Source of the DNA: Bacilli bacterium
GTDB taxonomy: Bacteria > Bacillota_I > Bacilli_A > RF39 > UBA660
Length of the DNA stretch: 64,000 nt
Assembly: GCA_017541325.1 (NCBI GenBank)
Contig: JAFXZI010000004.1
Span: 1-64,000 of the forward strand
Reading direction: 5' to 3'
Shown: positions 1 through 64,000 of the stretch, piece after piece
Layout of the letters: each line of letters starts with the position of its first letter
Numbering within the stretch: position 1 is the first letter of the stretch
Position numbers and translations under genes: made by a program
Notes under the pieces: model-generated
Database searches by the model: none
What the model was told of the DNA's origin: nothing
The model's input: only the letters and a program-made list of their open reading frames with translations

Positions 1-121
1 ATCCTGATACCACTATCAAAATTGATGGTACTACATAAAGTATCAAACTTATTATCGTTTTAAAATATGATAATGTTGATAATACATTTGAATTACTACA
101 TGCCGGCAATACTATAAACAT
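1..121 (-). CDS. Partial small membrane protein (5' end only)
   Basis: The minus strand is open from an ATG at 121-119 to the window edge, giving about 40 residues. They start MFIVLPACSN and continue into a hydrophobic segment (about residues 24-38) rich in Ile, Leu and Val. A GGGAGAA ribosome-binding site sits 6 nt upstream and overlaps the stop codon of the glycosyltransferase gene before it, so the two are probably translated from one message. Its hydrophobic N-terminal layout resembles short TrbC/VirB2-like membrane proteins of related genomes, but too little is visible to name it. Confidence 0.5.
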   Translation of the reverse strand, partial: MFIVLPACSNSNVLSTLSYFKTIISLILYVVPSILIVVSG

Positions 122-132
122 ACTATTTCTCC

Positions 133-1071
133 CTACTTTTTATTATTCTTTTCTGTACTTATTGTACTCCTAATTATATAATTTGGTCTAGACTTAACTT
201 CATCATATATACGTGCTATATACAAATTTGTTATACCTATAAAAATTAGTATTATACTTAATGAAAGAAATATAAAAAAGAACATCAAAGTAGTAACAAT
301 TTCTAACTTAAGTATTAGAGCAACTATTAAATAAATAATAGATGAAATAAATATAAAATTACCAAAATATAATGATAATTTAAGTGGTAAATTTGAAAAT
401 GACAATATTCCATCTATTGCATATTTAACTAATTTAGTAAAATTCCAATTTGTTTTACCATTAACTCTTTCTTCTACCTCATAAGGAATATAAAATGTAT
501 TAAAACCTACATAAGAAAATATTCCTTTTAAAAATCTATGATGTTCTCCTAAAGTAATAATTGATTCAGCAACTGATTTTCTAAACAATCTAAAATCACT
601 AGCTCCTGTAACAAATTTTACTTCAGAAGTACTATTAATTATTTTATAAAAAGTTCTTTTTATTTTAGTCATTAATCTATTTTCTTTTCTATTATTTTGA
701 TATGCACAAACACAGTCATACTCTTTTTCTTTATCAAGTATCTTAATCATATCTAATATAATAGATGGTTTTTGTTGAAGATCAGCATCAATTATACAAA
801 CATAATCACCTTTAGCTTCTTTAAGTCCTGCATACATTGCTGCTTCTTTACCAAAATTCCTAGAAAATGATAAGGCCTTTATATTATCTATGTTTTCTTT
901 TTTTTCAACCAATTTTTTTAATTCCTTGAATGTATTATCCTTTGATCCATCATCAATAAAAATTAACTCAAATGTATTTTTATAATACTTAAAAGCATTT
1001 TTAAATTCATCATAGAACAAAAATATGTTTTTTTCTTCATTATGACAAGGAATTATTACGGACAATTTCAT
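133..1071 (-). CDS. Family 2 glycosyltransferase, CsbB/GtrB-like (polyprenyl-phosphate sugar transferase)
   Basis: The 312-residue protein opens with the GT2 signature VIIPCHNEEKN and has the acidic metal/nucleotide motifs FIDDGSKD and IIDADLQQKP. Two hydrophobic helices fill the C-terminus (about 235-290). This is the build of DPM1/GtrB/CsbB enzymes, which load a sugar onto undecaprenyl phosphate at the inner face of the membrane. The start has a GAGGGTGG ribosome-binding site. It is third in a minus-strand operon after the cytidylyltransferase and SDR genes. With the YfhO protein at 10.98-13.75 kb it could supply the sugar donor for glycosylating a wall polymer, as CsbB and YfhO do in Bacillus. 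The sugar cannot be read from sequence. Confidence 0.85.
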   Translation of the reverse strand: MKLSVIIPCHNEEKNIFLFYDEFKNAFKYYKNTFELIFIDDGSKDNTFKELKKLVEKKENIDNIKALSFSRNFGKEAAMYAGLKEAKGDYVCIIDADLQQKPSIILDMIKILDKEKEYDCVCAYQNNRKENRLMTKIKRTFYKIINSTSEVKFVTGASDFRLFRKSVAESIITLGEHHRFLKGIFSYVGFNTFYIPYEVEERVNGKTNWNFTKLVKYAIDGILSFSNLPLKLSLYFGNFIFISSIIYLIVALILKLEIVTTLMFFFIFLSLSIILIFIGITNLYIARIYDEVKSRPNYIIRSTISTEKNNKK

Positions 1072-1097
1072 TATTCCACCCTCTATAAAAAGAAGAA

Positions 1098-2210
1098 TTA
1101 TTTATCACTAATTCTTCTTACTTTATCATCTGTCTTTTCTAATTCTTCTCTTAGATGTTCAACAGTTCTAGTAAATCCCTCTTTAATACTATATTTAGGA
1201 GTCCATCCTAATTCATCTCTTATTCTTCTTGTTGATAAAATACCATGAGTAAATGATGCACTTCCTTTAGATAAATTAATATCTTCTTTTGGAATATCAA
1301 ATACTAGTTTTAATCCTTTTTCAGGTTCAATACTTACCATAGTCTCAGCAAGTTCTCTAATTGATGTTTTAGATGCTTCATCAGCAATATTATATACTAA
1401 TTCTTTTGAACCAGTTAAAACTTGAAACATTGCTTTTATAGCATCTGCAATATATGTATAAGTTCTAACAGAAGAACCATCACTTTTAAGTACTATATCA
1501 CGATCATGAATAATATCATTTAAGAAATCAGCTTGAACACGACCATCAGTAATACTCATTCCAGGACCATATGTATGAGCAAGTCTTACTATTTTAGTAT
1601 TAAGTCCATACTCATCATGATATCCACTACATAAGTTTTCAGCAGCTTTCTTTCCCTCTGCATATCCATTTCTTGGTACTAATGGATTTACTTGTCCTAA
1701 TGGACCATCCTCAGTAAATTCTTCTTGACCTTCATTAGGTTGTCCATATATTTCACGAGATGAAATAAATAGATATCCTGAAGCACCTTTACTATGAGCT
1801 AAATCAAGTGTCTTAATTGTTCCTAAAGTATTAGCAAGGTTAGTCATAACTGGTTCCTTACTCATGATCTTAGGACTTGCAGGACTAGCTGCATGTATAA
1901 CATAGTCAATTGGTCCTTCAACATTAAGTGGACCTAAAGTTGTAATATCTCCAACAACCATATCTACAAATTCATTATCTTTAATATAACTATCTAATTT
2001 ATCTGGATTTCTTACAAATGCTTTAACATGAACATTAGCAGAATACAATTCATTTAGTTTAAGTAATGTATAAATAAAATATGAACCAATCATTCCACTT
2101 GCACCTGTAACAAGTACAGTTTTGTTTTTAAAAGCATCAAGTAAGGCATCGGGAGTACAATATCCAATTATTTCTTCAGCATCTTCATTAACTACTTTAG
2201 TATATTTCAT
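1098..2210 (-). CDS. NAD-dependent epimerase/dehydratase (extended SDR)
   Basis: The 370-residue protein has the extended short-chain dehydrogenase pattern: a dinucleotide-binding motif VTGASGMIGSY near residue 34, a Ser in FISSREIYG, the catalytic YAEGKK (YxxxK), and the C-terminal STRRIRDELGW...PKYSIKEG segment usual for UDP- or CDP-sugar epimerases and decarboxylases. It follows the IspD/TarI cytidylyltransferase by 50 bp on the same strand. Context suggests it reduces or remodels the CDP- or UDP-activated precursor of the surface polymer. It is not the medium-chain TarJ type, so ribitol-phosphate synthesis would need confirmation. The substrate is unknown. Confidence 0.85.
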   Translation of the reverse strand: MKYTKVVNEDAEEIIGYCTPDALLDAFKNKTVLVTGASGMIGSYFIYTLLKLNELYSANVHVKAFVRNPDKLDSYIKDNEFVDMVVGDITTLGPLNVEGPIDYVIHAASPASPKIMSKEPVMTNLANTLGTIKTLDLAHSKGASGYLFISSREIYGQPNEGQEEFTEDGPLGQVNPLVPRNGYAEGKKAAENLCSGYHDEYGLNTKIVRLAHTYGPGMSITDGRVQADFLNDIIHDRDIVLKSDGSSVRTYTYIADAIKAMFQVLTGSKELVYNIADEASKTSIRELAETMVSIEPEKGLKLVFDIPKEDINLSKGSASFTHGILSTRRIRDELGWTPKYSIKEGFTRTVEHLREELEKTDDKVRRISDK

Positions 2211-2260
2211 AAAAATCTCCTTAATTTTTAGGATAAGTTCCTAATTTTTTTTGGACCCCA

Positions 2261-3022
2261 TTATTTCTTTTTTTTTTTTACTTCTTCTAGTTCCATAAAC
2301 TTACCAAAGTCTCTAGCTAAATTGTTACTAACTAGTGTTAAGAAATCTTCATTAGTAGTAACTTTAATATTTCCTCTATTTCCAACTGTTAAATGAGGAG
2401 ATACTCCATTTGCCATGGCAAGTCCACATGAATCAACAATTGTTGAATATGCATCTTGTCCTTTTTGTTCTCTTTCATTTAAATGCCAACTAATTATATC
2501 GTCTAAATGAAATGCTTGAGGTGCTTGTGCAGTATAAACATATTTTCTTTCAGGCATTTCAGCTACACGTTCTCCATCATAACTAATTAGAGGAGTTTCA
2601 AATGCTGGTGTAACAGTAATACTACTACCATATTCAGAAGCATCTCTAACAACACTATCAATTGTCTCTTGATTAACTAAAGGTCTAACACCATCATGGA
2701 TTAAGACGATAGCATCTTCTCCTTCTTCAAGATCTTCCTTAATAGCGCATAATCCTCTAAATATAGTATCTTGTCCACTATCTCCACCAGAATATATTCT
2801 CTTTATTTTATTAACATTAAATCTTTTTATCATTTCTTTTAAGTCTGGAATATATTCTTCAATACATCCAATATAGATTTCATCTATATTTTCATTTACT
2901 TCAAATAATTCAAGTGTATGAATAATAATTGGTTTATTACTTACCTCCAAAAATTGTTTTGGAATTGAAGCTCCCATTCTATTTCCAACTCCACCTGCAA
3001 ATATTAAAGCTATATTTTTCAT
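2261..3022 (-). CDS. IspD/TarI family cytidylyltransferase
   Basis: The 253-residue protein shows the family signature AGGVGNRMG followed by PKQF, then HDGVRPLV and YTAQAPQAF. These bind CTP and the sugar or polyol phosphate. IspD acts in isoprenoid synthesis and TarI makes CDP-ribitol for teichoic acid. Because an SDR and three glycerophosphotransferase-family genes lie alongside, I favour a TarI-like role, but IspD cannot be excluded. The protein ends in a run of five lysines encoded by a poly-T tract on the plus strand (2264-2280), a slippery stretch just before the stop. It has its own promoter and a GGAGGG ribosome-binding site. Confidence 0.85.
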   Translation of the reverse strand: MKNIALIFAGGVGNRMGASIPKQFLEVSNKPIIIHTLELFEVNENIDEIYIGCIEEYIPDLKEMIKRFNVNKIKRIYSGGDSGQDTIFRGLCAIKEDLEEGEDAIVLIHDGVRPLVNQETIDSVVRDASEYGSSITVTPAFETPLISYDGERVAEMPERKYVYTAQAPQAFHLDDIISWHLNEREQKGQDAYSTIVDSCGLAMANGVSPHLTVGNRGNIKVTTNEDFLTLVSNNLARDFGKFMELEEVKKKKK

Positions 3023-3058
3023 TTTTTCCCTCCTGCATAAAACAAAAAATCTAACTAT

Positions 3059-3086
3059 ATTATACCATAATAAATTGTCAAATCAA
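3059..3086 (-). promoter_or_regulatory. Promoter of the cytidylyltransferase-SDR-glycosyltransferase operon
   Basis: On the minus strand a TTGATT -35 box (3086-3081) is followed after 16 bp by a perfect TATAAT -10 box (3064-3059). It lies just upstream of the gene starting at 3022 and just downstream of a terminator, so it starts a separate transcript. Confidence 0.6.
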
Positions 3087-3096
3087 ATTAGGTACA

Positions 3097-3131
3097 AAAA
3101 AAAGAAAGAAGTAATATAGTTATTACTTCTT
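3097..3131 (-). terminator. Rho-independent terminator of the glycerophosphotransferase operon
   Basis: An 11-bp perfect stem (3106-3116 with 3121-3131, loop TAGT) is followed on the minus strand by a T-rich run. It overlaps the stop codon of the large transferase gene. Confidence 0.8.
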
Positions 3132-6100
3132 AATTAAATAATTAATTAATCTTTCAGCTGATTTTCCATCACAATACTTAAGATATTTTTCTTTAAATTC
3201 ATTTTGATTAGTATAATCAAAGTTTTTAATATCTTTAATTTCATCTATTAAATCATCTGTTGTAAAAATAACTTTACCATATGGATTTTCTTCTAATTTA
3301 ATAGTTGTTTTATTATTAACTTCAACTGTATCACTAGGCCATTTTCTAATTATAACAGGAACACCTATTAAAGGAGATTCAAGTAAAGCATCATCATAAT
3401 CACCAATTATAATATCTGATGCAAGCATTAATTCTCTAATTGATATTTTACCAGTAACATCTTTAGCAAATCCACGAATATTATATTTGTTAGAAATATA
3501 GTCTACATCTTTATTATTCAAATGAATTTGTAATACTACATATTCATCTTTAAAAGCATTCTTTAATTGATCAAGATTAATAGTTTTAATATACTGACTG
3601 TCAGCATTACGATATCTATTATAAGTAATATAGGCAATTACTTTTTTATTTTTTGCCTTTCTAAATAATTTATTTACCTTTTTACGAGCAAGTTTCTTTT
3701 TGTATTCATCAAAATACATATCAGTAATTACAGATCCATTATTAATAAATTTCGTATCAGGAGTTGTTGTATATATTTCATAATTAATTCTTGATACTAA
3801 TTCTGATGGACTTTGAATAGCAGATACTTCTAATTGATATTTATAGTTTTCAAGTAAGTTAACATTTTTAAGTGGTGTATTAGTAATTAAACCTTTAGCA
3901 AAATATGTCATCGCACTACTTCCTAAAACAATAATGTCACTTTCTTTTCTAACTTTTAACTCAGAGAATAAATAATATGGTTCGGCTAAAATAATAAATT
4001 TAGATTTAGCCATTTCAGTTACTAAATATTTATTTCTAATATCCATATAAGTAACATCATAATCAATATTATCTAATACTTCTATTAATGATGAATATTT
4101 GTAATAAAAACTATTACTAGTAGTAATAACTAATATTTGATCTTTAACTTTATTATTCTTAACTGCTTTTCTATATTCACTTTTAAAGGCTTCAGCTTTA
4201 TCACGATATTTATCAAGAGTCTTTCTACTTTTCTTACTTCTATTAATTTCAAATCTTTTATATTTCTTTTCAACAGATACATGTTTCTTATCATCTGTTA
4301 AATATAAATCATAGAATTTGTTCTTAACTTTTTCAGATGATCTTTCTAAAGACATAGTAGGATTCTTAGTTAAATCTCCTATTTTAACTTTATTAAATCT
4401 AATATTATATATATCTTTTACATTAAGACTCTTAGCATATTCAGTAACATCTCCATATAATTGAACAGAATCTTCTTGTTCTGCAAGAATATCAGTAAAT
4501 AAGCTCCATGTAGGTTTAGATGTGTAATAAGAAATAGCAAAATCTATTAGATTTCTTCCAATTCTATCTTTATCTAAGAATGGCATATTACAATAATCTT
4601 CAGCAAACATAGGTAAGTATTCTTCCATAGATCTAAATAATGAATAATCACATTTTTGCTTAACAATTACTGGTTCCCATTTATTATCAACTTTTTTGTA
4701 TTCAGTAATACTCTTATAATCTATACAAGCAAATATTGATTCTATAAATTGTTGAGCTTCTGGATTTGCAGTAAAGTTATATCGAATATTTAACTTATCA
4801 CTAGGTAGTGTACTTCTAGAATAATAGAACTTAGTAGGAACATCTTTTTTAACAATGTAGTCCCATAATCTAGTAAAATTTTCTTGAGTATATCCTCTAC
4901 CCCAATATTCAATAACAGAGAATTGTTTATTTTTATCTATTTCTTGTTCTAGATATCCACAAGAAGCTTCTCTTAGTTTAGCAGCTTTTTCTAAAAGTAC
5001 TTCTTCATATTTTTTAGATGAACTAAATATTTCTGTTAATTCTAACATTTCTTCTTTAGTAATCTTTTTAACTGTAGAAAAAGCTTCAAGTTCTGGGAAT
5101 ACTTCTTTAAATTCTTCTGCATTTAAATTAAGAGCTTTTAATAAATTTTTAAAGCTAGTAACATCAGCAAAGTTACCATGTCCTTCACCCCAGAAATCTA
5201 TATCTATATGATCTATAAAAGATGGAATTCTCCAAGTCTTTCTAGATGCATAAATATATTTAAGATCTAATTTTAAATTATCTTTCTTATTAATTACATC
5301 TCCTATACGTATTAATTGATGTCCATCACGCGAAATAAAGTAAACTACTTTATCTTTATCTTCTTTAGCATGATGAAGTGCCCATCTAACATAAGGAACA
5401 AATAATAATGAAACATATGAATATACAAATTCTTCTTTAATATTTCTATGTTTATCTCTAAATCTTGCTAAAGCAGCCGCTACTAAATAAGAATCATATG
5501 TACCAATTGTTCTTACTAAATCATTTTCATAAGTATTAAACTCTATTGGTTCTACCGCTTTAGTTTCAATATTCATATTTTTTGGCATTGCATTATCAGA
5601 TTTAGGATTATCTCCTGTATGTATCCATTTACCAAAATCATATTCTTTTCCAAATATTTTATATACTTCAACAAATAGAGTCTTGTCGGCTTTTTGGTAT
5701 CCATATTCACTAGATAAGAATAACTCTAAATCAGCAAGCATAGGATCTGCTTTCTTAAGCATTTTCTTAATAAAGTCTTTAGGTAGATACATATCACTAA
5801 TTAAAACAACTTTTTCACCTGCCGCTACAAACTTTTTAACTTCATCTATTCTTTCTTTGATTGGAATAACATTTTCAAGTTCAGCTTCCATCTCTAACTT
5901 CATAAGAATATCTTTTTGTTTATCAGTTATATTATAAAGAGATTGTAATCTATCAAATATTTCAGTAAATTGTATTTCTACTTTTAGACTATCTCTATCT
6001 ATCTTAGTACGATTGTAATATTCTCTAACATTTAATTCTGCATTTGTTCTTAATTTAGGATAATTAGAAATAAAATAGTCAGAAAAACCTTGTCTATTAT

Positions 6101-7445
6101 TTTCTAATTTTTCTTTAACATAATAATGTATTCCAATAGGTGCTAAAACTTTTCTAGATATTAAAGTGTCAAAAATATCGTAACTATATAAATTACCTTT
6201 TGTATATTTTTGTGGTTTAAATTCTAAAACAGATTCAATAATATTATCTAAATCTTCTTCTTTAGAATATTCCCAATATAATTTTTTAATTTTATCAATA
6301 TCTTTTGATAAATCATCTTTTGAATATTGTGGTAAATAATCAATTAATTCATCAAAAGAGAAACATTTCTTTCCTAAAGTTGTTTCATCATATCCAAGAG
6401 GGAAATTAAAATGAAGTTCATCCCAGTCAAATACATATCTAATGAAATGCTTTGTTCCTAAAGCAATAAAATCTGTATACATTGATGAGAAATCCATAAT
6501 ACATAAATCAACTTGATCCATTACCTCATAGAAGTCATTTGAATTATCCCAGAATATTACCCATTTATTGTCTTTATATTTATCTCTAGATTTTATAAAT
6601 CCAATTTCTTTTTCTAAAAGTGGATGCATTTTAAAAACAAATAATAGATGATTTTCTTCACATACTTTTATTAATCTATCAATATCAGGTATTGCTTTTG
6701 TAAAGAAATCTCCAACTTTTTCATCCCTATAAGTAGGAACATATGCAACCATTTTAGTATCTTTTGGTAATCCTCTACTTTTAATAAAGTCACCATCAAA
6801 AGAAGAAAAGTTTTTATATTTTTTAGGATATACACATCTAGGGTATCCAGCTCTAATTATATTTTTCTTATCAATTCCTAATTGATCAATTGCAATATCT
6901 TCAATAAATTTAGAAGGAGCTAAATACATTTCATATGTTCTAAAGTAAGCATTATTTTTAATATATTTTTTAGAAATACTTTCTACAAGTCTTCCTGTAT
7001 TAATACTTCTTTCTACATTCTTAACTCCACCTACTCCATGCCATAAATTAACATAAACAGCATTTTCAAGTCCTTCAGGTATTTGCATTTTAACTTGTTC
7101 AGAGACTAATACCCCAGTCTTATTAATCGCTTCTTCTGCTTGTTTTGTTCCTAATCTATATGCTCTAAAACCTAGTTTTCTAACAAGTTTAACAGTATTA
7201 GGATCTTCACATAACCAATAAGCAGAAATATCTTTACGATACTTATTAATATAGATGAAAAGATACTTAGGATTTCCTCTAAAGTCATTACTAAATTGTC
7301 CTGCGCAAAAAGCCCATACTTTTCTTTTATCGCTTTCTTTTATTGTCATACGTATTAATTCATCTGTTAGTACTTTATTTTTCTTAACACTTTTAATAAG
7401 TTGACGTTTTCTTCTATTTAATTTTGACTTCAAACTATTTCTCAT
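3123..7445 (-). CDS. Giant CDP-glycerol glycerophosphotransferase / HAD-like / transferase-like fusion protein
   Basis: A protein of about 1,440 residues with three parts. Residues about 45-415 are a TagB/TagF-type transferase domain: LWHGVGG with the His at about 138, AYVPTYRD, FKMHPLLEKE and IMDFSSMYTD. Residues about 420-640 look like a HAD phosphatase fold: YDIFDTL, LISDMYLP and TGDNPKSD. A middle part contains SRDGHQL, and residues about 1150-1440 resemble a second, degenerate transferase lobe (SDIIIGDYDD, GVPVIIRKW). I start it at the ATG at 7445, because GAGGTG lies 6 nt upstream; a GTG nine bases further out has no such site. Such enzymes polymerise or prime polyol-phosphate wall polymers at the membrane. 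It lies last in its operon, before a terminator. The role of the HAD part is unknown. Confidence 0.85.
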   Translation of the reverse strand: MRNSLKSKLNRRKRQLIKSVKKNKVLTDELIRMTIKESDKRKVWAFCAGQFSNDFRGNPKYLFIYINKYRKDISAYWLCEDPNTVKLVRKLGFRAYRLGTKQAEEAINKTGVLVSEQVKMQIPEGLENAVYVNLWHGVGGVKNVERSINTGRLVESISKKYIKNNAYFRTYEMYLAPSKFIEDIAIDQLGIDKKNIIRAGYPRCVYPKKYKNFSSFDGDFIKSRGLPKDTKMVAYVPTYRDEKVGDFFTKAIPDIDRLIKVCEENHLLFVFKMHPLLEKEIGFIKSRDKYKDNKWVIFWDNSNDFYEVMDQVDLCIMDFSSMYTDFIALGTKHFIRYVFDWDELHFNFPLGYDETTLGKKCFSFDELIDYLPQYSKDDLSKDIDKIKKLYWEYSKEEDLDNIIESVLEFKPQKYTKGNLYSYDIFDTLISRKVLAPIGIHYYVKEKLENNRQGFSDYFISNYPKLRTNAELNVREYYNRTKIDRDSLKVEIQFTEIFDRLQSLYNITDKQKDILMKLEMEAELENVIPIKERIDEVKKFVAAGEKVVLISDMYLPKDFIKKMLKKADPMLADLELFLSSEYGYQKADKTLFVEVYKIFGKEYDFGKWIHTGDNPKSDNAMPKNMNIETKAVEPIEFNTYENDLVRTIGTYDSYLVAAALARFRDKHRNIKEEFVYSYVSLLFVPYVRWALHHAKEDKDKVVYFISRDGHQLIRIGDVINKKDNLKLDLKYIYASRKTWRIPSFIDHIDIDFWGEGHGNFADVTSFKNLLKALNLNAEEFKEVFPELEAFSTVKKITKEEMLELTEIFSSSKKYEEVLLEKAAKLREASCGYLEQEIDKNKQFSVIEYWGRGYTQENFTRLWDYIVKKDVPTKFYYSRSTLPSDKLNIRYNFTANPEAQQFIESIFACIDYKSITEYKKVDNKWEPVIVKQKCDYSLFRSMEEYLPMFAEDYCNMPFLDKDRIGRNLIDFAISYYTSKPTWSLFTDILAEQEDSVQLYGDVTEYAKSLNVKDIYNIRFNKVKIGDLTKNPTMSLERSSEKVKNKFYDLYLTDDKKHVSVEKKYKRFEINRSKKSRKTLDKYRDKAEAFKSEYRKAVKNNKVKDQILVITTSNSFYYKYSSLIEVLDNIDYDVTYMDIRNKYLVTEMAKSKFIILAEPYYLFSELKVRKESDIIVLGSSAMTYFAKGLITNTPLKNVNLLENYKYQLEVSAIQSPSELVSRINYEIYTTTPDTKFINNGSVITDMYFDEYKKKLARKKVNKLFRKAKNKKVIAYITYNRYRNADSQYIKTINLDQLKNAFKDEYVVLQIHLNNKDVDYISNKYNIRGFAKDVTGKISIRELMLASDIIIGDYDDALLESPLIGVPVIIRKWPSDTVEVNNKTTIKLEENPYGKVIFTTDDLIDEIKDIKNFDYTNQNEFKEKYLKYCDGKSAERLINYLIKK

Positions 7446-7462
7446 AAGTAACACCTCATAAA

Positions 7463-8584
7463 CTATTCCATATATTCTACTATTTTTTCTACTAATTTAC
7501 CAGTACAATTATCAGATGATTCAATATATTTATTAATAAACTTCTTCAAATAATCCATATCATACTTTTTATCTAAATCTTTTACTAACTTTTTAGCACT
7601 CTTTTCTTGATATCCAGGAAGTTCTTTATAATCAAGAGCTAGTCCTCTTGTTTCTAAATAATTATCTATATCATAACAATAAAAGTATAGTGGTATATTT
7701 CTTACTCCTGCTTCATATAAAATACAAGAGTAATCACTAATTAAACCATCTGCAACAAATAGAAAATCAAATGTAGAAAAATCTCTATCAAATATTACAT
7801 TTTTATTATCTATTTTAGTTGTTGATAAAGGATGTAATTTTACTATTAAATTATATTTAGAATAATCAAACTCTTTTACTAATTCTTCTAATTTTTTAGA
7901 AAAATCTACTTCCTCTTTTCTATATGTAGGAGCATAAATTATATTTTTCTTTTTATTTTTTAATTCTGGATATTTTTTATATATTTTATTTTTAATATTT
8001 TTTTCATAATTTTTATCTTTTAATAAATCAATTCTAGGAAGAGTAAATACTTTTACTTTATCTAGACTAATATTAAATCCGCTAGCTAAATGATCTGCAT
8101 ATGCTTTTGATGATGCACAAACAAAATTATAATTCTTATGCATTTTCATTATTTTAGCAATGTCACTTCTACTACCTTCTTCTTTATCAAGTGCAGTATA
8201 ACCAAACCTTTTCATAGTACCAACAGAATGCCATATTTGAATAATAGTTAATTTCTTTTTATGTTTTAATATACTAACTGTTGGACAATAAGAATCTAAG
8301 ATACATACTCTTGAAGTTGCTAAATAATACATTTGACTAAACATATGAAATCCATATTTAATTCTTTCTTTAATTCCAGAGTTTTCTCTTCCTTCAAGTT
8401 TCTTACATAAACATTTTACTTCATATTTTTTTGATAGTTCATCTTTTAATAATTTAAAATCCATTGGAATCGTATTAGATTGTCTACTAATCATTACTAT
8501 TCTATTTTTAGTAGGCAATAATTTAATAAAGAAATATATTATATTAAGACCTATTTTAAGTACTCTTAAAATTATTTTATCCAT
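7463..8584 (-). CDS. CDP-glycerol glycerophosphotransferase family protein (TagB-like)
   Basis: The 373-residue protein carries the transferase motifs IIQIWHSVGTMKR (catalytic-type His), IIYAPTYRKEE, LIVKLHPLS and GLISDYSCILYE, in the order seen in TagB/TarB/TagF enzymes. An N-terminal hydrophobic, basic segment (about residues 8-25) would hold it at the membrane. Its start overlaps the end of the preceding gene by 8 nt and its stop lies 17 bp before the next start, so it belongs to one tight operon. Likely role: adding a glycerol- or ribitol-phosphate unit to a lipid-linked acceptor. Which step (primase or polymerase) is not decidable here. Confidence 0.85.
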   Translation of the reverse strand: MDKIILRVLKIGLNIIYFFIKLLPTKNRIVMISRQSNTIPMDFKLLKDELSKKYEVKCLCKKLEGRENSGIKERIKYGFHMFSQMYYLATSRVCILDSYCPTVSILKHKKKLTIIQIWHSVGTMKRFGYTALDKEEGSRSDIAKIMKMHKNYNFVCASSKAYADHLASGFNISLDKVKVFTLPRIDLLKDKNYEKNIKNKIYKKYPELKNKKKNIIYAPTYRKEEVDFSKKLEELVKEFDYSKYNLIVKLHPLSTTKIDNKNVIFDRDFSTFDFLFVADGLISDYSCILYEAGVRNIPLYFYCYDIDNYLETRGLALDYKELPGYQEKSAKKLVKDLDKKYDMDYLKKFINKYIESSDNCTGKLVEKIVEYME

Positions 8585-10160
8585 TATTCTCTCCCAATAA
8601 TCCTATTATTTTTTTACAACTATCTTTTCTAGTACTATTATTAATACTATTAAATCTCTTCTTTATATCTATATTCTTTAATTTATCAAGTACATCCATT
8701 AATTCGTTAAACTCTCTTACTTCATATTGTTTACTTGTAAAAGCATCTACCGTATGCATTGGCCTTAAATATTCATATAATTCTTTATCAAATCTATAAA
8801 AAATTAATGGTCTATCAAATAAAGAATATTCATATGCACAAGATGAATAATCTGTAATCATAATATCTGATAAATAAATTAAATCATTAATATCCATTTC
8901 AGAATAATCTAAGATTAGATTCTTATATTTATCAGGAATATTAATACTTTCTTTTATAAAAGGATGCATCTTTATAACAAATAAAGCATTGTTCTTTTTA
9001 CAGTATTCATATATTTTATCTAAATCTATCAAAGAATAGTCATAATATGCATCTCCACTACCTTTACCGCGATAAGTAGGAGAAAACAATATCACTTTCT
9101 TATTTTCAAAATCCTTGTTAACTGAATATAAATATTTAGTCTTTTCATCTATAGTTTCTTTATCTAAATAACCATCTAATCTAGGCATTCCAAAACTATT
9201 AAAAATAGATTTCTTATTACCAAATACTTCCATATATATTTTTACTAACGAATCTTGATCAACTACAGCATGAGTATATTTTCTATGACTAGATAAATAT
9301 GGATGTGGAGAACCAACAAGACCAAATCTAGCATATCCAACTGATTTAAATCCTATTCCTGCATGCCATAATTGAATTATTTTTACTTTTTTATTAAATT
9401 TAATAAAAGTCATTATAACACTATAATTATCAGTAAAAATATTATTAGTTCTAGCAAGGTAAAAAACTTCTTTTATATATATTTTAATTTTTTTAAATTT
9501 ACCTTTATTCTCAAGTGAATAAAAATTATTTGCATAGACATCACTTTTCCAATTAGTATTTTCTACATAATCATGTAAACTTTTTAAATTACCTACTAAT
9601 TCATCTGCATTTTCACTTAAGAATAAGATCTTTTTATCTTTATTAAATGAGAATAATCTAATTAATCTATAATAGACATTAATAATAAATATAGCGATTA
9701 ATATTAAAATATTTTTAATTTTAGTTTTAATTGGTTCTCCAGATAATATATATCTTCTTTTATATTTTCTATTTTCAATCATAAATGATATTTTTATTAT
9801 TAAATGAAGATCATCATCTGTAGTTAATTTAACTAAATAAGATTTGTTAATGTTATATGAAAATATTCTTGATTTATCATCTAATAATTTTAAAATAGAA
9901 TCTTCAATAGTAACAATGTTTGTCTTATCAGTTATATCTAACTCATCTTTTTTATCAACAATATATATTCTCCAATTACCTTTGTCTAACATTGTTCCTT
10001 CAGGAGTATTTGTAACATTAATACATACTTCATCATTAGAACTATCTAAAAGAATAATATTATTTTTGTTAACCAAAAAAACTTTTTTATCTTTTATTGT
10101 CTTATTAAATTCTAAATGTAAATTTACTCTTTCCCACCATATATTTTTTATACTATACAT
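8577..10160 (-). CDS. CDP-glycerol glycerophosphotransferase family protein with N-terminal extension (TagF-like)
   Basis: The 527-residue protein has an N-terminal beta-rich region (about 1-145), one hydrophobic helix (about 148-172), and a C-terminal transferase domain with IIQLWHAGIGFKS, LFSPTYRGKG, FVIKMHPF and IMITDYSSCAYE. The last motif gives the acidic/Ser residues that hold CDP-glycerol. Length and build match TagF-like polymerases with an accessory N-terminal domain. The ribosome-binding site is AAGGAGA. It starts just after a hairpin that ends the thioredoxin-fold gene, so it may depend on read-through or on a weak promoter I could not locate. Confidence 0.85.
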   Translation of the reverse strand: MYSIKNIWWERVNLHLEFNKTIKDKKVFLVNKNNIILLDSSNDEVCINVTNTPEGTMLDKGNWRIYIVDKKDELDITDKTNIVTIEDSILKLLDDKSRIFSYNINKSYLVKLTTDDDLHLIIKISFMIENRKYKRRYILSGEPIKTKIKNILILIAIFIINVYYRLIRLFSFNKDKKILFLSENADELVGNLKSLHDYVENTNWKSDVYANNFYSLENKGKFKKIKIYIKEVFYLARTNNIFTDNYSVIMTFIKFNKKVKIIQLWHAGIGFKSVGYARFGLVGSPHPYLSSHRKYTHAVVDQDSLVKIYMEVFGNKKSIFNSFGMPRLDGYLDKETIDEKTKYLYSVNKDFENKKVILFSPTYRGKGSGDAYYDYSLIDLDKIYEYCKKNNALFVIKMHPFIKESINIPDKYKNLILDYSEMDINDLIYLSDIMITDYSSCAYEYSLFDRPLIFYRFDKELYEYLRPMHTVDAFTSKQYEVREFNELMDVLDKLKNIDIKKRFNSINNSTRKDSCKKIIGLLGENNG

Positions 10161-10173
10161 GTTTGTCTCCTTA

Positions 10174-10199
10174 AAATTAAAAGCACCAAATTGGTGCTT
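10174..10199 (-). terminator. Hairpin terminator after the thioredoxin-fold gene
   Basis: A 9-bp perfect inverted repeat (AAGCACCAA / TTGGTGCTT, 10181-10199) is followed on the minus strand by a short T-rich run. The weak T-run suggests only partial termination before the next gene. Confidence 0.6.
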
Positions 10200-10204
10200 A
10201 TCAA

Positions 10205-10915
10205 TTATTTCTTATCTACACCGTTATCTTCCAAGAAGCTTGTATATGTACTATATTCAGTGTATCCTTCATTAACATCTTTTACTTCACCTTTACCAAC
10301 TAAATATACCATTGGAGTTGATGGGAAGTCACGTTCAAATACTTCGTCTAATTTATGAATTTCTTCTATAGTTTCACTAGTTACATTTTCTGTATCAAAA
10401 TAATATAATTCATAATCATATTCTTCTACAGATTTTTGATAATTACCAATCATCATTTGGCAATAACTACAAGAAGGTCTTCCAGTATAAACGAAATAAT
10501 ACTCTTTCTTATTATTGATTAAATCAACAAATTTTTCTGCATCAATTTCAGTAAACATACTTGTGTCATATTCTGCAGTTTCTGTTTCATTTGTTCCACT
10601 TCCATCTGATGTACTCTTCTTTGTTGTTCCATCTTGATCATCATTTTTTACAAGTATTGCTAAAACAAGAATTAATGTAATAATGCTAATTATAAATGTA
10701 GCGATTGGTAAATATTCTTTAAATGAAACATTAGAATGATTTTCATGATAATCATTTTCTTTTTCTTCTTTTACTTTTTCTTTTTGTTTCTTATGAGTAG
10801 GTCTTACTACTACTTCATCTTCATCATCATATTCTTCAAAATCTAAAACATCTTCTTCTACTTCTTCAACCTTTTTTATTTCTTTCTTATTGTCATTTTT
10901 AACTTTCTTTGCCAT
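10205..10915 (-). CDS. Membrane-anchored thioredoxin-fold protein
   Basis: The 236-residue protein has a charged cytoplasmic N-terminus with Lys- and Glu-rich runs (1-65), one membrane helix (about 70-90), a Thr/Ser/Gly linker, and an outer thioredoxin-like domain. The latter holds YTGRPSCSYCQMM, a CxxC redox centre (CSYC), and FPSTPMVYLV, which contains the cis-Pro region. It likely acts in thiol redox chemistry outside the membrane. It lies between yfhO-like and transferase genes, but a direct link to polymer synthesis is not evident. The start has a strong AGGAGG site. Confidence 0.8.
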   Translation of the reverse strand: MAKKVKNDNKKEIKKVEEVEEDVLDFEEYDDEDEVVVRPTHKKQKEKVKEEKENDYHENHSNVSFKEYLPIATFIISIITLILVLAILVKNDDQDGTTKKSTSDGSGTNETETAEYDTSMFTEIDAEKFVDLINNKKEYYFVYTGRPSCSYCQMMIGNYQKSVEEYDYELYYFDTENVTSETIEEIHKLDEVFERDFPSTPMVYLVGKGEVKDVNEGYTEYSTYTSFLEDNGVDKK

Positions 10916-10976
10916 ATTTATTTTCCTCCTATAAAAAGTTTAACACTAAATCAATATTAAAATCAACAAAATACCT

Positions 10977-13748
10977 TTATTTTCTTCGTTTTAATTTAAA
11001 ATAGAAACGCTTAATAACCATTTCAATACAAATTATAAATTCAAATATTATAATTGATGCTTTGGTAATAGATATTCCTTCTTTTAAATATGGTGTCTCA
11101 TATTTTAGTAAAATATTGTGTTGCCCTTTAGTTATTTCTATTCCAAGGAAACTCTTATTTGATATAAAAGTATCTACTTTTTTACCATCTACATAAACAC
11201 TCCATCCACTAGAATAATTAGTATTAAATTGTATTATTCCATTATATGTAGGATTAATAGTAGCTTTCATATAATTATCTTTTATTTCTTTTAATTCAAA
11301 ATTAGATTTTTTTAATTCATCAATATCTTTTTTATAATCATTAAAATTAACAGAAATAACTTCTACATTATCAAAACTATATTTACCTTTTTTAGTAAAT
11401 CTTACATTAATATTTCCTTTAAAATTATCAAAATAACCAATATTAATAAATAAATTATTATTTTCAAAATAATATGGAGAAGTTACAGGATCTCTAAATT
11501 GTTCAGCAAAATATTTTCCATTTGAACTTACACTGATTTTATAATCACCATGGTAATTATTCCATTTGTTTTTAGCAAAATATTGATCTATTCCTAATTG
11601 AGTAAAGTCTTTAACGTTGTAATTAATAATTTCATTCTCATTAAAGAAATTATATTTAATATTATTTATTTTTATATATACTTCTCTATTTTTAATATCT
11701 TTTAATTTTATATTTAATACATCATCAGAATTATCATGAACATCAACTGTAGCATTTTTATTTTCGATTGCTTCGCCATTAAATGATAGTGTTACTTTTT
11801 CTTTAAAATAACTTTTATCAATATATTTTTTAAAATCTTTAAATTTACTAATATCTTTATCTACAACGGTTGTCTTATATAAAACTATTTCTTTTTCAAA
11901 TGGTTCTAATTTATCATAATCTTCTAAATCAATCTTATCTCTATAAAGAATTGCAAAAGGTAAAGTAGTATTATTTTTATATAAATATGTAGATTCATCA
12001 TATTCTTTTACAAGTTTATAGTTGTATGGTACATATTTTGGATTACTTGTAATAATATATTTATTTCCTAAATATGTAGTAATTCTAGTACGATAATTAA
12101 ACTCTCCTATTTCATAACTCATATTATATTCTGAATTATCTAAGTCTCTTCCAAGTATAGAATAATTATTTGAATTAATAGAATAATAATAATTTATAGA
12201 ATTGTAATTATTAAATAAAGATAAATTATGCATATAGAAAGAACTAGGATATTTTAATACATTATAATATGATTTATCTTTTTTTATTTCTTCTAATGCT
12301 TTTTGAAATTCTTTATTTCCATCATAATTATTATTTAAAACTACATCTGTTTTTAACTTAGTATCAAATTGTTTAACATATGAATAATCTATTGGAGAAA
12401 AAAACATATAAACGTTATAACTTAATGCAAGACAAGTAACGATTAAAGCAAGAGTATTTCTAATTGTTGGAAAGGAATTTTTCTTATTATTGATATATAA
12501 AATGATAATTAATAATAAACAAATAATACCAGATATTATAGATAGGTTTCCTGGATTCTCATAAATATACATAGGTATTAAAAAGATAAAACTAAATATT
12601 AGAATTCTTCTCATTCTCGAATGATTAATCATAAAGTCTTTTTTAAAAGAACCAGCTGTCATAAATGATAAGAAGAAACATAACATAAAAGTCCATCTAT
12701 TTAGTGGGAAAGAAAAACCAACTAAAAAACTTCCTAGTTTGGATACGAACAAAGCTAAAATAAGAAAAATTGTCGTAATAAACATTGAATAATCTTTCTC
12801 TTCAAATGGATATACTGCAAGTCCGATTATAAATAAAGGAATTAATCCAATATATGATGCATACACTCCAGAATATGAAGAAAACGCAGTTGCAAGAGCA
12901 TGAAAGTGATATATAGTATATGAATAATCATATCCAATAACAGTTCTAGAAGAATTAATAAATAGCATGATTGATGGATATAAAACACATGCAGATATAC
13001 CCATCGCAATAACTCCCAATAAAAGAGTCTTTAATAACATAATAATAGTTTTATAAAAATTCTTTTTATACATAAATACGGCAAATAATATTCCATATAT
13101 TGCCGCTATTACAAACATCATATAAGCAAAGTAGAATCCTTGTAAGAAAGTAACAACTGATATTAAAACTAAAAATATATTTTTATTATCTTTTATTGAT
13201 CTTTCAATTCCAATTAATAATAAAGGAAATAAAGCTGATGCATTTAACATATAATGATGACTAATACCTAAGTGACAATTTCTTATACAAAAAGTATACA
13301 TAAGAGCACCAATTATTATTCCTACTCCTTTTATATTTCTATGTCTACAATAAAGAATAAAACAAATACCTACAAGCCAAAGTCTAATTCCCATAGCATA
13401 ATCATAAAAGAATTCTAAAGATCCTTTAAAGTATATAGTTAAATAGGAAAAGAAATCTCCAAGCGAATAATATGATATATTGGCAAACATATCCATACCA
13501 TATCCTAAATTCCAAATAAAAGTATTAAAGTGCCCTGTTTCTTTAAATACTAATAAAAGATCACGAAAATAATTAAGTGTAACATAATGTTGACTTAATC
13601 CATCTGTTGTCCAAACAAAACCTTTATTATAATATCCAAATATATTAAGAATTACAGAATAAACACACAAAAAAAGGAAGCTGTAAATTATTACATCCTT
13701 TAAATACTCATCCATAAATCTTTTAAAAAAGCATTTTATAAATTTCAT
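10977..13748 (-). CDS. YfhO family multi-pass membrane protein (probable wall-polymer glycosyltransferase)
   Basis: The 923-residue protein has about a dozen membrane helices in residues 15-470, a large outer domain (about 480-885) rich in Asn and Tyr, and a final helix near 890-915. An early loop has TTDGLSQHYV, a feature of the YfhO family (GT-C fold). Known YfhO proteins move a sugar from polyprenyl phosphate onto teichoic acid outside the cell. The CsbB-like enzyme at 133-1071 would be the matching donor synthase. A GtcA-type flippase is not visible in this window. It starts 1 bp after the PIG-L gene stop, so the two are translationally linked. Confidence 0.85.
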   Translation of the reverse strand: MKFIKCFFKRFMDEYLKDVIIYSFLFLCVYSVILNIFGYYNKGFVWTTDGLSQHYVTLNYFRDLLLVFKETGHFNTFIWNLGYGMDMFANISYYSLGDFFSYLTIYFKGSLEFFYDYAMGIRLWLVGICFILYCRHRNIKGVGIIIGALMYTFCIRNCHLGISHHYMLNASALFPLLLIGIERSIKDNKNIFLVLISVVTFLQGFYFAYMMFVIAAIYGILFAVFMYKKNFYKTIIMLLKTLLLGVIAMGISACVLYPSIMLFINSSRTVIGYDYSYTIYHFHALATAFSSYSGVYASYIGLIPLFIIGLAVYPFEEKDYSMFITTIFLILALFVSKLGSFLVGFSFPLNRWTFMLCFFLSFMTAGSFKKDFMINHSRMRRILIFSFIFLIPMYIYENPGNLSIISGIICLLLIIILYINNKKNSFPTIRNTLALIVTCLALSYNVYMFFSPIDYSYVKQFDTKLKTDVVLNNNYDGNKEFQKALEEIKKDKSYYNVLKYPSSFYMHNLSLFNNYNSINYYYSINSNNYSILGRDLDNSEYNMSYEIGEFNYRTRITTYLGNKYIITSNPKYVPYNYKLVKEYDESTYLYKNNTTLPFAILYRDKIDLEDYDKLEPFEKEIVLYKTTVVDKDISKFKDFKKYIDKSYFKEKVTLSFNGEAIENKNATVDVHDNSDDVLNIKLKDIKNREVYIKINNIKYNFFNENEIINYNVKDFTQLGIDQYFAKNKWNNYHGDYKISVSSNGKYFAEQFRDPVTSPYYFENNNLFINIGYFDNFKGNINVRFTKKGKYSFDNVEVISVNFNDYKKDIDELKKSNFELKEIKDNYMKATINPTYNGIIQFNTNYSSGWSVYVDGKKVDTFISNKSFLGIEITKGQHNILLKYETPYLKEGISITKASIIIFEFIICIEMVIKRFYFKLKRRK

Positions 13749-13749
13749 A

Positions 13750-14481
13750 TTAACTCCAATTTTGATAAGCTATAAAATCTTCATGAGGAAGCATATGAGA
13801 TAGACCTTCAATTACTTTTTCTTGAGAAACATATAATTTAAGTATCTCTTCTTTTTTCTTCAATAAGTCCTTATCAATTTCAGGGATTGAATAATTTAGT
13901 TTTTCCTTTTCTTCTTTCGTATAATATTTTCCAAAATAATAAAGAATATCTTCTTTTTTATTTTTTAACGATTTATCAGTGACTATTGAACTAGTCATTT
14001 TATGATGCTGATGTCCATATTCTCCATCTGGATTATGTGTTACTATCATTTTCCATTTTTTATATTTAAGTATTCTTTCAATATCATTTTCTATGTCAGA
14101 ATAAACTGTACTCCAGTCATCTCTTTTACCATTAGTTAAATCAGGATATCCTAACATAATATAACTATTATGAGTTGCTTCCATTACTTTATGAAATTCT
14201 TCTACCCTTGTTTGAACATTTCCACAGGTAACACATATTACTAAATAATTATCTTCTATTAAGTGTCCACCACCCCAAATCATATCATCATCAGGGTGTG
14301 CAACTATCATAAGATTATCAACTTTTTTTAAGTCTATTTTATCTAGTAATACTTCTAAAGAATCAGTTCTCTTTTCATAATAATTTGTCTTTTTAAATAC
14401 ATAATATTTGTAAAATAAAACTAATACAAGAACTACTATCAATAATGCTATAAAAAGCACTATTTTTAAGGATTTCTTCAT
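13750..14481 (-). CDS. Membrane-anchored PIG-L family deacetylase
   Basis: The 243-residue protein has an N-terminal membrane helix (about 7-27) and a PIG-L/LmbE domain with the zinc-binding motif VAHPDDDMIWGGG, then THNPDGEYGHQHH. Family members remove acetyl groups from N-acetylglucosamine-containing lipids or glycans. With the anchor outside or inside the membrane (topology not certain), it may de-N-acetylate a sugar of the surface polymer. It is first in the minus-strand operon and has a divergent promoter region upstream. Confidence 0.85.
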   Translation of the reverse strand: MKKSLKIVLFIALLIVVLVLVLFYKYYVFKKTNYYEKRTDSLEVLLDKIDLKKVDNLMIVAHPDDDMIWGGGHLIEDNYLVICVTCGNVQTRVEEFHKVMEATHNSYIMLGYPDLTNGKRDDWSTVYSDIENDIERILKYKKWKMIVTHNPDGEYGHQHHKMTSSIVTDKSLKNKKEDILYYFGKYYTKEEKEKLNYSIPEIDKDLLKKKEEILKLYVSQEKVIEGLSHMLPHEDFIAYQNWS

Positions 14482-14501
14482 AACACCACCATGTATATAT
14501 T

Positions 14502-14529
14502 ATTATAATACAATTTTTTTCAAAGTAAA
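14502..14529 (-). promoter_or_regulatory. Promoter for the PIG-L/YfhO operon
   Basis: A TTTACT -35 box (14529-14524), a 16-bp spacer and a perfect TATAAT -10 box (14507-14502) on the minus strand, upstream of the start at 14481. Confidence 0.55.
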
Positions 14530-14540
14530 TATTATTTATC

Positions 14541-14569
14541 TTTAATCATTTTTAAATATATGTTATAAT
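14541..14569 (+). promoter_or_regulatory. Extended -10 promoter for the zinc-ribbon membrane protein
   Basis: TGTTATAAT (14561-14569) is an extended -10 box; the -35 region (TTTAAT at 14541) is weak. It lies 24 bp upstream of the ATG at 14593. Confidence 0.55.
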
Positions 14570-14592
14570 TTTTCTAGAATAGAAGGTGTGTT

Positions 14593-15231
14593 ATGAAGAA
14601 AATACCATTTACCCTAATAGCATTATCAATTCTTTTTGAACCTGTTTATGCTATGTCAGAAGATATTAGATTATATACAAATATTCTTGCTGGTGGATTA
14701 GTCTTTATTGGAGTAATAATAATTATTGTAAGTAAAGTCTCTGGTGGAAGCAAAGAAATATATGTAGAAAAAGAAAAAAATGAAATATCAGGATTAACAG
14801 ATAAAGATAAATTAAATGAAATTAAAGAATTTGATCCTGATTCAATCTTTAAAGTATTACCTACTTTCTCAAGTAAAAAGTTTGAAGATGAAACAAAAGA
14901 AGAACTTGCTATCAAATTAAAAGATGAAAATACTAATTTAAATATAATTGGATTTAAAATAACTGATTTTAAAGAGGAAGAAGATAAATTTATAATTAAA
15001 TCTTGGGCTAATATAGAAACTGGTGAAAAGAAAACAAAAGTTAATAGTCATTACACAGTAACATCTATAAATAAAAAGTTAGAAAAGAAAGAAGTTAGAT
15101 GCCCAGTATGTGGTGGAAAAATAAAAGACTTAACTAAACTAAGATGTACTTATTGTGGATCTATACTTCCTAATAATAATGAAATCAATAATGATGAATG
15201 GAAAATTGAATCAATAGAAAAAACGGCTTAA
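14593..15231 (+). CDS. Membrane protein with C-terminal zinc ribbon
   Basis: The 212-residue protein starts with a signal-like segment (1-21), has one membrane helix (about 27-49), a charged middle region (about 80-165) of alpha/beta character, and a C-terminal zinc ribbon, CPVCGGK...CTYCGS (four Cys). The middle region recalls the Tim44-like domains of the proteins at 55.4-56.8 kb in this window, which also end in a zinc ribbon. It is a single-gene unit ended by a hairpin. Function is unknown. Confidence 0.75.
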   Translation: MKKIPFTLIALSILFEPVYAMSEDIRLYTNILAGGLVFIGVIIIIVSKVSGGSKEIYVEKEKNEISGLTDKDKLNEIKEFDPDSIFKVLPTFSSKKFEDETKEELAIKLKDENTNLNIIGFKITDFKEEEDKFIIKSWANIETGEKKTKVNSHYTVTSINKKLEKKEVRCPVCGGKIKDLTKLRCTYCGSILPNNNEINNDEWKIESIEKTA

Positions 15232-15248
15232 CAAAGTCGTTTTTATTT
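15218..15248 (+). terminator. Terminator after the zinc-ribbon membrane protein
   Basis: A 10-bp stem (15220-15229 with 15234-15243, one G-T pair) followed by a T-run. It overlaps the gene's stop codon and, because both sides are A/T runs, could also stop transcripts coming from tRNA-Glu on the other strand. Confidence 0.75.
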
Positions 15249-15253
15249 TCAAA

Positions 15254-15330
15254 TGGTGACCAGTACGGGATTCGGACCCGTGTATGTAACCTTGAGAGGG
15301 TTATGTGTTAAACCACTTCACCAACTGGCC
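15254..15330 (-). tRNA. tRNA-Glu(CTC)
   Basis: A full cloverleaf folds on the minus strand: acceptor GGCCAGT/ACTGGTC, a 3-bp D stem, anticodon stem TAACC/GGTTA with loop CTCTCAA (anticodon CTC, Glu), T stem ACGGG/CCCGT, and an encoded CCA end. The T loop reads TCCGAAT, so position 55 is C instead of the near-universal T. Confidence 0.93.
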
Positions 15331-15331
15331 A

Positions 15332-15352
15332 TTAAAAGCATTACGCTTTTAA
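15332..15352 (-). terminator. Hairpin between the HD dNTPase gene and tRNA-Glu
   Basis: An 8-bp perfect stem (TTAAAAGC/GCTTTTAA, loop ATTAC) directly before the tRNA 5' end. It has no T-run on the minus strand, so it may be a processing element rather than a terminator. Confidence 0.4.
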
Positions 15353-15413
15353 CAAGAATGATTTCTTTTAAAACCATAACTATTCTAACATATTATTAAT
15401 AGTAAAACAATTA

Positions 15414-16544
15414 TTAAATCAATTCTTCATATTTTTTATGAAAATACTCATCTGTCATACCAGCAAGAAAATCTATTACCATACGTTTACTACTAGTATT
15501 ATCTTTATAAATTGGTTTCTTATCTTTAAGAAAATCTTTATAAATTGCACTATCCTTATTATTAGTTTCTATATCTTTTAAATATTTATCAAATAATAAA
15601 TTAAATCCTTTACGATAATATTCAATCTCTTCTTTAGTATTTGCTTTACTATAGATTCGTTCTTTATTAAAGTTTTTTAAACTCATCATTGCATTAAATA
15701 CACTTTCACTCATTTCAATATATGGTTTTCCATAACTATGAGTTACTATATCTAAAATAATACTATCTATTATTTCACCATTCTTTGTACCTAATACATC
15801 TATTATTTCTTTAGGTATATCTTCTCTTTTAATCGCACCAATTAATATAGCATCTTCTATATCTCTTCCAATATATCCTATAATATCAGAAATACGTACA
15901 ACACAACCTTCAAGTGTCATTGGAACTAATCTTTTAGACATATCTTTTACTGTATATGAATCTTGATAATCTTTAAGTAATTGTTCTTTAGTTTTCTTTC
16001 TAGGTTCATATTTACATGATAAGAATTCTCCATTATGACATAATACTGCATCCAATACTTGAACATTTAAATTAGAACCTTCTCCTTCTCTATCAAGATA
16101 CATAAACGTTCTAAAACTTTGTACATTGTGATTAAAATATTCTCCAAGTTCACGAACTGATATTTCATTAAGTAAAGATTCTCCAACATGCCCTAAAGGA
16201 GTATGTCCTATATCGTGTCCTAAAGCTGCTGCTTCTATCAAGTCTTCATTTAAATTAAGACATCTTCCTATCATTCTAGCAACTTTACTAACCATTTGAA
16301 CATGTGTCATTCTACGACTTAAATGATCATTATCATTAAACGAAAATACTTGAGTTTTATCAGAATATCTATTGTAAGATAAACTATGAATTATTCTATC
16401 AGCATCTCTCCAAAAAGGAGGTCTCATATCCTCTTTAAAAGGAAAATATCTTTCATGATCAGAATTCTTAGTAGCATAAGGACTAAGTAATTTCTCCCTT
16501 TTTTCTTGATCTTTTTTTATTTCTTTTATTATTTCTTCTTCCAT
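15414..16544 (-). CDS. HD-domain dNTP triphosphohydrolase (dGTPase family)
   Basis: The 376-residue protein has the metal-binding HD motifs RRMTHVQMVSKVAR and LGHDIGHTPLGHVGE, preceded by DADRIIHSLSYNRYSDKTQVF, as in deoxyguanosinetriphosphate triphosphohydrolases. These cleave dNTPs to nucleosides and triphosphate, helping to balance dNTP pools. The length matches the shorter Gram-positive form. The next minus-strand gene upstream is trhP2, 8 bp away, so it probably ends that operon. Confidence 0.9.
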   Translation of the reverse strand: MEEEIIKEIKKDQEKREKLLSPYATKNSDHERYFPFKEDMRPPFWRDADRIIHSLSYNRYSDKTQVFSFNDNDHLSRRMTHVQMVSKVARMIGRCLNLNEDLIEAAALGHDIGHTPLGHVGESLLNEISVRELGEYFNHNVQSFRTFMYLDREGEGSNLNVQVLDAVLCHNGEFLSCKYEPRKKTKEQLLKDYQDSYTVKDMSKRLVPMTLEGCVVRISDIIGYIGRDIEDAILIGAIKREDIPKEIIDVLGTKNGEIIDSIILDIVTHSYGKPYIEMSESVFNAMMSLKNFNKERIYSKANTKEEIEYYRKGFNLLFDKYLKDIETNNKDSAIYKDFLKDKKPIYKDNTSSKRMVIDFLAGMTDEYFHKKYEELI

Positions 16545-16552
16545 AAGTCCTC

Positions 16553-17740
16553 CTATACATTTATTCTCATCATTGAATAAGAAGTTATTTCTATTGGTAA
16601 ATCTACTTTAATATATATAATTTCTTCTGGATGTCTTGCAACATCGATAGATTCCATATCTTCATTATACATTTCTTCTATGTTAAAAGTATATACTTCT
16701 CCTTTAGGATTAAAAACATCTACTTTATTTCCAACTTCAAAATAATTTCTTTCATATAATTTTAATAAATGACTATCTTTATCATAGCTTTCAATTAAAC
16801 CTAGAAAGTCTTGATTTGATAATTCTTGTCTACCAGTATAATATTGATCAGTATCATCAGCTTTTTTATATAAATAATGACTACTAGTTTCACGGTTTGC
16901 TACTCTATCAAGTACTTTTTCTAGTTGTTCTAAATATTCTTTATCATCTTTTCCTTCAAGATAATGATCAATTATTTTTCGATAAGTACCTATTACTGTT
17001 GCTAAGTAATAAAGTGATCTCATTCTTCCTTCTACTTTTAATGATTTAACTCCAACATCCATAAGATCTTTTATACTACGAGATAGATTTAAATCTTTAG
17101 TTGCCATTGTAAATTTAGGTAAGTCTTCTTTATAATCATAAGCAAAACGACATACTTGAGCACATCCACCTCTATTAGAATCTCTATTTGTAACATAATT
17201 TGATAAGCAACATCTTCCACTATAGAATGTACACATAGCACCATGAATGAATACTTCTATATCAACTCCAGTAGAATCAATTATATCTTTCATTTCTTTA
17301 AGTCCTACTTCACGAGCAAGAACTACTCTTTTAACACCTTGTTCTTTAAAAAACAAAACTGTATCTTTATTAGTTGTAGAATTTTGAGTACTTAAATGAG
17401 CTTCTACATTAGGGTAATTTGTAACAATATGATTTATAATAAATGGATCACTAATAATAAATGCATCTATACCACAATCTACTACTTCTTTAATATAATC
17501 TTCTACCCCAGCAATATCTTCATTATGAAATACTATATTTAATGTAAGATATACTTTCTTTCCTAAATTATGAGCGAAACTACAAGCTTCTCTTATTTCT
17601 TCAATATCAAAATTACTAGCGTTAGCTCTAAGTCCATATTTTTTTCCACCAATATATACTGCATCTGCCCCATATAATAAATTTACTTTTAATCTTTCTA
17701 AATCTCCTGCAGGAGCAAGTAATTCTATTCTATTTTTCAT
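16553..17740 (-). CDS. trhP2: tRNA 5-hydroxyuridine synthesis protein, U32 peptidase family (TrhP2/YrrO-like)
   Basis: The 395-residue protein begins IELLAPAGDLERLKVNLLYGADAVYIGG, the U32 N-terminal pattern, and has the family signature with clustered Cys: MCTFYSGRCCLSNY followed by GGCAQVCRF. These Cys suggest an iron-sulfur site. In Bacillus, TrhP1/TrhP2 add the hydroxyl at U34 of several tRNAs using prephenate-derived chemistry. It overlaps trhP1 by 11 nt, and trmR, which methylates the same position, lies just upstream. Gene order matches B. subtilis yrrM-yrrN-yrrO. Confidence 0.9.
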   Translation of the reverse strand: MKNRIELLAPAGDLERLKVNLLYGADAVYIGGKKYGLRANASNFDIEEIREACSFAHNLGKKVYLTLNIVFHNEDIAGVEDYIKEVVDCGIDAFIISDPFIINHIVTNYPNVEAHLSTQNSTTNKDTVLFFKEQGVKRVVLAREVGLKEMKDIIDSTGVDIEVFIHGAMCTFYSGRCCLSNYVTNRDSNRGGCAQVCRFAYDYKEDLPKFTMATKDLNLSRSIKDLMDVGVKSLKVEGRMRSLYYLATVIGTYRKIIDHYLEGKDDKEYLEQLEKVLDRVANRETSSHYLYKKADDTDQYYTGRQELSNQDFLGLIESYDKDSHLLKLYERNYFEVGNKVDVFNPKGEVYTFNIEEMYNEDMESIDVARHPEEIIYIKVDLPIEITSYSMMRINV

Positions 17741-18587
17741 TTTTCTTCACCATATATATTGTTTTCTTAAATAAGAAATTAGTATCATCTCCAATTAAAG
17801 ATGATATCTTATCAATATATTCCTTATCTTTAGTATCTATAAGTAAACATATATTTTTAGTTAATTCATATGCAGTATCTTCATCTATATAAAAATCGTT
17901 AAATACAATATAATCAATATTACTATTAGTAATTAAACTAGTACCATTCATTATCTTTTTATTGTAGAAAGATGTACCATGTACTCCTTCTTTTATTATA
18001 AAATTACTATCTTTATCATATACTTCTATTTCTTTAGATGGTTTAATATTATTACTCTTAAAATAATTTGTAAGTAAACTTCTTCTACTATCAGCCATTA
18101 CAGGATAACCAAAAGCAAAACTAATTAAACTCATATCTGTTTTTTCTTTTATTTCATTAATTTCATCAAGTGTTATTTCAGGAGCTAAATAAGCATAATT
18201 AACTCCCATAGATTTATAATAATTACATGTATTGTAATTAGTAACCATATGAGTTTGATTCCAAACTAAATCTACTTTTAATCCTAATTTTTTCTTTATA
18301 AATATAAGTCCTAAATCATAGAATAAAACACCTTTAATTTTTAGTTTATCTAATTCTTTTAAAGTACTTTCTACTTTTTCTAAATCATCATTAAACATAT
18401 TCTTATTCATACTTATAAAAATATCTATATTTGAATATTTTTTTATTATATTAGATATTTCATCTATAGATAATTCCAAATCATAGTTAATAGATAAGTC
18501 TTTCATTCCAAAAATAAATCCAGAACAACCTTGTTTAATATAATTATCTAATCTATCTAAGCTTTTAGGTACTACTAGTAATTTCAT
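17730..18587 (-). CDS. trhP1: U32 family protein, TrhP1/YrrN-like partner
   Basis: The 285-residue protein is a shorter U32-family member that lacks the Cys cluster of TrhP2. It shows the TIM-barrel-like opening (SLDRLDNYIKQGCSGFIFGM) and the conserved SFAFGYPVMADSRRSLLTNY region, where the arginines are retained although the metal-binding Cys are gone. The start has AGGTG at good spacing. With TrhP2 (11-nt overlap) it likely forms the tRNA U34 hydroxylation pair. Confidence 0.85.
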   Translation of the reverse strand: MKLLVVPKSLDRLDNYIKQGCSGFIFGMKDLSINYDLELSIDEISNIIKKYSNIDIFISMNKNMFNDDLEKVESTLKELDKLKIKGVLFYDLGLIFIKKKLGLKVDLVWNQTHMVTNYNTCNYYKSMGVNYAYLAPEITLDEINEIKEKTDMSLISFAFGYPVMADSRRSLLTNYFKSNNIKPSKEIEVYDKDSNFIIKEGVHGTSFYNKKIMNGTSLITNSNIDYIVFNDFYIDEDTAYELTKNICLLIDTKDKEYIDKISSLIGDDTNFLFKKTIYMVKKNEK

Positions 18588-18618
18588 AAGTTCACCTCGT
18601 AATTTATTTTAATACAAA

Positions 18619-18646
18619 CAAAAGATATATTCAAACGAATATATCT
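18619..18646 (-). terminator. Terminator after trmR
   Basis: A 10-bp perfect stem (AGATATATTC/GAATATATCT, 18623-18646, loop AAAC) followed by a moderate T-rich run on the minus strand. It overlaps the trmR stop and may reduce expression of trhP1. Confidence 0.6.
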
Positions 18647-19253
18647 AATCTATTCTAGGAGTTGAAATAGCAAGTCCATCTCCTATATCACTAAATTCTG
18701 TTTCATATTTATCATTTTCTTCTAGATAAGTTTTATATTCTTTAATCTTTCTAACTAATCCTCTAAGATTTCTATTCTTAATTTCTTCTTCAGGCATGTC
18801 TACATATCCATGAAACTTCATATTATCTGTAATAATAAATCCTTTATCTTCTAGATTAGTTGAAAATCTTTCAAAGAAATTAATATTTTGTCCTTTAGCA
18901 GCATCTATAAATATTAAATCAAATTTATCATCTAATTTAACATTTAAAGCATCATTAAATATACAAGTAATTCTATCTTCAAGATCAAACTTTTTAACAT
19001 TTTTTACTGCTTCCATGTATCTTTCTTCATCTCTTTCAATTGTTACTACTTTAAGTTTCGGATTAACAAGTGCCATAGATATAGCAGAAAATCCAACCGC
19101 AGTACCAATCTCTAAAACAGTATTTATTTTATTTTTTAGGATAAAGGTTGTTAAATAATCAATTCCTTTATCCGACATTATCGGGATGCCATCTTCTTTA
19201 GCTTTTTTCTTTAACTCTCTTAATAATTTATTTGCTTCTACCATTCGAACCAT
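18645..19253 (-). CDS. trmR: tRNA 5-hydroxyuridine O-methyltransferase (TrmR/YrrM-like)
   Basis: The 202-residue class I SAM methyltransferase shows motif I VLEIGTAVGFSAI, an acidic VTIERDEERY and DLIFIDAAKGQN, all of the O-methyltransferase family 3 type. In B. subtilis TrmR converts ho5U34 to mo5U34 in tRNA, the step after TrhP1/P2, whose genes lie directly downstream here. The start could be the ATG at 19253 or at 19244; AAGGA is too close to the first and somewhat far from the second. It overlaps mltG by 16 nt. Confidence 0.88.
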   Translation of the reverse strand: MVRMVEANKLLRELKKKAKEDGIPIMSDKGIDYLTTFILKNKINTVLEIGTAVGFSAISMALVNPKLKVVTIERDEERYMEAVKNVKKFDLEDRITCIFNDALNVKLDDKFDLIFIDAAKGQNINFFERFSTNLEDKGFIITDNMKFHGYVDMPEEEIKNRNLRGLVRKIKEYKTYLEENDKYETEFSDIGDGLAISTPRID

Positions 19254-20317
19254 TTTCCTTCTTGCTTTAGTTTTTTTATAGTAGCATCTTGTTCAGCATA
19301 TGTCTTACTAAAGTATACTTTTCTATTCTTATCAGATACAAAATATAGATAATCTGATTTTTGTGGGAAAAGTACAGCTTTTATAGATGCTTCACTAGGA
19401 TTAGAGACAGGTCCAACAGGAAGTTTTCCAGCCATACTAGCAGTACGAGTATTATAAGGATTTTCTAAATTGTACTCTGTTGTTGTTAAATCTCTTGAAC
19501 TCATTTCTACTTTATTAGCATAGTATGAAGTAACATCACTACCTAAAGACATTTTACGATTAAGTCTGTTATAGAATACAGATGCAATTCCTGCTCTATC
19601 ACTATCAGTTACTCCTTCAAGTTCTACCATAGATGCTAAAGTAAGAATTTGATGAGGAGTATAATTACTTCCCTCTATTTCTTTTTTATATTTATCTAGT
19701 ATTTTTCCTTTCTCATCTAAAAGTTTTTTAAAGATTTCTTTCACTGTTACATCTTTATTTTTAAAATTATAAGTATCACAGTTTAAATATCCTTCTAAAG
19801 AATAATATATATTACTATTTTTAATCTCTTCTGTTATAAACCAGTAATCTTTAATCAAAGAATCTATATATGATTCATCTTTTAATAAGTTATATACATC
19901 TTCTTCAGTATTATTAGTGTTTTTTGCAATTATAGATGCAATCTTACGCATATTAATACCCTCATTAAAAGTTATTTTTATTTCTTCTGGATTATAAGTA
20001 TTACCTTCTTTTAATACTTCAACTATACTTTCTAATTTCATACTTTTCTTAAGTTTATAAGTTCCAGCTTTTAAATCATTAACTTTATAAATATAACAAT
20101 ATACTCTAAATATATTCTTACTATGAATAAGATCCTTTTCCTTAAGAATACTACCTATTTCTGTTGTACTTGCACCATTAGGTATTACAACTTCAATTTC
20201 TTCATTACTCTTTTTATCTACTGGTGAAATACTGTAGTTATAAAAAGTACAAACTCCAATAACCATAATTAGTAGAGAAAAGAATAAAATCATCATTATA
20301 TTTCTAAGCAGTTTCAT
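19238..20317 (-). CDS. mltG: Endolytic murein transglycosylase MltG
   Basis: The 359-residue protein has an N-terminal membrane helix (about 7-27), a LysM-like segment (residues about 40-110, ending GTYKLKKSMKLESIVEVL), and the YceG catalytic domain with LTLASMVELEGV, where the Glu is the catalytic residue, followed by SVFYNRLN and LPVGPVSNPS. It cuts nascent glycan strands and so helps terminate peptidoglycan chains. Position between yrzB and trmR is the same as in Bacillus. Confidence 0.93.
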   Translation of the reverse strand: MKLLRNIMMILFFSLLIMVIGVCTFYNYSISPVDKKSNEEIEVVIPNGASTTEIGSILKEKDLIHSKNIFRVYCYIYKVNDLKAGTYKLKKSMKLESIVEVLKEGNTYNPEEIKITFNEGINMRKIASIIAKNTNNTEEDVYNLLKDESYIDSLIKDYWFITEEIKNSNIYYSLEGYLNCDTYNFKNKDVTVKEIFKKLLDEKGKILDKYKKEIEGSNYTPHQILTLASMVELEGVTDSDRAGIASVFYNRLNRKMSLGSDVTSYYANKVEMSSRDLTTTEYNLENPYNTRTASMAGKLPVGPVSNPSEASIKAVLFPQKSDYLYFVSDKNRKVYFSKTYAEQDATIKKLKQEGKWFEW

Positions 20318-20328
20318 TAGAACAAATA

Positions 20329-20348
20329 ACGAGCAAATTATTGCTCGT
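20329..20348 (-). terminator. Hairpin between yrzB and mltG
   Basis: An 8-bp perfect stem (ACGAGCAA/TTGCTCGT, loop ATTA) followed by a T-rich stretch on the minus strand. It overlaps the yrzB stop and probably only attenuates mltG, since mltG starts 11 bp later. Confidence 0.55.
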
Positions 20349-20643
20349 CTTCTCCTTCATTAGCTTCAGATGTTTTCTTCTTAATTTCTTCTTGTAATGT
20401 ATTAAGTATAGTTTCAATAATCTTCCATTCTTGTTCAGTTTCAATTGGATCCAATTTTGGATTTTCCATTTTAGGATCATAGATTGATGCAAACACTTGA
20501 ATGTTTCCTGCTTCATCTTTACTATTATCAGTATATACTATATAACTTTTCTTTGTTTCTTCAGAATCAAATGTAAAAAGTATATCGCAAACTATTTCTT
20601 TTCCTTCATCATTAATTACTTTAAAAGTATTATTATTTTCCAT
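20338..20643 (-). CDS. DUF1292 family protein (YrzB-like)
   Basis: The 101-residue acidic protein contains FKVINDEGKEI, YIVYTDNS and the C-terminal EWKIIETILNTLQEE, the DUF1292 pattern. No catalytic motif is seen; family function is unknown. Its position, 1 bp after ruvX and before mltG, is conserved in Bacilli, which supports the call more than the motifs alone. Confidence 0.85.
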   Translation of the reverse strand: MENNNTFKVINDEGKEIVCDILFTFDSEETKKSYIVYTDNSKDEAGNIQVFASIYDPKMENPKLDPIETEQEWKIIETILNTLQEEIKKKTSEANEGEDEQ

Positions 20644-20644
20644 A

Positions 20645-21064
20645 TTATTTTTCCTTTCTTTTATCTAAATATGACTGTAGTATTATTGATGCAGCCATAC
20701 TATCTATTACTTTTTTCCTTTTTTTTCTAGAAGTATCATTACTAATAAGTATATTTTCTGCTTCCTTTGTAGTAAGTCTTTCATCTTCAAGAATAACAGG
20801 AATTGATAAAACTTCCTCTAGTTTTTCTTTAAATTCGATTGATAACTCTCCTTTAAAACCGATACTGTTGTTCATATTCTTTGGTAGTCCTAAAACAATT
20901 CCTTCCACTTGATACTCATCAACAACTTTTAGAACTTCATCAACTAGTTTATCATATTCTTCATTATGCCTAACAATTTTTAATGAAGTTGCGATTAATC
21001 CGGTTTTATCACTAAGAGCCATTCCTAAAGTCTTACTACCTAAGTCAAGTCCTAAATAACGCAT
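20645..21064 (-). CDS. ruvX: Holliday junction resolvase-like protein RuvX (YqgF)
   Basis: The 139-residue protein starts [19 protein letters not shown], the RNase H-like first Asp motif of YqgF proteins, with LPKNMNNSIG and the DERLTTKEAE motif giving further acidic residues. The family acts in rRNA 3'-end processing and may resolve DNA junctions. Its ATG overlaps the ireB stop (TAATG), and yrzB starts 1 bp after its stop. Confidence 0.93.
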   Translation of the reverse strand: MRYLGLDLGSKTLGMALSDKTGLIATSLKIVRHNEEYDKLVDEVLKVVDEYQVEGIVLGLPKNMNNSIGFKGELSIEFKEKLEEVLSIPVILEDERLTTKEAENILISNDTSRKKRKKVIDSMAASIILQSYLDKRKEK

Positions 21065-21312
21065 TATTTATTTAAATACCCCTTAAGTAATACTTCTAAT
21101 ATTTTATTTCTTTCAAGTTTAGATATCTTCTTACGAGCATCCTTATATGAAGAAATATATCCTGGATCTCCTGACATAATATAACCAATCATTTGATTAA
21201 TTGGATTATATCCTCTTTCAACTAATGCATCATATACTTCTTCTAGAGTTTCTTTGACTAATTTGTCATCAAACTCTTCAACGCTATACACAGTTGTAGT
21301 TTCTTCAGCCAT
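21064..21312 (-). CDS. ireB: IreB family regulatory phosphoprotein (DUF965/YrzL)
   Basis: The 82-residue protein matches IreB closely: a Thr-rich N-terminus ([12 protein letters not shown]), [18 protein letters not shown], and [16 protein letters not shown]. In Enterococcus, IreB is phosphorylated by the Ser/Thr kinase IreK and affects cephalosporin resistance. It heads the operon with ruvX, and has an AGGTG ribosome-binding site. Confidence 0.92.
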
Positions 21313-21366
21313 AAAATCACCTCAATTATAACTTAATTCTATCATTTTTTTATATACTTATCAATA

Positions 21367-22503
21367 TTAAAAACTATGTTGCATCATCAAATACCATAAA
21401 AATATTAGAACTATAGTCCCTATTATTACACCATTAATTTGGTCTCTTAAATTATCTTTATATTTAACTCCTAAAGCCATAGTAACTAAAAATCCACCAA
21501 CAAGTCCTCCTATATGAGCAAATACATCAATTTCAGGAATTGCAAAACCTATAGCTAAATTAAAGAAAAGTAATGGCATTATTTGAGTACGTATAACTTG
21601 TCCTAAATAAATACGATAGTAATATCCAAAACATAAAATTGATCCAATTAATCCAAATATAGCACCAGAAGCACCTACTCCCATAACTACTCCAGAATTA
21701 ATTGCAAGACTCATTAAGGAACCAAAAATTCCACTTCCTAAATAAACTAATATATATTTTGTTTTTCCAAGGAAACTTTCAAGTTGTTTTCCTAAAATAT
21801 ATAAAGCATACATATTAAATGCTAAGTGAATAATACCAGCATGTAAAAACATTCCTGTAAAAATACGATAATATTCTTGATACTTTATTACTCCTAAATT
21901 ATATACAGAATAATTCAATGTAATATCTTCATGTAAATATTGTAATAAAAATACTATTATATTTATAGCAATTAAAGCATACGTTACAACAGGAGTCTTC
22001 ATCATAAATATATCATTTGCTTTATCAGCTTCTTGTCTATTCTTTTTATTTATATCAGAAGTAATTTTTACAAATAAACGAACTCCTTCTTCAGTAAACT
22101 TTAATTTTTTACCAATGTCAGGAAATACTTCTTTTACAAATTTATATTTCTTAATATCTTCCGCTTCCTCTAAGAATACAGAATCTATTCCTTTTTCTTT
22201 TTCTAAATGTACATTTTCACCTAAATCAGTAAAAATACTAAGAACCTTTATATCAAAAGTAAAAGTTTTTCTTTTAATCTTTTTAACTACTCTTCTAGTT
22301 TTAAAAGTATCATATTCTAATTGTTCATCATTATGTACATGGTTAGATACAATTCTAATTATTTCATAATCTTTATCCAAATTTTCTAACCAAATCTCGT
22401 TATCAGCACCTTGAAGAATAATTGGATTATAATTTTGTTCTGTAATAAAATAATGCAAAAGTTTCATAACTATTTCGTTTTTCTTATCCATTGATAGATC
22501 CAT
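21367..22503 (-). CDS. Rhomboid family intramembrane serine protease
   Basis: The 378-residue protein has a cytoplasmic N-terminal domain (about 1-165) like that of B. subtilis YqgP/GluP, then at least six membrane helices. The catalytic Ser lies in VGASGAIFG and the partner His in VFAHIGGLVGG; the HLAFNMYAL loop has the family's Asn. It cuts membrane proteins within the bilayer and may serve in membrane protein quality control. The start has AAGGAGG. Confidence 0.92.
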   Translation of the reverse strand: MDLSMDKKNEIVMKLLHYFITEQNYNPIILQGADNEIWLENLDKDYEIIRIVSNHVHNDEQLEYDTFKTRRVVKKIKRKTFTFDIKVLSIFTDLGENVHLEKEKGIDSVFLEEAEDIKKYKFVKEVFPDIGKKLKFTEEGVRLFVKITSDINKKNRQEADKANDIFMMKTPVVTYALIAINIIVFLLQYLHEDITLNYSVYNLGVIKYQEYYRIFTGMFLHAGIIHLAFNMYALYILGKQLESFLGKTKYILVYLGSGIFGSLMSLAINSGVVMGVGASGAIFGLIGSILCFGYYYRIYLGQVIRTQIMPLLFFNLAIGFAIPEIDVFAHIGGLVGGFLVTMALGVKYKDNLRDQINGVIIGTIVLIFLWYLMMQHSF

Positions 22504-22548
22504 ACTATTCCTCCTTCAAACATCTATATTATATATCAAATAAAATAA

Positions 22549-23424
22549 TTACTCTACTGTTTTTAAATAATTACTAAACTCTTCTGGAACATCACACTCT
22601 AAATATATTTCTTTTTTTAGTATTGGATGAATAAACCTAATACTTTTTGAATGAAGAAATTGTCCAAAAGAAGTACAGTTTTTTCTCTTTCCATAAATTG
22701 GATCATTATATATTGGGTAACCAATATAATTCATATGAACTCTTATTTGATGAGTTCTACCAGTTTCTAACTTACACTCTATTAAAGTTTGATTAGAAAA
22801 TCTTTTAAGTACTCTAAAATGAGTAATCGCATCTTTACTATTAATATCAGTAACAATCATTTTTTCTCTATTATTAGGATCTCTTCCAATAGGAGCATCA
22901 ATTGTTCCAGTTTCATGCATAATCACCCCATCAACAAGAGCAACATAGATACGTTCTACTTCCTTATTCTTAATCATTTCAGAAAGTAATTCATGAGTTT
23001 TATCATCTTTCGCAACAACCATAAGTCCACTAGTATCTTTATCTATTCTATGAACTATTCCTGGACGCATATTGTCTAATCCAGATAAATTGTATCTACC
23101 TATTAACGCATTAACTAAAGTACCTTTATAATTTCCTGGAGCTGGATGAACTACCATTCCGCTAGGTTTATTAATGACTAATAAGTAATCATCTTCATAT
23201 CTAATATCAAGAGGAATATCCTCTCCCTCAATAGTAATTGTATAATCTAAGTCAGATAATACTTCTATTTCATCATCTAATTTAGTTTTATAACTATTAT
23301 TAATTGGATTTCCATTTACAAGAATTTTATTATCTTTTATTAGTTTTTGAACTTTACTACGACTAAGATCAAGTTCTTCACTTAAATATATATCTATTCT
23401 TATATTATCTTTGTTACATATCAT
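22549..23424 (-). CDS. RluD-type pseudouridine synthase (YlyB-like)
   Basis: The 291-residue protein has an N-terminal S4 RNA-binding domain (about 10-70: SRSKVQKLIKDNKILVNG) and a RluA/RluD catalytic domain with the conserved HRIDKDTSGLMVVAK, whose Asp is catalytic, then ETGRTHQIRVH. It converts uridines to pseudouridine in 23S rRNA. It overlaps lspA by 4 nt, the same pairing as lspA-ylyB in Bacillus. Confidence 0.93.
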   Translation of the reverse strand: MICNKDNIRIDIYLSEELDLSRSKVQKLIKDNKILVNGNPINNSYKTKLDDEIEVLSDLDYTITIEGEDIPLDIRYEDDYLLVINKPSGMVVHPAPGNYKGTLVNALIGRYNLSGLDNMRPGIVHRIDKDTSGLMVVAKDDKTHELLSEMIKNKEVERIYVALVDGVIMHETGTIDAPIGRDPNNREKMIVTDINSKDAITHFRVLKRFSNQTLIECKLETGRTHQIRVHMNYIGYPIYNDPIYGKRKNCTSFGQFLHSKSIRFIHPILKKEIYLECDVPEEFSNYLKTVE

Positions 23425-23903
23425 AGACCTTCACCCCTAGCTATATCTATTAAACATAATAGCACACCTACTACTATAAAAATATCAGCAAAATTAAATA
23501 CTGGATAATCATATGAAAAAATATAGAAATTTAAAAAATCAGTAACATATCCAAAAAATAATCTATCTATTAGATTACCTAATATACCCGCAAAAAGCAT
23601 TCCATAATATATTGTTTTTAGATTATTTAATTTTTCTTTCATAGCATACTTGAATAATATTAAAAATATTAAAATACTTATAAAAGATAAGAATATAGTA
23701 TTTCCAGAAAAATTACCCCAAGCTGCACCAGAATTTTCTACATTTGAAATATAAAAAAACTTATCTATTATAACTTGTCCCTTTCCATAAATACTTTTTA
23801 AACAAGAAAAAGGGTAATTATTTCTTATAAACAATTTAGATAATTGATCAAATTGTAATAAAAACAAACTTATCATTAATAATAATTTATACTTTTTTTT
23901 CAT
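23421..23903 (-). CDS. lspA: Lipoprotein signal peptidase (signal peptidase II)
   Basis: The 160-residue protein has four membrane helices and the family boxes FDQLSKLFI, NSGAAWGNF, GILGNLIDRL (first catalytic Asp) and FNFADIFI (second catalytic Asp). It removes the signal peptide of diacylglyceryl-modified prolipoproteins. It precedes the pseudouridine synthase with a 4-nt overlap. Confidence 0.95.
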   Translation of the reverse strand: MKKKYKLLLMISLFLLQFDQLSKLFIRNNYPFSCLKSIYGKGQVIIDKFFYISNVENSGAAWGNFSGNTIFLSFISILIFLILFKYAMKEKLNNLKTIYYGMLFAGILGNLIDRLFFGYVTDFLNFYIFSYDYPVFNFADIFIVVGVLLCLIDIARGEGL

Positions 23904-23957
23904 ATATTATCCCTCTTTCAAATATTATCATAAAAAGGATTTTTTATCTATTATTAT

Positions 23958-23986
23958 TTGACTAAATAAAAAAAATATGTTATTGT
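23958..23986 (+). promoter_or_regulatory. Promoter of rpmB
   Basis: TTGACT (23958-23963), a 17-bp spacer and TATTGT (23981-23986) with an upstream TG, on the plus strand. Confidence 0.6.
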
Positions 23987-24027
23987 TAGTTAGCAAATGC
24001 AGATTTAGGAAAAGGAGGGAACTAAAG

Positions 24028-24204
24028 ATGGCTAAAAATATTACTAATAGAAAACCAAATGTAAAAAATATTCGTTCTCACGCTTTAAACGCTACTAAGA
24101 AAAAACAAAAACTTAATTTAATCGTTGTAAAAGATATAAATGGTAAAAAATTCAGAGTTAGCGCTAAAGAATTAAGAAGCTTAAAGAAAGACCAAGAAGT
24201 ATAA
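24028..24204 (+). CDS. rpmB: 50S ribosomal protein L28
   Basis: The 58-residue basic protein has the L28 features NIRSHALNATKKKQKLNL and KFRVSAKELRSLK. It lacks the N-terminal Cys pair found in zinc-binding L28 forms. I start it at the ATG at 24028 because AAAGGAGGG lies about 8 nt upstream; the frame is open 17 codons further but those codons carry the promoter. It stands alone, with its own promoter and terminator. Confidence 0.92.
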   Translation: MAKNITNRKPNVKNIRSHALNATKKKQKLNLIVVKDINGKKFRVSAKELRSLKKDQEV

Positions 24205-24206
24205 AT

Positions 24207-24232
24207 AATTAGATCGATGATCTAATTTTTTT
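24207..24232 (+). terminator. Terminator of rpmB
   Basis: A 9-bp perfect stem (AATTAGATC/GATCTAATT, loop GAT) followed by seven T. Confidence 0.88.
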
Positions 24233-24245
24233 ATGCACAAAAAAA

Positions 24246-24279
24246 GAGGATAACTAATCCTCGTTTTTTAATTCTAATT
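24246..24279. repeat. 34-bp direct repeat, copy 1 (contains a terminator hairpin)
   Basis: This stretch is identical over 34 bp to 25291-25324. It includes the hairpin GAGGAT/ATCCTC and a T6 run. This copy follows the YbjQ-family gene's stop; the other copy is the end of divIVA. Confidence 0.9.
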
Positions 24280-24562
24280 AATGAAGTCTTACTGCAGTTC
24301 CGTATGCAAATATTTCTATAACCTGCTTTGATCCGACAAATCCAGGTGCAGTTGCATTTCTATATTCAAATTGACAATTAATAACCGCTTGTCCTCCCAA
24401 TTCATTTGCTTTTGATCTTAATGTTTCTTTAACTTTATTGAAAGCTTTATTTGGGTCTGCACCATTAAAAAAACTTTCTTTGCAAGAATCAACCGCAAAT
24501 ATTGTATCAATTACCTCATATTCTTCTTGAATATCTCCTGTAGTTATTAAAATATTGTTCAT
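24278..24562 (-). CDS. YbjQ/UPF0145 family protein
   Basis: The 94-residue protein has ILITTGDIQEEYEVIDTIFAV at the start, then GGQAVINCQFEYR and a C-terminal EIFAYGTAVRL, the pattern of the YbjQ (DUF74, putative heavy-metal-binding, pentameric) family. Function is unknown. It lies in a two-gene segment bounded by a 34-bp direct repeat. Confidence 0.8.
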   Translation of the reverse strand: MNNILITTGDIQEEYEVIDTIFAVDSCKESFFNGADPNKAFNKVKETLRSKANELGGQAVINCQFEYRNATAPGFVGSKQVIEIFAYGTAVRLH

Positions 24563-24635
24563 TTTATACCTCCTATATAATACTATTATATCATTTTTTA
24601 TTATTATGTTATAATATTAGTGGAGTGATAGAAAT

Positions 24636-25286
24636 ATGGTAAAATTAGTAGCTGCTAAATGTCCAAGTTGTGGTGCAGCATTAAAACTTAAAAAATCAGA
24701 CGAAAAAGTAGAATGTGAATATTGTCATCAAACAATTATTGTAGATGATGCAATTGCATGTTATAAATTAAAGATTAGTGGTAATGTTAGTGTTGATGGA
24801 ATATCAACTAATTCTGAACTGATAAAAAATGCAAATGACTTATTAGAAATGAATGAATTTTTAAAGGCAAAAAAGAAGTTTTTAGAATATAGTGAGAAAA
24901 ATCCAACCGATTATCAAGGTTGGCTTGGATTATTAAAATGTAGAACAAGAAATTTCACTATTAGAGATAATAATGCCTTATTTGAAAATGATATAAATAA
25001 ATACTATGATAATTATATGAAGACCGCTCCAAACGATATTAAAGATGAAAACAATAAGATTATTGAAGAGTATATGAATCCTAATTCAAAAACCGACAAC
25101 ACAGATACAAACAGCGATATATTGAAAAACAAATGGGTATGGGTAATTATGTGGATACTTTGCTTCCCAATTCCATCAACAATATTATTGATGAAAAATG
25201 AAAAAATGAACAATATAATTAAATACTCTTTAATTGGTGCTGCATGGATGTTTTATATATTATTTATGACTTATTCACAAACATAA
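24636..25286 (+). CDS. Zinc-ribbon and membrane protein of unknown function
   Basis: The 216-residue protein starts with a zinc ribbon (AAKCPSCGAALKL...CEYCHQ, four Cys in residues 9-33). A helical region with a TPR-like unit follows (about 65-130, NPTDYQGWLGLLKCR). Two membrane helices (about 167-183 and 192-212) end it. Related zinc-ribbon membrane proteins occur elsewhere in this window. Its transcript ends at the hairpin in the second repeat copy, inside the end of divIVA. Confidence 0.75.
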   Translation: MVKLVAAKCPSCGAALKLKKSDEKVECEYCHQTIIVDDAIACYKLKISGNVSVDGISTNSELIKNANDLLEMNEFLKAKKKFLEYSEKNPTDYQGWLGLLKCRTRNFTIRDNNALFENDINKYYDNYMKTAPNDIKDENNKIIEEYMNPNSKTDNTDTNSDILKNKWVWVIMWILCFPIPSTILLMKNEKMNNIIKYSLIGAAWMFYILFMTYSQT

Positions 25287-25290
25287 AAAC

Positions 25291-25324
25291 GAGGATAACT
25301 AATCCTCGTTTTTTAATTCTAATT
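25291..25324. repeat. 34-bp direct repeat, copy 2 (end of divIVA)
   Basis: Identical to 24246-24279. Here the sequence encodes the last residues and stop of divIVA on the minus strand, and also serves as the terminator hairpin for the convergent plus-strand gene. Confidence 0.9.
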
Positions 25325-25748
25325 CATCTATGTCATCAATAACAGATTGTTGTTGATCTACTATTAATTTTAACTTTCTTTTAAATACTACAATATTTCT
25401 TTCCAACATATCTGCTCGTGCTTCTATTTTATCCGCTCTAAGTAGTGCATCATTAACAATATGAGATGCATTTCTTTTTGCATCCATTACAATAAGTTTA
25501 GATTCTTCAATTGCATTTTTCTTTATATCACTACTTGCTTTCTCTGCATTTAACAAAGCACTTTTTAATGTTTCTTCTATTACTTTATAATGATCTAGTT
25601 CTTTTTTTAAAGACTTAATTTCTTCTTGTTGTGTTTTAACTCTATTGATAACAGCTTCTGTTTGAACGATGACATTATCAATAAATTTATTGACTTCTTC
25701 TCTATTATATCCATTTTCTTCATAAGTAAACTTATCCACTGTTATCAC
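25299..25748 (-). CDS. divIVA: DivIVA family division/polarity protein
   Basis: The 149-residue protein begins MITVDKFTYEENGYNREEVNKFID, the short DivIVA N-terminal motif that marks membrane curvature, and is otherwise a coiled coil (about 28-140) rich in Glu, Lys and Ala. It follows sepF by 27 bp, as in the Bacillus division cluster. At 149 residues it is on the short side for the family. Confidence 0.88.
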   Translation of the reverse strand: MITVDKFTYEENGYNREEVNKFIDNVIVQTEAVINRVKTQQEEIKSLKKELDHYKVIEETLKSALLNAEKASSDIKKNAIEESKLIVMDAKRNASHIVNDALLRADKIEARADMLERNIVVFKRKLKLIVDQQQSVIDDIDELELKNED

Positions 25749-25775
25749 CTCTTCTCACAACAAAAATAAGTTTAA

Positions 25776-26192
25776 CTACCAATCAAAGTCATCGTCATTA
25801 TTCTTATTTTTCCCAGGTTTTGCATTGTTGTCTTCTTCACCTATTACACCATCAGTTTGAACAGTGCTTGGAGTACATAAGAAAATTCCTCCACCTAGTT
25901 TTTGAAGACCTCCGTCAATCGCATATAAAGTACCGCTTAAAAAGTCAACGATTCTCTTAGCTTGTTCTGGAGTAACTCTTTTTAAATTAACTACTACAGA
26001 ATTGTTTCTTTTTAAATAATCAGCAATGTCTTGCGATTCTGAAAAAGCACGAGGTTCAAGTAAAATAATCTTATTACCTTCTTCGCCTCCTGTATATAAT
26101 CCTCCATCAGTTTCTATTTCTCTTGTATTATCGATATCTCCTCCATCAATATCGGTTTTAGTAAATTTTCCTATAAAATCGTTAAGTCCCAT
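25776..26192 (-). CDS. sepF: Cell division protein SepF
   Basis: The 138-residue protein has the SepF core: IILLEPRAFSESQDIADYL, VVVNLKRVTPEQAKRIVDFLSG and IGGGIFLCTP-like GGGIFLCTPSTV. SepF binds the membrane and bundles FtsZ filaments. The N-terminal amphipathic helix (MGLNDFIGKF) is kept. An extended -10 box (TATAAT at 26223-26218 on the minus strand) lies upstream. Confidence 0.92.
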   Translation of the reverse strand: MGLNDFIGKFTKTDIDGGDIDNTREIETDGGLYTGGEEGNKIILLEPRAFSESQDIADYLKRNNSVVVNLKRVTPEQAKRIVDFLSGTLYAIDGGLQKLGGGIFLCTPSTVQTDGVIGEEDNNAKPGKNKNNDDDFDW

Positions 26193-26254
26193 ATGTTTTC
26201 CTCCATATTCTAATTTGATTATATCATATCACTTTTTTATTTAAAAGTATATTT

Positions 26255-28027
26255 TTATCCAAACCAAGCAGAAACAATATCACTATTATTACTTAATGGT
26301 TCTGGATTAGGTTTTTCAAATTTTATTTCTACTGGTACTTTAAATGCAGACCCAAATGCAAGAGCATGTCCTGGTTGTAATGTTTTTAATTGTTTAGTAC
26401 ATTCTTCATTAATATTAGGTACCATTTCATTTATATATTCTAAGTCTTTTGGATGGATTGTTCTTAGAATTATAAAGTTTGCACATTGTGAAATACATGT
26501 TTCACTAAGTTCACTAGGTCTTTGTGTTATAAGACCAAGAATTACTCCATATTTACGTCCTTCTTTAGAAATACGTTCAAATATATTGTAACCAAGTAAA
26601 TTAACATCATTATCTTTTTGAACATATCTATGTGCTTCTTCAATTATTATATGATTTGGATGTTTACCACGATTATTATCAGAACAAGAATTTTCAAAAA
26701 TCATCCTTGAAATAATCTTAGTAATACTTTTAGCAAGTCTATCATTAACATAGTTAATATTAATATCAATTATTTGTGCACGTTTTCCTTCCATAGTTTT
26801 GCTTAAATTATCAATATATTGTGCACGAGATATCATTTTAGGATAATCAAAGTATATTGATGCATCTGAATTAATTAAAGAATGTAATCTAACTTGAAGT
26901 ACATTAGCATAATCATATACTTTATCACTCTTAAGTATTCCTTCTGAAATAAGAGCAAAATTCATTGCAAGTTCAAGATCTCTTAAAGTATAGAAAGTAT
27001 CTCCCCTATTATCAGGAATTTCTATTCCATCTACAATAAAACTATATATACAATCTACTACTAGTTCCATCTCAGACATTTTACCAGTATTATCTACAAA
27101 TAAACATTGTTTTAATGTACGATTATATCCTGGTTGAACAATTGGAGTTTCAAGATTTAAATCACTAGTATTATATGTAGTTAAGATTGCTGTTACTTGA
27201 TCTCTAATCTTACTAGAATCATTTCCACTTCTTAATATATCTAAAATTGCACGAGCAATAATATCATTTTTAAATTTACGAGCTTCAGCATTACTCTCTT
27301 TAAGTATTGGTGTATATTTTAAAGCTCTTTCTATAATAGACAATTGACTTCCTTCATTTGCTTCTAAAAGGATTGCCAAATCATCTACATCAAGAGTCCA
27401 TACAGGTATTCTTAATATTTCATTTTGTGAATCATCTATATTTGTTGTAAGTACTTTAGCACATAAAGCATCTGAAATTTTATTTAGTTCAGAAAATGCT
27501 CTTACATACTCTCCATAAGCATCAAATAAAAATATTCTTGCTTTAACTGGTATATAAGTACCTCCTCCAAAAACATTTTGCAAAATTCTTGCAGTAGTAC
27601 TACTTTTTCCTGAACCAGTATTACCTAATATAGAAAAGTGATTACTAAAGAAATCATTAACACCTACATTAATGTGGTAATTAGTATATACATTAGAAAG
27701 ACCTAAGTATACTTGAGAATTATCTTTAATAGTTTGTTCACCAAGTATTAAAGCTAATTCATCCATTACAACAATTCTAACTTTTGCTCTAAATGAAGGT
27801 TTCTTATTAATTCCTGGAATAAATGAATTATTAACTATTTCTCCAACAACACCTATTTTAGCTATATTTTTATTTATATTTAGGATCTCTCCAACTACTT
27901 TTATATTTCCATCTTCGAATACTACATGAACATTAATTAAATTCGCTTGATTTGAAATATCAATAGTTAGTTCAACCATTACATAGTTTTCTTCAATACT
28001 AAAAATCTTTCCTATCATACTATCCAC
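26255..28027 (-). CDS. HerA-like hexameric ATPase (DUF87 family)
   Basis: The 590-residue protein has an N-terminal beta-barrel (HAS-like, about 1-100), Walker A GNTGSGKSSTTARIL, Walker B HIIIEEAHRYVQK, and an arginine-finger region SKEGRKYGVILGLITQRPS. This is the HerA/FtsK-related translocase build. HerA proteins work with nucleases such as NurA in end resection, or in phage defence when paired with SIR2 or other effectors. No nuclease partner is adjacent here; the neighbours are sepF and M16 peptidases, so a housekeeping role is more likely. Confidence 0.85.
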   Translation of the reverse strand: MDSMIGKIFSIEENYVMVELTIDISNQANLINVHVVFEDGNIKVVGEILNINKNIAKIGVVGEIVNNSFIPGINKKPSFRAKVRIVVMDELALILGEQTIKDNSQVYLGLSNVYTNYHINVGVNDFFSNHFSILGNTGSGKSSTTARILQNVFGGGTYIPVKARIFLFDAYGEYVRAFSELNKISDALCAKVLTTNIDDSQNEILRIPVWTLDVDDLAILLEANEGSQLSIIERALKYTPILKESNAEARKFKNDIIARAILDILRSGNDSSKIRDQVTAILTTYNTSDLNLETPIVQPGYNRTLKQCLFVDNTGKMSEMELVVDCIYSFIVDGIEIPDNRGDTFYTLRDLELAMNFALISEGILKSDKVYDYANVLQVRLHSLINSDASIYFDYPKMISRAQYIDNLSKTMEGKRAQIIDININYVNDRLAKSITKIISRMIFENSCSDNNRGKHPNHIIIEEAHRYVQKDNDVNLLGYNIFERISKEGRKYGVILGLITQRPSELSETCISQCANFIILRTIHPKDLEYINEMVPNINEECTKQLKTLQPGHALAFGSAFKVPVEIKFEKPNPEPLSNNSDIVSAWFG

Positions 28028-28070
28028 CCAATTCTAAAGAAATTATATCACTAAATATAAATAAAAATAA

Positions 28071-28093
28071 AGAGAAAATACTATATTTTCTCT
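28071..28093 (-). terminator. Terminator after the M16 peptidase pair
   Basis: A 10-bp perfect stem (AGAGAAAATA/TATTTTCTCT) with a T-rich run on the minus strand, overlapping the stop of the YmfH-like gene. Confidence 0.75.
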
Positions 28094-29358
28094 TTTCTAT
28101 TAACTATTAAAGTTGCACTATTATCTAAATCAATTGTTTTTTGAATTCTTTTTATATCTTCTAAAGAAATATTTCGAATAATATCAATAATATCGTACCT
28201 ATATTCTCCAAAAGATACTAAATCTCCAAAGATATCTGATGCCATATAAGATTCTTCATCACTATTAAATACACAATTAGAAATAAGCACCTTTTTATAT
28301 CTTTCAACCTCTTCATCACTTACTTCATAGTTTTTAATATAATCATTTATTTTTTCTATTATTTCTTTAGGTTTATCAGTTTCTATACTAAATGTTACTG
28401 TTACATATTTGTTATCATATTTGTGCGATTCACTAAAAGTAGAAAACAACTCTTCTTTTAAATATTTATCAGTAAATATAGAAGTATCTCCAAATAAAAT
28501 ATTAAATAAAATTGTAAGATAACAATCAAGCAAATAATTTTCAACTTTATAATCACTAATTCTTAATTTTAATGCATAAGCTAATTTATTATTATTTATA
28601 CTATCTAGTTTTATTTCTTTATATTTTGTAACTACTTCATATGGTTCATTATCATCTTTATAATCAGGAATATTTATTTTTTTTCTATCCATTAAAGTCC
28701 TATTATTCTTAATCAATTCTAAAACATTTTCTACTTTAAAATTACCACATACTACTAGTACCATATTATTTGGATTATAAAAATTATTATAAACAGTATA
28801 CAAATCTTCTTTAGTAATACTATTAACTGATTTTTCATCTCCACCAATAGGAATTTTATATCCAATATTATGATAAAGCATCTTATTAATCATAAATTCT
28901 ATTTTCCAGAAAGGATTATCATTTATCATATTTATTTCTTCAGTAATAATACCTTTTTCTCCATTTACATTTTCGTCAGTATAAAAAGGTGTATTAACAA
29001 AATCTAAAAGGAATGTTAAATTTTCTTTAAAATGTGATGTTCCACTAAAATAATATGCAGTAGAATTATATCCAGTTGATGCATTAACATAAGCACCACT
29101 TTTACTATAAAAAGCAAAGACATCTTCTCCATCAGGTTGATTAAACATTTTGTGTTCTAGAAAATGAGCAATACCATCTGGTGATTTAATTAACTTCCCA
29201 TCAAGAAAGAATTCAGTATTAATTGAACCATATTTAGTACCAAGTAAACAATAATTCTTTTTCTTTTTAGGGAAAGGAATTAAAAATACCTCTAATCCAT
29301 TTTCTAAAGTTTCATTATAAATATAGGTATCTGTACCAATTAATTCATATTTATTCAT
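28081..29358 (-). CDS. M16 family zinc peptidase (YmfH-like, active)
   Basis: The protein of about 425 residues keeps the inverted zinc motif HFLEHKMF and the downstream Glu in EKGIITEEINM, so it should be catalytically competent. M16B peptidases work as pairs of an active and an inactive subunit. I start it at the ATG at 29358 (GGTGGTGAT upstream) rather than at two GTG codons further out. It overlaps its partner gene by 8 nt. Confidence 0.88.
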   Translation of the reverse strand: MNKYELIGTDTYIYNETLENGLEVFLIPFPKKKKNYCLLGTKYGSINTEFFLDGKLIKSPDGIAHFLEHKMFNQPDGEDVFAFYSKSGAYVNASTGYNSTAYYFSGTSHFKENLTFLLDFVNTPFYTDENVNGEKGIITEEINMINDNPFWKIEFMINKMLYHNIGYKIPIGGDEKSVNSITKEDLYTVYNNFYNPNNMVLVVCGNFKVENVLELIKNNRTLMDRKKINIPDYKDDNEPYEVVTKYKEIKLDSINNNKLAYALKLRISDYKVENYLLDCYLTILFNILFGDTSIFTDKYLKEELFSTFSESHKYDNKYVTVTFSIETDKPKEIIEKINDYIKNYEVSDEEVERYKKVLISNCVFNSDEESYMASDIFGDLVSFGEYRYDIIDIIRNISLEDIKRIQKTIDLDNSATLIVNRKEKI

Positions 29359-30610
29359 TAGTATCACCACCTAAAAGATAAATAGTATTCATATTTATTT
29401 TATTAGAAATATTTTTTAAATCTTCTTTTGTAACTTTATCTATATTTTTAATTCTTTCTTCAACTAAACCTACATTAAATAATTCTTTTTGATAATATAA
29501 AGCGATTATTTGAGTAGATGAATCATCTATTCTTTCTAAACTTTCTTTATAACTTGTTTTTGCTCTTTTTATTTCTTTATCAGTAATATTTCCAAGTTCT
29601 ATATCTTTTATTTCATCTTTTATTAGTGAAATAACTACATCTAAATTATCTTTATTAATACCAGATGTTATATAAAAATAATTAGCTTTTCTATCATAAT
29701 TAGAATTAATATAATAACATAACGAATTTTTTTCTCTAATATTTGTAAATAATCTAGAATTAGAATCTCCTCCTAGAATAATACTATATAAAGGTAAAAC
29801 ATATAAACTTTCATATTCAGTTAAATCATTCATAGTAAAACCTATACTTAACTTACCTTGATTAGTAGGATACTTTTCAACTATTGTTTTTTCTTTTCTA
29901 CTTTTTTCTTGAATTATAAAAGTATTTTTAAGATTATATTTATTATTATTCCAGTTAAAATTATTAGAAAACCATTTTTCTACAATATCTAAATCTATAT
30001 CTCCAACTACAAAAACATCTAATTTTGTATTGTTTAAAAAATAATTATAAAAATCATATAGATTGTTAACAGTTATCTTATCAAGTTCTTCTAAATATCC
30101 ATATTCATGTAAAGAAGAATTATTATCAGTCATAGAATCTAGCATTCTAACCAAACTCAATTTTGCACTTTCTTCTTCAGCACCTAATATATCAATTCTC
30201 ATATTAGATTTAATTACATTAAAACTATCTTTATCAAAAGAACTATTGCTAATATTGGGATTTAATACTATTTCTTTTATAAGATCTAACCCTTTAACAA
30301 AATTACCTTTTTCAGTATATTTATCTTCTAGAATAGATAAAGATAGGCCAGTAACAAATTGATTACCCATTTTATAATTGAAACTCTCAATAGAGGCTGA
30401 ATATAGTTCTTCTTTTTCTATTTCAAGTTCTCTCATAGTTTTATATTTTTTAGAGGAATAATTAACTATATTATTTAAAAATATTGCCTTAGTTATATTT
30501 TCTTTACTTATAGGAAGTATAAATGATAATTCTACATTTATTGTTTTAAAAGTATCAAGTTTTATCATATGTAAATTATATCCATTAAGTTCTTTTTTTA
30601 TATATTTCAT
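29351..30610 (-). CDS. M16 family protein lacking the zinc motif (YmfF-like partner)
   Basis: The protein of about 419 residues has the M16 fold pattern (NQGKLSIGFTMNDLTEYE, LGGDSNSRLFTNIREKNSLCYYI) but no HxxEH where the active subunit has it. That segment reads NIVNYSSKKYKT, so it is probably the non-catalytic half of a heterodimer with the next gene. The start ATG at 30610 has GGAG 6 nt upstream. Its closest context match is B. subtilis ymfF-ymfH. Confidence 0.88.
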   Translation of the reverse strand: MKYIKKELNGYNLHMIKLDTFKTINVELSFILPISKENITKAIFLNNIVNYSSKKYKTMRELEIEKEELYSASIESFNYKMGNQFVTGLSLSILEDKYTEKGNFVKGLDLIKEIVLNPNISNSSFDKDSFNVIKSNMRIDILGAEEESAKLSLVRMLDSMTDNNSSLHEYGYLEELDKITVNNLYDFYNYFLNNTKLDVFVVGDIDLDIVEKWFSNNFNWNNNKYNLKNTFIIQEKSRKEKTIVEKYPTNQGKLSIGFTMNDLTEYESLYVLPLYSIILGGDSNSRLFTNIREKNSLCYYINSNYDRKANYFYITSGINKDNLDVVISLIKDEIKDIELGNITDKEIKRAKTSYKESLERIDDSSTQIIALYYQKELFNVGLVEERIKNIDKVTKEDLKNISNKINMNTIYLLGGDTNE

Positions 30611-30645
30611 AAACATCTCCAAATGAATTATAACACAAAATAAAA

Positions 30646-30665
30646 AAGCTATTAAATAATAGCTT
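30646..30665 (-). terminator. Terminator of ftsK
   Basis: An 8-bp stem (AAGCTATT/AATAGCTT, loop AAAT) followed on the minus strand by a T6 run; it overlaps the ftsK stop codon. Confidence 0.75.
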
Positions 30666-32994
30666 ATTCATTTTCATCAATATCAACATCTCCTGCAAGA
30701 AGATCATCCTTACTAAGTAAAACTTCTCTAGGTTTAGAATTTCCTGTAGCAGGACCAACTACTCCTCTTTCTTCAAGTAAGTCTAAGATAGTTGCAGCTC
30801 TATTAAATCCTACTTTAAATCTTCTTTGAATTAATGATGATGATGCTTTTCCTTGTTCTATAACAAACTCTTTAACTTCATTATAAATAGGATCATCATA
30901 TTCTTCTTTGACATCTCTTGGGTGTCCTCCAGCATTACCTTGTTCTTCTGCTGCAGCTTCTAAGTTTTCAAAACGAGCATCATATCTTGCAATTTGTTGT
31001 TTAACAGTCCAATTAATAACATTTTCTATTTCACCATCAGAAACAAATGCTCCTTGAATACGTTCAGGAATATTTTCACCCATAGGTAAGAATAACATAT
31101 CACCTTTTCCAAGTAGTTTCTCTGCTCCAGACATATCAAGAATAGTACGCGAATCAATTGATGATGAAACAGCAAAGGAAATACGTGATGGAATATTTGC
31201 TTTAACTACTCCTGTAATAACATCTGTTGATGGTCTTTGAGTTGCAACAATTAAATGAATTCCAGCAGCTCTTGCCATTTGTGTAATACGCATAATAGAA
31301 TCTTCAACATCTTTTGCTGCAACTAACATTAAGTCGGCCAACTCATCAATGATTACAACTATGTATGGCATTTTAGGAATCTTTTCATCATCTGGTTTAC
31401 CTTGATTCTTTTTATCAATCATTTCATTATATGTAGAAATGTTTTTTACTTTTGTTTCTTCAAAAATATCGTATCTATTTTCCATTTCATGAACTATTTT
31501 TTGAAGAGCAATACTAGCTTTTTTAGGATCAGTTACTACTGGAGTTAATAAATGTGGTACTCCATTATAATTGCTTAACTCAACCTTTTTTGGATCAACC
31601 ATAACAAGTTTAACTTCGTCTGGTTTTGTTCTCATCAAAATAGATGTAATAATACAATTAATACAAACAGATTTACCTGATCCAGTAGCACCAGCAACTA
31701 AAAGGTGTGGTGTCTTATCAAGTTCCGCCCATTTAACTTCCCCCATTATATTTTTACCTAAAACAACAAGTAATTTACTATTTGCTTTATTCTCCGGAAG
31801 TTTTTCAAAAACCTCCCTAAATGCAACCGGTTGAATTGTTTGATTAGCAACTTCTATTCCAATAGTACTTTTTCCAGGAATTGGTGCTTGAATACGTACG
31901 TCTTTTTTTGCAAGTGCAAGTGATATTTCTTTATTTAAGCTAACAATTTTACTAAGTTTAGTACCATGTCCAATTGCAAGTTCATATTGAGTAACACTAG
32001 GTCCAATATGAATATCTACTATTCTAACATTACTAATACCAAATTCTTGTAATACATCTATTAATTGATTACTAATGGTTTCTGTATCTTCATTTTGCTT
32101 AGTTCCCTTTGTTGATAATTTATTTAACACCTTATTAATATCTGGAAGAATGTATTTTGGACTTACTCTATTATTACTAAATTGAATAACTCCAGTTCCT
32201 TCTAATGCTTCATTAAATTTATTTTCAGCATCTTGATCTAATTCTTCTCTACGAGAATCATTCTTTAACTTTTTATCAACAGTTTCCTTTAATTCCTCAA
32301 TTGATGAAATAACTATTCTTTCATCTGGAGATAACTCTTCAGTTTCTTCTATAACTTCTCCAGTTTCTTCATCATAGTCAATTTCTTCTTTCTTAAATGA
32401 TAAATTACTCATTTTATCTTTTAATTTACTAAATCTTTTATAATCAAGTATTGAAAATCCTGTAAATAACGAGAATCCAATTAACATAATAACAATAGAA
32501 ACAATATATGTTCCTTGATAATCAAATAAAAGTTTAAATAATGCTCCAAAGAAGGCACCAAATAATCCACCACCAGTTGAATTGAAATTATTTTTCAATA
32601 CTCCTTTTGAAACAGTAACAAAATTATCAAAGAAATTCTTCATTACTACTGAAAAAGCACCATTCAATTCTTTAACAATACCTATATGTAAAAATACTAA
32701 TATACCAATTAATAAAATATATAATCCTATAAATTTCATATCAAAAAATCTTGGATGTTCTTTCTTTATAATTACATATAAACCTAAAGCTATTAAAGCA
32801 AGACAAAATAATAGATTCAATTTTCCAAAAAAGAAAATTCCTACAATTCTAACTAATTGTCCTACAATTCCTAATGGTTTTAAAGTTCCAATTCCAAAAA
32901 TACCTAAAAGTATATAAACGACTCCTAAAATAGGTGTTGGAATTTTTACTTTTTCTTCTTCAATTACTTCTTTTTTCTTCTTTTTTCTTGCCAT
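30664..32994 (-). CDS. ftsK: DNA translocase FtsK/SpoIIIE
   Basis: The 776-residue protein has about four N-terminal membrane helices (about 25-185), a charged linker (190-260), and the motor domain with Walker A VAGATGSGKSVCINC and Walker B VVIIDELADLML. The C-terminal winged-helix gamma domain (EFVIEQGKASSSLIQRRF...) binds the polar KOPS/SRS sequences. It pumps chromosome DNA through the closing septum. The transcript ends before the M16 genes. Confidence 0.94.
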   Translation of the reverse strand: MARKKKKKEVIEEEKVKIPTPILGVVYILLGIFGIGTLKPLGIVGQLVRIVGIFFFGKLNLLFCLALIALGLYVIIKKEHPRFFDMKFIGLYILLIGILVFLHIGIVKELNGAFSVVMKNFFDNFVTVSKGVLKNNFNSTGGGLFGAFFGALFKLLFDYQGTYIVSIVIMLIGFSLFTGFSILDYKRFSKLKDKMSNLSFKKEEIDYDEETGEVIEETEELSPDERIVISSIEELKETVDKKLKNDSRREELDQDAENKFNEALEGTGVIQFSNNRVSPKYILPDINKVLNKLSTKGTKQNEDTETISNQLIDVLQEFGISNVRIVDIHIGPSVTQYELAIGHGTKLSKIVSLNKEISLALAKKDVRIQAPIPGKSTIGIEVANQTIQPVAFREVFEKLPENKANSKLLVVLGKNIMGEVKWAELDKTPHLLVAGATGSGKSVCINCIITSILMRTKPDEVKLVMVDPKKVELSNYNGVPHLLTPVVTDPKKASIALQKIVHEMENRYDIFEETKVKNISTYNEMIDKKNQGKPDDEKIPKMPYIVVIIDELADLMLVAAKDVEDSIMRITQMARAAGIHLIVATQRPSTDVITGVVKANIPSRISFAVSSSIDSRTILDMSGAEKLLGKGDMLFLPMGENIPERIQGAFVSDGEIENVINWTVKQQIARYDARFENLEAAAEEQGNAGGHPRDVKEEYDDPIYNEVKEFVIEQGKASSSLIQRRFKVGFNRAATILDLLEERGVVGPATGNSKPREVLLSKDDLLAGDVDIDENE

Positions 32995-33049
32995 AAATAT
33001 CTCCTCTGATACCCTACATATTAATTATATCTTTAATTCAAAAAAATAG

Positions 33050-33077
33050 CAAAAAAAAAGTTCATTTAGAACTTTTT
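33050..33077 (-). terminator. Terminator of ftsZ
   Basis: An 8-bp stem (AAAAGTTC/GAACTTTT, loop ATTTA) with a T9 run on the minus strand, directly after the ftsZ stop. Confidence 0.85.
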
Positions 33078-34269
33078 AATAATTTCTATTTTGTAAAAAT
33101 GGTGGCAAGTCTATGTCAGAGAACCCATCACTGTCATCAGAATCATCTTCTTCAGTAACAAGTGGTTTTCTAGAAACTGCTGGAACATCTTGTACTGCTC
33201 TTTTTGCTTCAACTTCTTCTTCAACAGGAAGTGGTTTTCTAGCAACAGCTGGAACTTCTTGAACAGTTCTCTTAACTTCAACTTTTGCAGGATATTCATC
33301 TTCATCCTCTTTTTCTTTATTTTTATCAAATCCAGTTGCTATAACTGTTACTATTACTTCATCTGTTAAATTTTCATTAATAACTGATCCAAAGATAGTA
33401 TTAATATCTGTATTTGCAGCAGCACGTACAACTTCAGCAGCTTGTTCTGCTTCAAATAATGTTAGATTCATTCCACCAGTAATATTTATAATTGCATCAG
33501 TTGCTCCTGAAATACTTGTTTCAAGAAGTGGAGATGATACAGCTTGTTTAGCAGCTTCAATTGCTCTTTCTTCTCCCATACCAATACCAATACCAATAAT
33601 TGCATTACCAGAATCTTTCATAACCGCTTTAACATCAGCAAAGTCTAGGTTAACAAGTCCAACTACAGCAATTAAATCAGAAATTGATTGAACACCTCTA
33701 CGTAATACATTATCAACTTCTTTAAATGCTTCTAGCATTGGAGTAGTTTTATCAATTATTTCTCTTAATTTATCATTTGGAATAACAATTAAAGTATCTA
33801 CATGTTTCTTCAATTCTTCTAATCCAACAACAGCATTTTCCATTCTTTTTCTACCTTCGAATGTAAATGGTTTTGTTACTATTGCAACAGTAAGCGCTCC
33901 TAATTGTTGAGCAATTTCTGCAATTACTGGAGCAGCACCAGTACCAGTTCCTCCACCCATTCCACATGTAATGAAGACCATATCAGCACCAGTTAATGCT
34001 TCTTCTATTTCTCTTTTGGATTCAATAGCAGCTTCTCTTCCTGTTTCAGGTTTTCCTCCAGCTCCTAATCCATCAGTTAATGTTGCTCCTAAAGCTATTT
34101 TGTTTTCAGCTAAAGAATTATTAAGAACTTGTGCATCAGTATTTGCTACAATGAAATCTACACCCTTAACTCCAGATTCTATCATACGGTTTACGGCGTT
34201 TCCACCTCCACCACCAATACCAATTACTTTAATTTTTGCTAATTGATCCATTGCTAAATCACCAAACAT
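33076..34269 (-). CDS. ftsZ: Cell division protein FtsZ
   Basis: The 397-residue tubulin homologue has the GTP-binding glycine loop [29 protein letters not shown] at the start, and the T7 loop [11 protein letters not shown]. The C-terminal peptide [11 protein letters not shown] is the usual tail that binds FtsA/SepF. The linker before it has two tandem 22-residue repeats (about 326-370), an oddity. It lies 17 bp after ftsA. Confidence 0.96.
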
Positions 34270-34286
34270 ATTAAACCTCCTATTAC

Positions 34287-35489
34287 TTATTCTGCTACCT
34301 TGTTGTTTCCTGTGTAACTCATAAGTATATCTATTTGTTCATCTGTGAACATTGAATAATTCTTATCTCTTAATTTCATTTTGTGATCGTAGTATTTTAT
34401 AAGTCCAGCCGCACTAGAGTATTTATTATTTCTTACTCCTAACGTGCTTTCTGGAATAACAAATGCACTAAGTCCCAAAACAGATTCAACTACATAATTA
34501 AATCCCGGAATACTCGTTATACCACCTGTAACAATTATATAACTTATTTTTCTATTTGTTAAGTTATTTATTTGTTTTTCGGAAAGTTTAAGTAACTCAA
34601 TTACTCTTGCTTCTATAACTTTTGTTATATATTCTTGATCGATAATAGTTTTCTCATTATCATTAATTTTAACTTCAATTGTATCAAATTTATCAGAATA
34701 TCTTGTACTACATGCAGCAAATTTTTCTTTTAAAAATCTTGCTGTTTTTCTATCTACTCCAAAAATATACATAATATCATTATCTATATTTTTACTTCCT
34801 AAATTAATAATTTCATTTTTAATTAATATCTTTTTATTGAAAATTGAAATATTTACTGTTTCCTCTCCAATATTTATAACAGCACCTATGACTTTATCAT
34901 TGTCACGATTAGCACCAATAGAATAATCACCAATGCTTCCAAATGCAATATCTACAACTTCAATTCCACAATCTGCAAATACTTGAAGAAATGGATAAAG
35001 TACTGTTTTTGGTACAACTCCGGTAACAGCTTTAACACCTAGTTTTTTACCAACCAAACCTTTTGGATCGAAAACATTTTTTCTATCATCGACACTGAAT
35101 ACTATTGGTAATACGCAAACAAGTTCATGTTCATCATCATAACTACCAACAACTGCATTTTCTAATGATTTATTGATATCCCTACCAGTTACTGCAGCTT
35201 CTTCTCCTTTAAGTACATAACTTCCAGAAACAATTTTTAATTTTCTATCATTTGAAGGAACTGTTACTATTGCTTTATCTATTCTAAATCCTATTTGTTT
35301 TTCTATTTCAGATATTGCCTTTTCTAGAGATTCTCTAGCTAGTTCCCTATCTGCAACTAATCCTTTTTTTATTCCTTTACTTTTTCTAGATGCTGAAGCA
35401 AGTACATATAGATTATCATTGTACATTTCTGCTACAACGATTTTAATACTATCGCTTCCCATATCTATACTCGTATAAATATTTCTCAA
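34287..35489 (-). CDS. ftsA: Cell division protein FtsA
   Basis: The protein of about 400 residues has actin-fold motifs [15 protein letters not shown] (phosphate 1), [14 protein letters not shown] (phosphate 2) and [14 protein letters not shown] (adenosine). It tethers FtsZ to the membrane. The start is probably the TTG at 35489 with GGTGGAG just upstream; an outer GTG at 35510 would fall at the predicted transcription start, and the TTG gives a usual N-terminus ([10 protein letters not shown]). The C-terminus lacks a clear long amphipathic helix but ends in a short basic/hydrophobic stretch. Confidence 0.92.
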
Positions 35490-35515
35490 AACGCTCCACC
35501 ATCCTAACACTAATT

Positions 35516-35545
35516 ATTATAAACCAATTATTATTAATTAGTAAA
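35516..35545 (-). promoter_or_regulatory. Promoter of ftsA-ftsZ
   Basis: TTTACT (35545-35540), an 18-bp spacer and TATAAT (35521-35516) on the minus strand. The predicted start near 35509 supports the downstream TTG start of ftsA. The rest of 35490-35748 is A/T-rich and non-coding, with a weak imperfect hairpin near 35571-35600. Confidence 0.55.
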
Positions 35546-35712
35546 TACTACCATCAATGTAATTTTAACAAAAAAAGAAGATTTATTAAACCTCTTTTTA
35601 TATGTTTATGTACCTTTTTATTAATTAAAATTAAATAATTATGCAATTTTAAAACTATATAAAAAATCTAAATAAACAATCATTTTATCTAATAACAATA
35701 TAAAAACATCAC

Positions 35713-35742
35713 AAAAAAAGCAAATCACTTAAAGTGATTCGC
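35713..35742 (-). terminator. Terminator of the bacteriocin operon
   Basis: An 11-bp stem with one mismatch (35720-35730 with 35731-35742) followed on the minus strand by a T7 run. Confidence 0.8.
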
Positions 35743-35748
35743 TGTTTA

Positions 35749-35913
35749 TTAGCATAATTTTCCGGTAATGCTTCTTCTTAATGAACTTCCTAAACTTCTG
35801 CCCACTTCTAAAACTACTTTAGTTAAACCAGTAACAGCATTTATAAAAGTTCCTGTTAAAGATATTCCTCCTCCGCTAATTAAATATAGTTCTTCTTTTT
35901 CTATCTCTTTCAT
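35749..35913 (-). CDS. Double-glycine-leader bacteriocin peptide A
   Basis: A 54-residue peptide. Its leader MKEIEKEELYLISGG is a textbook class II leader with Gly-Gly at 14-15. The mature part (39 residues, GISLTGTFINAVTGL at the start) is hydrophobic then basic, ends in LC, and has no internal Cys pair. I start at the ATG at 35913, with AGGAGG 4 nt upstream, rather than six codons earlier. The leader fits the C39 peptidase of the ABC exporter in the same operon. It is last in the operon, before the terminator. Confidence 0.82.
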   Translation of the reverse strand: MKEIEKEELYLISGGGISLTGTFINAVTGLTKVVLEVGRSLGSSLRRSITGKLC

Positions 35914-35921
35914 TTTTCCTC

Positions 35922-36062
35922 CTAATTGCATACTAGTGGTCTAGTATATCCATCATAAACACCTATAAGGAAAACTGCTCCTAATAATGATCCTAATATG
36001 ACCCACGATGCTATACCGCCACCATTAATTCTTTCAAGTTCTTCAGGACTTATTTCTTCCAA
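35922..36062 (-). CDS. Double-glycine-leader bacteriocin peptide B (TTG start)
   Basis: A 46-residue peptide that starts with TTG at 36062; GGAGGT lies 5 nt upstream. The leader MEEISPEELERINGG ends in Gly-Gly at 14-15. The mature part of 31 residues has a hydrophobic helix with small-residue spacing (GSLLGAVFLIG) and ends VYDGYTRPLVCN. This resembles short helical class II bacteriocins. The peptide A ribosome-binding site begins right after this stop, so A and B are likely co-translated and may work as a two-peptide pair. Simple ATG-based gene calls miss it. Confidence 0.8.
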   Translation of the reverse strand: MEEISPEELERINGGGIASWVILGSLLGAVFLIGVYDGYTRPLVCN

Positions 36063-36065
36063 AAA

Positions 36066-36500
36066 TTACCTCCACACTGTCTTAAATACATATTTTATTA
36101 ATGAATCTTCGGAAATAACAATTCTAGCTTTAACTATTTCATTTTCTTTCAAATTATTTTTCCCTATTTTTATTTTTATTTGTTTATAATAGTTTTCATT
36201 TAAATAGATGTTTTCTTCACTAATGCTATTAATTGTGTAAGCAAATACTTTATTATCTATTTTTATTTTATTATTTTTTGTTATTGTTTTTAAATCATTA
36301 GTTAGAACATACATATTTAAATATTTTTCTTTATATTCCAAAGATACATTATAATACTCATAGTATTTAAACGTTTTATTTATAAACAACAAACCTATAA
36401 TAAACAGAACAAATGTAAGTAAATATATATATTTTATTTTTTTAATATTTCTTGTTGCATATATTTTATAATCATTAATATCAACTAACAGATAAAACAC
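36066..36500 (-). CDS. Short HlyD-like bacteriocin secretion accessory protein
   Basis: The 144-residue protein has a cytoplasmic N-terminus, one membrane helix (about 24-41) and a C-terminal beta region ending GKNNLKENEIVKARIVISED, like the last barrel of HlyD/LcnD adaptors. Those proteins are usually about 450 residues with a coiled coil, so this is a minimal form or a remnant that still stays in frame. The start appears to be a GTG (36500) that overlaps the ABC exporter gene by 20 nt. No in-frame ATG follows nearby. Confidence 0.6.
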   Translation of the reverse strand: MFYLLVDINDYKIYATRNIKKIKYIYLLTFVLFIIGLLFINKTFKYYEYYNVSLEYKEKYLNMYVLTNDLKTITKNNKIKIDNKVFAYTINSISEENIYLNENYYKQIKIKIGKNNLKENEIVKARIVISEDSLIKYVFKTVWR

Positions 36501-38568
36501 CGTCCTTTAAATCAAATCTTTTATCATATAAATCTGAATTATCTAATCTATGAGAAATGATTAAAAATGTTTTATCTTTATACTCATTAAATATATTAGT
36601 TAGAATTATTCTTTCTTTTTCTATATCAATTTGGCTTAAACTTTCATCAAAAATGTATATTTCACTATCTTTAACTAAAGATCTAGCTAGAGCAATTCTT
36701 TGTTTTTCTCCTCCACTTAAATTAAAACCATTTTCTTCAATTACAAAAGATGCTCCTATTGGATATTTGGAAATTATTTCATCTACTTTAGTTATATTAC
36801 ATATCTTTAAAAATCTATCATAATCAATGTACTTTTTTATGGTCACGTTTTCATATAAAGTATCATTATATAAAACTTCATTTTGAGATACATAACTGAA
36901 GTTTTCTCTTAATTCTTTTATATTAAAATAATTAATATCTTTTTCATCAATCATAATCATTTCATTAGAAACATTAAAATATCTTAATATCAGTTTAACC
37001 AAAGTACTTTTTCCACTACCACTATTTCCCGTTATTAATACCTTTTCTCCTTTTTTTATGTCAAAATTGATATTATTTAAGATATTGTGTATTCCATCAT
37101 ATGAATAAGTTAAATTATTAGCTGTAATATTTCCTTTTATTCTTTTATTCAAATATTTTTCATTAAAAGTCAAATCTTCTTTTTCAATATTATATAGATC
37201 ATCAACTCTTCTAATAGATTCTTTAACTTTCTTTAAAGATAAATCAAGATTAATAATATTCTTAATTGGTTCTAAATAATATATTATTAAACTATTAAAG
37301 GTTATTAACTCACCTAATTTTATACTATTATTTAACACTAAAATTGCTCCAAAATAATTAATAACAATAATACCTATATAATCTATAATATTTTTGAATG
37401 AGTCTTCTAGAATTATTACCTTATTAAAGTTAAAACTATTATTTAACAATTTATTATATAATGATAAAAATTTATTATTTATATTTTCTTCTAAAGATAA
37501 TCCTTTAATAGTGTCTACGCTACTTAAAGATTCATATAAATAAGAATTTACTTTTGCTTGGTCATTTTTAGTAATAGAAACATATTTTTTTAAAATATAA
37601 TTAAAAACTATAATTATTAAAAAATATAATAATGCTATAAAAAAAGAAATCATTGTTAATTTAAAACTAATACTTAATATTGAGAAAAAAACAAAAATTA
37701 CAAGTAATAGATCAACAAATACAGTAACAAACAAATTACTTATCATATCTCTTACTTCATTAAGATCTGTAATTCTTGATATTATTTCTCCATTTGATCT
37801 GTTTTTAAAATATAGGTAAGGAAGTGATAATATGTGCTTAAAAATATCTGTAACCATAATATAATCCAGTTCATGATTTATATAGTTTATTAAATAGTTT
37901 CTAGTATAAATATTAATCATTTTAAAAGTACTTAATATAATCATAATTACAAAAATAAATTTTAAATTCATTATAGAGTTATTAGAAATAACATTATCTA
38001 TTATAAATTGTAAATTAAATGACGTTATAATGTTTATTAAAACACATAATAATGAGACACAAAATATTATTAGAAATGTAGCTTTATATTTTAGAATTAA
38101 TGAAATAATACTCTTTTTTATATTACTTTGTTCTTCATAAAAAGGTATTGTCTTTGTTGGGGTAAACAAAATGAATTGGTTCGTAGTTATTTCCAAAAAC
38201 TCAGTATATGACATCAATCTTCTTCCAACAGCCGGGTCGGCAATTGTTAATATTTTTTTCTTACGATCAATTTTATGAATTACAATAAAATGTCCTAAAT
38301 TATTATTAATTATTACATGTGCTACACAAGGAAACATATTATCTTCTAAATCAAAAATACTACCTCGAACTGCTTTAGAAATAAATCCCAAATTGTTCAT
38401 AGCATTCATCATCAAATATGCATTTGTCCCATCCTTTGTAGTTCTAGTTAATTCTCTTAAATATTCAATGCTAACATTACCACCATAAGTTCTTATAATA
38501 GTTAAAAGACAACTTACACCGCAATCTTTAGGACCTTCTTGCATTACACATTGATAATCTTTAAACAA
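36481..38568 (-). CDS. Peptidase-containing ABC transporter for bacteriocin export (C39 family)
   Basis: The 695-residue protein has a C39 peptidase domain (1-135: QEGPKDCGVSC with the catalytic Cys, GHFIVIHKI with the His, IADPAVG with the Asp), six membrane helices (about 155-435), and an ATPase domain: Walker A TGNSGSGKSTLV, signature NLSGGEKQRIALARS, Walker B IYIFDES. It cuts the leader after Gly-Gly and exports the peptide. It starts at a TTG (38568) with GGAGGTG 7 nt upstream. The two target peptides follow in the same operon. Confidence 0.92.
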   Translation of the reverse strand: MFKDYQCVMQEGPKDCGVSCLLTIIRTYGGNVSIEYLRELTRTTKDGTNAYLMMNAMNNLGFISKAVRGSIFDLEDNMFPCVAHVIINNNLGHFIVIHKIDRKKKILTIADPAVGRRLMSYTEFLEITTNQFILFTPTKTIPFYEEQSNIKKSIISLILKYKATFLIIFCVSLLCVLINIITSFNLQFIIDNVISNNSIMNLKFIFVIMIILSTFKMINIYTRNYLINYINHELDYIMVTDIFKHILSLPYLYFKNRSNGEIISRITDLNEVRDMISNLFVTVFVDLLLVIFVFFSILSISFKLTMISFFIALLYFLIIIVFNYILKKYVSITKNDQAKVNSYLYESLSSVDTIKGLSLEENINNKFLSLYNKLLNNSFNFNKVIILEDSFKNIIDYIGIIVINYFGAILVLNNSIKLGELITFNSLIIYYLEPIKNIINLDLSLKKVKESIRRVDDLYNIEKEDLTFNEKYLNKRIKGNITANNLTYSYDGIHNILNNINFDIKKGEKVLITGNSGSGKSTLVKLILRYFNVSNEMIMIDEKDINYFNIKELRENFSYVSQNEVLYNDTLYENVTIKKYIDYDRFLKICNITKVDEIISKYPIGASFVIEENGFNLSGGEKQRIALARSLVKDSEIYIFDESLSQIDIEKERIILTNIFNEYKDKTFLIISHRLDNSDLYDKRFDLKDGVLSVS

Positions 38569-38630
38569 CCCTTATCACCTCCTCACTAGTATTATTATCT
38601 TTTTTATTTATGATTTCCTGAAAACAAATA

Positions 38631-38658
38631 AAAAAAGATCAACTTTCGTTGACCTTTT
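38631..38658 (-). terminator. Terminator of the aquaporin gene
   Basis: A stem of about 10 bp (AAAGATCAAC/GTTGACCTTT, one G-T pair, loop TTTC) followed on the minus strand by a T6 run. Confidence 0.85.
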
Positions 38659-38663
38659 CTCTA

Positions 38664-39317
38664 TTATTTTTTCTTTGTTTTAGTAAAATAATTATGGATT
38701 AATCCAGCTATAATAGCACCAACAATAGGAGCTACAATAAATAACCATACTTGATTTAATGCTTCTCCACCAACGAAAATTGCTGGAGCGAAACTACGAG
38801 CTGGGTTAACAGAAGTTCCAGTGAATGGAATACCAAGAATGTGAACTAATGCTAATGAAAGACCAATTATAATTCCACTAACATTGCTTAATTCTTTTTT
38901 CTCTGAAACTTTTAAAACAGTTAATACAAAGAATGCTGTTAAGCATGCTTCTAAAATAAATGCTTTATACCATTCTAAACCATCTGGATTAAACATGTTA
39001 GCACCTAATTCCTTATTACTATCAAGTAATACTAATAAGAAAGCAGCACCTACTATTCCTCCTAATACTTGGCTTATGATGTATTTAAAACATTCTTCAG
39101 GTGTGATTTTTTTATTAACTAGCATTCCAACTGTTACAGCTGGGTTAATATGGCATCCAGAAATGTCTCCAATCATATAAGCAAGTACTACAACAGATAA
39201 TCCAAAAGCAAAAGCAATTGTTAAAACACTACCAGATGTTACAGCAGCACCACAACCTAAAGCAACTAAAACTGCTGTACCAAAAAATTCAGCAATATAT
39301 TTTTTGTAGTTTTCCAT
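38664..39317 (-). CDS. Aquaporin-family channel (MIP)
   Basis: The protein of 217 residues has six membrane helices and both NPA loops: SGCHINPAVTVGML and GTSVNPARSFAPA. The second loop is followed by Arg-Ser rather than Arg-Asp, which favours a water-selective AqpZ-type channel over a glycerol facilitator, though transport cannot be proved from this. I start at the ATG at 39317 with AGGAGG 9 nt upstream; eleven further codons upstream are open but lack a site. It is a single-gene unit. Confidence 0.9.
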   Translation of the reverse strand: MENYKKYIAEFFGTAVLVALGCGAAVTSGSVLTIAFAFGLSVVVLAYMIGDISGCHINPAVTVGMLVNKKITPEECFKYIISQVLGGIVGAAFLLVLLDSNKELGANMFNPDGLEWYKAFILEACLTAFFVLTVLKVSEKKELSNVSGIIIGLSLALVHILGIPFTGTSVNPARSFAPAIFVGGEALNQVWLFIVAPIVGAIIAGLIHNYFTKTKKK

Positions 39318-39340
39318 TTTATATATCCTCCTTTGATTTA

Positions 39341-39368
39341 AGTATATCACAACATTATTATAAGTAAA
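39341..39368 (-). promoter_or_regulatory. Promoter of the aquaporin gene
   Basis: TTTACT (39368-39363), a 16-bp spacer and TATACT (39346-39341) on the minus strand. Confidence 0.55.
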
Positions 39369-39389
39369 TAAATTTGAAAAAAATAATTG

Positions 39390-39417
39390 TTGACAAAACT
39401 TGTTTTTTTGTTATAAT
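39390..39417 (+). promoter_or_regulatory. Promoter of tRNA-Gly
   Basis: Perfect TTGACA (39390-39395) and perfect TATAAT (39412-39417) with a 16-bp spacer and an extended TG; it ends 17 bp before the tRNA. Confidence 0.85.
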
Positions 39418-39434
39418 TAAAAATGTCTACTGAT

Positions 39435-39508
39435 GCAGATGTAGTTTAATGGTAGAACCTCAGCCTTCCAAGCTGACTGCGTGGGTCCGATTCCCATCAT
39501 CTGCTCCA
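39435..39508 (+). tRNA. tRNA-Gly(TCC)
   Basis: A 74-nt cloverleaf with acceptor GCAGATG/CATCTGC, anticodon loop CTTCCAA (TCC, Gly) and an encoded CCA. The T loop reads TCCGATT, again with C at position 55. Its 3' end borders the tandem integrative elements and appears to be their attachment site. Confidence 0.95.
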
Positions 39509-39512
39509 TTTG
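39502..39512 (+). other. Putative attachment site A (tRNA-Gly 3' end, left end of element 1)
   Basis: The 11-bp TGCTCCATTTG that ends the tRNA recurs exactly at 47399-47409, and its first part (GCTCCA) at 51725-51730. Each copy is followed closely by a terminator hairpin, and the first two by a small ORF and a recombinase gene. I infer an attL-type junction. Confidence 0.5.
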
Positions 39513-39547
39513 TAAAAATCGTCGGAACAACCGATGTTGAGATAAAG

Positions 39548-39574
39548 CTTAATTCGAAAGAATTAAGTTTTTTT
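39548..39574 (+). terminator. Terminator after tRNA-Gly
   Basis: An 8-bp perfect stem (CTTAATTC/GAATTAAG, loop GAAA) and a T7 run. Confidence 0.85.
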
Positions 39575-39598
39575 GTGTCTAAGAAAGGTTGTGATGAT

Positions 39599-39880
39599 AT
39601 GTTAAATATTATTAAAGAAAAACTTGATTTAAGCCCTGATTTAAAGAAAAAGATTGATTGGGCTAAGAATTATACTTCTACTTCAATAACTCTTGAGAAA
39701 GGTCATTTAATTAGATTAGAACCTAGTAATCTTGCTTATGTAGATCCTCATAAAGTTAAAATCAATAATTATACATTCTTGTTCTTTAATGGTGTTGATA
39801 CTTTCTATGTTAATACTCTAAATGATAAACATAATTTGTCTGAACTTGAAAAATACTTTAAACTAGCTAAATGTTCTTAA
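39599..39880 (+). CDS. Small protein preceding serine recombinase 1 (element 1)
   Basis: A 93-residue protein starting at the ATG at 39599 (AAAGG about 11 nt upstream). It is mixed alpha/beta with no recognisable motif; segments include LKKKIDWAKNYTSTSITLE and FFNGVDTFYV. It lies between the tRNA terminator and the operator/promoter of the recombinase, the same position as the 95-residue protein at 47488 in element 2. Such a place would suit a recombination directionality factor or a regulator, but the two share no clear sequence, so this is inference only. Confidence 0.6.
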   Translation: MLNIIKEKLDLSPDLKKKIDWAKNYTSTSITLEKGHLIRLEPSNLAYVDPHKVKINNYTFLFFNGVDTFYVNTLNDKHNLSELEKYFKLAKCS

Positions 39881-39884
39881 TACT

Positions 39885-39929
39885 ATTCCCTCAATAAGGA
39901 ATTGACAAAATTTTAAAAAATGATATTAT
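39885..39929 (+). promoter_or_regulatory. Operator-like block and promoter of serine recombinase 1
   Basis: A 22-bp block (39885-39906) containing the imperfect palindrome TTCC...GGAA runs directly into a TTGACA -35 box (39902-39907), with TATTAT at 39924-39929 (16-bp spacer). Element 2 has the same block at 47781-47802 with a single difference (21 of 22 bases). Confidence 0.7.
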
Positions 39930-39973
39930 AAATAACCAATGAAAGAGGTAACTCTAGAAATGGAGGTACAGCT

Positions 39974-40051
39974 ATGATAATAAAACACAAGATATCGAAT
40001 ATTTATAATATTAAATTTAATGAGGAGTCAGTAGTATTTAGACTTTACTAG
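39974..40051 (+). CDS. Leader peptide upstream of serine recombinase 1
   Basis: A 25-residue ORF (starts MIIKHKISNIYN, ends VVFRLY) with GGAGG 7 nt upstream. It is preceded by a 5-residue mini-ORF (39960-39977, MEVQL) that overlaps its start. Its last codons form the left arm and loop of a strong terminator hairpin (40022-40073), with the stop codon just before the right arm. A ribosome on this ORF would block the hairpin, the layout of a translation-coupled attenuator. Confidence 0.6.
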   Translation: MIIKHKISNIYNIKFNEESVVFRLY

Positions 40052-40073
40052 ATACTATTGTCTCCTCTTTTTT
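40022..40073 (+). promoter_or_regulatory. Attenuator hairpin in the recombinase 1 leader
   Basis: 16-nt arms (40022-40037 and 40052-40067) pair with one mismatch and one G-T pair, followed by six T. It lies between the promoter and the recombinase ribosome-binding site (AAGGAGG at about 40080), so it should stop transcription unless opened. Confidence 0.75.
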
Positions 40074-40091
40074 AGTAATAAGGAGGTTTAA

Positions 40092-41927
<1,836 letters not shown>

Positions 41928-41942
41928 TCCTTAGCCCACGAA

Positions 41943-42026
41943 ATCTTGTATGGAGAATCCGTACAAGATATCTAGGGGGTTATATATCTTGGATGTCCCA
42001 GATATGGCCCAAAATAACCCACACTA
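41943..42026 (+). other. Candidate origin of transfer (oriT)
   Basis: Between the recombinase and the MobV gene lie a 12-bp hairpin (41943-41954 with 41958-41969, one G-T pair) and a second nested structure: outer arms GGGTTAT/ATAACCC (41977-41983, 42014-42020) and inner arms ATATCTTGG/CCCAGATAT. At 42015-42026 the minus strand reads TAGTGTGGGTTA, close to the TAGTGTG/TTA nick sequence known for MobV relaxases such as pMV158 MobM, with two extra G. Position and structure suit an oriT; the strand of nicking is inferred. Confidence 0.6.
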
Positions 42027-42041
42027 AAAAGGAGGAATATT

Positions 42042-43454
42042 ATGGCTGAATTACCTTATTCATTTCATCTTGGAAGTAATAAAAATAGAAAAGCATCAGC
42101 AAGAAGTAATGCTAGAAATAATGTAAGTGGTTCTTCTTCACTTGCTAATAATGGAATACAAAATTATCAGCAATTATCAAAAGTAAATAATCATGATTTT
42201 AGAAAATATGAAAATGATAATGATTATATTTATCAATTAAAAGGAACTAATGATATTGTTTATGATGTTAAAGAATTTTATAAAACTGAATTTGAAGAAG
42301 CAAGACTTGAATACAATAATAAACAATCTAGACCTAGTAGAAGAATTGATGATTATTTTGAATATGTTAATAAAGATGAAAAAAGAGATCTTGCTTGTGA
42401 GATTATAATTGAACTTGGTAATAAAGAATATTGGGATACAAAAGATTTTGAATTTAAAAGAGAAATGGTTAATGTATATGAAGAACATCTACATGATTTA
42501 GAAAGACTAGTTCCAGAGTTTAAAATAACAAATGCAGTTGTTCATTTAGATGAAACTTCACCTCATATGCATATAGTTGGAGTTCCAGTTAAAGATGGTT
42601 GTAAAACAGGTCTATCAAAACAAGTAAATAAGTCATCAGTTTTTACTAAGGAAAGACTTGAACATATACAAAATGTTATGAGAGAAAAATGTATTGATAC
42701 TTTTAATAAATACTTTGAAAAAGAAAATGCTACTCTTAAAACTAAAGAAAAAGGAAGAAACAAAGATATCCATGTTAAAGATATGGTTAATTATCAAGAA
42801 CTAAAAAAAGAACTAGAAATTAATAAAAGAAGTATTGATAAAAATAATGATAAGATAAAATCGATAAACACCTCCTCAAAGGAGTTAAAAGATTTATTAT
42901 CTGGTTTAGAAGAATCTAGACTTGGTGGTTATAAACTTAATAATAAACAAAAAGAAAGATTACAAGATTTAATTAAAGATGTTGAATCTATAACTGATTA
43001 TTTCGATAATTATAAAAATATAATTAATAATATATCTTCAATTAATGATAATTTGAAATATCAAAAAGATAGAAATAATAAAGTTGAAAATGATAATAAT
43101 AAACTTATTAAAGAAAATCAAAAACTTAAAATGAAGAATACTGAGTTAAAAGAAGATAGAGATTTTGTTCATGCAGTTATGGATAAGAGATTAGACGAAA
43201 GAAAAGATTTTATAACTTATCTATGTAAAAATGCTAATAGTAAAGATCCAACTACATCTAGATTTTTTAGACAAGTTGTTAATGATATGAATAGTAAAAA
43301 CTTAATAACTGATAAAGAACATAGAGTTATATTTAATCCACCTAGAACTATAAATAAATCAGAAATAAATAAAGCACTAAGTTCTATTAATAGAGAAATG
43401 GATGAAGCTGCTGAAGAATTTTATCAAACAAATAAAAGTGACTATGAATTGTAG
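42042..43454 (+). CDS. MobV family relaxase (Mob/Pre)
   Basis: The 470-residue protein has the MobV catalytic motif AVVHLDETSPHMHIVGVPV (HxDE...PHxH) at about residues 165-180, an N-terminal region with YSFHLGSNKNR, and long coiled coils (about 245-395). MobV enzymes nick at oriT and lead the strand during mobilisation by a helper conjugation system. No type IV secretion genes are visible in the window, so element 1 would be mobilisable rather than self-transmissible. AAGGAGG precedes the start. Confidence 0.93.
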   Translation: MAELPYSFHLGSNKNRKASARSNARNNVSGSSSLANNGIQNYQQLSKVNNHDFRKYENDNDYIYQLKGTNDIVYDVKEFYKTEFEEARLEYNNKQSRPSRRIDDYFEYVNKDEKRDLACEIIIELGNKEYWDTKDFEFKREMVNVYEEHLHDLERLVPEFKITNAVVHLDETSPHMHIVGVPVKDGCKTGLSKQVNKSSVFTKERLEHIQNVMREKCIDTFNKYFEKENATLKTKEKGRNKDIHVKDMVNYQELKKELEINKRSIDKNNDKIKSINTSSKELKDLLSGLEESRLGGYKLNNKQKERLQDLIKDVESITDYFDNYKNIINNISSINDNLKYQKDRNNKVENDNNKLIKENQKLKMKNTELKEDRDFVHAVMDKRLDERKDFITYLCKNANSKDPTTSRFFRQVVNDMNSKNLITDKEHRVIFNPPRTINKSEINKALSSINREMDEAAEEFYQTNKSDYEL

Positions 43455-43464
43455 CCACTTTTTT
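43434..43464. terminator. Bidirectional terminator between relaxase and restriction genes
   Basis: 11-bp arms (AAAAGTGACTA/TAGCCACTTTT, one mismatch) with A/T runs on both sides, overlapping the end of the relaxase gene. Confidence 0.75.
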
Positions 43465-44299
43465 ACATATTATTATTTATATACTCAATTAAGCATTGAA
43501 TAGTAAACATATCAAAATCAACATCATCTTTTAAGGATAATTCAAATATAATATTTGGATTATTAGTTGAAGAAGTTATTTTTACTTCATACTTTCCATT
43601 TCCTTTATTAGATAAAAAATATCTTTTTCCCTCAGGTAATACATCACTATCAATATAGCATTCATTTTTACTTAAATCTAAAGGTAAATCTAAATATAAT
43701 TTTTTACCATTAGTATTAAGTGAATATTTATATTTTGAAAATCTTAAATCTAAGTGTTTTTTAAAATCATCATAATATGTTTTTGGTAAGTCTTGACTTC
43801 CACTTTTCTTTCTTCTAAAAATAGTTTTTATGTTAAAGAATTTATTAAATTGGTCTAAAGAAAATACTTTTTTATTTCCATCATTATCAACTGATATTAT
43901 AAATTCAACATTTTTGTTTTTCATATTTGAAGCAATCCAACTAAAAGCTATTGTTTCAGGAACTGGAACAACCATTCCCGTTTGTGCAACTTTACTATAT
44001 AAATTATAGTTATCATTTAGTATATTTATAATTTCTTCAGAATACTCATTTGCTTTAAACTTATTTTTACTACCATAAACAAATTTATTATTTTTAATTT
44101 CAACAACAAATTGAGATGTTTGAGATGCAGGCATCTTTGTTTCTACATAAAATTTTTTGCTATTTGAATTAATTGTTATTTCTATATCTGGAATTGTACT
44201 ATCAGCTTTTCCATATTGTTTTACTAACACATCATAATCTTTTAACATTTGTTGAAGATATCCTGTCATTTCACTTTCAAAATCTTCCCATTTACTCAT
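43463..44299 (-). CDS. Probable type II restriction endonuclease paired with the C5 methyltransferase
   Basis: The 278-residue protein lies 10 bp after the C5 methyltransferase gene on the same strand. Near residues 38-55 it has PDIEITI followed by FYVETKMPAS, which fits a PD-(D/E)xK nuclease core (Asp ... Glu-x-Lys). It has no other recognisable domain. Position and the motif make a restriction enzyme likely; the recognition sequence is unknown. It could also be an unrelated nuclease. Confidence 0.65.
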   Translation of the reverse strand: MSKWEDFESEMTGYLQQMLKDYDVLVKQYGKADSTIPDIEITINSNSKKFYVETKMPASQTSQFVVEIKNNKFVYGSKNKFKANEYSEEIINILNDNYNLYSKVAQTGMVVPVPETIAFSWIASNMKNKNVEFIISVDNDGNKKVFSLDQFNKFFNIKTIFRRKKSGSQDLPKTYYDDFKKHLDLRFSKYKYSLNTNGKKLYLDLPLDLSKNECYIDSDVLPEGKRYFLSNKGNGKYEVKITSSTNNPNIIFELSLKDDVDFDMFTIQCLIEYINNNM

Positions 44300-44309
44300 C
44301 CTAAACCTC

Positions 44310-45272
44310 CTAAATATCTTTTAATCCTTTAAAAACTTCTTTTAGTAAATTAATTGGAACACTATTACCAAATTGTTTTAATGATTGACTATCATTTTCT
44401 ATTATTTTAAATTCTTCAGGAAATCCTTGTAGTCTAGCAGCTTCCCTTGGACTTAGTTTTCTTACTTTACCATTAATATAATAAGCACCTGTTTTTGAAG
44501 CAGCTCCACCACTTGAAGCAGCTAGAGTTATTCCTATACCATTTTCATGGTAAATTCTATTTCCTTGACCACCTTGTCCAATAACACCAATTTGTAAAGG
44601 TTTTTGAACTTTACCATTTTTTATTGCTTCGTTTAGTTTCTTTTCATCTATATGAATATCTTTTCTTTTAAGTATATATTTTTCAGTAATTGAATCATCT
44701 TCTTTTATCTCACTGATAGTTACAAACTTTTTAGATGGTTCTGGAAATTTAAATTCCCCATTATCAATATCTTTTCTTATACAAACTATTGTAATTCTTT
44801 CTCGATTTTGTGGTAAATTAAAATCTTTTGCATTAAGAACTTTATAATATATATTGTAATTTAAACTATCAAGAGTATTTGAAATTACTTCAAATGTTGC
44901 TCCACCATTATGTGCTTTTAAATTTTTGACATTTTCTAAAAATATAATTTTTGGTTTATGATAACTAACAATTCGTACTATATCAAAAAATAATGTTCCT
45001 CTTGTATCTTCAAATCCTTTTTGTTTTCCTGAAATACTAAAGGGTTGACATGGAAACCCAGCACACAAAATATCAAAACTTGGAATATCTTTTTCATCTA
45101 TTTTTGTTATATCTCCATATGGAATTTCTCCAAAATTCAAATTATAACTTTCTTGACAATATTTATCCCATTCAGATGAAAAAACACATTTACACCCAAA
45201 AGATTCAAGTGCATATCTAAATCCACCTATACCAGCAAATAAATCAATAAATTTCATTTTCTTTAGTTCCAT
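44310..45272 (-). CDS. DNA (cytosine-5) methyltransferase
   Basis: The protein of 320 residues has the C5 motifs in order: I DLFAGIGGFRYAL, IV AGFPCQPFSISG with the catalytic Cys, VI FLENVKNL, VIII NLPQNRERI, IX KLSPREAARLQGFP, and X LKQFGNSVPINL. It methylates cytosine at the site the neighbouring nuclease presumably cuts. A TATAAT -10 box (45303-45298, minus strand) puts the transcript start near 45291, so I use the ATG at 45272, not the one at 45293, which has no ribosome-binding site. Confidence 0.93.
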   Translation of the reverse strand: MELKKMKFIDLFAGIGGFRYALESFGCKCVFSSEWDKYCQESYNLNFGEIPYGDITKIDEKDIPSFDILCAGFPCQPFSISGKQKGFEDTRGTLFFDIVRIVSYHKPKIIFLENVKNLKAHNGGATFEVISNTLDSLNYNIYYKVLNAKDFNLPQNRERITIVCIRKDIDNGEFKFPEPSKKFVTISEIKEDDSITEKYILKRKDIHIDEKKLNEAIKNGKVQKPLQIGVIGQGGQGNRIYHENGIGITLAASSGGAASKTGAYYINGKVRKLSPREAARLQGFPEEFKIIENDSQSLKQFGNSVPINLLKEVFKGLKDI

Positions 45273-45369
45273 GATATAACACCATCCTCTCATATAAATT
45301 ATACCATAATTCAGGGCAATATAATAACTTTTATATGAATTTATGATAAAATATTTGTGAGGTGTTTCT

Positions 45370-45747
45370 ATGAAAGTATTAACTTTAAAACAACCATGGG
45401 CAACACTTGTTGCAGAAGGTATTAAAAAATATGAATTTAGATCATGGAAAACTAATTATAGAGGCAAAATACTAATTCATGCTGGAACTGGAATTGATAA
45501 AAAAGAATTAGAAAAATTTAAAGATTTAAATTTAGAATTTCCATCAAAAAGAATACTAGCAGAAGTAGAAATAGAAGATTGTTTAGAATTAAATGATGAG
45601 TTAAACAAAAAGATAATTGCCGAAAAAAACATAGCATATGGTTCTAAATATAGAACTGGTTATGCATGGAAATTAACTAATGCTAAAAAGTTAGATTATA
45701 ATAAAGAAGTAAAAGGTCAGCTTGGTTTATGGAATATAGATTTATAA
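45370..45747 (+). CDS. ASCH domain protein 1 (element 1)
   Basis: The 125-residue protein fits the ASCH fold: VLTLKQPWATLVAEGIKKYEFR, then SWKTNYRGKILIHAG, LAEVEIEDCLEL and GYAWKLTNAKKL. ASCH proteins bind RNA or modified nucleosides; some members (YqfB) hydrolyse N4-acetylcytidine. It is divergent from the methyltransferase gene and 20 bp before the 511-residue protein gene, probably in one operon with it. A close relative lies in element 2 (50205-50585). Confidence 0.85.
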   Translation: MKVLTLKQPWATLVAEGIKKYEFRSWKTNYRGKILIHAGTGIDKKELEKFKDLNLEFPSKRILAEVEIEDCLELNDELNKKIIAEKNIAYGSKYRTGYAWKLTNAKKLDYNKEVKGQLGLWNIDL

Positions 45748-45766
45748 TATTATTGGGAGGTTTGGA

Positions 45767-47302
45767 ATGAAAATAAAAAATAAATTTAGTAAACAAAGAA
45801 TAGATAAAGATAATCTTTTGTTAAATAAAATAATGAATATTAAAAAAAGTATAAGAAATAAGACTTCTAAGATTATACCATTAACAGATATGGAAAAATT
45901 TCTATATATAGATGATGATTTTGAAAGAAAATATGATGAAAAAAATACTACTATACCTAAAAATAAATATATAAGATTAAATGATATTTTTTTATTAAAT
46001 ATTGTTTCTAAGAAAGATTGCCATAACCTTTATCCAGGAATTATTAATCTATATAAAGATAATTATTTGAAAGGCTACTTAGGTGGAGAACTTAGGCATA
46101 AAGATATAAAAAAATGTATAGATAGTTATATAACTTCAACAAACCATCATGGTTGTGCTGAATTGTGCAGATTATCACCAAAGGATAACGAATTATATGA
46201 GTTATGTGATTTTATAATAATTCATATTTTTGAAATATCTAATGACTTATTAGGAATATCTTTTGATTTAAAAGTTACTGAAAAATTTAATGATGAAATT
46301 AATAATATATTTAATGAAAAAGTAAATATAAAAACTATTTATGATAAATTAAAATATAAAAAGAAGTATCTATATAGCAGAAGTAGAACTTCCGTCAAAC
46401 AAAAACGTAATAATGATTATGAAGATTTTATTATTGAATTCAAATGTAGATTCAATAAATTATTTAATAAGTATATTCCTCTTCAATTAGATTATGAAAA
46501 TAAACCACCAATAAGCATTAACGCGTATCAAACTAACTTTAAAGTGACAAATAGATCAGAATCATTTTATCAGGATTTAGAAATATTGGAACATTATTCC
46601 GCTAGAGAACTTGAAAATATAAGTGTATGTCTAGGAAAAAAAGGAGAAAGCGATTCATTTGTAGATACTACAATGTGGTATAACATTATGATATCTCGAG
46701 ATAAAATTGACCGTTCAAATAGCGTTCTCTTTTATCTTAAGGAAAAAGAATATGAAATAAAACACACTAGTAGTGAGTTTACAAACATTTTTATTAATTC
46801 TATTGCATTTTACCTTTTGGATGAAATGCAAGAAGATATAGCAAATGAAAAAATTAAATTATATAATTGTAAAACTAGTAAAATAAGAAAGAATTATAAG
46901 CAGTATGAAATATTAAATTCTAAATTTCATAAATACAGTTCTATATTTAATGGTATTGATATTCATAAATTCCATTATAATGATGAATATATAACAAAAG
47001 GTTTTGAAAATATTAAAAATATATATGATGATTATAATAAACAATTGTTAGATATTAAAAAAGAATATGAATTTAGAATTAATATCAATAATATTAAAAG
47101 TACATTTTGGATTTCAATTATATCAGTTATCATTGCAATAGGTGCTTTAGGGTTAAGTATATTTTTTGAATATAGAAATAAAAACGATAATTCTATTAAA
47201 AATATAGAATCTAAGGTTGAAATTAATAATAATGAAATAAAAGAAGTAAATGATTATTTAAATCAAATAAAAGATTTAATTAAAAAGAATAATGAGAAGT
47301 GA
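45767..47302 (+). CDS. 511-residue membrane-anchored protein of unknown function
   Basis: I do not recognise this family. Residues 1-440 are mostly helical and soluble, with FYQDLEILEHYSARELENIS and MWYNIMISRDKIDR as distinctive stretches. One membrane helix (about 447-468, SIISVIIAIGALGLSIFF) and a C-terminal coiled coil (about 475-508) end it. A GGGAGG site precedes the ATG, 20 bp after the ASCH gene. It is the last gene before the inner attachment-like site at 47.4 kb, a common place for cargo such as defence genes. Confidence 0.7.
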   Translation: MKIKNKFSKQRIDKDNLLLNKIMNIKKSIRNKTSKIIPLTDMEKFLYIDDDFERKYDEKNTTIPKNKYIRLNDIFLLNIVSKKDCHNLYPGIINLYKDNYLKGYLGGELRHKDIKKCIDSYITSTNHHGCAELCRLSPKDNELYELCDFIIIHIFEISNDLLGISFDLKVTEKFNDEINNIFNEKVNIKTIYDKLKYKKKYLYSRSRTSVKQKRNNDYEDFIIEFKCRFNKLFNKYIPLQLDYENKPPISINAYQTNFKVTNRSESFYQDLEILEHYSARELENISVCLGKKGESDSFVDTTMWYNIMISRDKIDRSNSVLFYLKEKEYEIKHTSSEFTNIFINSIAFYLLDEMQEDIANEKIKLYNCKTSKIRKNYKQYEILNSKFHKYSSIFNGIDIHKFHYNDEYITKGFENIKNIYDDYNKQLLDIKKEYEFRININNIKSTFWISIISVIIAIGALGLSIFFEYRNKNDNSIKNIESKVEINNNEIKEVNDYLNQIKDLIKKNNEK

Positions 47303-47398
47303 TTGCTTTATCTTCTATTTAAGTATATAATTAATATGTAATTAAGATTTATCTCAGTTACATTTGTCGGTAATTGTTTCTCAAACGAGATACACAAT

Positions 47399-47409
47399 TG
47401 CTCCATTTG
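47399..47409 (+). other. Putative attachment site B (junction of elements 1 and 2)
   Basis: An exact copy of the 11-bp tRNA-Gly end (TGCTCCATTTG), without the rest of the tRNA. An imperfect hairpin (around 47372-47398) lies immediately to its left. It is followed by a terminator, a small ORF and recombinase 2, repeating the order seen after tRNA-Gly. Confidence 0.5.
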
Positions 47410-47414
47410 AATTC

Positions 47415-47448
47415 AAAGTACGTCAGAAATGATGTACTTTTTATTTTT
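47415..47448 (+). terminator. Terminator at the left end of element 2
   Basis: 11-bp arms (47415-47425 with 47430-47440, one G-T pair, loop GAAA) and a T-rich run. It occupies the same relative place, and has the same GAAA loop, as the tRNA-Gly terminator in element 1. Confidence 0.8.
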
Positions 47449-47487
47449 CAAAGTGTTTTCTTTTGTAGAAAGGAGGCACTTTTTTCT

Positions 47488-47775
47488 ATGAAAATAAAAT
47501 TATTACATGAATTAAATCCTAGTCAAAGAACATTAAAAACAATTAGTTCTACTCATCCATATAAAATACAAATAACTAGTGGCAAAATTAATGTGCTTGA
47601 ATCTACTAATATTGAAACTATTATTCCTATAAGATATTTATTATTCTATAGAACTAAAATAATTGAATTTTATGAATATCCTGAAGACCTGGTTAAAGGA
47701 AATAATTTTATTAATCTTCAAACAAAACAAACATTTAATAAAAATGAATTAAAAACATATATATCAAATTATTAA
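47488..47775 (+). CDS. Small protein preceding serine recombinase 2 (element 2)
   Basis: A 95-residue protein from the ATG at 47488 (AAAGGAGG about 11 nt upstream). It has PYKIQITSGKINVLES and YLLFYRTKIIEFYEYPE, of beta character, and no known motif. It lies in the same position as the 93-residue protein at 39599, ahead of the shared operator/promoter block. A role as excision factor or regulator is possible but not shown by sequence. Confidence 0.6.
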   Translation: MKIKLLHELNPSQRTLKTISSTHPYKIQITSGKINVLESTNIETIIPIRYLLFYRTKIIEFYEYPEDLVKGNNFINLQTKQTFNKNELKTYISNY

Positions 47776-47780
47776 AATTC

Positions 47781-47826
47781 ATTCCCTAAATAAGGAATTG
47801 ACTTTAATAAAATTGAAGTCTATTAT
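47781..47826 (+). promoter_or_regulatory. Operator-like block and promoter of serine recombinase 2
   Basis: The 22-bp block at 47781-47802 is the near-identical partner of 39885-39906. It merges with TTGACT (47798-47803), a 17-bp spacer, and TATTAT (47821-47826). Unlike element 1, no leader ORF or attenuator follows. Confidence 0.7.
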
Positions 47827-47871
47827 AAAAAACTAATAACAAGTCTTATTATTTAGAAAGTGAGGTTAAAT

Positions 47872-49635
47872 ATGAATAATAAAGTTGCTATATATGTAAG
47901 AGTATCAACTGATGAACAAAGAGATAACGGATATTCAATTGATTCACAACTTCGTATGTTAAAAGAATATGCTGATAAAAACAATTATAATATAGTTGGA
48001 ATATATAATGATGCTGGATACTCTGGTAAAAACTTAATGCGACCTGAAATGCAAAGATTATTAAAAGATATTGAAGATGGTAAAATAGATATTCTTTTAG
48101 CTATTAAAACTGATAGATTAACAAGAGATGGTTATGATGGATATTGGTTACTACATCAATGCGATAAATATAATGTAAGAATTGAATTAACTCTTGAACC
48201 ATTTGATATATCTACTGCTAATGGTGAAATGATGTTTGGACTTAATTTAGCCTTTGGACAAAGAGAAAGAAAAGAAATAAGTGCTAGAACTAAACGAGGA
48301 CTAGAACAAATGGCTATTGAACATAAACACCCTAATAAACCACCATATGGCTATACTAGAGATCCAATAACTAAACATTTAGAAATAGAGCCTATTGAGG
48401 CTGAAGTTGTTAAAGATATATTTAATATGTCAGTTGATGGAATACCTTATAGACAAATAGCTGATAAAATGAGAAATGAAAATAGATATTTAAAACGAGG
48501 TAAATGGTCTGATTCTAGAGTGTGTAAAATACTAGATAACGAAATATATATTGGAACTTTTAGATTTGGTAAATATAATCGTAAAAAGAAAGAACAATTA
48601 GTAATTGAGAATTATTGTGAACCAATTATTAGTAAAGAAATATGGAATAAATCTAGAAAGCAAATAAAAAGAAATTGTCACGAAAACTATGGAAAACATA
48701 CTCATATATTTTCTAATTTAGTAATATGCCCTCATTGTGGAAATACATTAAGTTCAACTTTTTCTCATAAGAAAACTAAAGATGGTTATCAAGACTATTA
48801 TTTTCTAGTTTGTAAAAACAAAAAATGTGTTGGTAAAGGATTACATTATAGTTGTGATAGATTAGAAAGAACTTTATCCAAATTATTAAATGAATTAATA
48901 ATCTATATGACTGAAAACCCAGAGAATATTATTAAACCTAAAATTGATACTAATAAAGATTTTGAGAATATAGAAAAAGCAATTCAAAAATTAAAACAGC
49001 AAGAAGAAAAATTAGTTGAACTTTATTTATCAAGTAGTTTAGACGTAGAAACTATTAATCGTAAAAATGAAATGATTAAAAATGAAATTACTGAACTTGA
49101 AACAAAGAAAAAAGAATTAAACTATGAAGAACCGCTAGACATCAAAATAGAATTAATCGATTCTTTTAATAATACTAATTTAAACAATTATTTAATGAAT
49201 AAAGAATTACCTATTTATCAAAAATGGTTAAAGTTAGATCCTGAAACTAAAAAATTAATATTACATAAATTTATTAGACAAATAGAAATAAGTCGAGATG
49301 AAGATTATTTTATAGATATAACAAACATTAAATTTGAGAAACAATATTTTAATAAAAATGCAGATGAATTCTTAAATGATTTAATGTTATCATTAAGAGA
49401 AGATTATAAAGGATTTGAATATAAACAAATTAGAGATATGGATACATTACTAACTTTATATGAAAATTATAATTCAATTAGTGTAGAAGATTATTTAAAT
49501 AATAATCATAATATTCATGATGACTTTAAAGAACAAATAAATAATCTAGTATCTAATCAAGGTGTATTAGTAGGAGCAATTATACTAGATAATAAGTTTG
49601 TTGATGAAGTCTTGTTTATCCCAAAAATGCCATAA
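47872..49635 (+). CDS. Large serine recombinase 2 (element 2)
   Basis: The 587-residue protein has catalytic Ser12 and Arg10 in AIYVRVSTDEQ, IKTDRLTRDGYDG, the helix RKEISARTKRGLEQM, a Recombinase domain with YGYTRDPITKHLE, and a zinc ribbon (about 280-310, ICPHCGNT...CKNKKC), then a coiled coil. Domain order is as in recombinase 1 but the sequences are clearly diverged, so these are not recent duplicates. I start at the ATG at 47872 (GTGAGG upstream). It has its own terminator. Confidence 0.93.
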   Translation: MNNKVAIYVRVSTDEQRDNGYSIDSQLRMLKEYADKNNYNIVGIYNDAGYSGKNLMRPEMQRLLKDIEDGKIDILLAIKTDRLTRDGYDGYWLLHQCDKYNVRIELTLEPFDISTANGEMMFGLNLAFGQRERKEISARTKRGLEQMAIEHKHPNKPPYGYTRDPITKHLEIEPIEAEVVKDIFNMSVDGIPYRQIADKMRNENRYLKRGKWSDSRVCKILDNEIYIGTFRFGKYNRKKKEQLVIENYCEPIISKEIWNKSRKQIKRNCHENYGKHTHIFSNLVICPHCGNTLSSTFSHKKTKDGYQDYYFLVCKNKKCVGKGLHYSCDRLERTLSKLLNELIIYMTENPENIIKPKIDTNKDFENIEKAIQKLKQQEEKLVELYLSSSLDVETINRKNEMIKNEITELETKKKELNYEEPLDIKIELIDSFNNTNLNNYLMNKELPIYQKWLKLDPETKKLILHKFIRQIEISRDEDYFIDITNIKFEKQYFNKNADEFLNDLMLSLREDYKGFEYKQIRDMDTLLTLYENYNSISVEDYLNNNHNIHDDFKEQINNLVSNQGVLVGAIILDNKFVDEVLFIPKMP

Positions 49636-49653
49636 TTATTATGGTATTTTTTT
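49627..49653 (+). terminator. Terminator of recombinase 2
   Basis: A stem of about 9-10 bp (ATGCCATAA/TTATGGTAT, one G-T pair) and a T7 run, overlapping the stop codon. Confidence 0.8.
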
Positions 49654-49853
49654 ATCAGGATAAGAAGATGGTACCACAACATACATTTTACCTATATAAA
49701 ATATATGTTTCCAGTGGTACCAAACTTATTTTGCACTTGCAAAATTAATCCCAAAGTAAATTTGTGACGTTTCTTTTACTTTATAAATACAAGGGATATG
49801 TATATCCCAAATTGATAAAAATAATAAAAATAGTGGGATGTATTGTTACAAAT
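49654..49853. other. Non-coding region of element 2 rich in inverted repeats
   Basis: About 200 bp without an ORF. It holds a long hairpin (49670-49721: outer arms GGTACCAC/GTGGTACC, inner arms AACATACATTTTA and its near complement), ATTTTGCA/TGCAAAAT (about 49730-49747), and GGGATAT/ATATCCC (about 49795). Element 2 has no relaxase, so this may be an oriT for use with a relaxase in trans, or a recombination or replication site. No match to a named site is visible. Confidence 0.5.
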
Positions 49854-49875
49854 AAAAAGTTGGATTTCCCAACTT
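49854..49875 (-). terminator. Terminator after the deoxyribosyltransferase-like gene
   Basis: A 7-bp stem (AAGTTGG/CCAACTT) with a T5 run on the minus strand, at the stop codon of the gene. Confidence 0.7.
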
Positions 49876-50179
49876 AATTTTTAATTAAATCACTATAATA
49901 TATTATTTCTTTTCCAAGTTTTGTGGCATACTTTATTTCTAAACTTGTACTTTCTCCAATGTAATTATTTACATTCATTACGAGTATAATATCAGATAAC
50001 TCTATTCTCTTATAATGTTCTTCCTTTAATTTTTTTAATTGATTATCGGTTATATTTAAATTATTAGATACAGGGTAAGTAGGTGTTAAAACACAATTAC
50101 CATCTAATGCCATTTTTTCAGCCATTTCCATCATTTCTTTTTGAAATTTTAAACTTCCACATATTGTTATTATCTTCAT
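49874..50179 (-). CDS. Nucleoside 2-deoxyribosyltransferase-like protein
   Basis: The protein of 101 residues has an N-terminal ITICGSLKFQKEM (nucleotide-binding Gly-Ser loop), a central RIELSDIILVMN and YIGESTSLEIKYATKLGK with the Glu that serves as nucleophile in this fold. These features fit small nucleoside 2-deoxyribosyltransferase-like proteins (Rossmann-type). It starts at the ATG at 50179, with GAGGTG 6 nt upstream, and follows the ASCH gene by 25 bp. The pair may handle a modified or free nucleoside; this is inference from the folds. Confidence 0.7.
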   Translation of the reverse strand: MKIITICGSLKFQKEMMEMAEKMALDGNCVLTPTYPVSNNLNITDNQLKKLKEEHYKRIELSDIILVMNVNNYIGESTSLEIKYATKLGKEIIYYSDLIKN

Positions 50180-50204
50180 TATCATCACCTCATTAAAAAC
50201 TATG

Positions 50205-50585
50205 TTAATAATTCCATATTCCTAATTTACCTTTTGCTGGTATTGGCTCATCTAATACTTCTAATACTTTTAATTTCCATGCATATCTTCCTTCAGAATA
50301 TAATCCATAATCATATTCTGAAGTTTCTTTATTAATATATTTAATAAATTCATCAGTCATGGGAATACAATCTACTAACTCACATTTGCATAATATAAAA
50401 CCAGGTTTAATTTCAGATTTTAAATATTTATTTGCACTTTCTACTCTTTCTGATTTACTTAATGATAAGCTAGCATGAATATATATTTCACCTCTATAAT
50501 TTGTTTTCCAACTTCTAGTTTCATATATTTTTACACCATCTTTTATTAATGTAGCAAATGGTTCTTTAATTGATAACACCTTCAT
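50205..50585 (-). CDS. ASCH domain protein 2 (element 2)
   Basis: The protein of 126 residues is clearly related to the ASCH protein at 45370: both have KVL..K.P.ATL, the segment RSWKTNYRG and YAWKL. It keeps IKEPFATLIKDGVKIYETR and ends GKLGIWNY. The start is the ATG at 50585, chosen by analogy with the next gene's spacing. It is likely co-transcribed with the deoxyribosyltransferase-like gene. Confidence 0.85.
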   Translation of the reverse strand: MKVLSIKEPFATLIKDGVKIYETRSWKTNYRGEIYIHASLSLSKSERVESANKYLKSEIKPGFILCKCELVDCIPMTDEFIKYINKETSEYDYGLYSEGRYAWKLKVLEVLDEPIPAKGKLGIWNY

Positions 50586-50615
50586 TAGCATCACATCCTA
50601 TAACCATTATACACC

Positions 50616-50645
50616 AAAAAAAGAGAATTTTATTATAATTCTCTT
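50616..50645 (-). terminator. Terminator of the multi-pass membrane protein gene
   Basis: 9-bp perfect arms (AAGAGAATT/AATTCTCTT) and a T-run on the minus strand, 24 bp after the stop at 50669. Confidence 0.75.
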
Positions 50646-50668
50646 ATCGTAATATCTTAATAGTGCGA

Positions 50669-51532
50669 TTAATTACTTTTTTCTTTTACGGTATATGTAT
50701 CTCTCCTGATAGAAATATCGAATGTTATTTTATCGCCATCAGGTGATTCTAGTATAAATTCAGTTTTACCGGCTTTTTTAAATTCTGCATGAACTTTCCA
50801 ATCTTCAATACCACTTTCATATCTGATACTTAATTCACCATATTTATTATCAGTAAGATAAACTTTATAATTATCATCAAACTTATATTTTTCGCCATTG
50901 AATAATATATCCGTACTATATACTGGTGGATTTATTATACATATAATTGTAAGTGCAATAATTATTATACTACTTATTACTACCCCAGTAATTTTTATTT
51001 TTTTATTATTAAATATAGCTAATGGATAGATTATTAATGCACTCATACAAAAAATAGTAGTTAATAGATGTCTTGGAAAAGAAAACATCGTTTTAGATAA
51101 ATAACCAGCACACTCTTCTCCAGTTAATAATAACATCGGAATAAGAATTAATAATCCCCACCATTTATCTTTTTTCATGTAATATCCTATAAAACCCATA
51201 GGAAGACAAGCTATTGTCCATAAAAACCAAAATCTATAATATGTATTAAATAAATTACTTTGTTTAATTATATCCTGAACTAAATATACTAATGGTTGAC
51301 TAATTAAAAAGAAGATAAAACATTTTAATGCTGAATCTTTAGGAGATTTACTATTCATAATAATAAATATTCCAAAAAAGATCCATACTTCAAAGGTAAC
51401 AGTTAAATCATTAAATGAAGTATCTTTTGCTATTGGTAACATTGCCATAACTGCTGTATATATACCTACAAATATTGAAAACACAACCAACTTTTTCCAA
51501 GTTAAATTAATTCCGCCAAATAATTTTTTCAC
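50669..51532 (-). CDS. Multi-pass membrane protein of unknown function
   Basis: The 287-residue protein has about seven hydrophobic helices (about 15-205), then a C-terminal outer domain of about 75 residues with beta character (GEKYKFDDNYKVYLTDNK, EFILESPDGDKITF). I do not recognise the family. It is the last gene before the right end of element 2 and has its own extended -10 promoter (TGTTATAAT, 51564-51556 on the minus strand). Its ribosome-binding site is weak. Confidence 0.7.
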   Translation of the reverse strand: MKKLFGGINLTWKKLVVFSIFVGIYTAVMAMLPIAKDTSFNDLTVTFEVWIFFGIFIIMNSKSPKDSALKCFIFFLISQPLVYLVQDIIKQSNLFNTYYRFWFLWTIACLPMGFIGYYMKKDKWWGLLILIPMLLLTGEECAGYLSKTMFSFPRHLLTTIFCMSALIIYPLAIFNNKKIKITGVVISSIIIIALTIICIINPPVYSTDILFNGEKYKFDDNYKVYLTDNKYGELSIRYESGIEDWKVHAEFKKAGKTEFILESPDGDKITFDISIRRDTYTVKEKSN

Positions 51533-51724
51533 TTTATCACGTTCATTTCCATATCATTATAACACACTTTTACACTTTTTTATCGGTAATTAAATATATC
51601 GTAAGATTACTATTTTCCGATTTTCTTAATTTTAAAGATTTTTATAGGTATTTTATTTTTTAAAAAATTGTTGTATAATTAATTTATCAAAAGAAAATAT
51701 TTTGACTTACTTTGAACTTTAATC

Positions 51725-51730
51725 GCTCCA
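51725..51730 (+). other. Putative attachment site C (right end of element 2)
   Basis: GCTCCA, the tRNA-Gly 3' end core, followed 10 bp later by a strong terminator, as expected if the chromosome's own tRNA-Gly terminator was displaced to the far side of both elements. The match is only 6 bp, so this is weak on its own. Confidence 0.35.
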
Positions 51731-51740
51731 ATTTAAAAAT

Positions 51741-51772
51741 AAGAACTTATCAAGCGATAGGTTCTTTTTTTA
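51741..51772 (+). terminator. Terminator near the right end (possible displaced tRNA-Gly terminator)
   Basis: 11-bp arms (AAGAACTTATC/GATAGGTTCTT, one G-T pair, loop AAGC) with a T7 run. Confidence 0.85.
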
Positions 51773-51774
51773 TT

Positions 51775-51809
51775 CCACGCAGTCAACTAGTGAGGTTCTA
51801 CCATTAAAC
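51775..51809 (-). pseudogene. Inverted tRNA-Gly fragment with altered anticodon region
   Basis: Read on the minus strand, GTTTAATGGTAGAACCTCA (19 nt) and TGACTGCGTGG (11 nt) are identical to the tRNA-Gly at 39435. Between them CTAGT replaces the 11 nt of the anticodon loop and part of its stem. The acceptor, T arm and 3' end are missing. It cannot fold as a tRNA. Confidence 0.75.
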
Positions 51810-51841
51810 CATACAAAGTACAAATCATAATAAAAAGGATT

Positions 51842-51873
51842 TTTCAATTATAAAGATAATAATATAATTGAAA
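51842..51873. promoter_or_regulatory. Inverted repeat at the start of the possible nuclease gene
   Basis: Perfect 11-bp arms (TTTCAATTATA/TATAATTGAAA) with a 10-nt gap. The right arm runs into the AAAGGAG ribosome-binding site, so it may be an operator or an RNA stem that hides the site. Confidence 0.5.
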
Positions 51874-51882
51874 GGAGAAATT

Positions 51883-52629
51883 ATGAAAGAAATACAAGCT
51901 GGTTATCAAAACGAATTTAATTTTGTTTTAGCTTTTAACAACAAACAAATTAAAAATCTAGATCCTCTATTAAGAGAAGTCATTGATGATTTATATCCAG
52001 GAATAAATGAATATTGTGTTGTTAAATCATGGAGAAATCACATTAATAATGAAAAAGCAGACATTTTTGTAAAAGTAGATGGATATATAAGAACAATAAG
52101 TATAAAAATGGGAAGTAGAAATTCAGTACATGTCGAAAGTTTAACATCTTTTATCGATCTATTAAATAAAAATAATATAAATAAGAGTGTTATAAATGAT
52201 TATTGTCTTTACCATTATGGAATTAATAAAGATAAAAGAAGGCTTACATCAAAAGAGTATTGTGAATTAAATGAAGATAAAATTAAAAAAATTAATAATG
52301 AATTTAAAAAGATTGATTCAAAAATAATTGCTGAACGATTTTTATTGAATGGTAATAATTCAGAATATCAAATAGACGGAATCATTTATGGTACTCCAAA
52401 TGATTTTTTGTGGATAAATAAACATGATATCATTAAAATTATAGAAAGAACTTGGAACAAAACATCAAACAGTGTTCATTTAGGCTGTTTATTTATTCAA
52501 CCACTCAACAGATGTATAAATGAAAACAAAAAATATTTATGGATGAGAGATTATATACAAATAAAGTGGTACTCATTATTTGATGATATACTAGATTTCA
52601 AAAACAATAAAAACAACTATGCAGTATAG
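51883..52629 (+). CDS. Protein of unknown function, possible PD-(D/E)xK-type nuclease
   Basis: The 248-residue protein starts at the ATG at 51883 (AAAGGAG 5 nt upstream). Residues about 45-80 read NEKADIFVKVDGYIRTISIK, which could be a nuclease core of the Asp...(Ser/Glu)-x-Lys kind, followed by SRNSVHVES. The rest has no motif I know. It sits between the tRNA-Gly fragment and convergent genes, with a possible operator at its start, so it may be another acquired gene. The nuclease reading is tentative. Confidence 0.6.
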   Translation: MKEIQAGYQNEFNFVLAFNNKQIKNLDPLLREVIDDLYPGINEYCVVKSWRNHINNEKADIFVKVDGYIRTISIKMGSRNSVHVESLTSFIDLLNKNNINKSVINDYCLYHYGINKDKRRLTSKEYCELNEDKIKKINNEFKKIDSKIIAERFLLNGNNSEYQIDGIIYGTPNDFLWINKHDIIKIIERTWNKTSNSVHLGCLFIQPLNRCINENKKYLWMRDYIQIKWYSLFDDILDFKNNKNNYAV

Positions 52630-52640
52630 TTGTTTTTTTA
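52611..52640 (+). terminator. Terminator after the possible nuclease gene
   Basis: 10-bp perfect arms (AAACAACTAT/ATAGTTGTTT) and a T-run, overlapping the stop codon. Confidence 0.8.
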
Positions 52641-52641
52641 T

Positions 52642-53019
52642 TTATTTAAATTTTTTATTATTTTTTGCTAATTCTTTTTTTTCTAATTGGTTCTCTATTA
52701 AACTAGGAATAAATATATAAAAATTTGTTATTAAAAATGCAAATACTAAAATAAATACGTAACTTATATTTAGCAAAGGGACAATAATGATTAAAAGCAT
52801 AAAAGCAATAACTGAAAAGATTCCAAAGAATAAACTTATAATTCTATATCTAGTTTCGTGTTCTTTTTCAAATTCTATATGGTTTTCTACTCTCTCTTCT
52901 CTTTCTTTTACAGCAGTTAATAAATTATCAAGATCAATTAGTTCTTTATGACAACTATCACATCGAATATTAGTATTTAAATTTTCGCATCCACAATATG
53001 GACAAGATTCATATTTCAT
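52642..53019 (-). CDS. Small zinc-ribbon membrane protein
   Basis: The 125-residue protein begins with a zinc ribbon (CPYCGCEN...RCDSCHKEL, four Cys in residues 6-23), a charged helix (about 25-57) and two membrane helices (about 60-80 and 85-107), and ends basic. It follows the DUF2207 gene by 11 bp on the same strand. Function is unknown. Confidence 0.75.
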   Translation of the reverse strand: MKYESCPYCGCENLNTNIRCDSCHKELIDLDNLLTAVKEREERVENHIEFEKEHETRYRIISLFFGIFSVIAFMLLIIIVPLLNISYVFILVFAFLITNFYIFIPSLIENQLEKKELAKNNKKFK

Positions 53020-53030
53020 ATTATCACCTA

Positions 53031-54845
53031 CTAATCTTCTTCTCTTTCATATTTTTCATAAGATAAATCTTTTATTATTTCCCCAAAATCAAGTAATATT
53101 TTTTGTGGAGTAATATATTCTTTATTACTAAAATACCAGTTTGGTTCTCTTATTTGGATATCACTAAACATATTAACAAAGTCATTTCCATATCCTAAAG
53201 CATATGCATATGAAAACATTTCACTAAAATAATTAGGATTATCTTTAACTACTTTTTCTATTTCTTCTTTACTAGCCTTCTTAATAAATTCAGTAAATCC
53301 AATAATTTCTCCAACTATTAAGTTACCGTATTTTGTTCTCTTAGGAATTATCCCTAAAAAGAAAATCATAGTACATATACAGAAATTTCCCATAAGATGT
53401 CCTATAAATAGGAATAAATTATTCATAATAAATAAATCACTTTCATAATTTGAACCTATCATTCCAAACCACAAAAATAGAAAGAATACAAAATAAACCA
53501 CAAGACAAATAAAATATTCTATAAACGAGATAGGTCCATATTTTTTATTACCCGAAGAAAATGAAAATGATAATATGAATATTATAATTCCGTTAAAAAT
53601 AAGACTAAATATTCCAACTGATGTATTAATTCTATATCCTATATATAAATTCAATAATATAGTTGAAATCCAAATAAATGATAATATTATTTTCTCATTT
53701 ATCTTATATGATTTATCAAAAATATCATCTAAATTTTCTGGAGAATTAATTGAACTTCTAATTACATTTAATACGTGATAAAACTTATTCCTTAAACTCG
53801 CCGTTGAAACTTCATTAAAATCTTTTTTCTTAACAGATTCTTTAAACAACTCTTTAAAAAATAACTGTTCGTAAATATTATTACCATCATATTCTTTTAC
53901 TTTGATAATAAAATATTCATTATAAGCATGATTTGCTTTTTCTTTAATTTTTATATATCCTTTATTAGCTAAATCTATCAAAATTGCTGATACGTCATCT
54001 TGATTAAGTTCATTTCCTACTAAACGAGAAGCACTTAGACTACTTATACTTAATGGAGGATATGGATTTTTTTGAACAACGATTTCCTCATCATCACCAT
54101 GTTTTTTCCATAAATAAACTACTATAAGTAAAAAAATTATAGGAATTGAGTAAACTATTAAATCAAGATAATTAAATAATGTTAATTTATATCCAGCTCT
54201 TTTAAAATAATTATTTGGTAGTTCTCCAGTAATATATATACTTTCTCCATATTCTAATTCTCCATCATAACTACCTATTAGTATATTTCCGTCAGTGCTA
54301 TATTTAATGTTTTCTTGATGTTTTGCTAAACCACCAATTTTAATTGATACCCAATCATAATCAAAATCTTTTGGTGCCGTAATGGAAAAAGATATATTAT
54401 CTACTTCAAATTCATCACATCTTACTATTGGGAGATATAAATAATCTAGTTCTTTTTCAGTGTCCTTACCGAAATTATAAGTATATTTAATTGTATATAT
54501 CTTTTTATCTCCTGCTTTAGCTTTATCATTAATATTTACAAATAAATACCCATCTTTTTCATAAGTATCAAAATTGTTATCTACTTTTACGTTGTAAATT
54601 TGGAGTTTTCTACCTAAATTCTCCATCATTGTAGCATCTAATAGATACTTTCTAGTTATTTTTTCATTATCTCTAACATAATATACAGTAAATGTTTCTG
54701 TAATTTCATGTTTATTATTCTTCTTTATTACAATATCTTTTTTATAATCTGTAATATATCCTGCTGGGTAAGATACTTTTGCATTTACTATACTTGGTAA
54801 CAATAAAAACATTATTAATAATAAAAATAAATATTTCTTCTTCAT
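53031..54845 (-). CDS. DUF2207 family membrane protein
   Basis: The 604-residue protein has a signal peptide (1-22, ending VNA), an outer beta domain (about 25-210: ITETFTVYYVRDNE, FSITAPKDFDYDW), a helix at about 225-245, a cytoplasmic part (about 255-375, NQDDVSAILIDLANKGYIKI), and four to five helices (about 385-500) before a C-terminal tail ending in FVNMFSD. This is the DUF2207 build. Function of the family is unknown. It leads a two-gene minus-strand unit. Confidence 0.85.
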   Translation of the reverse strand: MKKKYLFLLLIMFLLLPSIVNAKVSYPAGYITDYKKDIVIKKNNKHEITETFTVYYVRDNEKITRKYLLDATMMENLGRKLQIYNVKVDNNFDTYEKDGYLFVNINDKAKAGDKKIYTIKYTYNFGKDTEKELDYLYLPIVRCDEFEVDNISFSITAPKDFDYDWVSIKIGGLAKHQENIKYSTDGNILIGSYDGELEYGESIYITGELPNNYFKRAGYKLTLFNYLDLIVYSIPIIFLLIVVYLWKKHGDDEEIVVQKNPYPPLSISSLSASRLVGNELNQDDVSAILIDLANKGYIKIKEKANHAYNEYFIIKVKEYDGNNIYEQLFFKELFKESVKKKDFNEVSTASLRNKFYHVLNVIRSSINSPENLDDIFDKSYKINEKIILSFIWISTILLNLYIGYRINTSVGIFSLIFNGIIIFILSFSFSSGNKKYGPISFIEYFICLVVYFVFFLFLWFGMIGSNYESDLFIMNNLFLFIGHLMGNFCICTMIFFLGIIPKRTKYGNLIVGEIIGFTEFIKKASKEEIEKVVKDNPNYFSEMFSYAYALGYGNDFVNMFSDIQIREPNWYFSNKEYITPQKILLDFGEIIKDLSYEKYEREED

Positions 54846-55013
54846 TTTATTCTCCTAATCATTTCATTCTAATATTAATCTATCACATCTTGTATTCCTT
54901 TTAAAAAAAATATTATTTTTTTATACAATAGTAGACATTAAGAAAAATCAAATTATTTATTGATTAACTTAGCATTAAATGATACTATATAAATCGCATT
55001 AAGAGGTGATTTT

Positions 55014-55412
55014 GTGGTTAATTATTTCGCATACGAAAAGTTATTTGAAAAGACTGTTAGTGAGGATGAAGTACTATCTAAATATGAAAGCGATCTAGAT
55101 AGTAAAAGCTCATATCTAGCAAATCTTATGTTATCAACAAGTTCTACATATAAGTTAGTTCATCCGTTTAGATTTCTTAGAACTGAGTTAGAAGCAAAAA
55201 GAATTGAAGGAATAAAAGAGGCATATTATAATCTTAAAAATGGGACAACACTTGTAGAACACTTTGATGAAGAATCTGGAGAATTAGATGAGGATTTATA
55301 CTCTGCTGCAACTCATTTTAAACCTCGTAGAATGATAAAATTTGCTGAGCATTATCCAGTTTATACAGAAAATGATGCTAAATTATTAAAACTATCAAAA
55401 AAGACAAACTAA
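55014..55412 (+). CDS. Hypothetical protein (132 residues)
   Basis: The protein starts at a GTG (55014) with GAGGTG 5 nt upstream. It is helical and charged, with YESDLDSKSSYLANLML and PFRFLRTELEAKRIEGIKEA, and no signal peptide or membrane helix. I do not recognise it. Its own terminator follows (55398-55424). It lies between the DUF2207 gene and convergent Tim44-like genes. Confidence 0.7.
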   Translation: MVNYFAYEKLFEKTVSEDEVLSKYESDLDSKSSYLANLMLSTSSTYKLVHPFRFLRTELEAKRIEGIKEAYYNLKNGTTLVEHFDEESGELDEDLYSAATHFKPRRMIKFAEHYPVYTENDAKLLKLSKKTN

Positions 55413-55424
55413 GTTGTCTTTTTT
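55398..55424 (+). terminator. Terminator between the hypothetical gene and the Tim44-like gene
   Basis: 9- to 10-bp arms (AAAAGACAA/TTGTCTTTT) and a T6 run. The A-run on the other side could also serve the convergent gene. Confidence 0.8.
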
Positions 55425-55427
55425 ATT

Positions 55428-55937
55428 TTATATATTATCTATGTTTACTAAAACATAATCAAATTTTTCAACACTAGTAACAGTTCCACAGAAACTACAT
55501 CTACCATTATAATTAATATCTAAACTTGCTCCACAGTTTGGACACTTAACAAGTTCTCCTCTTGAGGCTGCATCCTTTCTTTTTCTAAACAATAAATGAT
55601 GATTAACATCTAATCTATGATCATTAATTCCTCTTTTATATTTTAAAGATTCACTATCAATAACATAGTCCATATAGTGAGATAAAATTCTAACTTCAAT
55701 ATAATTATATTTTTCATCATCATATTTTTTTAATAATTCTACCTCACCAACATTTAATTCATCATAACATTGGTACTCTTTTTGTTCTTTAAATTTTTTA
55801 CATCTTTCTTGGAACATATCATATAATTCATCTGAGATATAGTGTTTTACGTTAGTCATATCATTTTCCATTAATCCAGTAAGTATCATTATAAATACAT
55901 TACTAAATTTACTTTTTAATTCAACATCATTTTCCAT
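55428..55937 (-). CDS. Tim44-like domain protein with zinc ribbon
   Basis: The 169-residue protein has a helical/beta Tim44-like region (about 5-120: LMENDMTNVKHYISDELYDMFQ), then a zinc ribbon KCPNCGASLDI...CSFCGTV (four Cys at about 131-151). It lacks the signal and membrane parts of its neighbour. It lies 8 bp after the larger Tim44-like gene and looks like a paralogue of that protein's C-terminal half. Confidence 0.75.
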   Translation of the reverse strand: MENDVELKSKFSNVFIMILTGLMENDMTNVKHYISDELYDMFQERCKKFKEQKEYQCYDELNVGEVELLKKYDDEKYNYIEVRILSHYMDYVIDSESLKYKRGINDHRLDVNHHLLFRKRKDAASRGELVKCPNCGASLDINYNGRCSFCGTVTSVEKFDYVLVNIDNI

Positions 55938-55945
55938 ATACTCAC

Positions 55946-56842
55946 CTATCTTTGATTATTCATATGTTTTCTAGTCATTACTAAATTTGGAGAATTACGT
56001 ACAAGTAAAGTTCTACAATATGGACAAATTAATCTAGATCCTACCTCTTCATCTAAACCTGCTCCACAATTAGGACATTTTTTTAATACTTCATCCTTAT
56101 TTTTAGCAAGTAAATAATCAATAGTATATTCATAATTCCATAATTTATTTTTATTTCCTCTTAATACTTTTTCTGTATTTAAATCTATCAAATAGTCTTT
56201 ACAATTAACATTTAAAAATACAGATATTGATAATTTATCATTTGAATCATCTATATCATAAATATATCCATCTAAATAGTTAAAATCGCTCATTATATTA
56301 CTTTGATTTTTTCTTTTTAAAGTTAATAATTGCATTTTATATGTATTATATAATTCATCTGATAATTTTTCTTTTACTAAATTGATATCATTTTTCATCC
56401 ATGCATTTTGAATATCTACATATGTTTGGTATGCAAGTTCCAACATTTTTTTCTCATCTATTCCATATTTAGCTATTTTTTCTTGTAGATTGCTTTGTCT
56501 AACTGGTTTTGCAACTGATTTAAAACCTTTTTTTGATGTTTTTATATCTAAAACAATAAAATATATTATTATCATATTAAAAATGATAAGCATAAATATT
56601 ATTTCGCCAGTAGACAATTCTTCATCTCCAGAACTACTGCTACTGCTACTTGAACTCCAAGAACTACCTGAATCCCATGAACTTCCACTTGAACTCCAAG
56701 AACTGCCTCCAGAATCCCAACTAGAGTCAAATCCAGAATCAACAGTTACACGTTTTAAGTCAAAACTATTGGTACGATATGCTAAAAACGCAGTCGATAT
56801 TACAAATACAAAAATCATAAAATGTTTTAAATTTTTTTTCAT
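55946..56842 (-). CDS. Membrane Tim44-like domain protein with Ser/Trp/Gly-rich segment and zinc ribbon
   Basis: The 298-residue protein has a signal-like segment (about 6-22), a low-complexity region of Ser, Gly, Trp and Asp (about 37-72), a membrane helix (about 78-98), a Tim44-like domain (about 130-250: AYQTYVDIQNAWMKNDINLV), and a zinc ribbon KCPNCGAGL...CPYCRTL. Such proteins are common in Bacillota but undefined. It starts 8 bp after the very large gene upstream, so they likely share a transcript. Confidence 0.78.
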   Translation of the reverse strand: MKKNLKHFMIFVFVISTAFLAYRTNSFDLKRVTVDSGFDSSWDSGGSSWSSSGSSWDSGSSWSSSSSSSSSGDEELSTGEIIFMLIIFNMIIIYFIVLDIKTSKKGFKSVAKPVRQSNLQEKIAKYGIDEKKMLELAYQTYVDIQNAWMKNDINLVKEKLSDELYNTYKMQLLTLKRKNQSNIMSDFNYLDGYIYDIDDSNDKLSISVFLNVNCKDYLIDLNTEKVLRGNKNKLWNYEYTIDYLLAKNKDEVLKKCPNCGAGLDEEVGSRLICPYCRTLLVRNSPNLVMTRKHMNNQR

Positions 56843-56850
56843 TATTTCAC

Positions 56851-59800
56851 CTACTTAGTTGTTTGTTTAACTTCACTGACTTCAACAGTTTTTACATATG
56901 CTTTTAGTGCAGCAACCATTTTATCATATCCACCACTACTCATATTATTATTTACAAAGTTATCATGTGGATATTTGCCTCTTTTTGATGCTAAATGATT
57001 CTCACCGAAATCCCATACAGCATAACTTCTTCTAAATTCTTCAAAAGATTTACCTTCGGCAGCTTCTAAGAAACTTGTTGCAGCTTCATAGAAAGAACCT
57101 CCATTTTGTAAAATCCAGTTTTCAATACCTACTCCACCTAATCCACCTTGTGGAGTGTCTCCTCTATTTGGTTTATATGCTTCAGCTTCTTTTAATACAC
57201 GTTTTGCTAATAAGATATTTGCAACAACATAACTATACTTTTCAGGATCTTGCTTCTTTATACTAGATAGTCTATCTTCAAGAGCCATATCCGTAGAATA
57301 TGTTACTTCATCAGTCTTTTCAATAAATGTTATATCTATATCTACAGTTACATCAGGAGATACATCTACACCTTTTAATCTAAAGTCTCCTGTTCCAATA
57401 ATTCCTGATGAATCATTTTCTCGTCCTAAATTTTTTAATAATACTCTTCTTAATTCTTCCATCTTTTTAGGATCAGAATAAATGGCTTTATCAACTCTCA
57501 TCATGAAGTCAAAATCACCATCTCCTGGTTTATTTGTTCCTCTTCCAGTTGAACCAGTATCAAATAATTCAACAAATCCTTCAGTTAAATCACCATCAAT
57601 AGTTGTTTTAAGTTTTAGCCCCATTTCTTCAAGTGATTTTGCAATTGCTCTATTAATTAATTCTCTTTTTCTTTGTGTTTCAATATTACTTTCTTCTATC
57701 AAAGATGCTAATTCTTCAACATCTGGAGTAATAAGACTATCACTAAATACATATTCGCTTTCTCCAAAATGTGACATACCAGCCATAGCTTTTCTCATAT
57801 CTAAATAATCATCATAAGAGAAAACTATTTCTCCTTCTTTATTAGCAACTGGAATATAGAAACCATTAATTGCAATTTCAAGTCCTATTCTAGGATCATA
57901 TGATTCTGCTACTATGCAATCTATTTCAGAAGATGCAAATCCAGTTCTTATACCATAATGAGATTTACCTACAACACCAGTATAAAACAACTCTAATTTA
58001 GATAGATTCCTTTTTGCACCATCTTCTACTCCATTTCCATCTCTTGTAATATTAAATCTATCATCATTTCTAAGAACAAACCAAATATTTCCATATGATC
58101 TTGCAGCTGAATTTTGAATTTGTTCTCCTATAGTACCGTCTACTTCTATCATAGCTACATCAGTATCTAGTGGCGTTCCATCACTAGTAGCATGACTTCC
58201 TAAAAACTCTTTAGCAACAATACCATTTTGAAGTAAACTTCCTAAATATTCAATACTACCAATTCCTTTAACAAGATCACCCTTTTGGAATACTACTTTA
58301 TCTTTTGCAGTTTCAATATTTCTTTGTTCTCCATCTTTTATTCTTTTTGAGATATATTCTTTAGCTTGTTCAATCGTATCAATACCAGCAAAATGACAGA
58401 ACATAGATACAACTCTATCACCTAAGTCAAAATCTAATTTACCGTTTGGAGCAACTAATTCATATAATTTATTTAAATCATCAATAACTGAATCAGTGTG
58501 TACAAAACTACCACCTTTTCTTTGACTTAATAAACTATTGTTGTATAGTGTAGAAATATTTCTACTAAATAACAATAAACGATCTTGTTCTTCTTTTGAT
58601 AAATCTTCATATTTAACTTGTCCTGCTCTAATTCTTTTATAAATTTCATTACTTTTAGATAAATTATCTAAATAATTATTAACAGACCTATTATTTGAAC
58701 CAAATGAAGCCTTTATTAAATCAGAGAAAATGATTAATTCTCTTGCAGTACTACTACTTCTTTTTAAAGTTGGAGAAATAGCAGATTTTACATAATCAAA
58801 TCCTTCTGTTTTTGGATGTAGTATTCTAAAGCATGAATAAATCTTACCAACAACAGGAACATGATTTTTTAAGAATGTTTCTTCAATTTGTTCAAGTGTA
58901 GATAGTGGATTTTCAGTATCTAATATTTGATTAGCTAAAGAAAGTTTAAAACTACGTATTTCACTTGAATTTGATAATGATAAACGTCTTAATACTTCTA
59001 CACTATGCTCGATATTATCCATATTAACATTATCTGATTTAACTAAATATTCAATAAATAATCTTCTTAATTCAACATCATCTATTTTTTGACAATAAAT
59101 ATATATTTTCATTCTATTTAGATTTGCTGTTTCAATAGATTCATTTTCAAACAATTTATGCATCCAAGAATAATCAAGTGGTAATCCAAAAGAAATATCA
59201 GTATTTTTAAAATATTTCATAAATTCTGGATCATTAAAATCATCAATAGTTACATTTCTTCCATAGAACTTATCTTGAATAGCCGGAGGAACATCTTTAT
59301 CTAAAAATAACGTTGGATATTTTGTCATAAAATGTTCTCCAATAGATGGGCTATAAGCAAATTTTCCAGAAACAATATTATCATATATTTCTTTTTCTAT
59401 AATATTAATAATATCTTCTTTAGTTATATTTGATCTAAATACAGATGTTATATCTGTCATTTTTTCTAAATATTCGCCATATGTAAATAGTAATTCAAAA
59501 GCATCTTTTCTACCCAACTTTTCCTCTAAATATACAGCTAGGTTAGTCATTTCTGGATATGATAACTTATCTTTTTCTCTTAATACTTTTATTCTAGGGA
59601 AAAACAAACCTAAATCTATTTTATTGAAATATGTTTCAATTTGATCCCTATTATTCTTAATATATTCAGCAGTTAACTCTCTGTTATAAAATAATTTCTT
59701 TAAATCATCAGGAGTGTTAATTGGTAAGAATGTATCTGGATACCTTTCTATTAATTCATCTGGAATAAACTCTGGAAATCTTCCTTTTTCATGTATTACA

Positions 59801-61434
59801 GAATGTCTTACCATTTGTACAAGAATATCTTTCATATCTTCTACAGTTGATTCTTCAGCAAAAGCAATATCACGATTATCATGTATATATTTGAAAAAAT
59901 ATGCATAATCTTTAATAAAATTTAAAGCATCTATACTACTATTATTTTTTAACAAAAATGGATATAATTCATACCAAGTACATCTATAAAAATCATATTC
60001 TTCGAAATCACTATTTGCATCTATTACAGGAACTTGAATTCCTTTAAATCCAACTATTAAATCTTTTCCTTCAAGGTAAGGAATATATTCTGGATGTTCA
60101 TGCAATATAACAGGAGTTAATTTCTTTGTATAAAATAAATTTTGCAATTCTTCAGGTGCATCATCACTTAAGAAAAATCCTGGGTATACTTCTCTAAATT
60201 TTCCACCAATACTTCTAAAGTCTGGTGCTTGATCAGAATAATTCCAATCATTTGGTCCATACATAATCATACGTTTAACTATTTCGTAAAAATCTTCTAA
60301 TGTATATCCGCTTACATAATTACCATCTTGATCAAACTTAACTGGAAGAAAACTTGTATCATTATTGTGATTATTATTAGCATAATGCAAATACATTGGA
60401 TATACTAGTCTTAACATACGAAAATCATCTTTAGAAAAAAAGTGATCACATTCTCTATCAAATTGCATTATGTTTTTTAGTCCATAAAGATACATAACAC
60501 TAAGAATATTGTTTTCGAATAATAATTGAAATGGTAAACCACTATCTAATACTTCTTCAATAGTATTTTTTTCCAATAAATCTTGAAAATAGAATTCATC
60601 GCTACTCTTTTTATCCTTTATTACTTCTAATGGATCCACGTATTTAAATAATTCTTTAAAGTCATCATTTGATAATACTTTTTCGTTTGAAGAAGATAAA
60701 ACACGTCCAACAATATCAGAACTAATTCTAGCTAAATATTCATTTTTTGATTCTTCTGTTCCTGTTAATACAATATTTATAAAATCATACGGATCAATTA
60801 ATTGTTCTTCCATTGCAAGATTTATAATAATATTATATTGTTCCATAATATCTCTAATTTGTTCAGTTGTAATATTATGTTCATTTTTAATATCTCTTCC
60901 TAGACAAAAAGATAAATCCTTATCTTTAAATATACTCCAGTACTTTACCATTTCATCTATGGTTAATGATCCATCATTAAATCTTTCAGCTATATAATAT
61001 GAATTTGAATCTAGTGAATCCAGCTCTTGTTCAGAGAAAACCTTTTCAGGATGAAGTTCTCTCATTTTTTCCGTATAATATTTTGGTTTTAACTCTCTAT
61101 AACCAATTTCATATACAGCCTCTATTGGATCTATTCCTCTATCAACAAGATTTAAAAACTCACTCATGAAATTAAAATTATCTCTAGATGAATAAAAAGA
61201 ATTTCTAAGTAAATTTATTAATCCCCAGTCTAAACCCTTAGCCTTTTCTAATCCAATTTTATCTACAATTAATCTATCGTTTTGTAACATACATTCTAAA
61301 GGGATTTTATCAAATAAGTCATACATAACATAATCGGAAAAAGTTAAATATTTGTTATATACTCTTTCTAAAACATCTTTAGGTACATTTAATCTTTTTC
61401 CAAATAATTGTCTTCTTTCATATTTGTACTTCAT
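56851..61434 (-). CDS. 1,527-residue repeat protein with C-terminal nucleotidyltransferase domain
   Basis: Residues 1-1040 are helical. A motif of the form YPxxFL...P..L...FY...LT...DLxxG recurs at about 417, 565 and 706 (spacing 148 and 141), with a weaker copy at about 128. Residues about 1050-1200 (KGIGSIEYLGSLLQNGIV, LEIAINGFYIPV) faintly recall an ADP-ribosyltransferase-like fold, which I cannot prove. Residues about 1285-1375 hold a polymerase-beta-type nucleotidyltransferase core: DTGSTGRGT, DGDFDFMM, and a third acidic VDIDITF. The next part (GGVGIENWILQNGGSF) resembles the C-terminal domain of CCA-adding or OAS-like enzymes. AGGTG precedes the ATG. Substrate and role are unknown. Confidence 0.8.
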   Translation of the reverse strand: MKYKYERRQLFGKRLNVPKDVLERVYNKYLTFSDYVMYDLFDKIPLECMLQNDRLIVDKIGLEKAKGLDWGLINLLRNSFYSSRDNFNFMSEFLNLVDRGIDPIEAVYEIGYRELKPKYYTEKMRELHPEKVFSEQELDSLDSNSYYIAERFNDGSLTIDEMVKYWSIFKDKDLSFCLGRDIKNEHNITTEQIRDIMEQYNIIINLAMEEQLIDPYDFINIVLTGTEESKNEYLARISSDIVGRVLSSSNEKVLSNDDFKELFKYVDPLEVIKDKKSSDEFYFQDLLEKNTIEEVLDSGLPFQLLFENNILSVMYLYGLKNIMQFDRECDHFFSKDDFRMLRLVYPMYLHYANNNHNNDTSFLPVKFDQDGNYVSGYTLEDFYEIVKRMIMYGPNDWNYSDQAPDFRSIGGKFREVYPGFFLSDDAPEELQNLFYTKKLTPVILHEHPEYIPYLEGKDLIVGFKGIQVPVIDANSDFEEYDFYRCTWYELYPFLLKNNSSIDALNFIKDYAYFFKYIHDNRDIAFAEESTVEDMKDILVQMVRHSVIHEKGRFPEFIPDELIERYPDTFLPINTPDDLKKLFYNRELTAEYIKNNRDQIETYFNKIDLGLFFPRIKVLREKDKLSYPEMTNLAVYLEEKLGRKDAFELLFTYGEYLEKMTDITSVFRSNITKEDIINIIEKEIYDNIVSGKFAYSPSIGEHFMTKYPTLFLDKDVPPAIQDKFYGRNVTIDDFNDPEFMKYFKNTDISFGLPLDYSWMHKLFENESIETANLNRMKIYIYCQKIDDVELRRLFIEYLVKSDNVNMDNIEHSVEVLRRLSLSNSSEIRSFKLSLANQILDTENPLSTLEQIEETFLKNHVPVVGKIYSCFRILHPKTEGFDYVKSAISPTLKRSSSTARELIIFSDLIKASFGSNNRSVNNYLDNLSKSNEIYKRIRAGQVKYEDLSKEEQDRLLLFSRNISTLYNNSLLSQRKGGSFVHTDSVIDDLNKLYELVAPNGKLDFDLGDRVVSMFCHFAGIDTIEQAKEYISKRIKDGEQRNIETAKDKVVFQKGDLVKGIGSIEYLGSLLQNGIVAKEFLGSHATSDGTPLDTDVAMIEVDGTIGEQIQNSAARSYGNIWFVLRNDDRFNITRDGNGVEDGAKRNLSKLELFYTGVVGKSHYGIRTGFASSEIDCIVAESYDPRIGLEIAINGFYIPVANKEGEIVFSYDDYLDMRKAMAGMSHFGESEYVFSDSLITPDVEELASLIEESNIETQRKRELINRAIAKSLEEMGLKLKTTIDGDLTEGFVELFDTGSTGRGTNKPGDGDFDFMMRVDKAIYSDPKKMEELRRVLLKNLGRENDSSGIIGTGDFRLKGVDVSPDVTVDIDITFIEKTDEVTYSTDMALEDRLSSIKKQDPEKYSYVVANILLAKRVLKEAEAYKPNRGDTPQGGLGGVGIENWILQNGGSFYEAATSFLEAAEGKSFEEFRRSYAVWDFGENHLASKRGKYPHDNFVNNNMSSGGYDKMVAALKAYVKTVEVSEVKQTTK

Positions 61435-61464
61435 ATTTTCACCTATTATAATTATAACATAATA

Positions 61465-61490
61465 AAAAAACAGGTAAGAACTACTTACCT
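61465..61490 (-). terminator. Terminator of the acyltransferase-like gene
   Basis: 7-bp perfect arms (AGGTAAG/CTTACCT) followed on the minus strand by a T7 run. Confidence 0.8.
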
Positions 61491-61504
61491 ATTTACTTTA
61501 CATA

Positions 61505-62356
61505 TTATTTATCTAATTTATATTGTTTTGAAACTGGTTCTTCTAGTGTTTCTGGATTATCAAAGAAATATTCTAATAGTTTAGCAGATTTTATTAAATA
61601 GAATCCATCAGCAATTCTCTCATCAAAATTAAGACCTAAATCTACAGCTTTTATTTTTTTTGATTTTCCTTTTTCAAGTATTTCTTTATCTCTAATTTCT
61701 CCTATTGCAAGTATTGATGAACATGCACCAAAATCTGTAATATTATGATAGATTGCTGAACATCCAAAAGTACCTATATCAGTTACTATAGTACTACTAT
61801 AATATAAGTTATCTTTCATTAGACTTGCAGGAAGAATTCCTTTTTTATCCATCCATTTTAATAATCCAACTAAAGGAACTCTTATGATATTTGGAAGTTT
61901 TCCTAAAGTATCTATTGCACTATTTGCTCCTTCTTTTTCTACTTTCTTTTCCCTAATATTTTTTACCTTAGTTTTTATTTTTTCACAAATAGATTCAATA
62001 TTATCATCTACTTCAATTGGGATAAGAAGCATTACTTCTTCTGCTTGATCTTCAAATGATACTTTTGCTACAAAAGATATTACTACATCATTGTGCTCAT
62101 AAACATGTCTATTAGCAATAAAACGGTTTAATTTAGGTCTATTATAAATAGTCTTAGCAATCGCCGTTACAAAAGCATGGAAATAAGTATATTCTTTTCC
62201 TTCTTTTTTTGCTTTATCAACAAAATTAACTAATTTAGTAACGTCGTAATCTTGTTTTAAAAAAACATCACTATCTGCACGAGAAGGTTTGATATCAAGC
62301 ATTAATTGTTCCATACCATTTATGTTTTTTACTCTTCTAGCATCTTTTCTTCCCAT
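61505..62356 (-). CDS. Stand-alone 2-oxoacid dehydrogenase E2-type acyltransferase domain, catalytic His replaced
   Basis: The 283-residue protein matches the catalytic domain of E2/chloramphenicol acetyltransferases: YTYFHAFVTAIAKTI, RPKLNRFIANRHVY, VTDIGTFGCSAIYH and a C-terminal LNFDERIADGFYL. Active enzymes have HxxxDG at that last place (as in DHRVIDG); here His is Glu (ERIADG). There is no lipoyl or E1-binding domain. It may be an acyltransferase with a changed mechanism, or a binding protein. The neighbours (thioredoxin reductase, NrdD) do not reveal the role. Confidence 0.8.
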   Translation of the reverse strand: MGRKDARRVKNINGMEQLMLDIKPSRADSDVFLKQDYDVTKLVNFVDKAKKEGKEYTYFHAFVTAIAKTIYNRPKLNRFIANRHVYEHNDVVISFVAKVSFEDQAEEVMLLIPIEVDDNIESICEKIKTKVKNIREKKVEKEGANSAIDTLGKLPNIIRVPLVGLLKWMDKKGILPASLMKDNLYYSSTIVTDIGTFGCSAIYHNITDFGACSSILAIGEIRDKEILEKGKSKKIKAVDLGLNFDERIADGFYLIKSAKLLEYFFDNPETLEEPVSKQYKLDK

Positions 62357-62383
62357 ATCATCACCCTAATAAAAGTATAACAT

Positions 62384-62411
62384 AAAAAAAACCAATAATA
62401 AACTATTGGTT
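62384..62411 (-). terminator. Terminator of trxB
   Basis: 8-bp perfect arms (AACCAATA/TATTGGTT) followed on the minus strand by a T-run, overlapping the trxB stop codon. Confidence 0.82.
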
Positions 62412-63293
62412 ATTTTCTAGGTATTTAATAGCAAAACTAGCTGCTACTGCACCATCAGACATAGCTGTAGTTAATTGTCTTATAGTTTTATGTCTACAGT
62501 CTCCTGCAACAAAAATACTACTTTTTATAGTGCTACAATCTTCACTTAATACATAGTTTTGTTCACTAAGTGGTAATAAATCTTTAACAAGATTTGTTTG
62601 AGCATCCATACCTATTGAAATAAACATTCCAGCAATATCTATTTTTCTATCATTATCAAGTACAATACTTTCTAATTCATCTTTTCCAATTATTTCTTTA
62701 ACATTTGCATTATAAATTATTTCAATGTTATCTTTTTCTTTTAAACTATCTAAAAGAACTTTTTCACATTTTAATTTATTTCCTCGATATATTAAATATA
62801 CTTTAGGACAAAGATTAGACATATATAGTGCATTTGTAACAGCGGTATTAGCACCACCAATTACTGCAACATCTTTTCCTTTATAAAATGATCCATCACA
62901 AGACGTACAAAAAGAAATACCTCTTCCAATTAAATTCTCTTCATTAGGAAGTCCTAGTAATCTATATTTTGCTCCAGTTGCAACAATTACAGCACGTGCT
63001 TCGTAACTATCACAATCTGTAATAACTTTATTTGTTTCTCCAGGAATTATTTCTAATACTTCTTCTATTTCAATAGGAAGTCCTAATTCTTCTGCTTGTT
63101 CATAGAAATTATTGGCAAGTTCTACTCCACTAATTGATTTAAATCCTGGAAAATTTTTAACTAAAGGAGATGATGCAATTTGTCCACCTATTGTTTCTTT
63201 TTCAAAAACTACTGTTTTTAAATTTGCTCTTTGGCAGTATATTCCTGCAGTTATTCCTGCAGGACCACCACCAACTATTATTACATCATACAT
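62403..63293 (-). CDS. trxB: Thioredoxin reductase
   Basis: The 296-residue flavoprotein has the FAD site IIVGGGPAGITAGIY, the redox centre SFCTSCDGSFYKGK (CxxC), an NAD(P)H-site VAVIGGANTAVTNA, and the late FAD motif IFVAGDCRHKTIRQLTTAM. It reduces thioredoxin- or glutaredoxin-like proteins with NAD(P)H. It starts 3 bp after the stop of the NrdD-glutaredoxin fusion gene and has no clear ribosome-binding site, so the two are probably translated together and may act as one electron route to the reductase. Confidence 0.93.
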   Translation of the reverse strand: MYDVIIVGGGPAGITAGIYCQRANLKTVVFEKETIGGQIASSPLVKNFPGFKSISGVELANNFYEQAEELGLPIEIEEVLEIIPGETNKVITDCDSYEARAVIVATGAKYRLLGLPNEENLIGRGISFCTSCDGSFYKGKDVAVIGGANTAVTNALYMSNLCPKVYLIYRGNKLKCEKVLLDSLKEKDNIEIIYNANVKEIIGKDELESIVLDNDRKIDIAGMFISIGMDAQTNLVKDLLPLSEQNYVLSEDCSTIKSSIFVAGDCRHKTIRQLTTAMSDGAVAASFAIKYLENNQ

Positions 63294-63296
63294 ATA

Positions 63297-64000
63297 TTAT
63301 TTTTTATGCTCTTCTACATATTTTTTGATGTTAGATAAGTTTGCAATTACTGTAGCTTCTCCTTTTTTAACTTCTACTAAAGTAGGAGCTTGTTTAACAC
63401 CAAATTTCTTTGTTAAGTCTACTTCTTCTTCAGCATCTACAAATGTATATTTAATTTTTGCTTTTTCTAGTAGTTTTTTTGCAGAAGCACAGTTAGGACA
63501 AGTTTTTGTTCCGAAAAGAATTACTTGATCTTTTACTTTTTCTTCTTTCTTTGTCTTTTTCTTATCATGACAACTGCAATCTGGTCCGCAAGTACATTCA
63601 TGTCCTTCTTCTTCACAGTGACATTCATCACCGCAAGTGCATTCTTCTCCTTTATGACATTCACAATGATTTTTTATATCGTATTCTTTACGCATTTCGT
63701 ATTCTTTAGCTTTACCATCATTCCAGTTTTTAACAGGACGATAATATCCAGTAATACGGCTATAAACTTCTGTTTCTTCTCCACATTCAGGACATTTCCA
63801 TACTTCACCATTTATATATCCATGGTTCTTACATACTGAGTAAGTTGGACTCAATGTATAGTATGGTAATTTATAATTTTCAGCAATCTTTCTAACTAAG
63901 TTAGCAGCAGCTTTCCAATCATCTAATCTTTCACCCATAAATGCATGGAATACTGTTCCAGATGTATATAGAGTTTGTAATTCATCTTGAATATCAAGAG
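63297..64000 (-). CDS. nrdD: Anaerobic ribonucleoside-triphosphate reductase C-terminus fused to Cys-rich linker and glutaredoxin-like domain (partial)
   Basis: The frame stays open to the window edge, so only the last 233 or so residues are seen. They begin with QTLYTSGTVFHAFMGERLDDW, then CKNHGY...WKCPECGEET (the NrdD zinc site) and SRITGYYRP, the glycyl-radical region of class III ribonucleotide reductase. A Cys/His-rich stretch (about 10 Cys in CECHKGEECTCG and similar units) follows, then a glutaredoxin/thioredoxin-like domain with TKTCPNCASAKKLL (CPNC) and FGVKQAPTLVEV. NrdD makes dNTPs without oxygen. The fused redox domain and the adjacent trxB suggest thiol-based electron supply. Confidence 0.88.
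   Translation of the reverse strand, partial: LDIQDELQTLYTSGTVFHAFMGERLDDWKAAANLVRKIAENYKLPYYTLSPTYSVCKNHGYINGEVWKCPECGEETEVYSRITGYYRPVKNWNDGKAKEYEMRKEYDIKNHCECHKGEECTCGDECHCEEEGHECTCGPDCSCHDKKKTKKEEKVKDQVILFGTKTCPNCASAKKLLEKAKIKYTFVDAEEEVDLTKKFGVKQAPTLVEVKKGEATVIANLSNIKKYVEEHKK

Follow-up and report, generated by a model that had tools for sequence, protein, structure and literature searches.

Across the bacterial order RF39, a small operon encodes a C39 peptidase-containing ABC exporter together with two Gly-Gly peptides, pepA and pepB, which we first met in a window of 64,000 nucleotides of DNA from a 1.25-Mb genome (97% complete). We give about even odds to reading it as a core two-peptide secretion operon that is inherited vertically and acts on a target membrane in the style of class IIb bacteriocins. 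A sequence-only reading of the window had presented the operon as a compact local curiosity; it instead proves to be a near-universal core locus of the order, apparently passed on by vertical descent. Small Gly-Gly peptides are easily missed in annotation, and this missed pair ranks with the most constant traits of a large gut-associated order whose members are mostly uncultured and have small genomes. A literature search over a limited set of terms found no paper on this operon.

Anatomy of the operon

All four open reading frames lie where first described, on the minus strand: the exporter (36,481–38,568; 695 aa, TTG start), a short HlyD/MFP-like accessory protein (36,066–36,500; 144 aa), the pepA precursor (35,922–36,062; 46 aa, TTG start, leader MEEISPEELERINGG, mature part 31 aa) and the pepB precursor (35,749–35,913; 54 aa, ATG start, leader MKEIEKEELYLISGG, mature part 39 aa). 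A strong intrinsic terminator lies 3′ of pepB (35,719–35,743, minus strand), and that of the aquaporin gene (38,630–38,661, minus strand) parts this gene from the operon; two terminators were found against 0.4 expected. The order exporter–accessory–pepA–pepB, with its own terminator, is confirmed as a real four-gene unit. Its G+C content is 22%, compared with 26% for the window. Beyond the aquaporin gene, positions 39,435–49,635 hold a tRNA-Gly and, after it, a large serine recombinase (40,092–41,927), a mobilisation-like protein, a cytosine methyltransferase beside a possible restriction enzyme, and another serine recombinase (47,860–49,635), probably an integrated mobile element.

TTG and GTG starts had been proposed for these genes. 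Those at TTG stand for the exporter and for pepA, where GGAGG precedes the start at 36,062, and pepA is indeed the peptide that ATG-only calling loses. The GTG start of the accessory gene is uncertain: its relatives begin at a TTG aligned with codon 5, where the window reads TTA. A longer pepB reading frame begins at 35,931, but the inner ATG at 35,913 is most likely the start because AGGAGG sits 4 nt 5′ of it, within the longer frame. The proposed mature lengths of 39 aa (pepB) and 31 aa (pepA) survive this revision, being unaffected by the choice of start.

The exporter, product of the sole C39 gene of the genome, matches the Pfam models PF03412, PF00664 and PF00005. The C39 residues Q10, C16, H93 and D111 are invariant in it and its homologues (n = 18), as are the Walker A, Walker B and signature residues of the ATPase across the same 18 homologues. 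Both the C39 catalytic residues and the ATPase motifs expected of a peptidase-containing ABC transporter (PCAT) are thus intact, and the early identification as a C39 exporter is supported.

The accessory protein comprises a transmembrane helix and an adaptor β-barrel domain only. Its AlphaFold (AF2) model (pLDDT 90.8) consists of a long membrane helix and a small β domain. A Foldseek search with this model gave no match at E < 0.001; with a second structural aligner, the 21 best matches, spanning model residues ~45–135, were all membrane fusion proteins, led by BesA (Z 9.4). The protein shares the β-barrel domain and N-terminal membrane helix of HlyD, MacA and BesA but, unlike them, has neither a lipoyl domain nor a coiled-coil hairpin in its 144 residues. 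The early description as a short HlyD-like protein is borne out by the modelled fold, which points to a HlyD-type adaptor reduced to anchor and barrel. The sequence changes fast (mean identity 20%).

Mature pepA is hydrophobic, of membrane-spanning length, and carries a GxxxG motif (GVYDG) and a C-terminal Cys. The pepB precursor has a predicted helix at 17–50; its mature part is cationic and carries GRSLG (GxxxG), an RR pair and likewise a C-terminal Cys. Over about 110 loci (109 for pepA), pepA retains the leader GG in 97–98%, the GxxxG glycines in 98/99%, Asp in 85%, Pro in 95% and Cys in 100%; the corresponding values for pepB are 99–100% (GG), 100/100% (GxxxG), 91/94% (RR) and 99% (Cys). 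A lack of leader conservation in related loci had been named beforehand as a refuting outcome; with GG at 97–100% the leaders are conserved, and both products are Gly-Gly peptides as proposed. Mean identity is 40% for the mature peptides compared with 35% for the exporter.

The window's pepA scores 20.5 bits against TIGR03949 (lactobin A/cerein 7B), just below the cut-off of 21.5, and its pepB matches no bacteriocin family model, TIGR03949 included. Among 31 pepA members, at E ≤ 0.01, 26 match TIGR03949, with relatives reaching E 3.9e-8, and the lactococcin G-beta model picks up 15. A search of PDB sequences with pepA and pepB gave weak matches only, mostly to the leader part, the CtA peptide among them. 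Of the proposal of a two-peptide bacteriocin, the class IIb-like anatomy (GxxxG in both peptides, family-model matches for pepA) therefore stands, while the activity is predicted.

Distribution, descent and chromosomal place

Relatives' contigs were scanned with the exporter alignment, and profiles built from adjacent reading frames in relatives were used to search for pepB. Of the order's 288 genomes, 270 (94%) carry pepB, mostly as a single copy, and these cover 97 of 102 genera. A class-wide sample held full-length pepB only in the window's family (43 of 46 sampled genomes); matches elsewhere in the class were weak and did not extend past the leader and the first residues of the mature part. 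No full-length pepB was found outside the order in the class or phylum samples, and plasmid and phage records gave no match. By these searches, the peptide pair appears to be specific to the order. Nearly all named relatives are metagenome-assembled genomes labelled uncultured Bacilli, Erysipelotrichaceae, Tenericutes or Mollicutes, with a gut or rumen origin in many cases; RF39 is uncultured and mostly walled (PMC10868615).

Exporter, pepA and pepB lie on one strand and in fixed order in all 145 loci holding all three, a recurrence well in excess of chance, with the accessory gene detected in 102, clearly absent (a gap of <200 bp) in 37 and uncertain in 6. Exporter distances track those of the housekeeping neighbour yqeY (r = 0.69), which argues for inheritance mainly by vertical descent; nearest neighbours in exporter and yqeY agree in 47 of 72 cases against ~3 expected. 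A genome of genus g56 carries two diverged pepA/pepB pairs in tandem (locus L209, minus strand, oriented 4357–4915). Another, G023, has an exporter locus with a truncated pepA and no pepB, with pepB and the further gene pepC, described below, on a different contig (L041, L273), possibly a split or decayed locus.

The locus had been placed between ftsA and the aquaporin gene. This holds in the window's genus, in which ftsA rather than rpsU adjoins the operon; across the order, rpsU lies downstream in 118 of the 177 loci whose flanks were long enough, a count in which some species appear twice. In two loci that were read through, the genes continue in a chain that we take, from sequence recognition, to be rpsU-yqeY-...-ybeY-dgkA-cdd-era-recO. 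With ybeY, cdd and era as queries, a C39 gene was found immediately ahead of ybeY-(cdd)-era in 12 of the examined loci from Mollicutes and from other families of the class that have small genomes (L352, L354–L357, L359–L361, L365, L366, L370, L371), with rpsU on its other side in L360 and L361. One reading frame intervenes in L369, and the arrangement differs in L362, L363 and L367. The C39 reading frame of families f7 and f18 is only ~400 aa long, seemingly without an ATPase domain. Because the exporter occupies the same position before ybeY-era in Mollicutes, both it and its chromosomal place look ancestral and common to the two groups.

In nine mycoplasma loci the exporter is accompanied by an accessory homologue and the same downstream genes. 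Like the window, the Mbov_0121 (NF045998) and MAG1140 (NF045999) families pair a C39 ABC exporter with a following short membrane protein, and MAG1140 resembles the accessory protein in place after the exporter and in size. Unlike the window, the nine mycoplasma loci showed no adjacent Gly-Gly peptides, and the window's proteins score below the family cut-offs (accessory against NF045999, 24.5 bits; curated cut-off 35). No convincing pepA homologues were found in Mollicutes with the exporter. A literature search with limited wording found no paper on C39 or bacteriocins in mycoplasma. Since mycoplasmas and relatives have the same exporter at this locus, one may ask what they secrete. A candidate substrate of the mollicute C39 exporter is a protein of 130 aa whose Gly-Gly leader, MQKLKDNELKDIKGG, is similar; its gene (L353, 1539–1931, minus strand) lies far from the exporter. 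Another possible C39 substrate, from family f18, is a Gly-Gly peptide of 59 aa that ends in LPGGYRFEWK and is encoded near a radC-like gene (L364, 1151–1330).

Near-universal, mostly single-copy pepB, vertical inheritance, an exporter at an ancestral housekeeping position common to Mollicutes and a motif kept across ~100 genera would also suit a pair that the same exporter secretes as a core self-directed or communication factor, whether a signal or a needed membrane or envelope component. Most loci lack a recognised dedicated immunity gene, which fits as well. We regard this alternative as possible but doubtful: it leaves aside the class IIb-like anatomy and family-model matches, a motif-mimicking membrane protein beside pepB in 40% of loci resembles self-protection, and none of the loci listed showed a receptor kinase next to the operon. 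Just as tentatively, the secreted heterodimeric pair could be an order-defining physiological system, with the Mollicute-shared ancestral exporter and the leaderless mimic as an optional antidote. If the peptides are antimicrobial, they would give a whole clade a means of competition or feeding; if they are not, they would represent a new core function for the Gly-Gly peptide class.

Peptide pairing and the pepB look-alike pepC

The two peptides covary given the exporter (partial Mantel 0.34; 0 of 2,000 permutations). In an analysis of 179 pepA/pepB pairs (Neff 155), with positions numbered relative to the first GxxxG glycine in each peptide, pepA Asp(+3) and pepB Arg(+1) were the top covarying pair. 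An antiparallel GxxxG register (i + j = 4) reached a mean z of 1.05 (column-permutation p = 0.0004). Parallel pairing was rejected, having no covariation support (mean z 0.05, p = 0.59). The antiparallel signal survived swaps of pepB among close relatives, in which information loss on i + j = 4 was about twice the average loss; i + j = 12, two helical turns off, ranked slightly above it. In the sister-pair test the Asp–Arg pair was nominal (p = 0.003) and outside the best pairs, which counts against that contact. The sister-pair tests are supportive of the antiparallel register but not decisive, and we infer pairing and orientation from covariation. The two-component bacteriocin acidicin P has been modelled as antiparallel with an Asp–Arg contact, and lactococcin G as parallel (PMC10434283).

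pepC, first met in eleven loci as a leaderless reading frame directly 3′ of pepB, comes after pepB in 57 (~40%) of the 140 loci that offered enough sequence; none was found in the window's genus. Its product is membrane-anchored and shares the GxxxGxxxR motif of pepB (49 sequences: GxxxG 100/100%, Arg 92%). The C-terminal half aligns to that of pepB (hhalign E 2.6e-5, probability 75%) and does not align to pepA. The antiparallel register found for pepA and pepB also shows covariation between pepC and pepA (p = 0.0002), whereas no pepC–pepB covariation was found. These features make pepC a candidate mimicry immunity protein, perhaps a membrane-bound decoy for pepA, and a directly testable idea on how two-peptide systems protect their producers. 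The covariation with pepA, the motif common to pepB and pepC and the missing Gly-Gly leader would also be expected of a third functional subunit, perhaps in a three-helix complex, or of an intracellular inhibitor or chaperone of pepA; we think this rather improbable, and with ~60% of loci lacking pepC it would not be essential to the pair.

No immunity gene had been evident at the window, and none is recognised in its genus. Immunity had been suggested to lie in the accessory protein, an idea we reject as unlikely: accessory and peptides occur apart. The accessory protein appears to go with the exporter, since it is present in mycoplasmas without adjacent peptides and absent from 37 loci with both peptides.

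Proposed mechanism and comparison with known systems

Building on the anatomy, conservation, synteny and adaptor fold, all shown computationally, we propose that the C39 domain would cleave each of the two precursors behind its Gly-Gly, with export by the ABC part assisted by the reduced HlyD-type adaptor. Outside the cell, the GxxxG motifs would let pepA and pepB pair in the membrane, in a probable antiparallel arrangement that places pepA Asp close to pepB Arg. The pair would act as one unit, in the class IIb manner, to permeabilise a predicted target membrane. The conserved Cys residues might serve in disulphides. Where present, pepC may capture pepA and so spare the producer.

We reject the idea that the operon is an ordinary bacteriocin cluster gained by horizontal transfer and incidental to this genome: the tRNA-Gly, serine recombinases and mobilisation-like gene beyond the aquaporin would suit it, but order-wide presence, the vertical signal, the lack of any plasmid or phage match and the genus's retention of the operon beside ftsA make it exceedingly improbable. 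Bacteriocins are usually patchy and fast-changing in distribution, a pattern from which 94% presence, mostly in single copy, and strong retention of a motif depart. Also speaking against a class IIb weapon are the absence of a recognised immunity gene from the window's genus and ~60% of loci and the lack of a bacteriocin family match for the window's pepB.

Class IIb bacteriocins are defined as including a GxxxG or GxxxG-like motif in both peptides (PMC8538875), and their clusters comprise two precursors, a transporter, an accessory protein and an immunity gene (PMC6957408), a gene set that the five-gene form with pepC matches. Like lactobin A/cerein 7B (TIGR03949), lactococcin G and acidicin P, the operon has two adjacent Gly-Gly precursors with a C39 exporter, an accessory protein and GxxxG in both peptides (98–100%, ~110 loci). 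It would thus work like a class IIb system and is a putative member: antimicrobial action, which in class IIb pairs is synergistic at equimolar ratio, is predicted only, the means of immunity is in doubt, and the family-model scores of the window lie slightly below what is required, although relatives score higher.

Several features set the operon apart. The accessory protein is about one third of the usual length, and the register suggested by covariation is antiparallel, unlike the parallel model of lactococcin G. The dedicated membrane immunity protein of class IIb systems acts by a mechanism that is still a mystery (PMC6957408); here the immunity gene is either missing or a pepB look-alike. 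What appears new in relation to class IIb is the order-wide, apparently vertical and nearly obligatory presence, a pair in which each peptide ends in one conserved Cys, and the mimic gene pepC.

What the first reader, a model, noticed from the sequence alone, without database searches (positions are those of the whole stretch)
56851..61434. 1,527-residue protein joining repeats, a possible ADP-ribosyltransferase-like part and a nucleotidyltransferase
Four repeats of about 145 residues, then a region faintly like ADP-ribosyltransferases, then a complete-looking nucleotidyltransferase core (GS motif, DxD, third acidic) with an OAS/CCA-like C-terminal domain. I know of no characterised protein with this layout. 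Nucleotidyltransferases of this fold make tRNA ends, second messengers or modify toxins; the size and repeats suggest a large sensor or scaffold with an enzymatic head.
Basis: partly seen in the sequence, partly recalled or inferred. Interest (0 to 1): 0.7.

Follow-up and report, generated by a model that had tools for sequence, protein, structure and literature searches.

The report
Fused ART-fold and nucleotidyltransferase giant protein
This 1,527-residue gut-bacterial protein joins a fast-changing repeat region to two enzyme-like parts, one shaped like toxins that attach ADP-ribose and one like enzymes that make immune signal nucleotides, and it belongs to an apparently undescribed family shared by several groups of small-genome bacteria.

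Summary
Structure prediction supports both enzyme parts. Residues ~1237-1526 adopt an OAS/CD-NTase/class I CCA nucleotidyltransferase fold (Foldseek: CdnC E 8e-5, archaeal CCA E 2e-4, probability 1.00). The GS, DxD and third-Asp residues are invariant in 67 of 67 relatives. Residues ~1044-1231 adopt an ADP-ribosyltransferase (ART) fold, with DarT1 as best hit (E 4e-3, probability 0.98) and most other credible hits also ARTs, although no curated DarT or ART profile matches the window protein. Three ~143-residue repeats are solid (407-547, 554-692, 697-826); a fourth is at noise level. The ART+NTase core is a widespread family: about 85 of 92 proteins carry it whole, from Bacilli gut MAGs, Clostridia, Saccharibacteria, Parcubacteria and Peribacteria. 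It was not found in phage, plasmid or viral collections. Between sister genomes, syntenic copies are 48-82% identical while neighbours are mostly 75-98%; the N-terminus changes fastest, the NTase is constrained. There is no signal peptide, membrane segment or constant partner gene. Some relatives are 3,000-6,800 residues long with classical toxin ART or papain-like domains. Most likely it is a self-contained biological-conflict protein with a variable recognition arm and a two-enzyme head. Substrates are unknown.

The parts
56851..61434 (-). whole gene, 1527 aa, ATG start, no signal peptide or membrane segment
   Evidence: own-genome and relative matches
60223..61434 (-). residues 1-404: variable N-terminal part, at most very diverged repeat copies
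   Evidence: copies near noise; significant copies at the equivalent place in relatives
59794..60216 (-). repeat A, residues 407-547
   Evidence: E 8.6e-37
59359..59775 (-). repeat B, residues 554-692
   Evidence: E 3.2e-35
58957..59346 (-). repeat C, residues 697-826
   Evidence: E 4.1e-34
58333..59004 (-). residues 811-1034: conserved helical linker that opens the family core
   Evidence: alignment A1; helices in the model from residue 985 on
57742..58305 (-). residues 1044-1231: ADP-ribosyltransferase-fold domain; invariant G1052 D1053 G1071 D1085 T1087 D1090 D1092, near-invariant E1076 E1148 R1163
   Evidence: AlphaFold models; Foldseek; conservation
58267..58269 (-). K1056 (K, R or H in all 67): proposed NAD-binding basic residue on strand 1
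   Evidence: role inferred from the ART superfamily
57991..57993 (-). E1148 (65 of 67): proposed catalytic glutamate at the start of the strand after a variable ARTT-like loop
   Evidence: role inferred
56857..57726 (-). residues 1237-1526: OAS/CD-NTase/class I CCA-type nucleotidyltransferase with helical C-terminal subdomain (GGLGGxGxEN)
57532..57555 (-). GSTGRGTN motif, residues 1294-1301 (G1294, S1295, R1298 invariant in 67/67)
57508..57516 (-). D1307-F-D1309, metal-binding Asp pair (67/67)
57334..57336 (-). D1367, third catalytic Asp (67/67)

Best explanation
The protein belongs to an apparently undescribed family of large soluble proteins that join an ADP-ribosyltransferase-fold domain and an OAS/CD-NTase/CCA-type nucleotidyltransferase into one conserved two-enzyme core (shown at fold and conservation level). 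Ahead of the core sits a long, fast-evolving, exchangeable N-terminal arm of repeats (shown). I infer that the arm recognises a partner or target and that the core then uses NAD+ and NTP to modify that target or nucleic acid, in a conflict between the bacterium and another cell or element. Everything needed would be carried in one chain rather than in an operon. Substrates, products and the identity of the opponent are not known.
For: Fold of both domains (pLDDT 91.5, pTM 0.88). NTase catalytic residues invariant and ART residues G1052, D1053, D1085, T1087, D1090, D1092 and E1148 invariant or nearly so in 67 relatives, so both parts are probably active. Both domains travel together in nearly all members. 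Rapid divergence: the two best-kept flanking proteins 96-97% against 48% for the L020/L021 proteins, and 94-98% against 82% for L063/L070. dN/dS is 0.64-0.69 in parts of the N-terminal arm against 0.08 in an NTase block and 0.06-0.18 in neighbours. Patchy presence: 22 of 288 genomes of the order. N-terminal arms vary: up to six copies of the 145-residue repeat, or 8 copies of a 49-residue repeat in L035. Giant members also carry ADPrib_exo_Tox (E 2e-16 to 4e-15), and one also C39 peptidase and transglutaminase-like domains. ART and Pol-beta NTase domains are typical of conflict proteins (PMC5512222).
Against: No immunity gene, effector gene or secretion signal goes with it, which most known toxins and CBASS systems have. 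The gene is chromosomal and positionally conserved in some sister species. Fast evolution has other causes, and higher dS at the locus suggests old alleles exchanged by recombination as well as selection. The ART domain matches no curated DarT or ART family by sequence, its motif is unusual and Foldseek TM-scores to ARTs are low (0.3-0.4 for DarT).
Confidence: 0.5

Rival explanations
1. Intracellular anti-phage sensor: the repeat arm detects infection, the NTase makes a nucleotide signal or tags RNA, and the fused ART is the built-in effector, a one-chain relative of CBASS or DarT defence.
For: Best fold hits are CBASS CD-NTases and the defence toxin DarT; 50/67 members match a PADLOC cyclase model; no N-terminal signal in 93 members; patchy presence and fast N-terminus; fits the absence of partner genes.
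Against: No neighbouring defence genes or defence-island context; the repeats match no known sensor; giant relatives look like toxins rather than sensors.
Confidence: 0.3
2. Effector or toxin delivered into another cell (protist or bacterium of the gut) by an unknown route, where the ART ADP-ribosylates and the NTase nucleotidylates host molecules.
For: Giant members combine the core with ADPrib_exo_Tox, and one also with C39 peptidase, transglutaminase-like and weak HopA1-like domains; presence in small-genome Bacilli, Saccharibacteria and other CPR bacteria, some known epibionts (lifestyle from general knowledge); rapid divergence.
Against: No signal peptide, no immunity gene; no secretion system was sought; CPR and Bacilli do not share an obvious delivery machine.
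Confidence: 0.25
3. RNA-end or tRNA processing enzyme: a Tpt1/KptA-like ART that handles RNA phosphates joined to a CCA-like NTase that adds nucleotides, with the repeats as an RNA-binding arm.
For: Second fold hit of the ART domain is 1wfx (APE0204, known to me as a Tpt1/KptA homologue; prob 0.89) and yeast Tpt1 gives TMt 0.59; archaeal CCA enzyme is the second NTase hit and TIGR03671 hits 15/67 members.
Against: KptA's conserved R-H-H-R set is not recognisable; fast N-terminal evolution and patchy presence are unlike RNA housekeeping.
Confidence: 0.12
4. The ART-fold region has lost NAD+ chemistry and is only a regulatory or binding lobe for the NTase; the protein is a nucleotide-signal synthase with a scaffold arm.
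For: Canonical ART motifs are not found by sequence profiles; low TM-scores; a few members keep the NTase with only the end of the ART region (L028, L097, L102).
Against: Polar residues in the ART region are invariant in 67 relatives, which a mere binding lobe would hardly need.
Confidence: 0.2

Closest known systems
CD-NTases (CdnC, CdnE, CdnD; CBASS cyclases, OAS/cGAS-like)
   Same: NTase fold (6u7b E 8.3e-5, 6p80, 6wt9), GS...DxD...D residues, PADLOC cyclase profile hits in 50/67 relatives.
   Different: Fused behind an ART domain and a 1,000-residue arm; no effector gene nearby; window protein itself matches only at E 0.011.
Archaeal class I CCA-adding enzyme
   Same: Second-best fold hit (1r89 E 2e-4); TIGR03671 weak hits in 15/67.
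   Different: Unrelated N-terminal two thirds, patchy distribution; no TIGR03671 match in the window protein itself.
DarT ssDNA ADP-ribosyltransferase
   Same: Best fold hit of the ART part (8baq E 4.3e-3, prob 0.98); local match of strand 1-helix 1 in profile comparison (P 0.0067).
   Different: No PF14487 match in this genome, no DarG macro-domain partner seen, different conserved motif, TM-score only ~0.36-0.39.
Tpt1/KptA RNA 2'-phosphotransferase
   Same: ART fold hits 1wfx and 7yw4, viral Tpt1 hits.
   Different: No recognisable KptA motif set; large multidomain protein.
Polyvalent proteins of phages and conjugative elements (PMC5512222)
   Same: Large chains that combine ARTs, Pol-beta NTases and peptidases.
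   Different: This family is chromosomal, not found in phage, plasmid or IMG/VR records.
Polymorphic toxins
   Same: Giant members with toxin ART or papain-like domains; rapid divergence.
   Different: Here the N-terminus varies and the C-terminus is constant; no immunity gene, no secretion module found.

Membership tests
Pol-beta/OAS-type nucleotidyltransferase superfamily | GS motif, DxD pair and third Asp | tested here: met
   Invariant in 67/67
Pol-beta/OAS-type nucleotidyltransferase superfamily | NTase fold | tested here: met
CBASS CD-NTase | profile match to CD-NTase models | tested here: inconclusive
   50/67 relatives match, best E 2.4e-6; window protein E 0.011; SMODS in 9/67
CBASS CD-NTase | operon with a nucleotide-activated effector | tested here: not met
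   No conserved neighbour
CBASS CD-NTase | makes a cyclic oligonucleotide | not testable with these tools
   needs enzyme assay
Class I CCA-adding enzyme | fold and C-terminal helical subdomain | tested here: inconclusive
   Fold hit E 2e-4, TIGR03671 weak in 15/67, none in the window protein
ADP-ribosyltransferase superfamily | ART fold | tested here: met
   Best hits of the ART-only model are ARTs, DarT1 prob 0.98; TM-scores low
ADP-ribosyltransferase superfamily | R/H - S/Y - E active-site triad | tested here: inconclusive
   K/R/H1056, T1087 and E1148 are conserved at plausible places, but no residue-level structural superposition could be made
DarT | PF14487 profile match | tested here: not met
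   No match in this genome; not among families listed for the 67 core sequences
DarT | DarG macro-domain antitoxin next door | tested here: not met
   No shared neighbour family; neighbouring ORFs read by eye, not profile-searched
Polymorphic toxin | adjacent immunity gene and secretion-linked N-terminus | tested here: not met
Polyvalent protein | encoded by a phage or conjugative element | tested here: not met
   chromosomal neighbours

The most novel reading that the evidence does not exclude
A one-chain immune or attack machine in which a rapidly evolving recognition arm switches on a coupled ART-NTase pair. The two active sites may work on the same substrate, for example ADP-ribose transfer followed by nucleotide addition, making a modification or signal not known so far. 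The same machine would be used across gut Bacilli and ultra-small CPR bacteria.
Probability: 0.2. Interest if true: 0.85.

Novelty: new variant of a known kind. Interest (0 to 1): 0.62.

Why it matters
Two enzyme folds central to bacterial immunity and toxins, ARTs and OAS/CD-NTases, are fused in a conserved core that I could find in no curated family, solved structure or paper. The family occurs in uncultured small-genome gut Bacilli and in CPR bacteria (Saccharibacteria, Parcubacteria, Peribacteria), whose means of attack and defence are poorly known. It gives a clear test: do the two active sites work on one substrate?

Tried and rejected
Direct Pfam, NCBIfam and PDB sequence searches with the whole protein gave nothing; profile searches against the PDB gave only chance hits. 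Profile-profile comparison with DarT and with SMODS sequences gave only short local matches at the expected motifs, probability 6-9%, so sequence alone does not settle the ART. A mobile-element origin was tested and not supported: no phage, plasmid or viral-contig relatives and mostly housekeeping neighbours. A conserved operon partner (antitoxin, effector) was sought and not found. A membrane or Sec-secreted protein was rejected by hydropathy. Chance or artefact is rejected by recurrence in dozens of genomes.
Full report
What is there. The ORF 56851-61434 on the minus strand encodes 1,527 residues with no signal peptide or membrane segment by hydropathy. The genome is 1.25 Mb and 97% complete. 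Whole-protein searches of Pfam, NCBIfam and the PDB give no credible hit. The genome holds one paralogue, 41% identical over residues 811-1519, so the conserved unit is the C-terminal half.

Repeats. An HMM trained on relatives finds three copies at residues 407-547, 554-692 and 697-826 with E 1e-34 to 1e-37. The earlier matches are near noise: 1 of 200 shuffles reaches the best score. In relatives the number of clear copies runs up to six and extra copies appear near residues ~129 and ~265, so the arm was probably built of more units that have decayed here. The repeat has no Pfam or PDB relative. Its consensus, around 'IPxxFxxxYPxLFLxxxAPxELQxxFYxRxIT', suggests helices, but its structure was not predicted.

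Family. A scan of 84,980 species genomes returned 77 loci. Most proteins are 1,100-1,900 residues with the NTase at the C-terminus. About 85 of 92 contain the complete ART+NTase core. Hosts are mainly Bacilli MAGs from ruminants and rabbits, with Clostridia, Tenericutes, Saccharibacteria, and single Parcubacteria and Peribacteria. The core tree groups four Saccharibacteria proteins in a well supported clade (100/99) among Bacilli sequences, while three others sit elsewhere on long branches. In the window's order 22 of 288 genomes have the core, so it is patchy. It is absent from phage, plasmid and viral-contig collections at the sensitivity used.

Nucleotidyltransferase. AlphaFold on residues 985-1527 with 67 sequences gives pLDDT 91.5 and pTM 0.88. 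Foldseek puts CdnC first (E 8.3e-5), then the archaeal class I CCA enzyme (2e-4), CdnE, OAS1, TUT7 and cGAS-like receptors, most with probability 0.97-1.00. G1294, S1295, R1298, D1307, D1309 and D1367 are identical in all 67 sequences. Relatives match PADLOC cyclase models (50/67, best 2.4e-6), NTP_transf_2 (19/67), SMODS (9/67) and archaeal CCA (15/67). The superfamily is secure. Whether it makes a signal, extends RNA or modifies protein is open.

ART part. The domain at ~1044-1231, modelled alone, has pLDDT 88 and pTM 0.81. Its best solved-structure match is DarT1 (E 4.3e-3, probability 0.98), followed by 1wfx (0.89), which I know as a Tpt1/KptA homologue. Apart from low-probability spurious hits such as spike proteins, most remaining matches in the top 50 are ARTs. 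Viral-library hits include a PARP-like protein, Tpt1/KptA proteins and DarT. TM-scores are low (0.3-0.4 for DarT, 0.59 to the short yeast Tpt1), and no curated DarT or ART profile is met. So this is a divergent member of the fold, not a DarT. G1052, D1053, G1071, D1085, T1087, D1090 and D1092 are invariant. E1076 is 66/67, E1148 and R1163 are 65/67, and position 1056 is always K, R or H. E1148 opens the strand after a loop of variable length, where ARTs have their catalytic glutamate. That assignment is an inference, because no superposition at residue level was possible.

Evolution. In three syntenic pairs the family protein changes faster than most of its neighbours. L020/L021: 48% against 96-97% for the two best-kept flanking proteins, although other neighbours in that pair range down to 55%. 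L018/L025: 49% over the aligned part against 82-87% for the upstream genes. L063/L070: 82% against 94-98%. In L063/L070, dN/dS reaches 0.64-0.69 in two N-terminal blocks but is 0.08 in an NTase block and 0.06-0.18 in neighbours. dS is also raised at the locus, in L020/L021 0.92 against 0.30, which suggests old alleles exchanged by recombination. This is the pattern of proteins in conflict, with a free arm and a conserved enzyme head. dN/dS stays below 1, so positive selection is not shown.

Context. No gene family accompanies the locus; neighbours are mostly ordinary chromosomal genes. Some members are giants: a 6,816-residue frame in G047 and open frames of more than 3,000-4,000 residues in L057, L065 and L067. 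The G047, L065 and L067 chains also carry a classical ADPrib_exo_Tox domain (E 2e-16 to 4e-15), and the G047 chain also has C39 peptidase and transglutaminase-like domains. Large chains mixing ARTs, Pol-beta NTases and peptidases are described as polyvalent proteins of phages and conjugative elements (PMC5512222), but this family is chromosomal.

Interpretation. Shown: fold of both enzymes, conservation of their key residues, their constant pairing, the variable arm, and fast divergence. Inferred: that both enzymes are active, that the arm recognises something, and that the setting is conflict. I cannot separate an intracellular defence protein from an injected effector, since neither a secretion signal nor a defence neighbourhood is present. 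A Tpt1-like plus CCA-like RNA processor remains possible. The confidences given to the rivals overlap with the best explanation, because the first two rivals are specific forms of it. The finding is a real, apparently undescribed combination of known enzyme kinds and is worth biochemical follow-up.

Noticed in passing
L022:1-19899 and L023:1-1449 (G047:C32): A 6,816-residue open frame holding the same core plus Peptidase_C39_2 (E 9.6e-12), Transglut_core, BtrH_N, weak HopA1-like and a classical ADPrib_exo_Tox domain (E 2.3e-16), next to ordinary chromosomal genes.
   Followed up: partly
L067:3-12077, L065:2-9064, L057:1041-10091; G312:C12: Further giants (over 3,000-5,100 residues). L067 and L065 carry ADPrib_exo_Tox (E 4e-15, 1e-15) after the core, followed by what looks by eye like an HD-type domain.
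   Followed up: partly
L087:1249-13344: Three family genes in tandem, 1166, 1415 and 1406 residues.
   Followed up: no
L106:1-5274: Peribacteria chain with two NTase domains; its ART strand 1 reads GDLLHGT, like the H-G-T of PARP-type ARTs.
   Followed up: no
L035:2651-3861: The usual arm is replaced by 8.2 similar copies (82% matches) of a 49-residue repeat, expanded at DNA level.
   Followed up: partly
L026:6968-11824: Same 145-residue repeats as the window protein but a different, cysteine-containing C-terminal domain (LTDCCQELNNCAEVCMEHSM): the arm is shared between different heads.
   Followed up: partly
L028/L104, L097, L102, L092: Members with the NTase and only the last ~85 residues before it; L092 has a different, unidentified region in place of the ART.
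   Followed up: partly
L042:98-6135: A family gene lies beside what looks like a serine recombinase, a possible route of movement.
   Followed up: no
window 55428-56842: Two proteins with zinc-ribbon-like cysteine pairs, one with a Ser/Gly-rich stretch, directly downstream of the gene on the same strand; not shared by other family loci.
   Followed up: no
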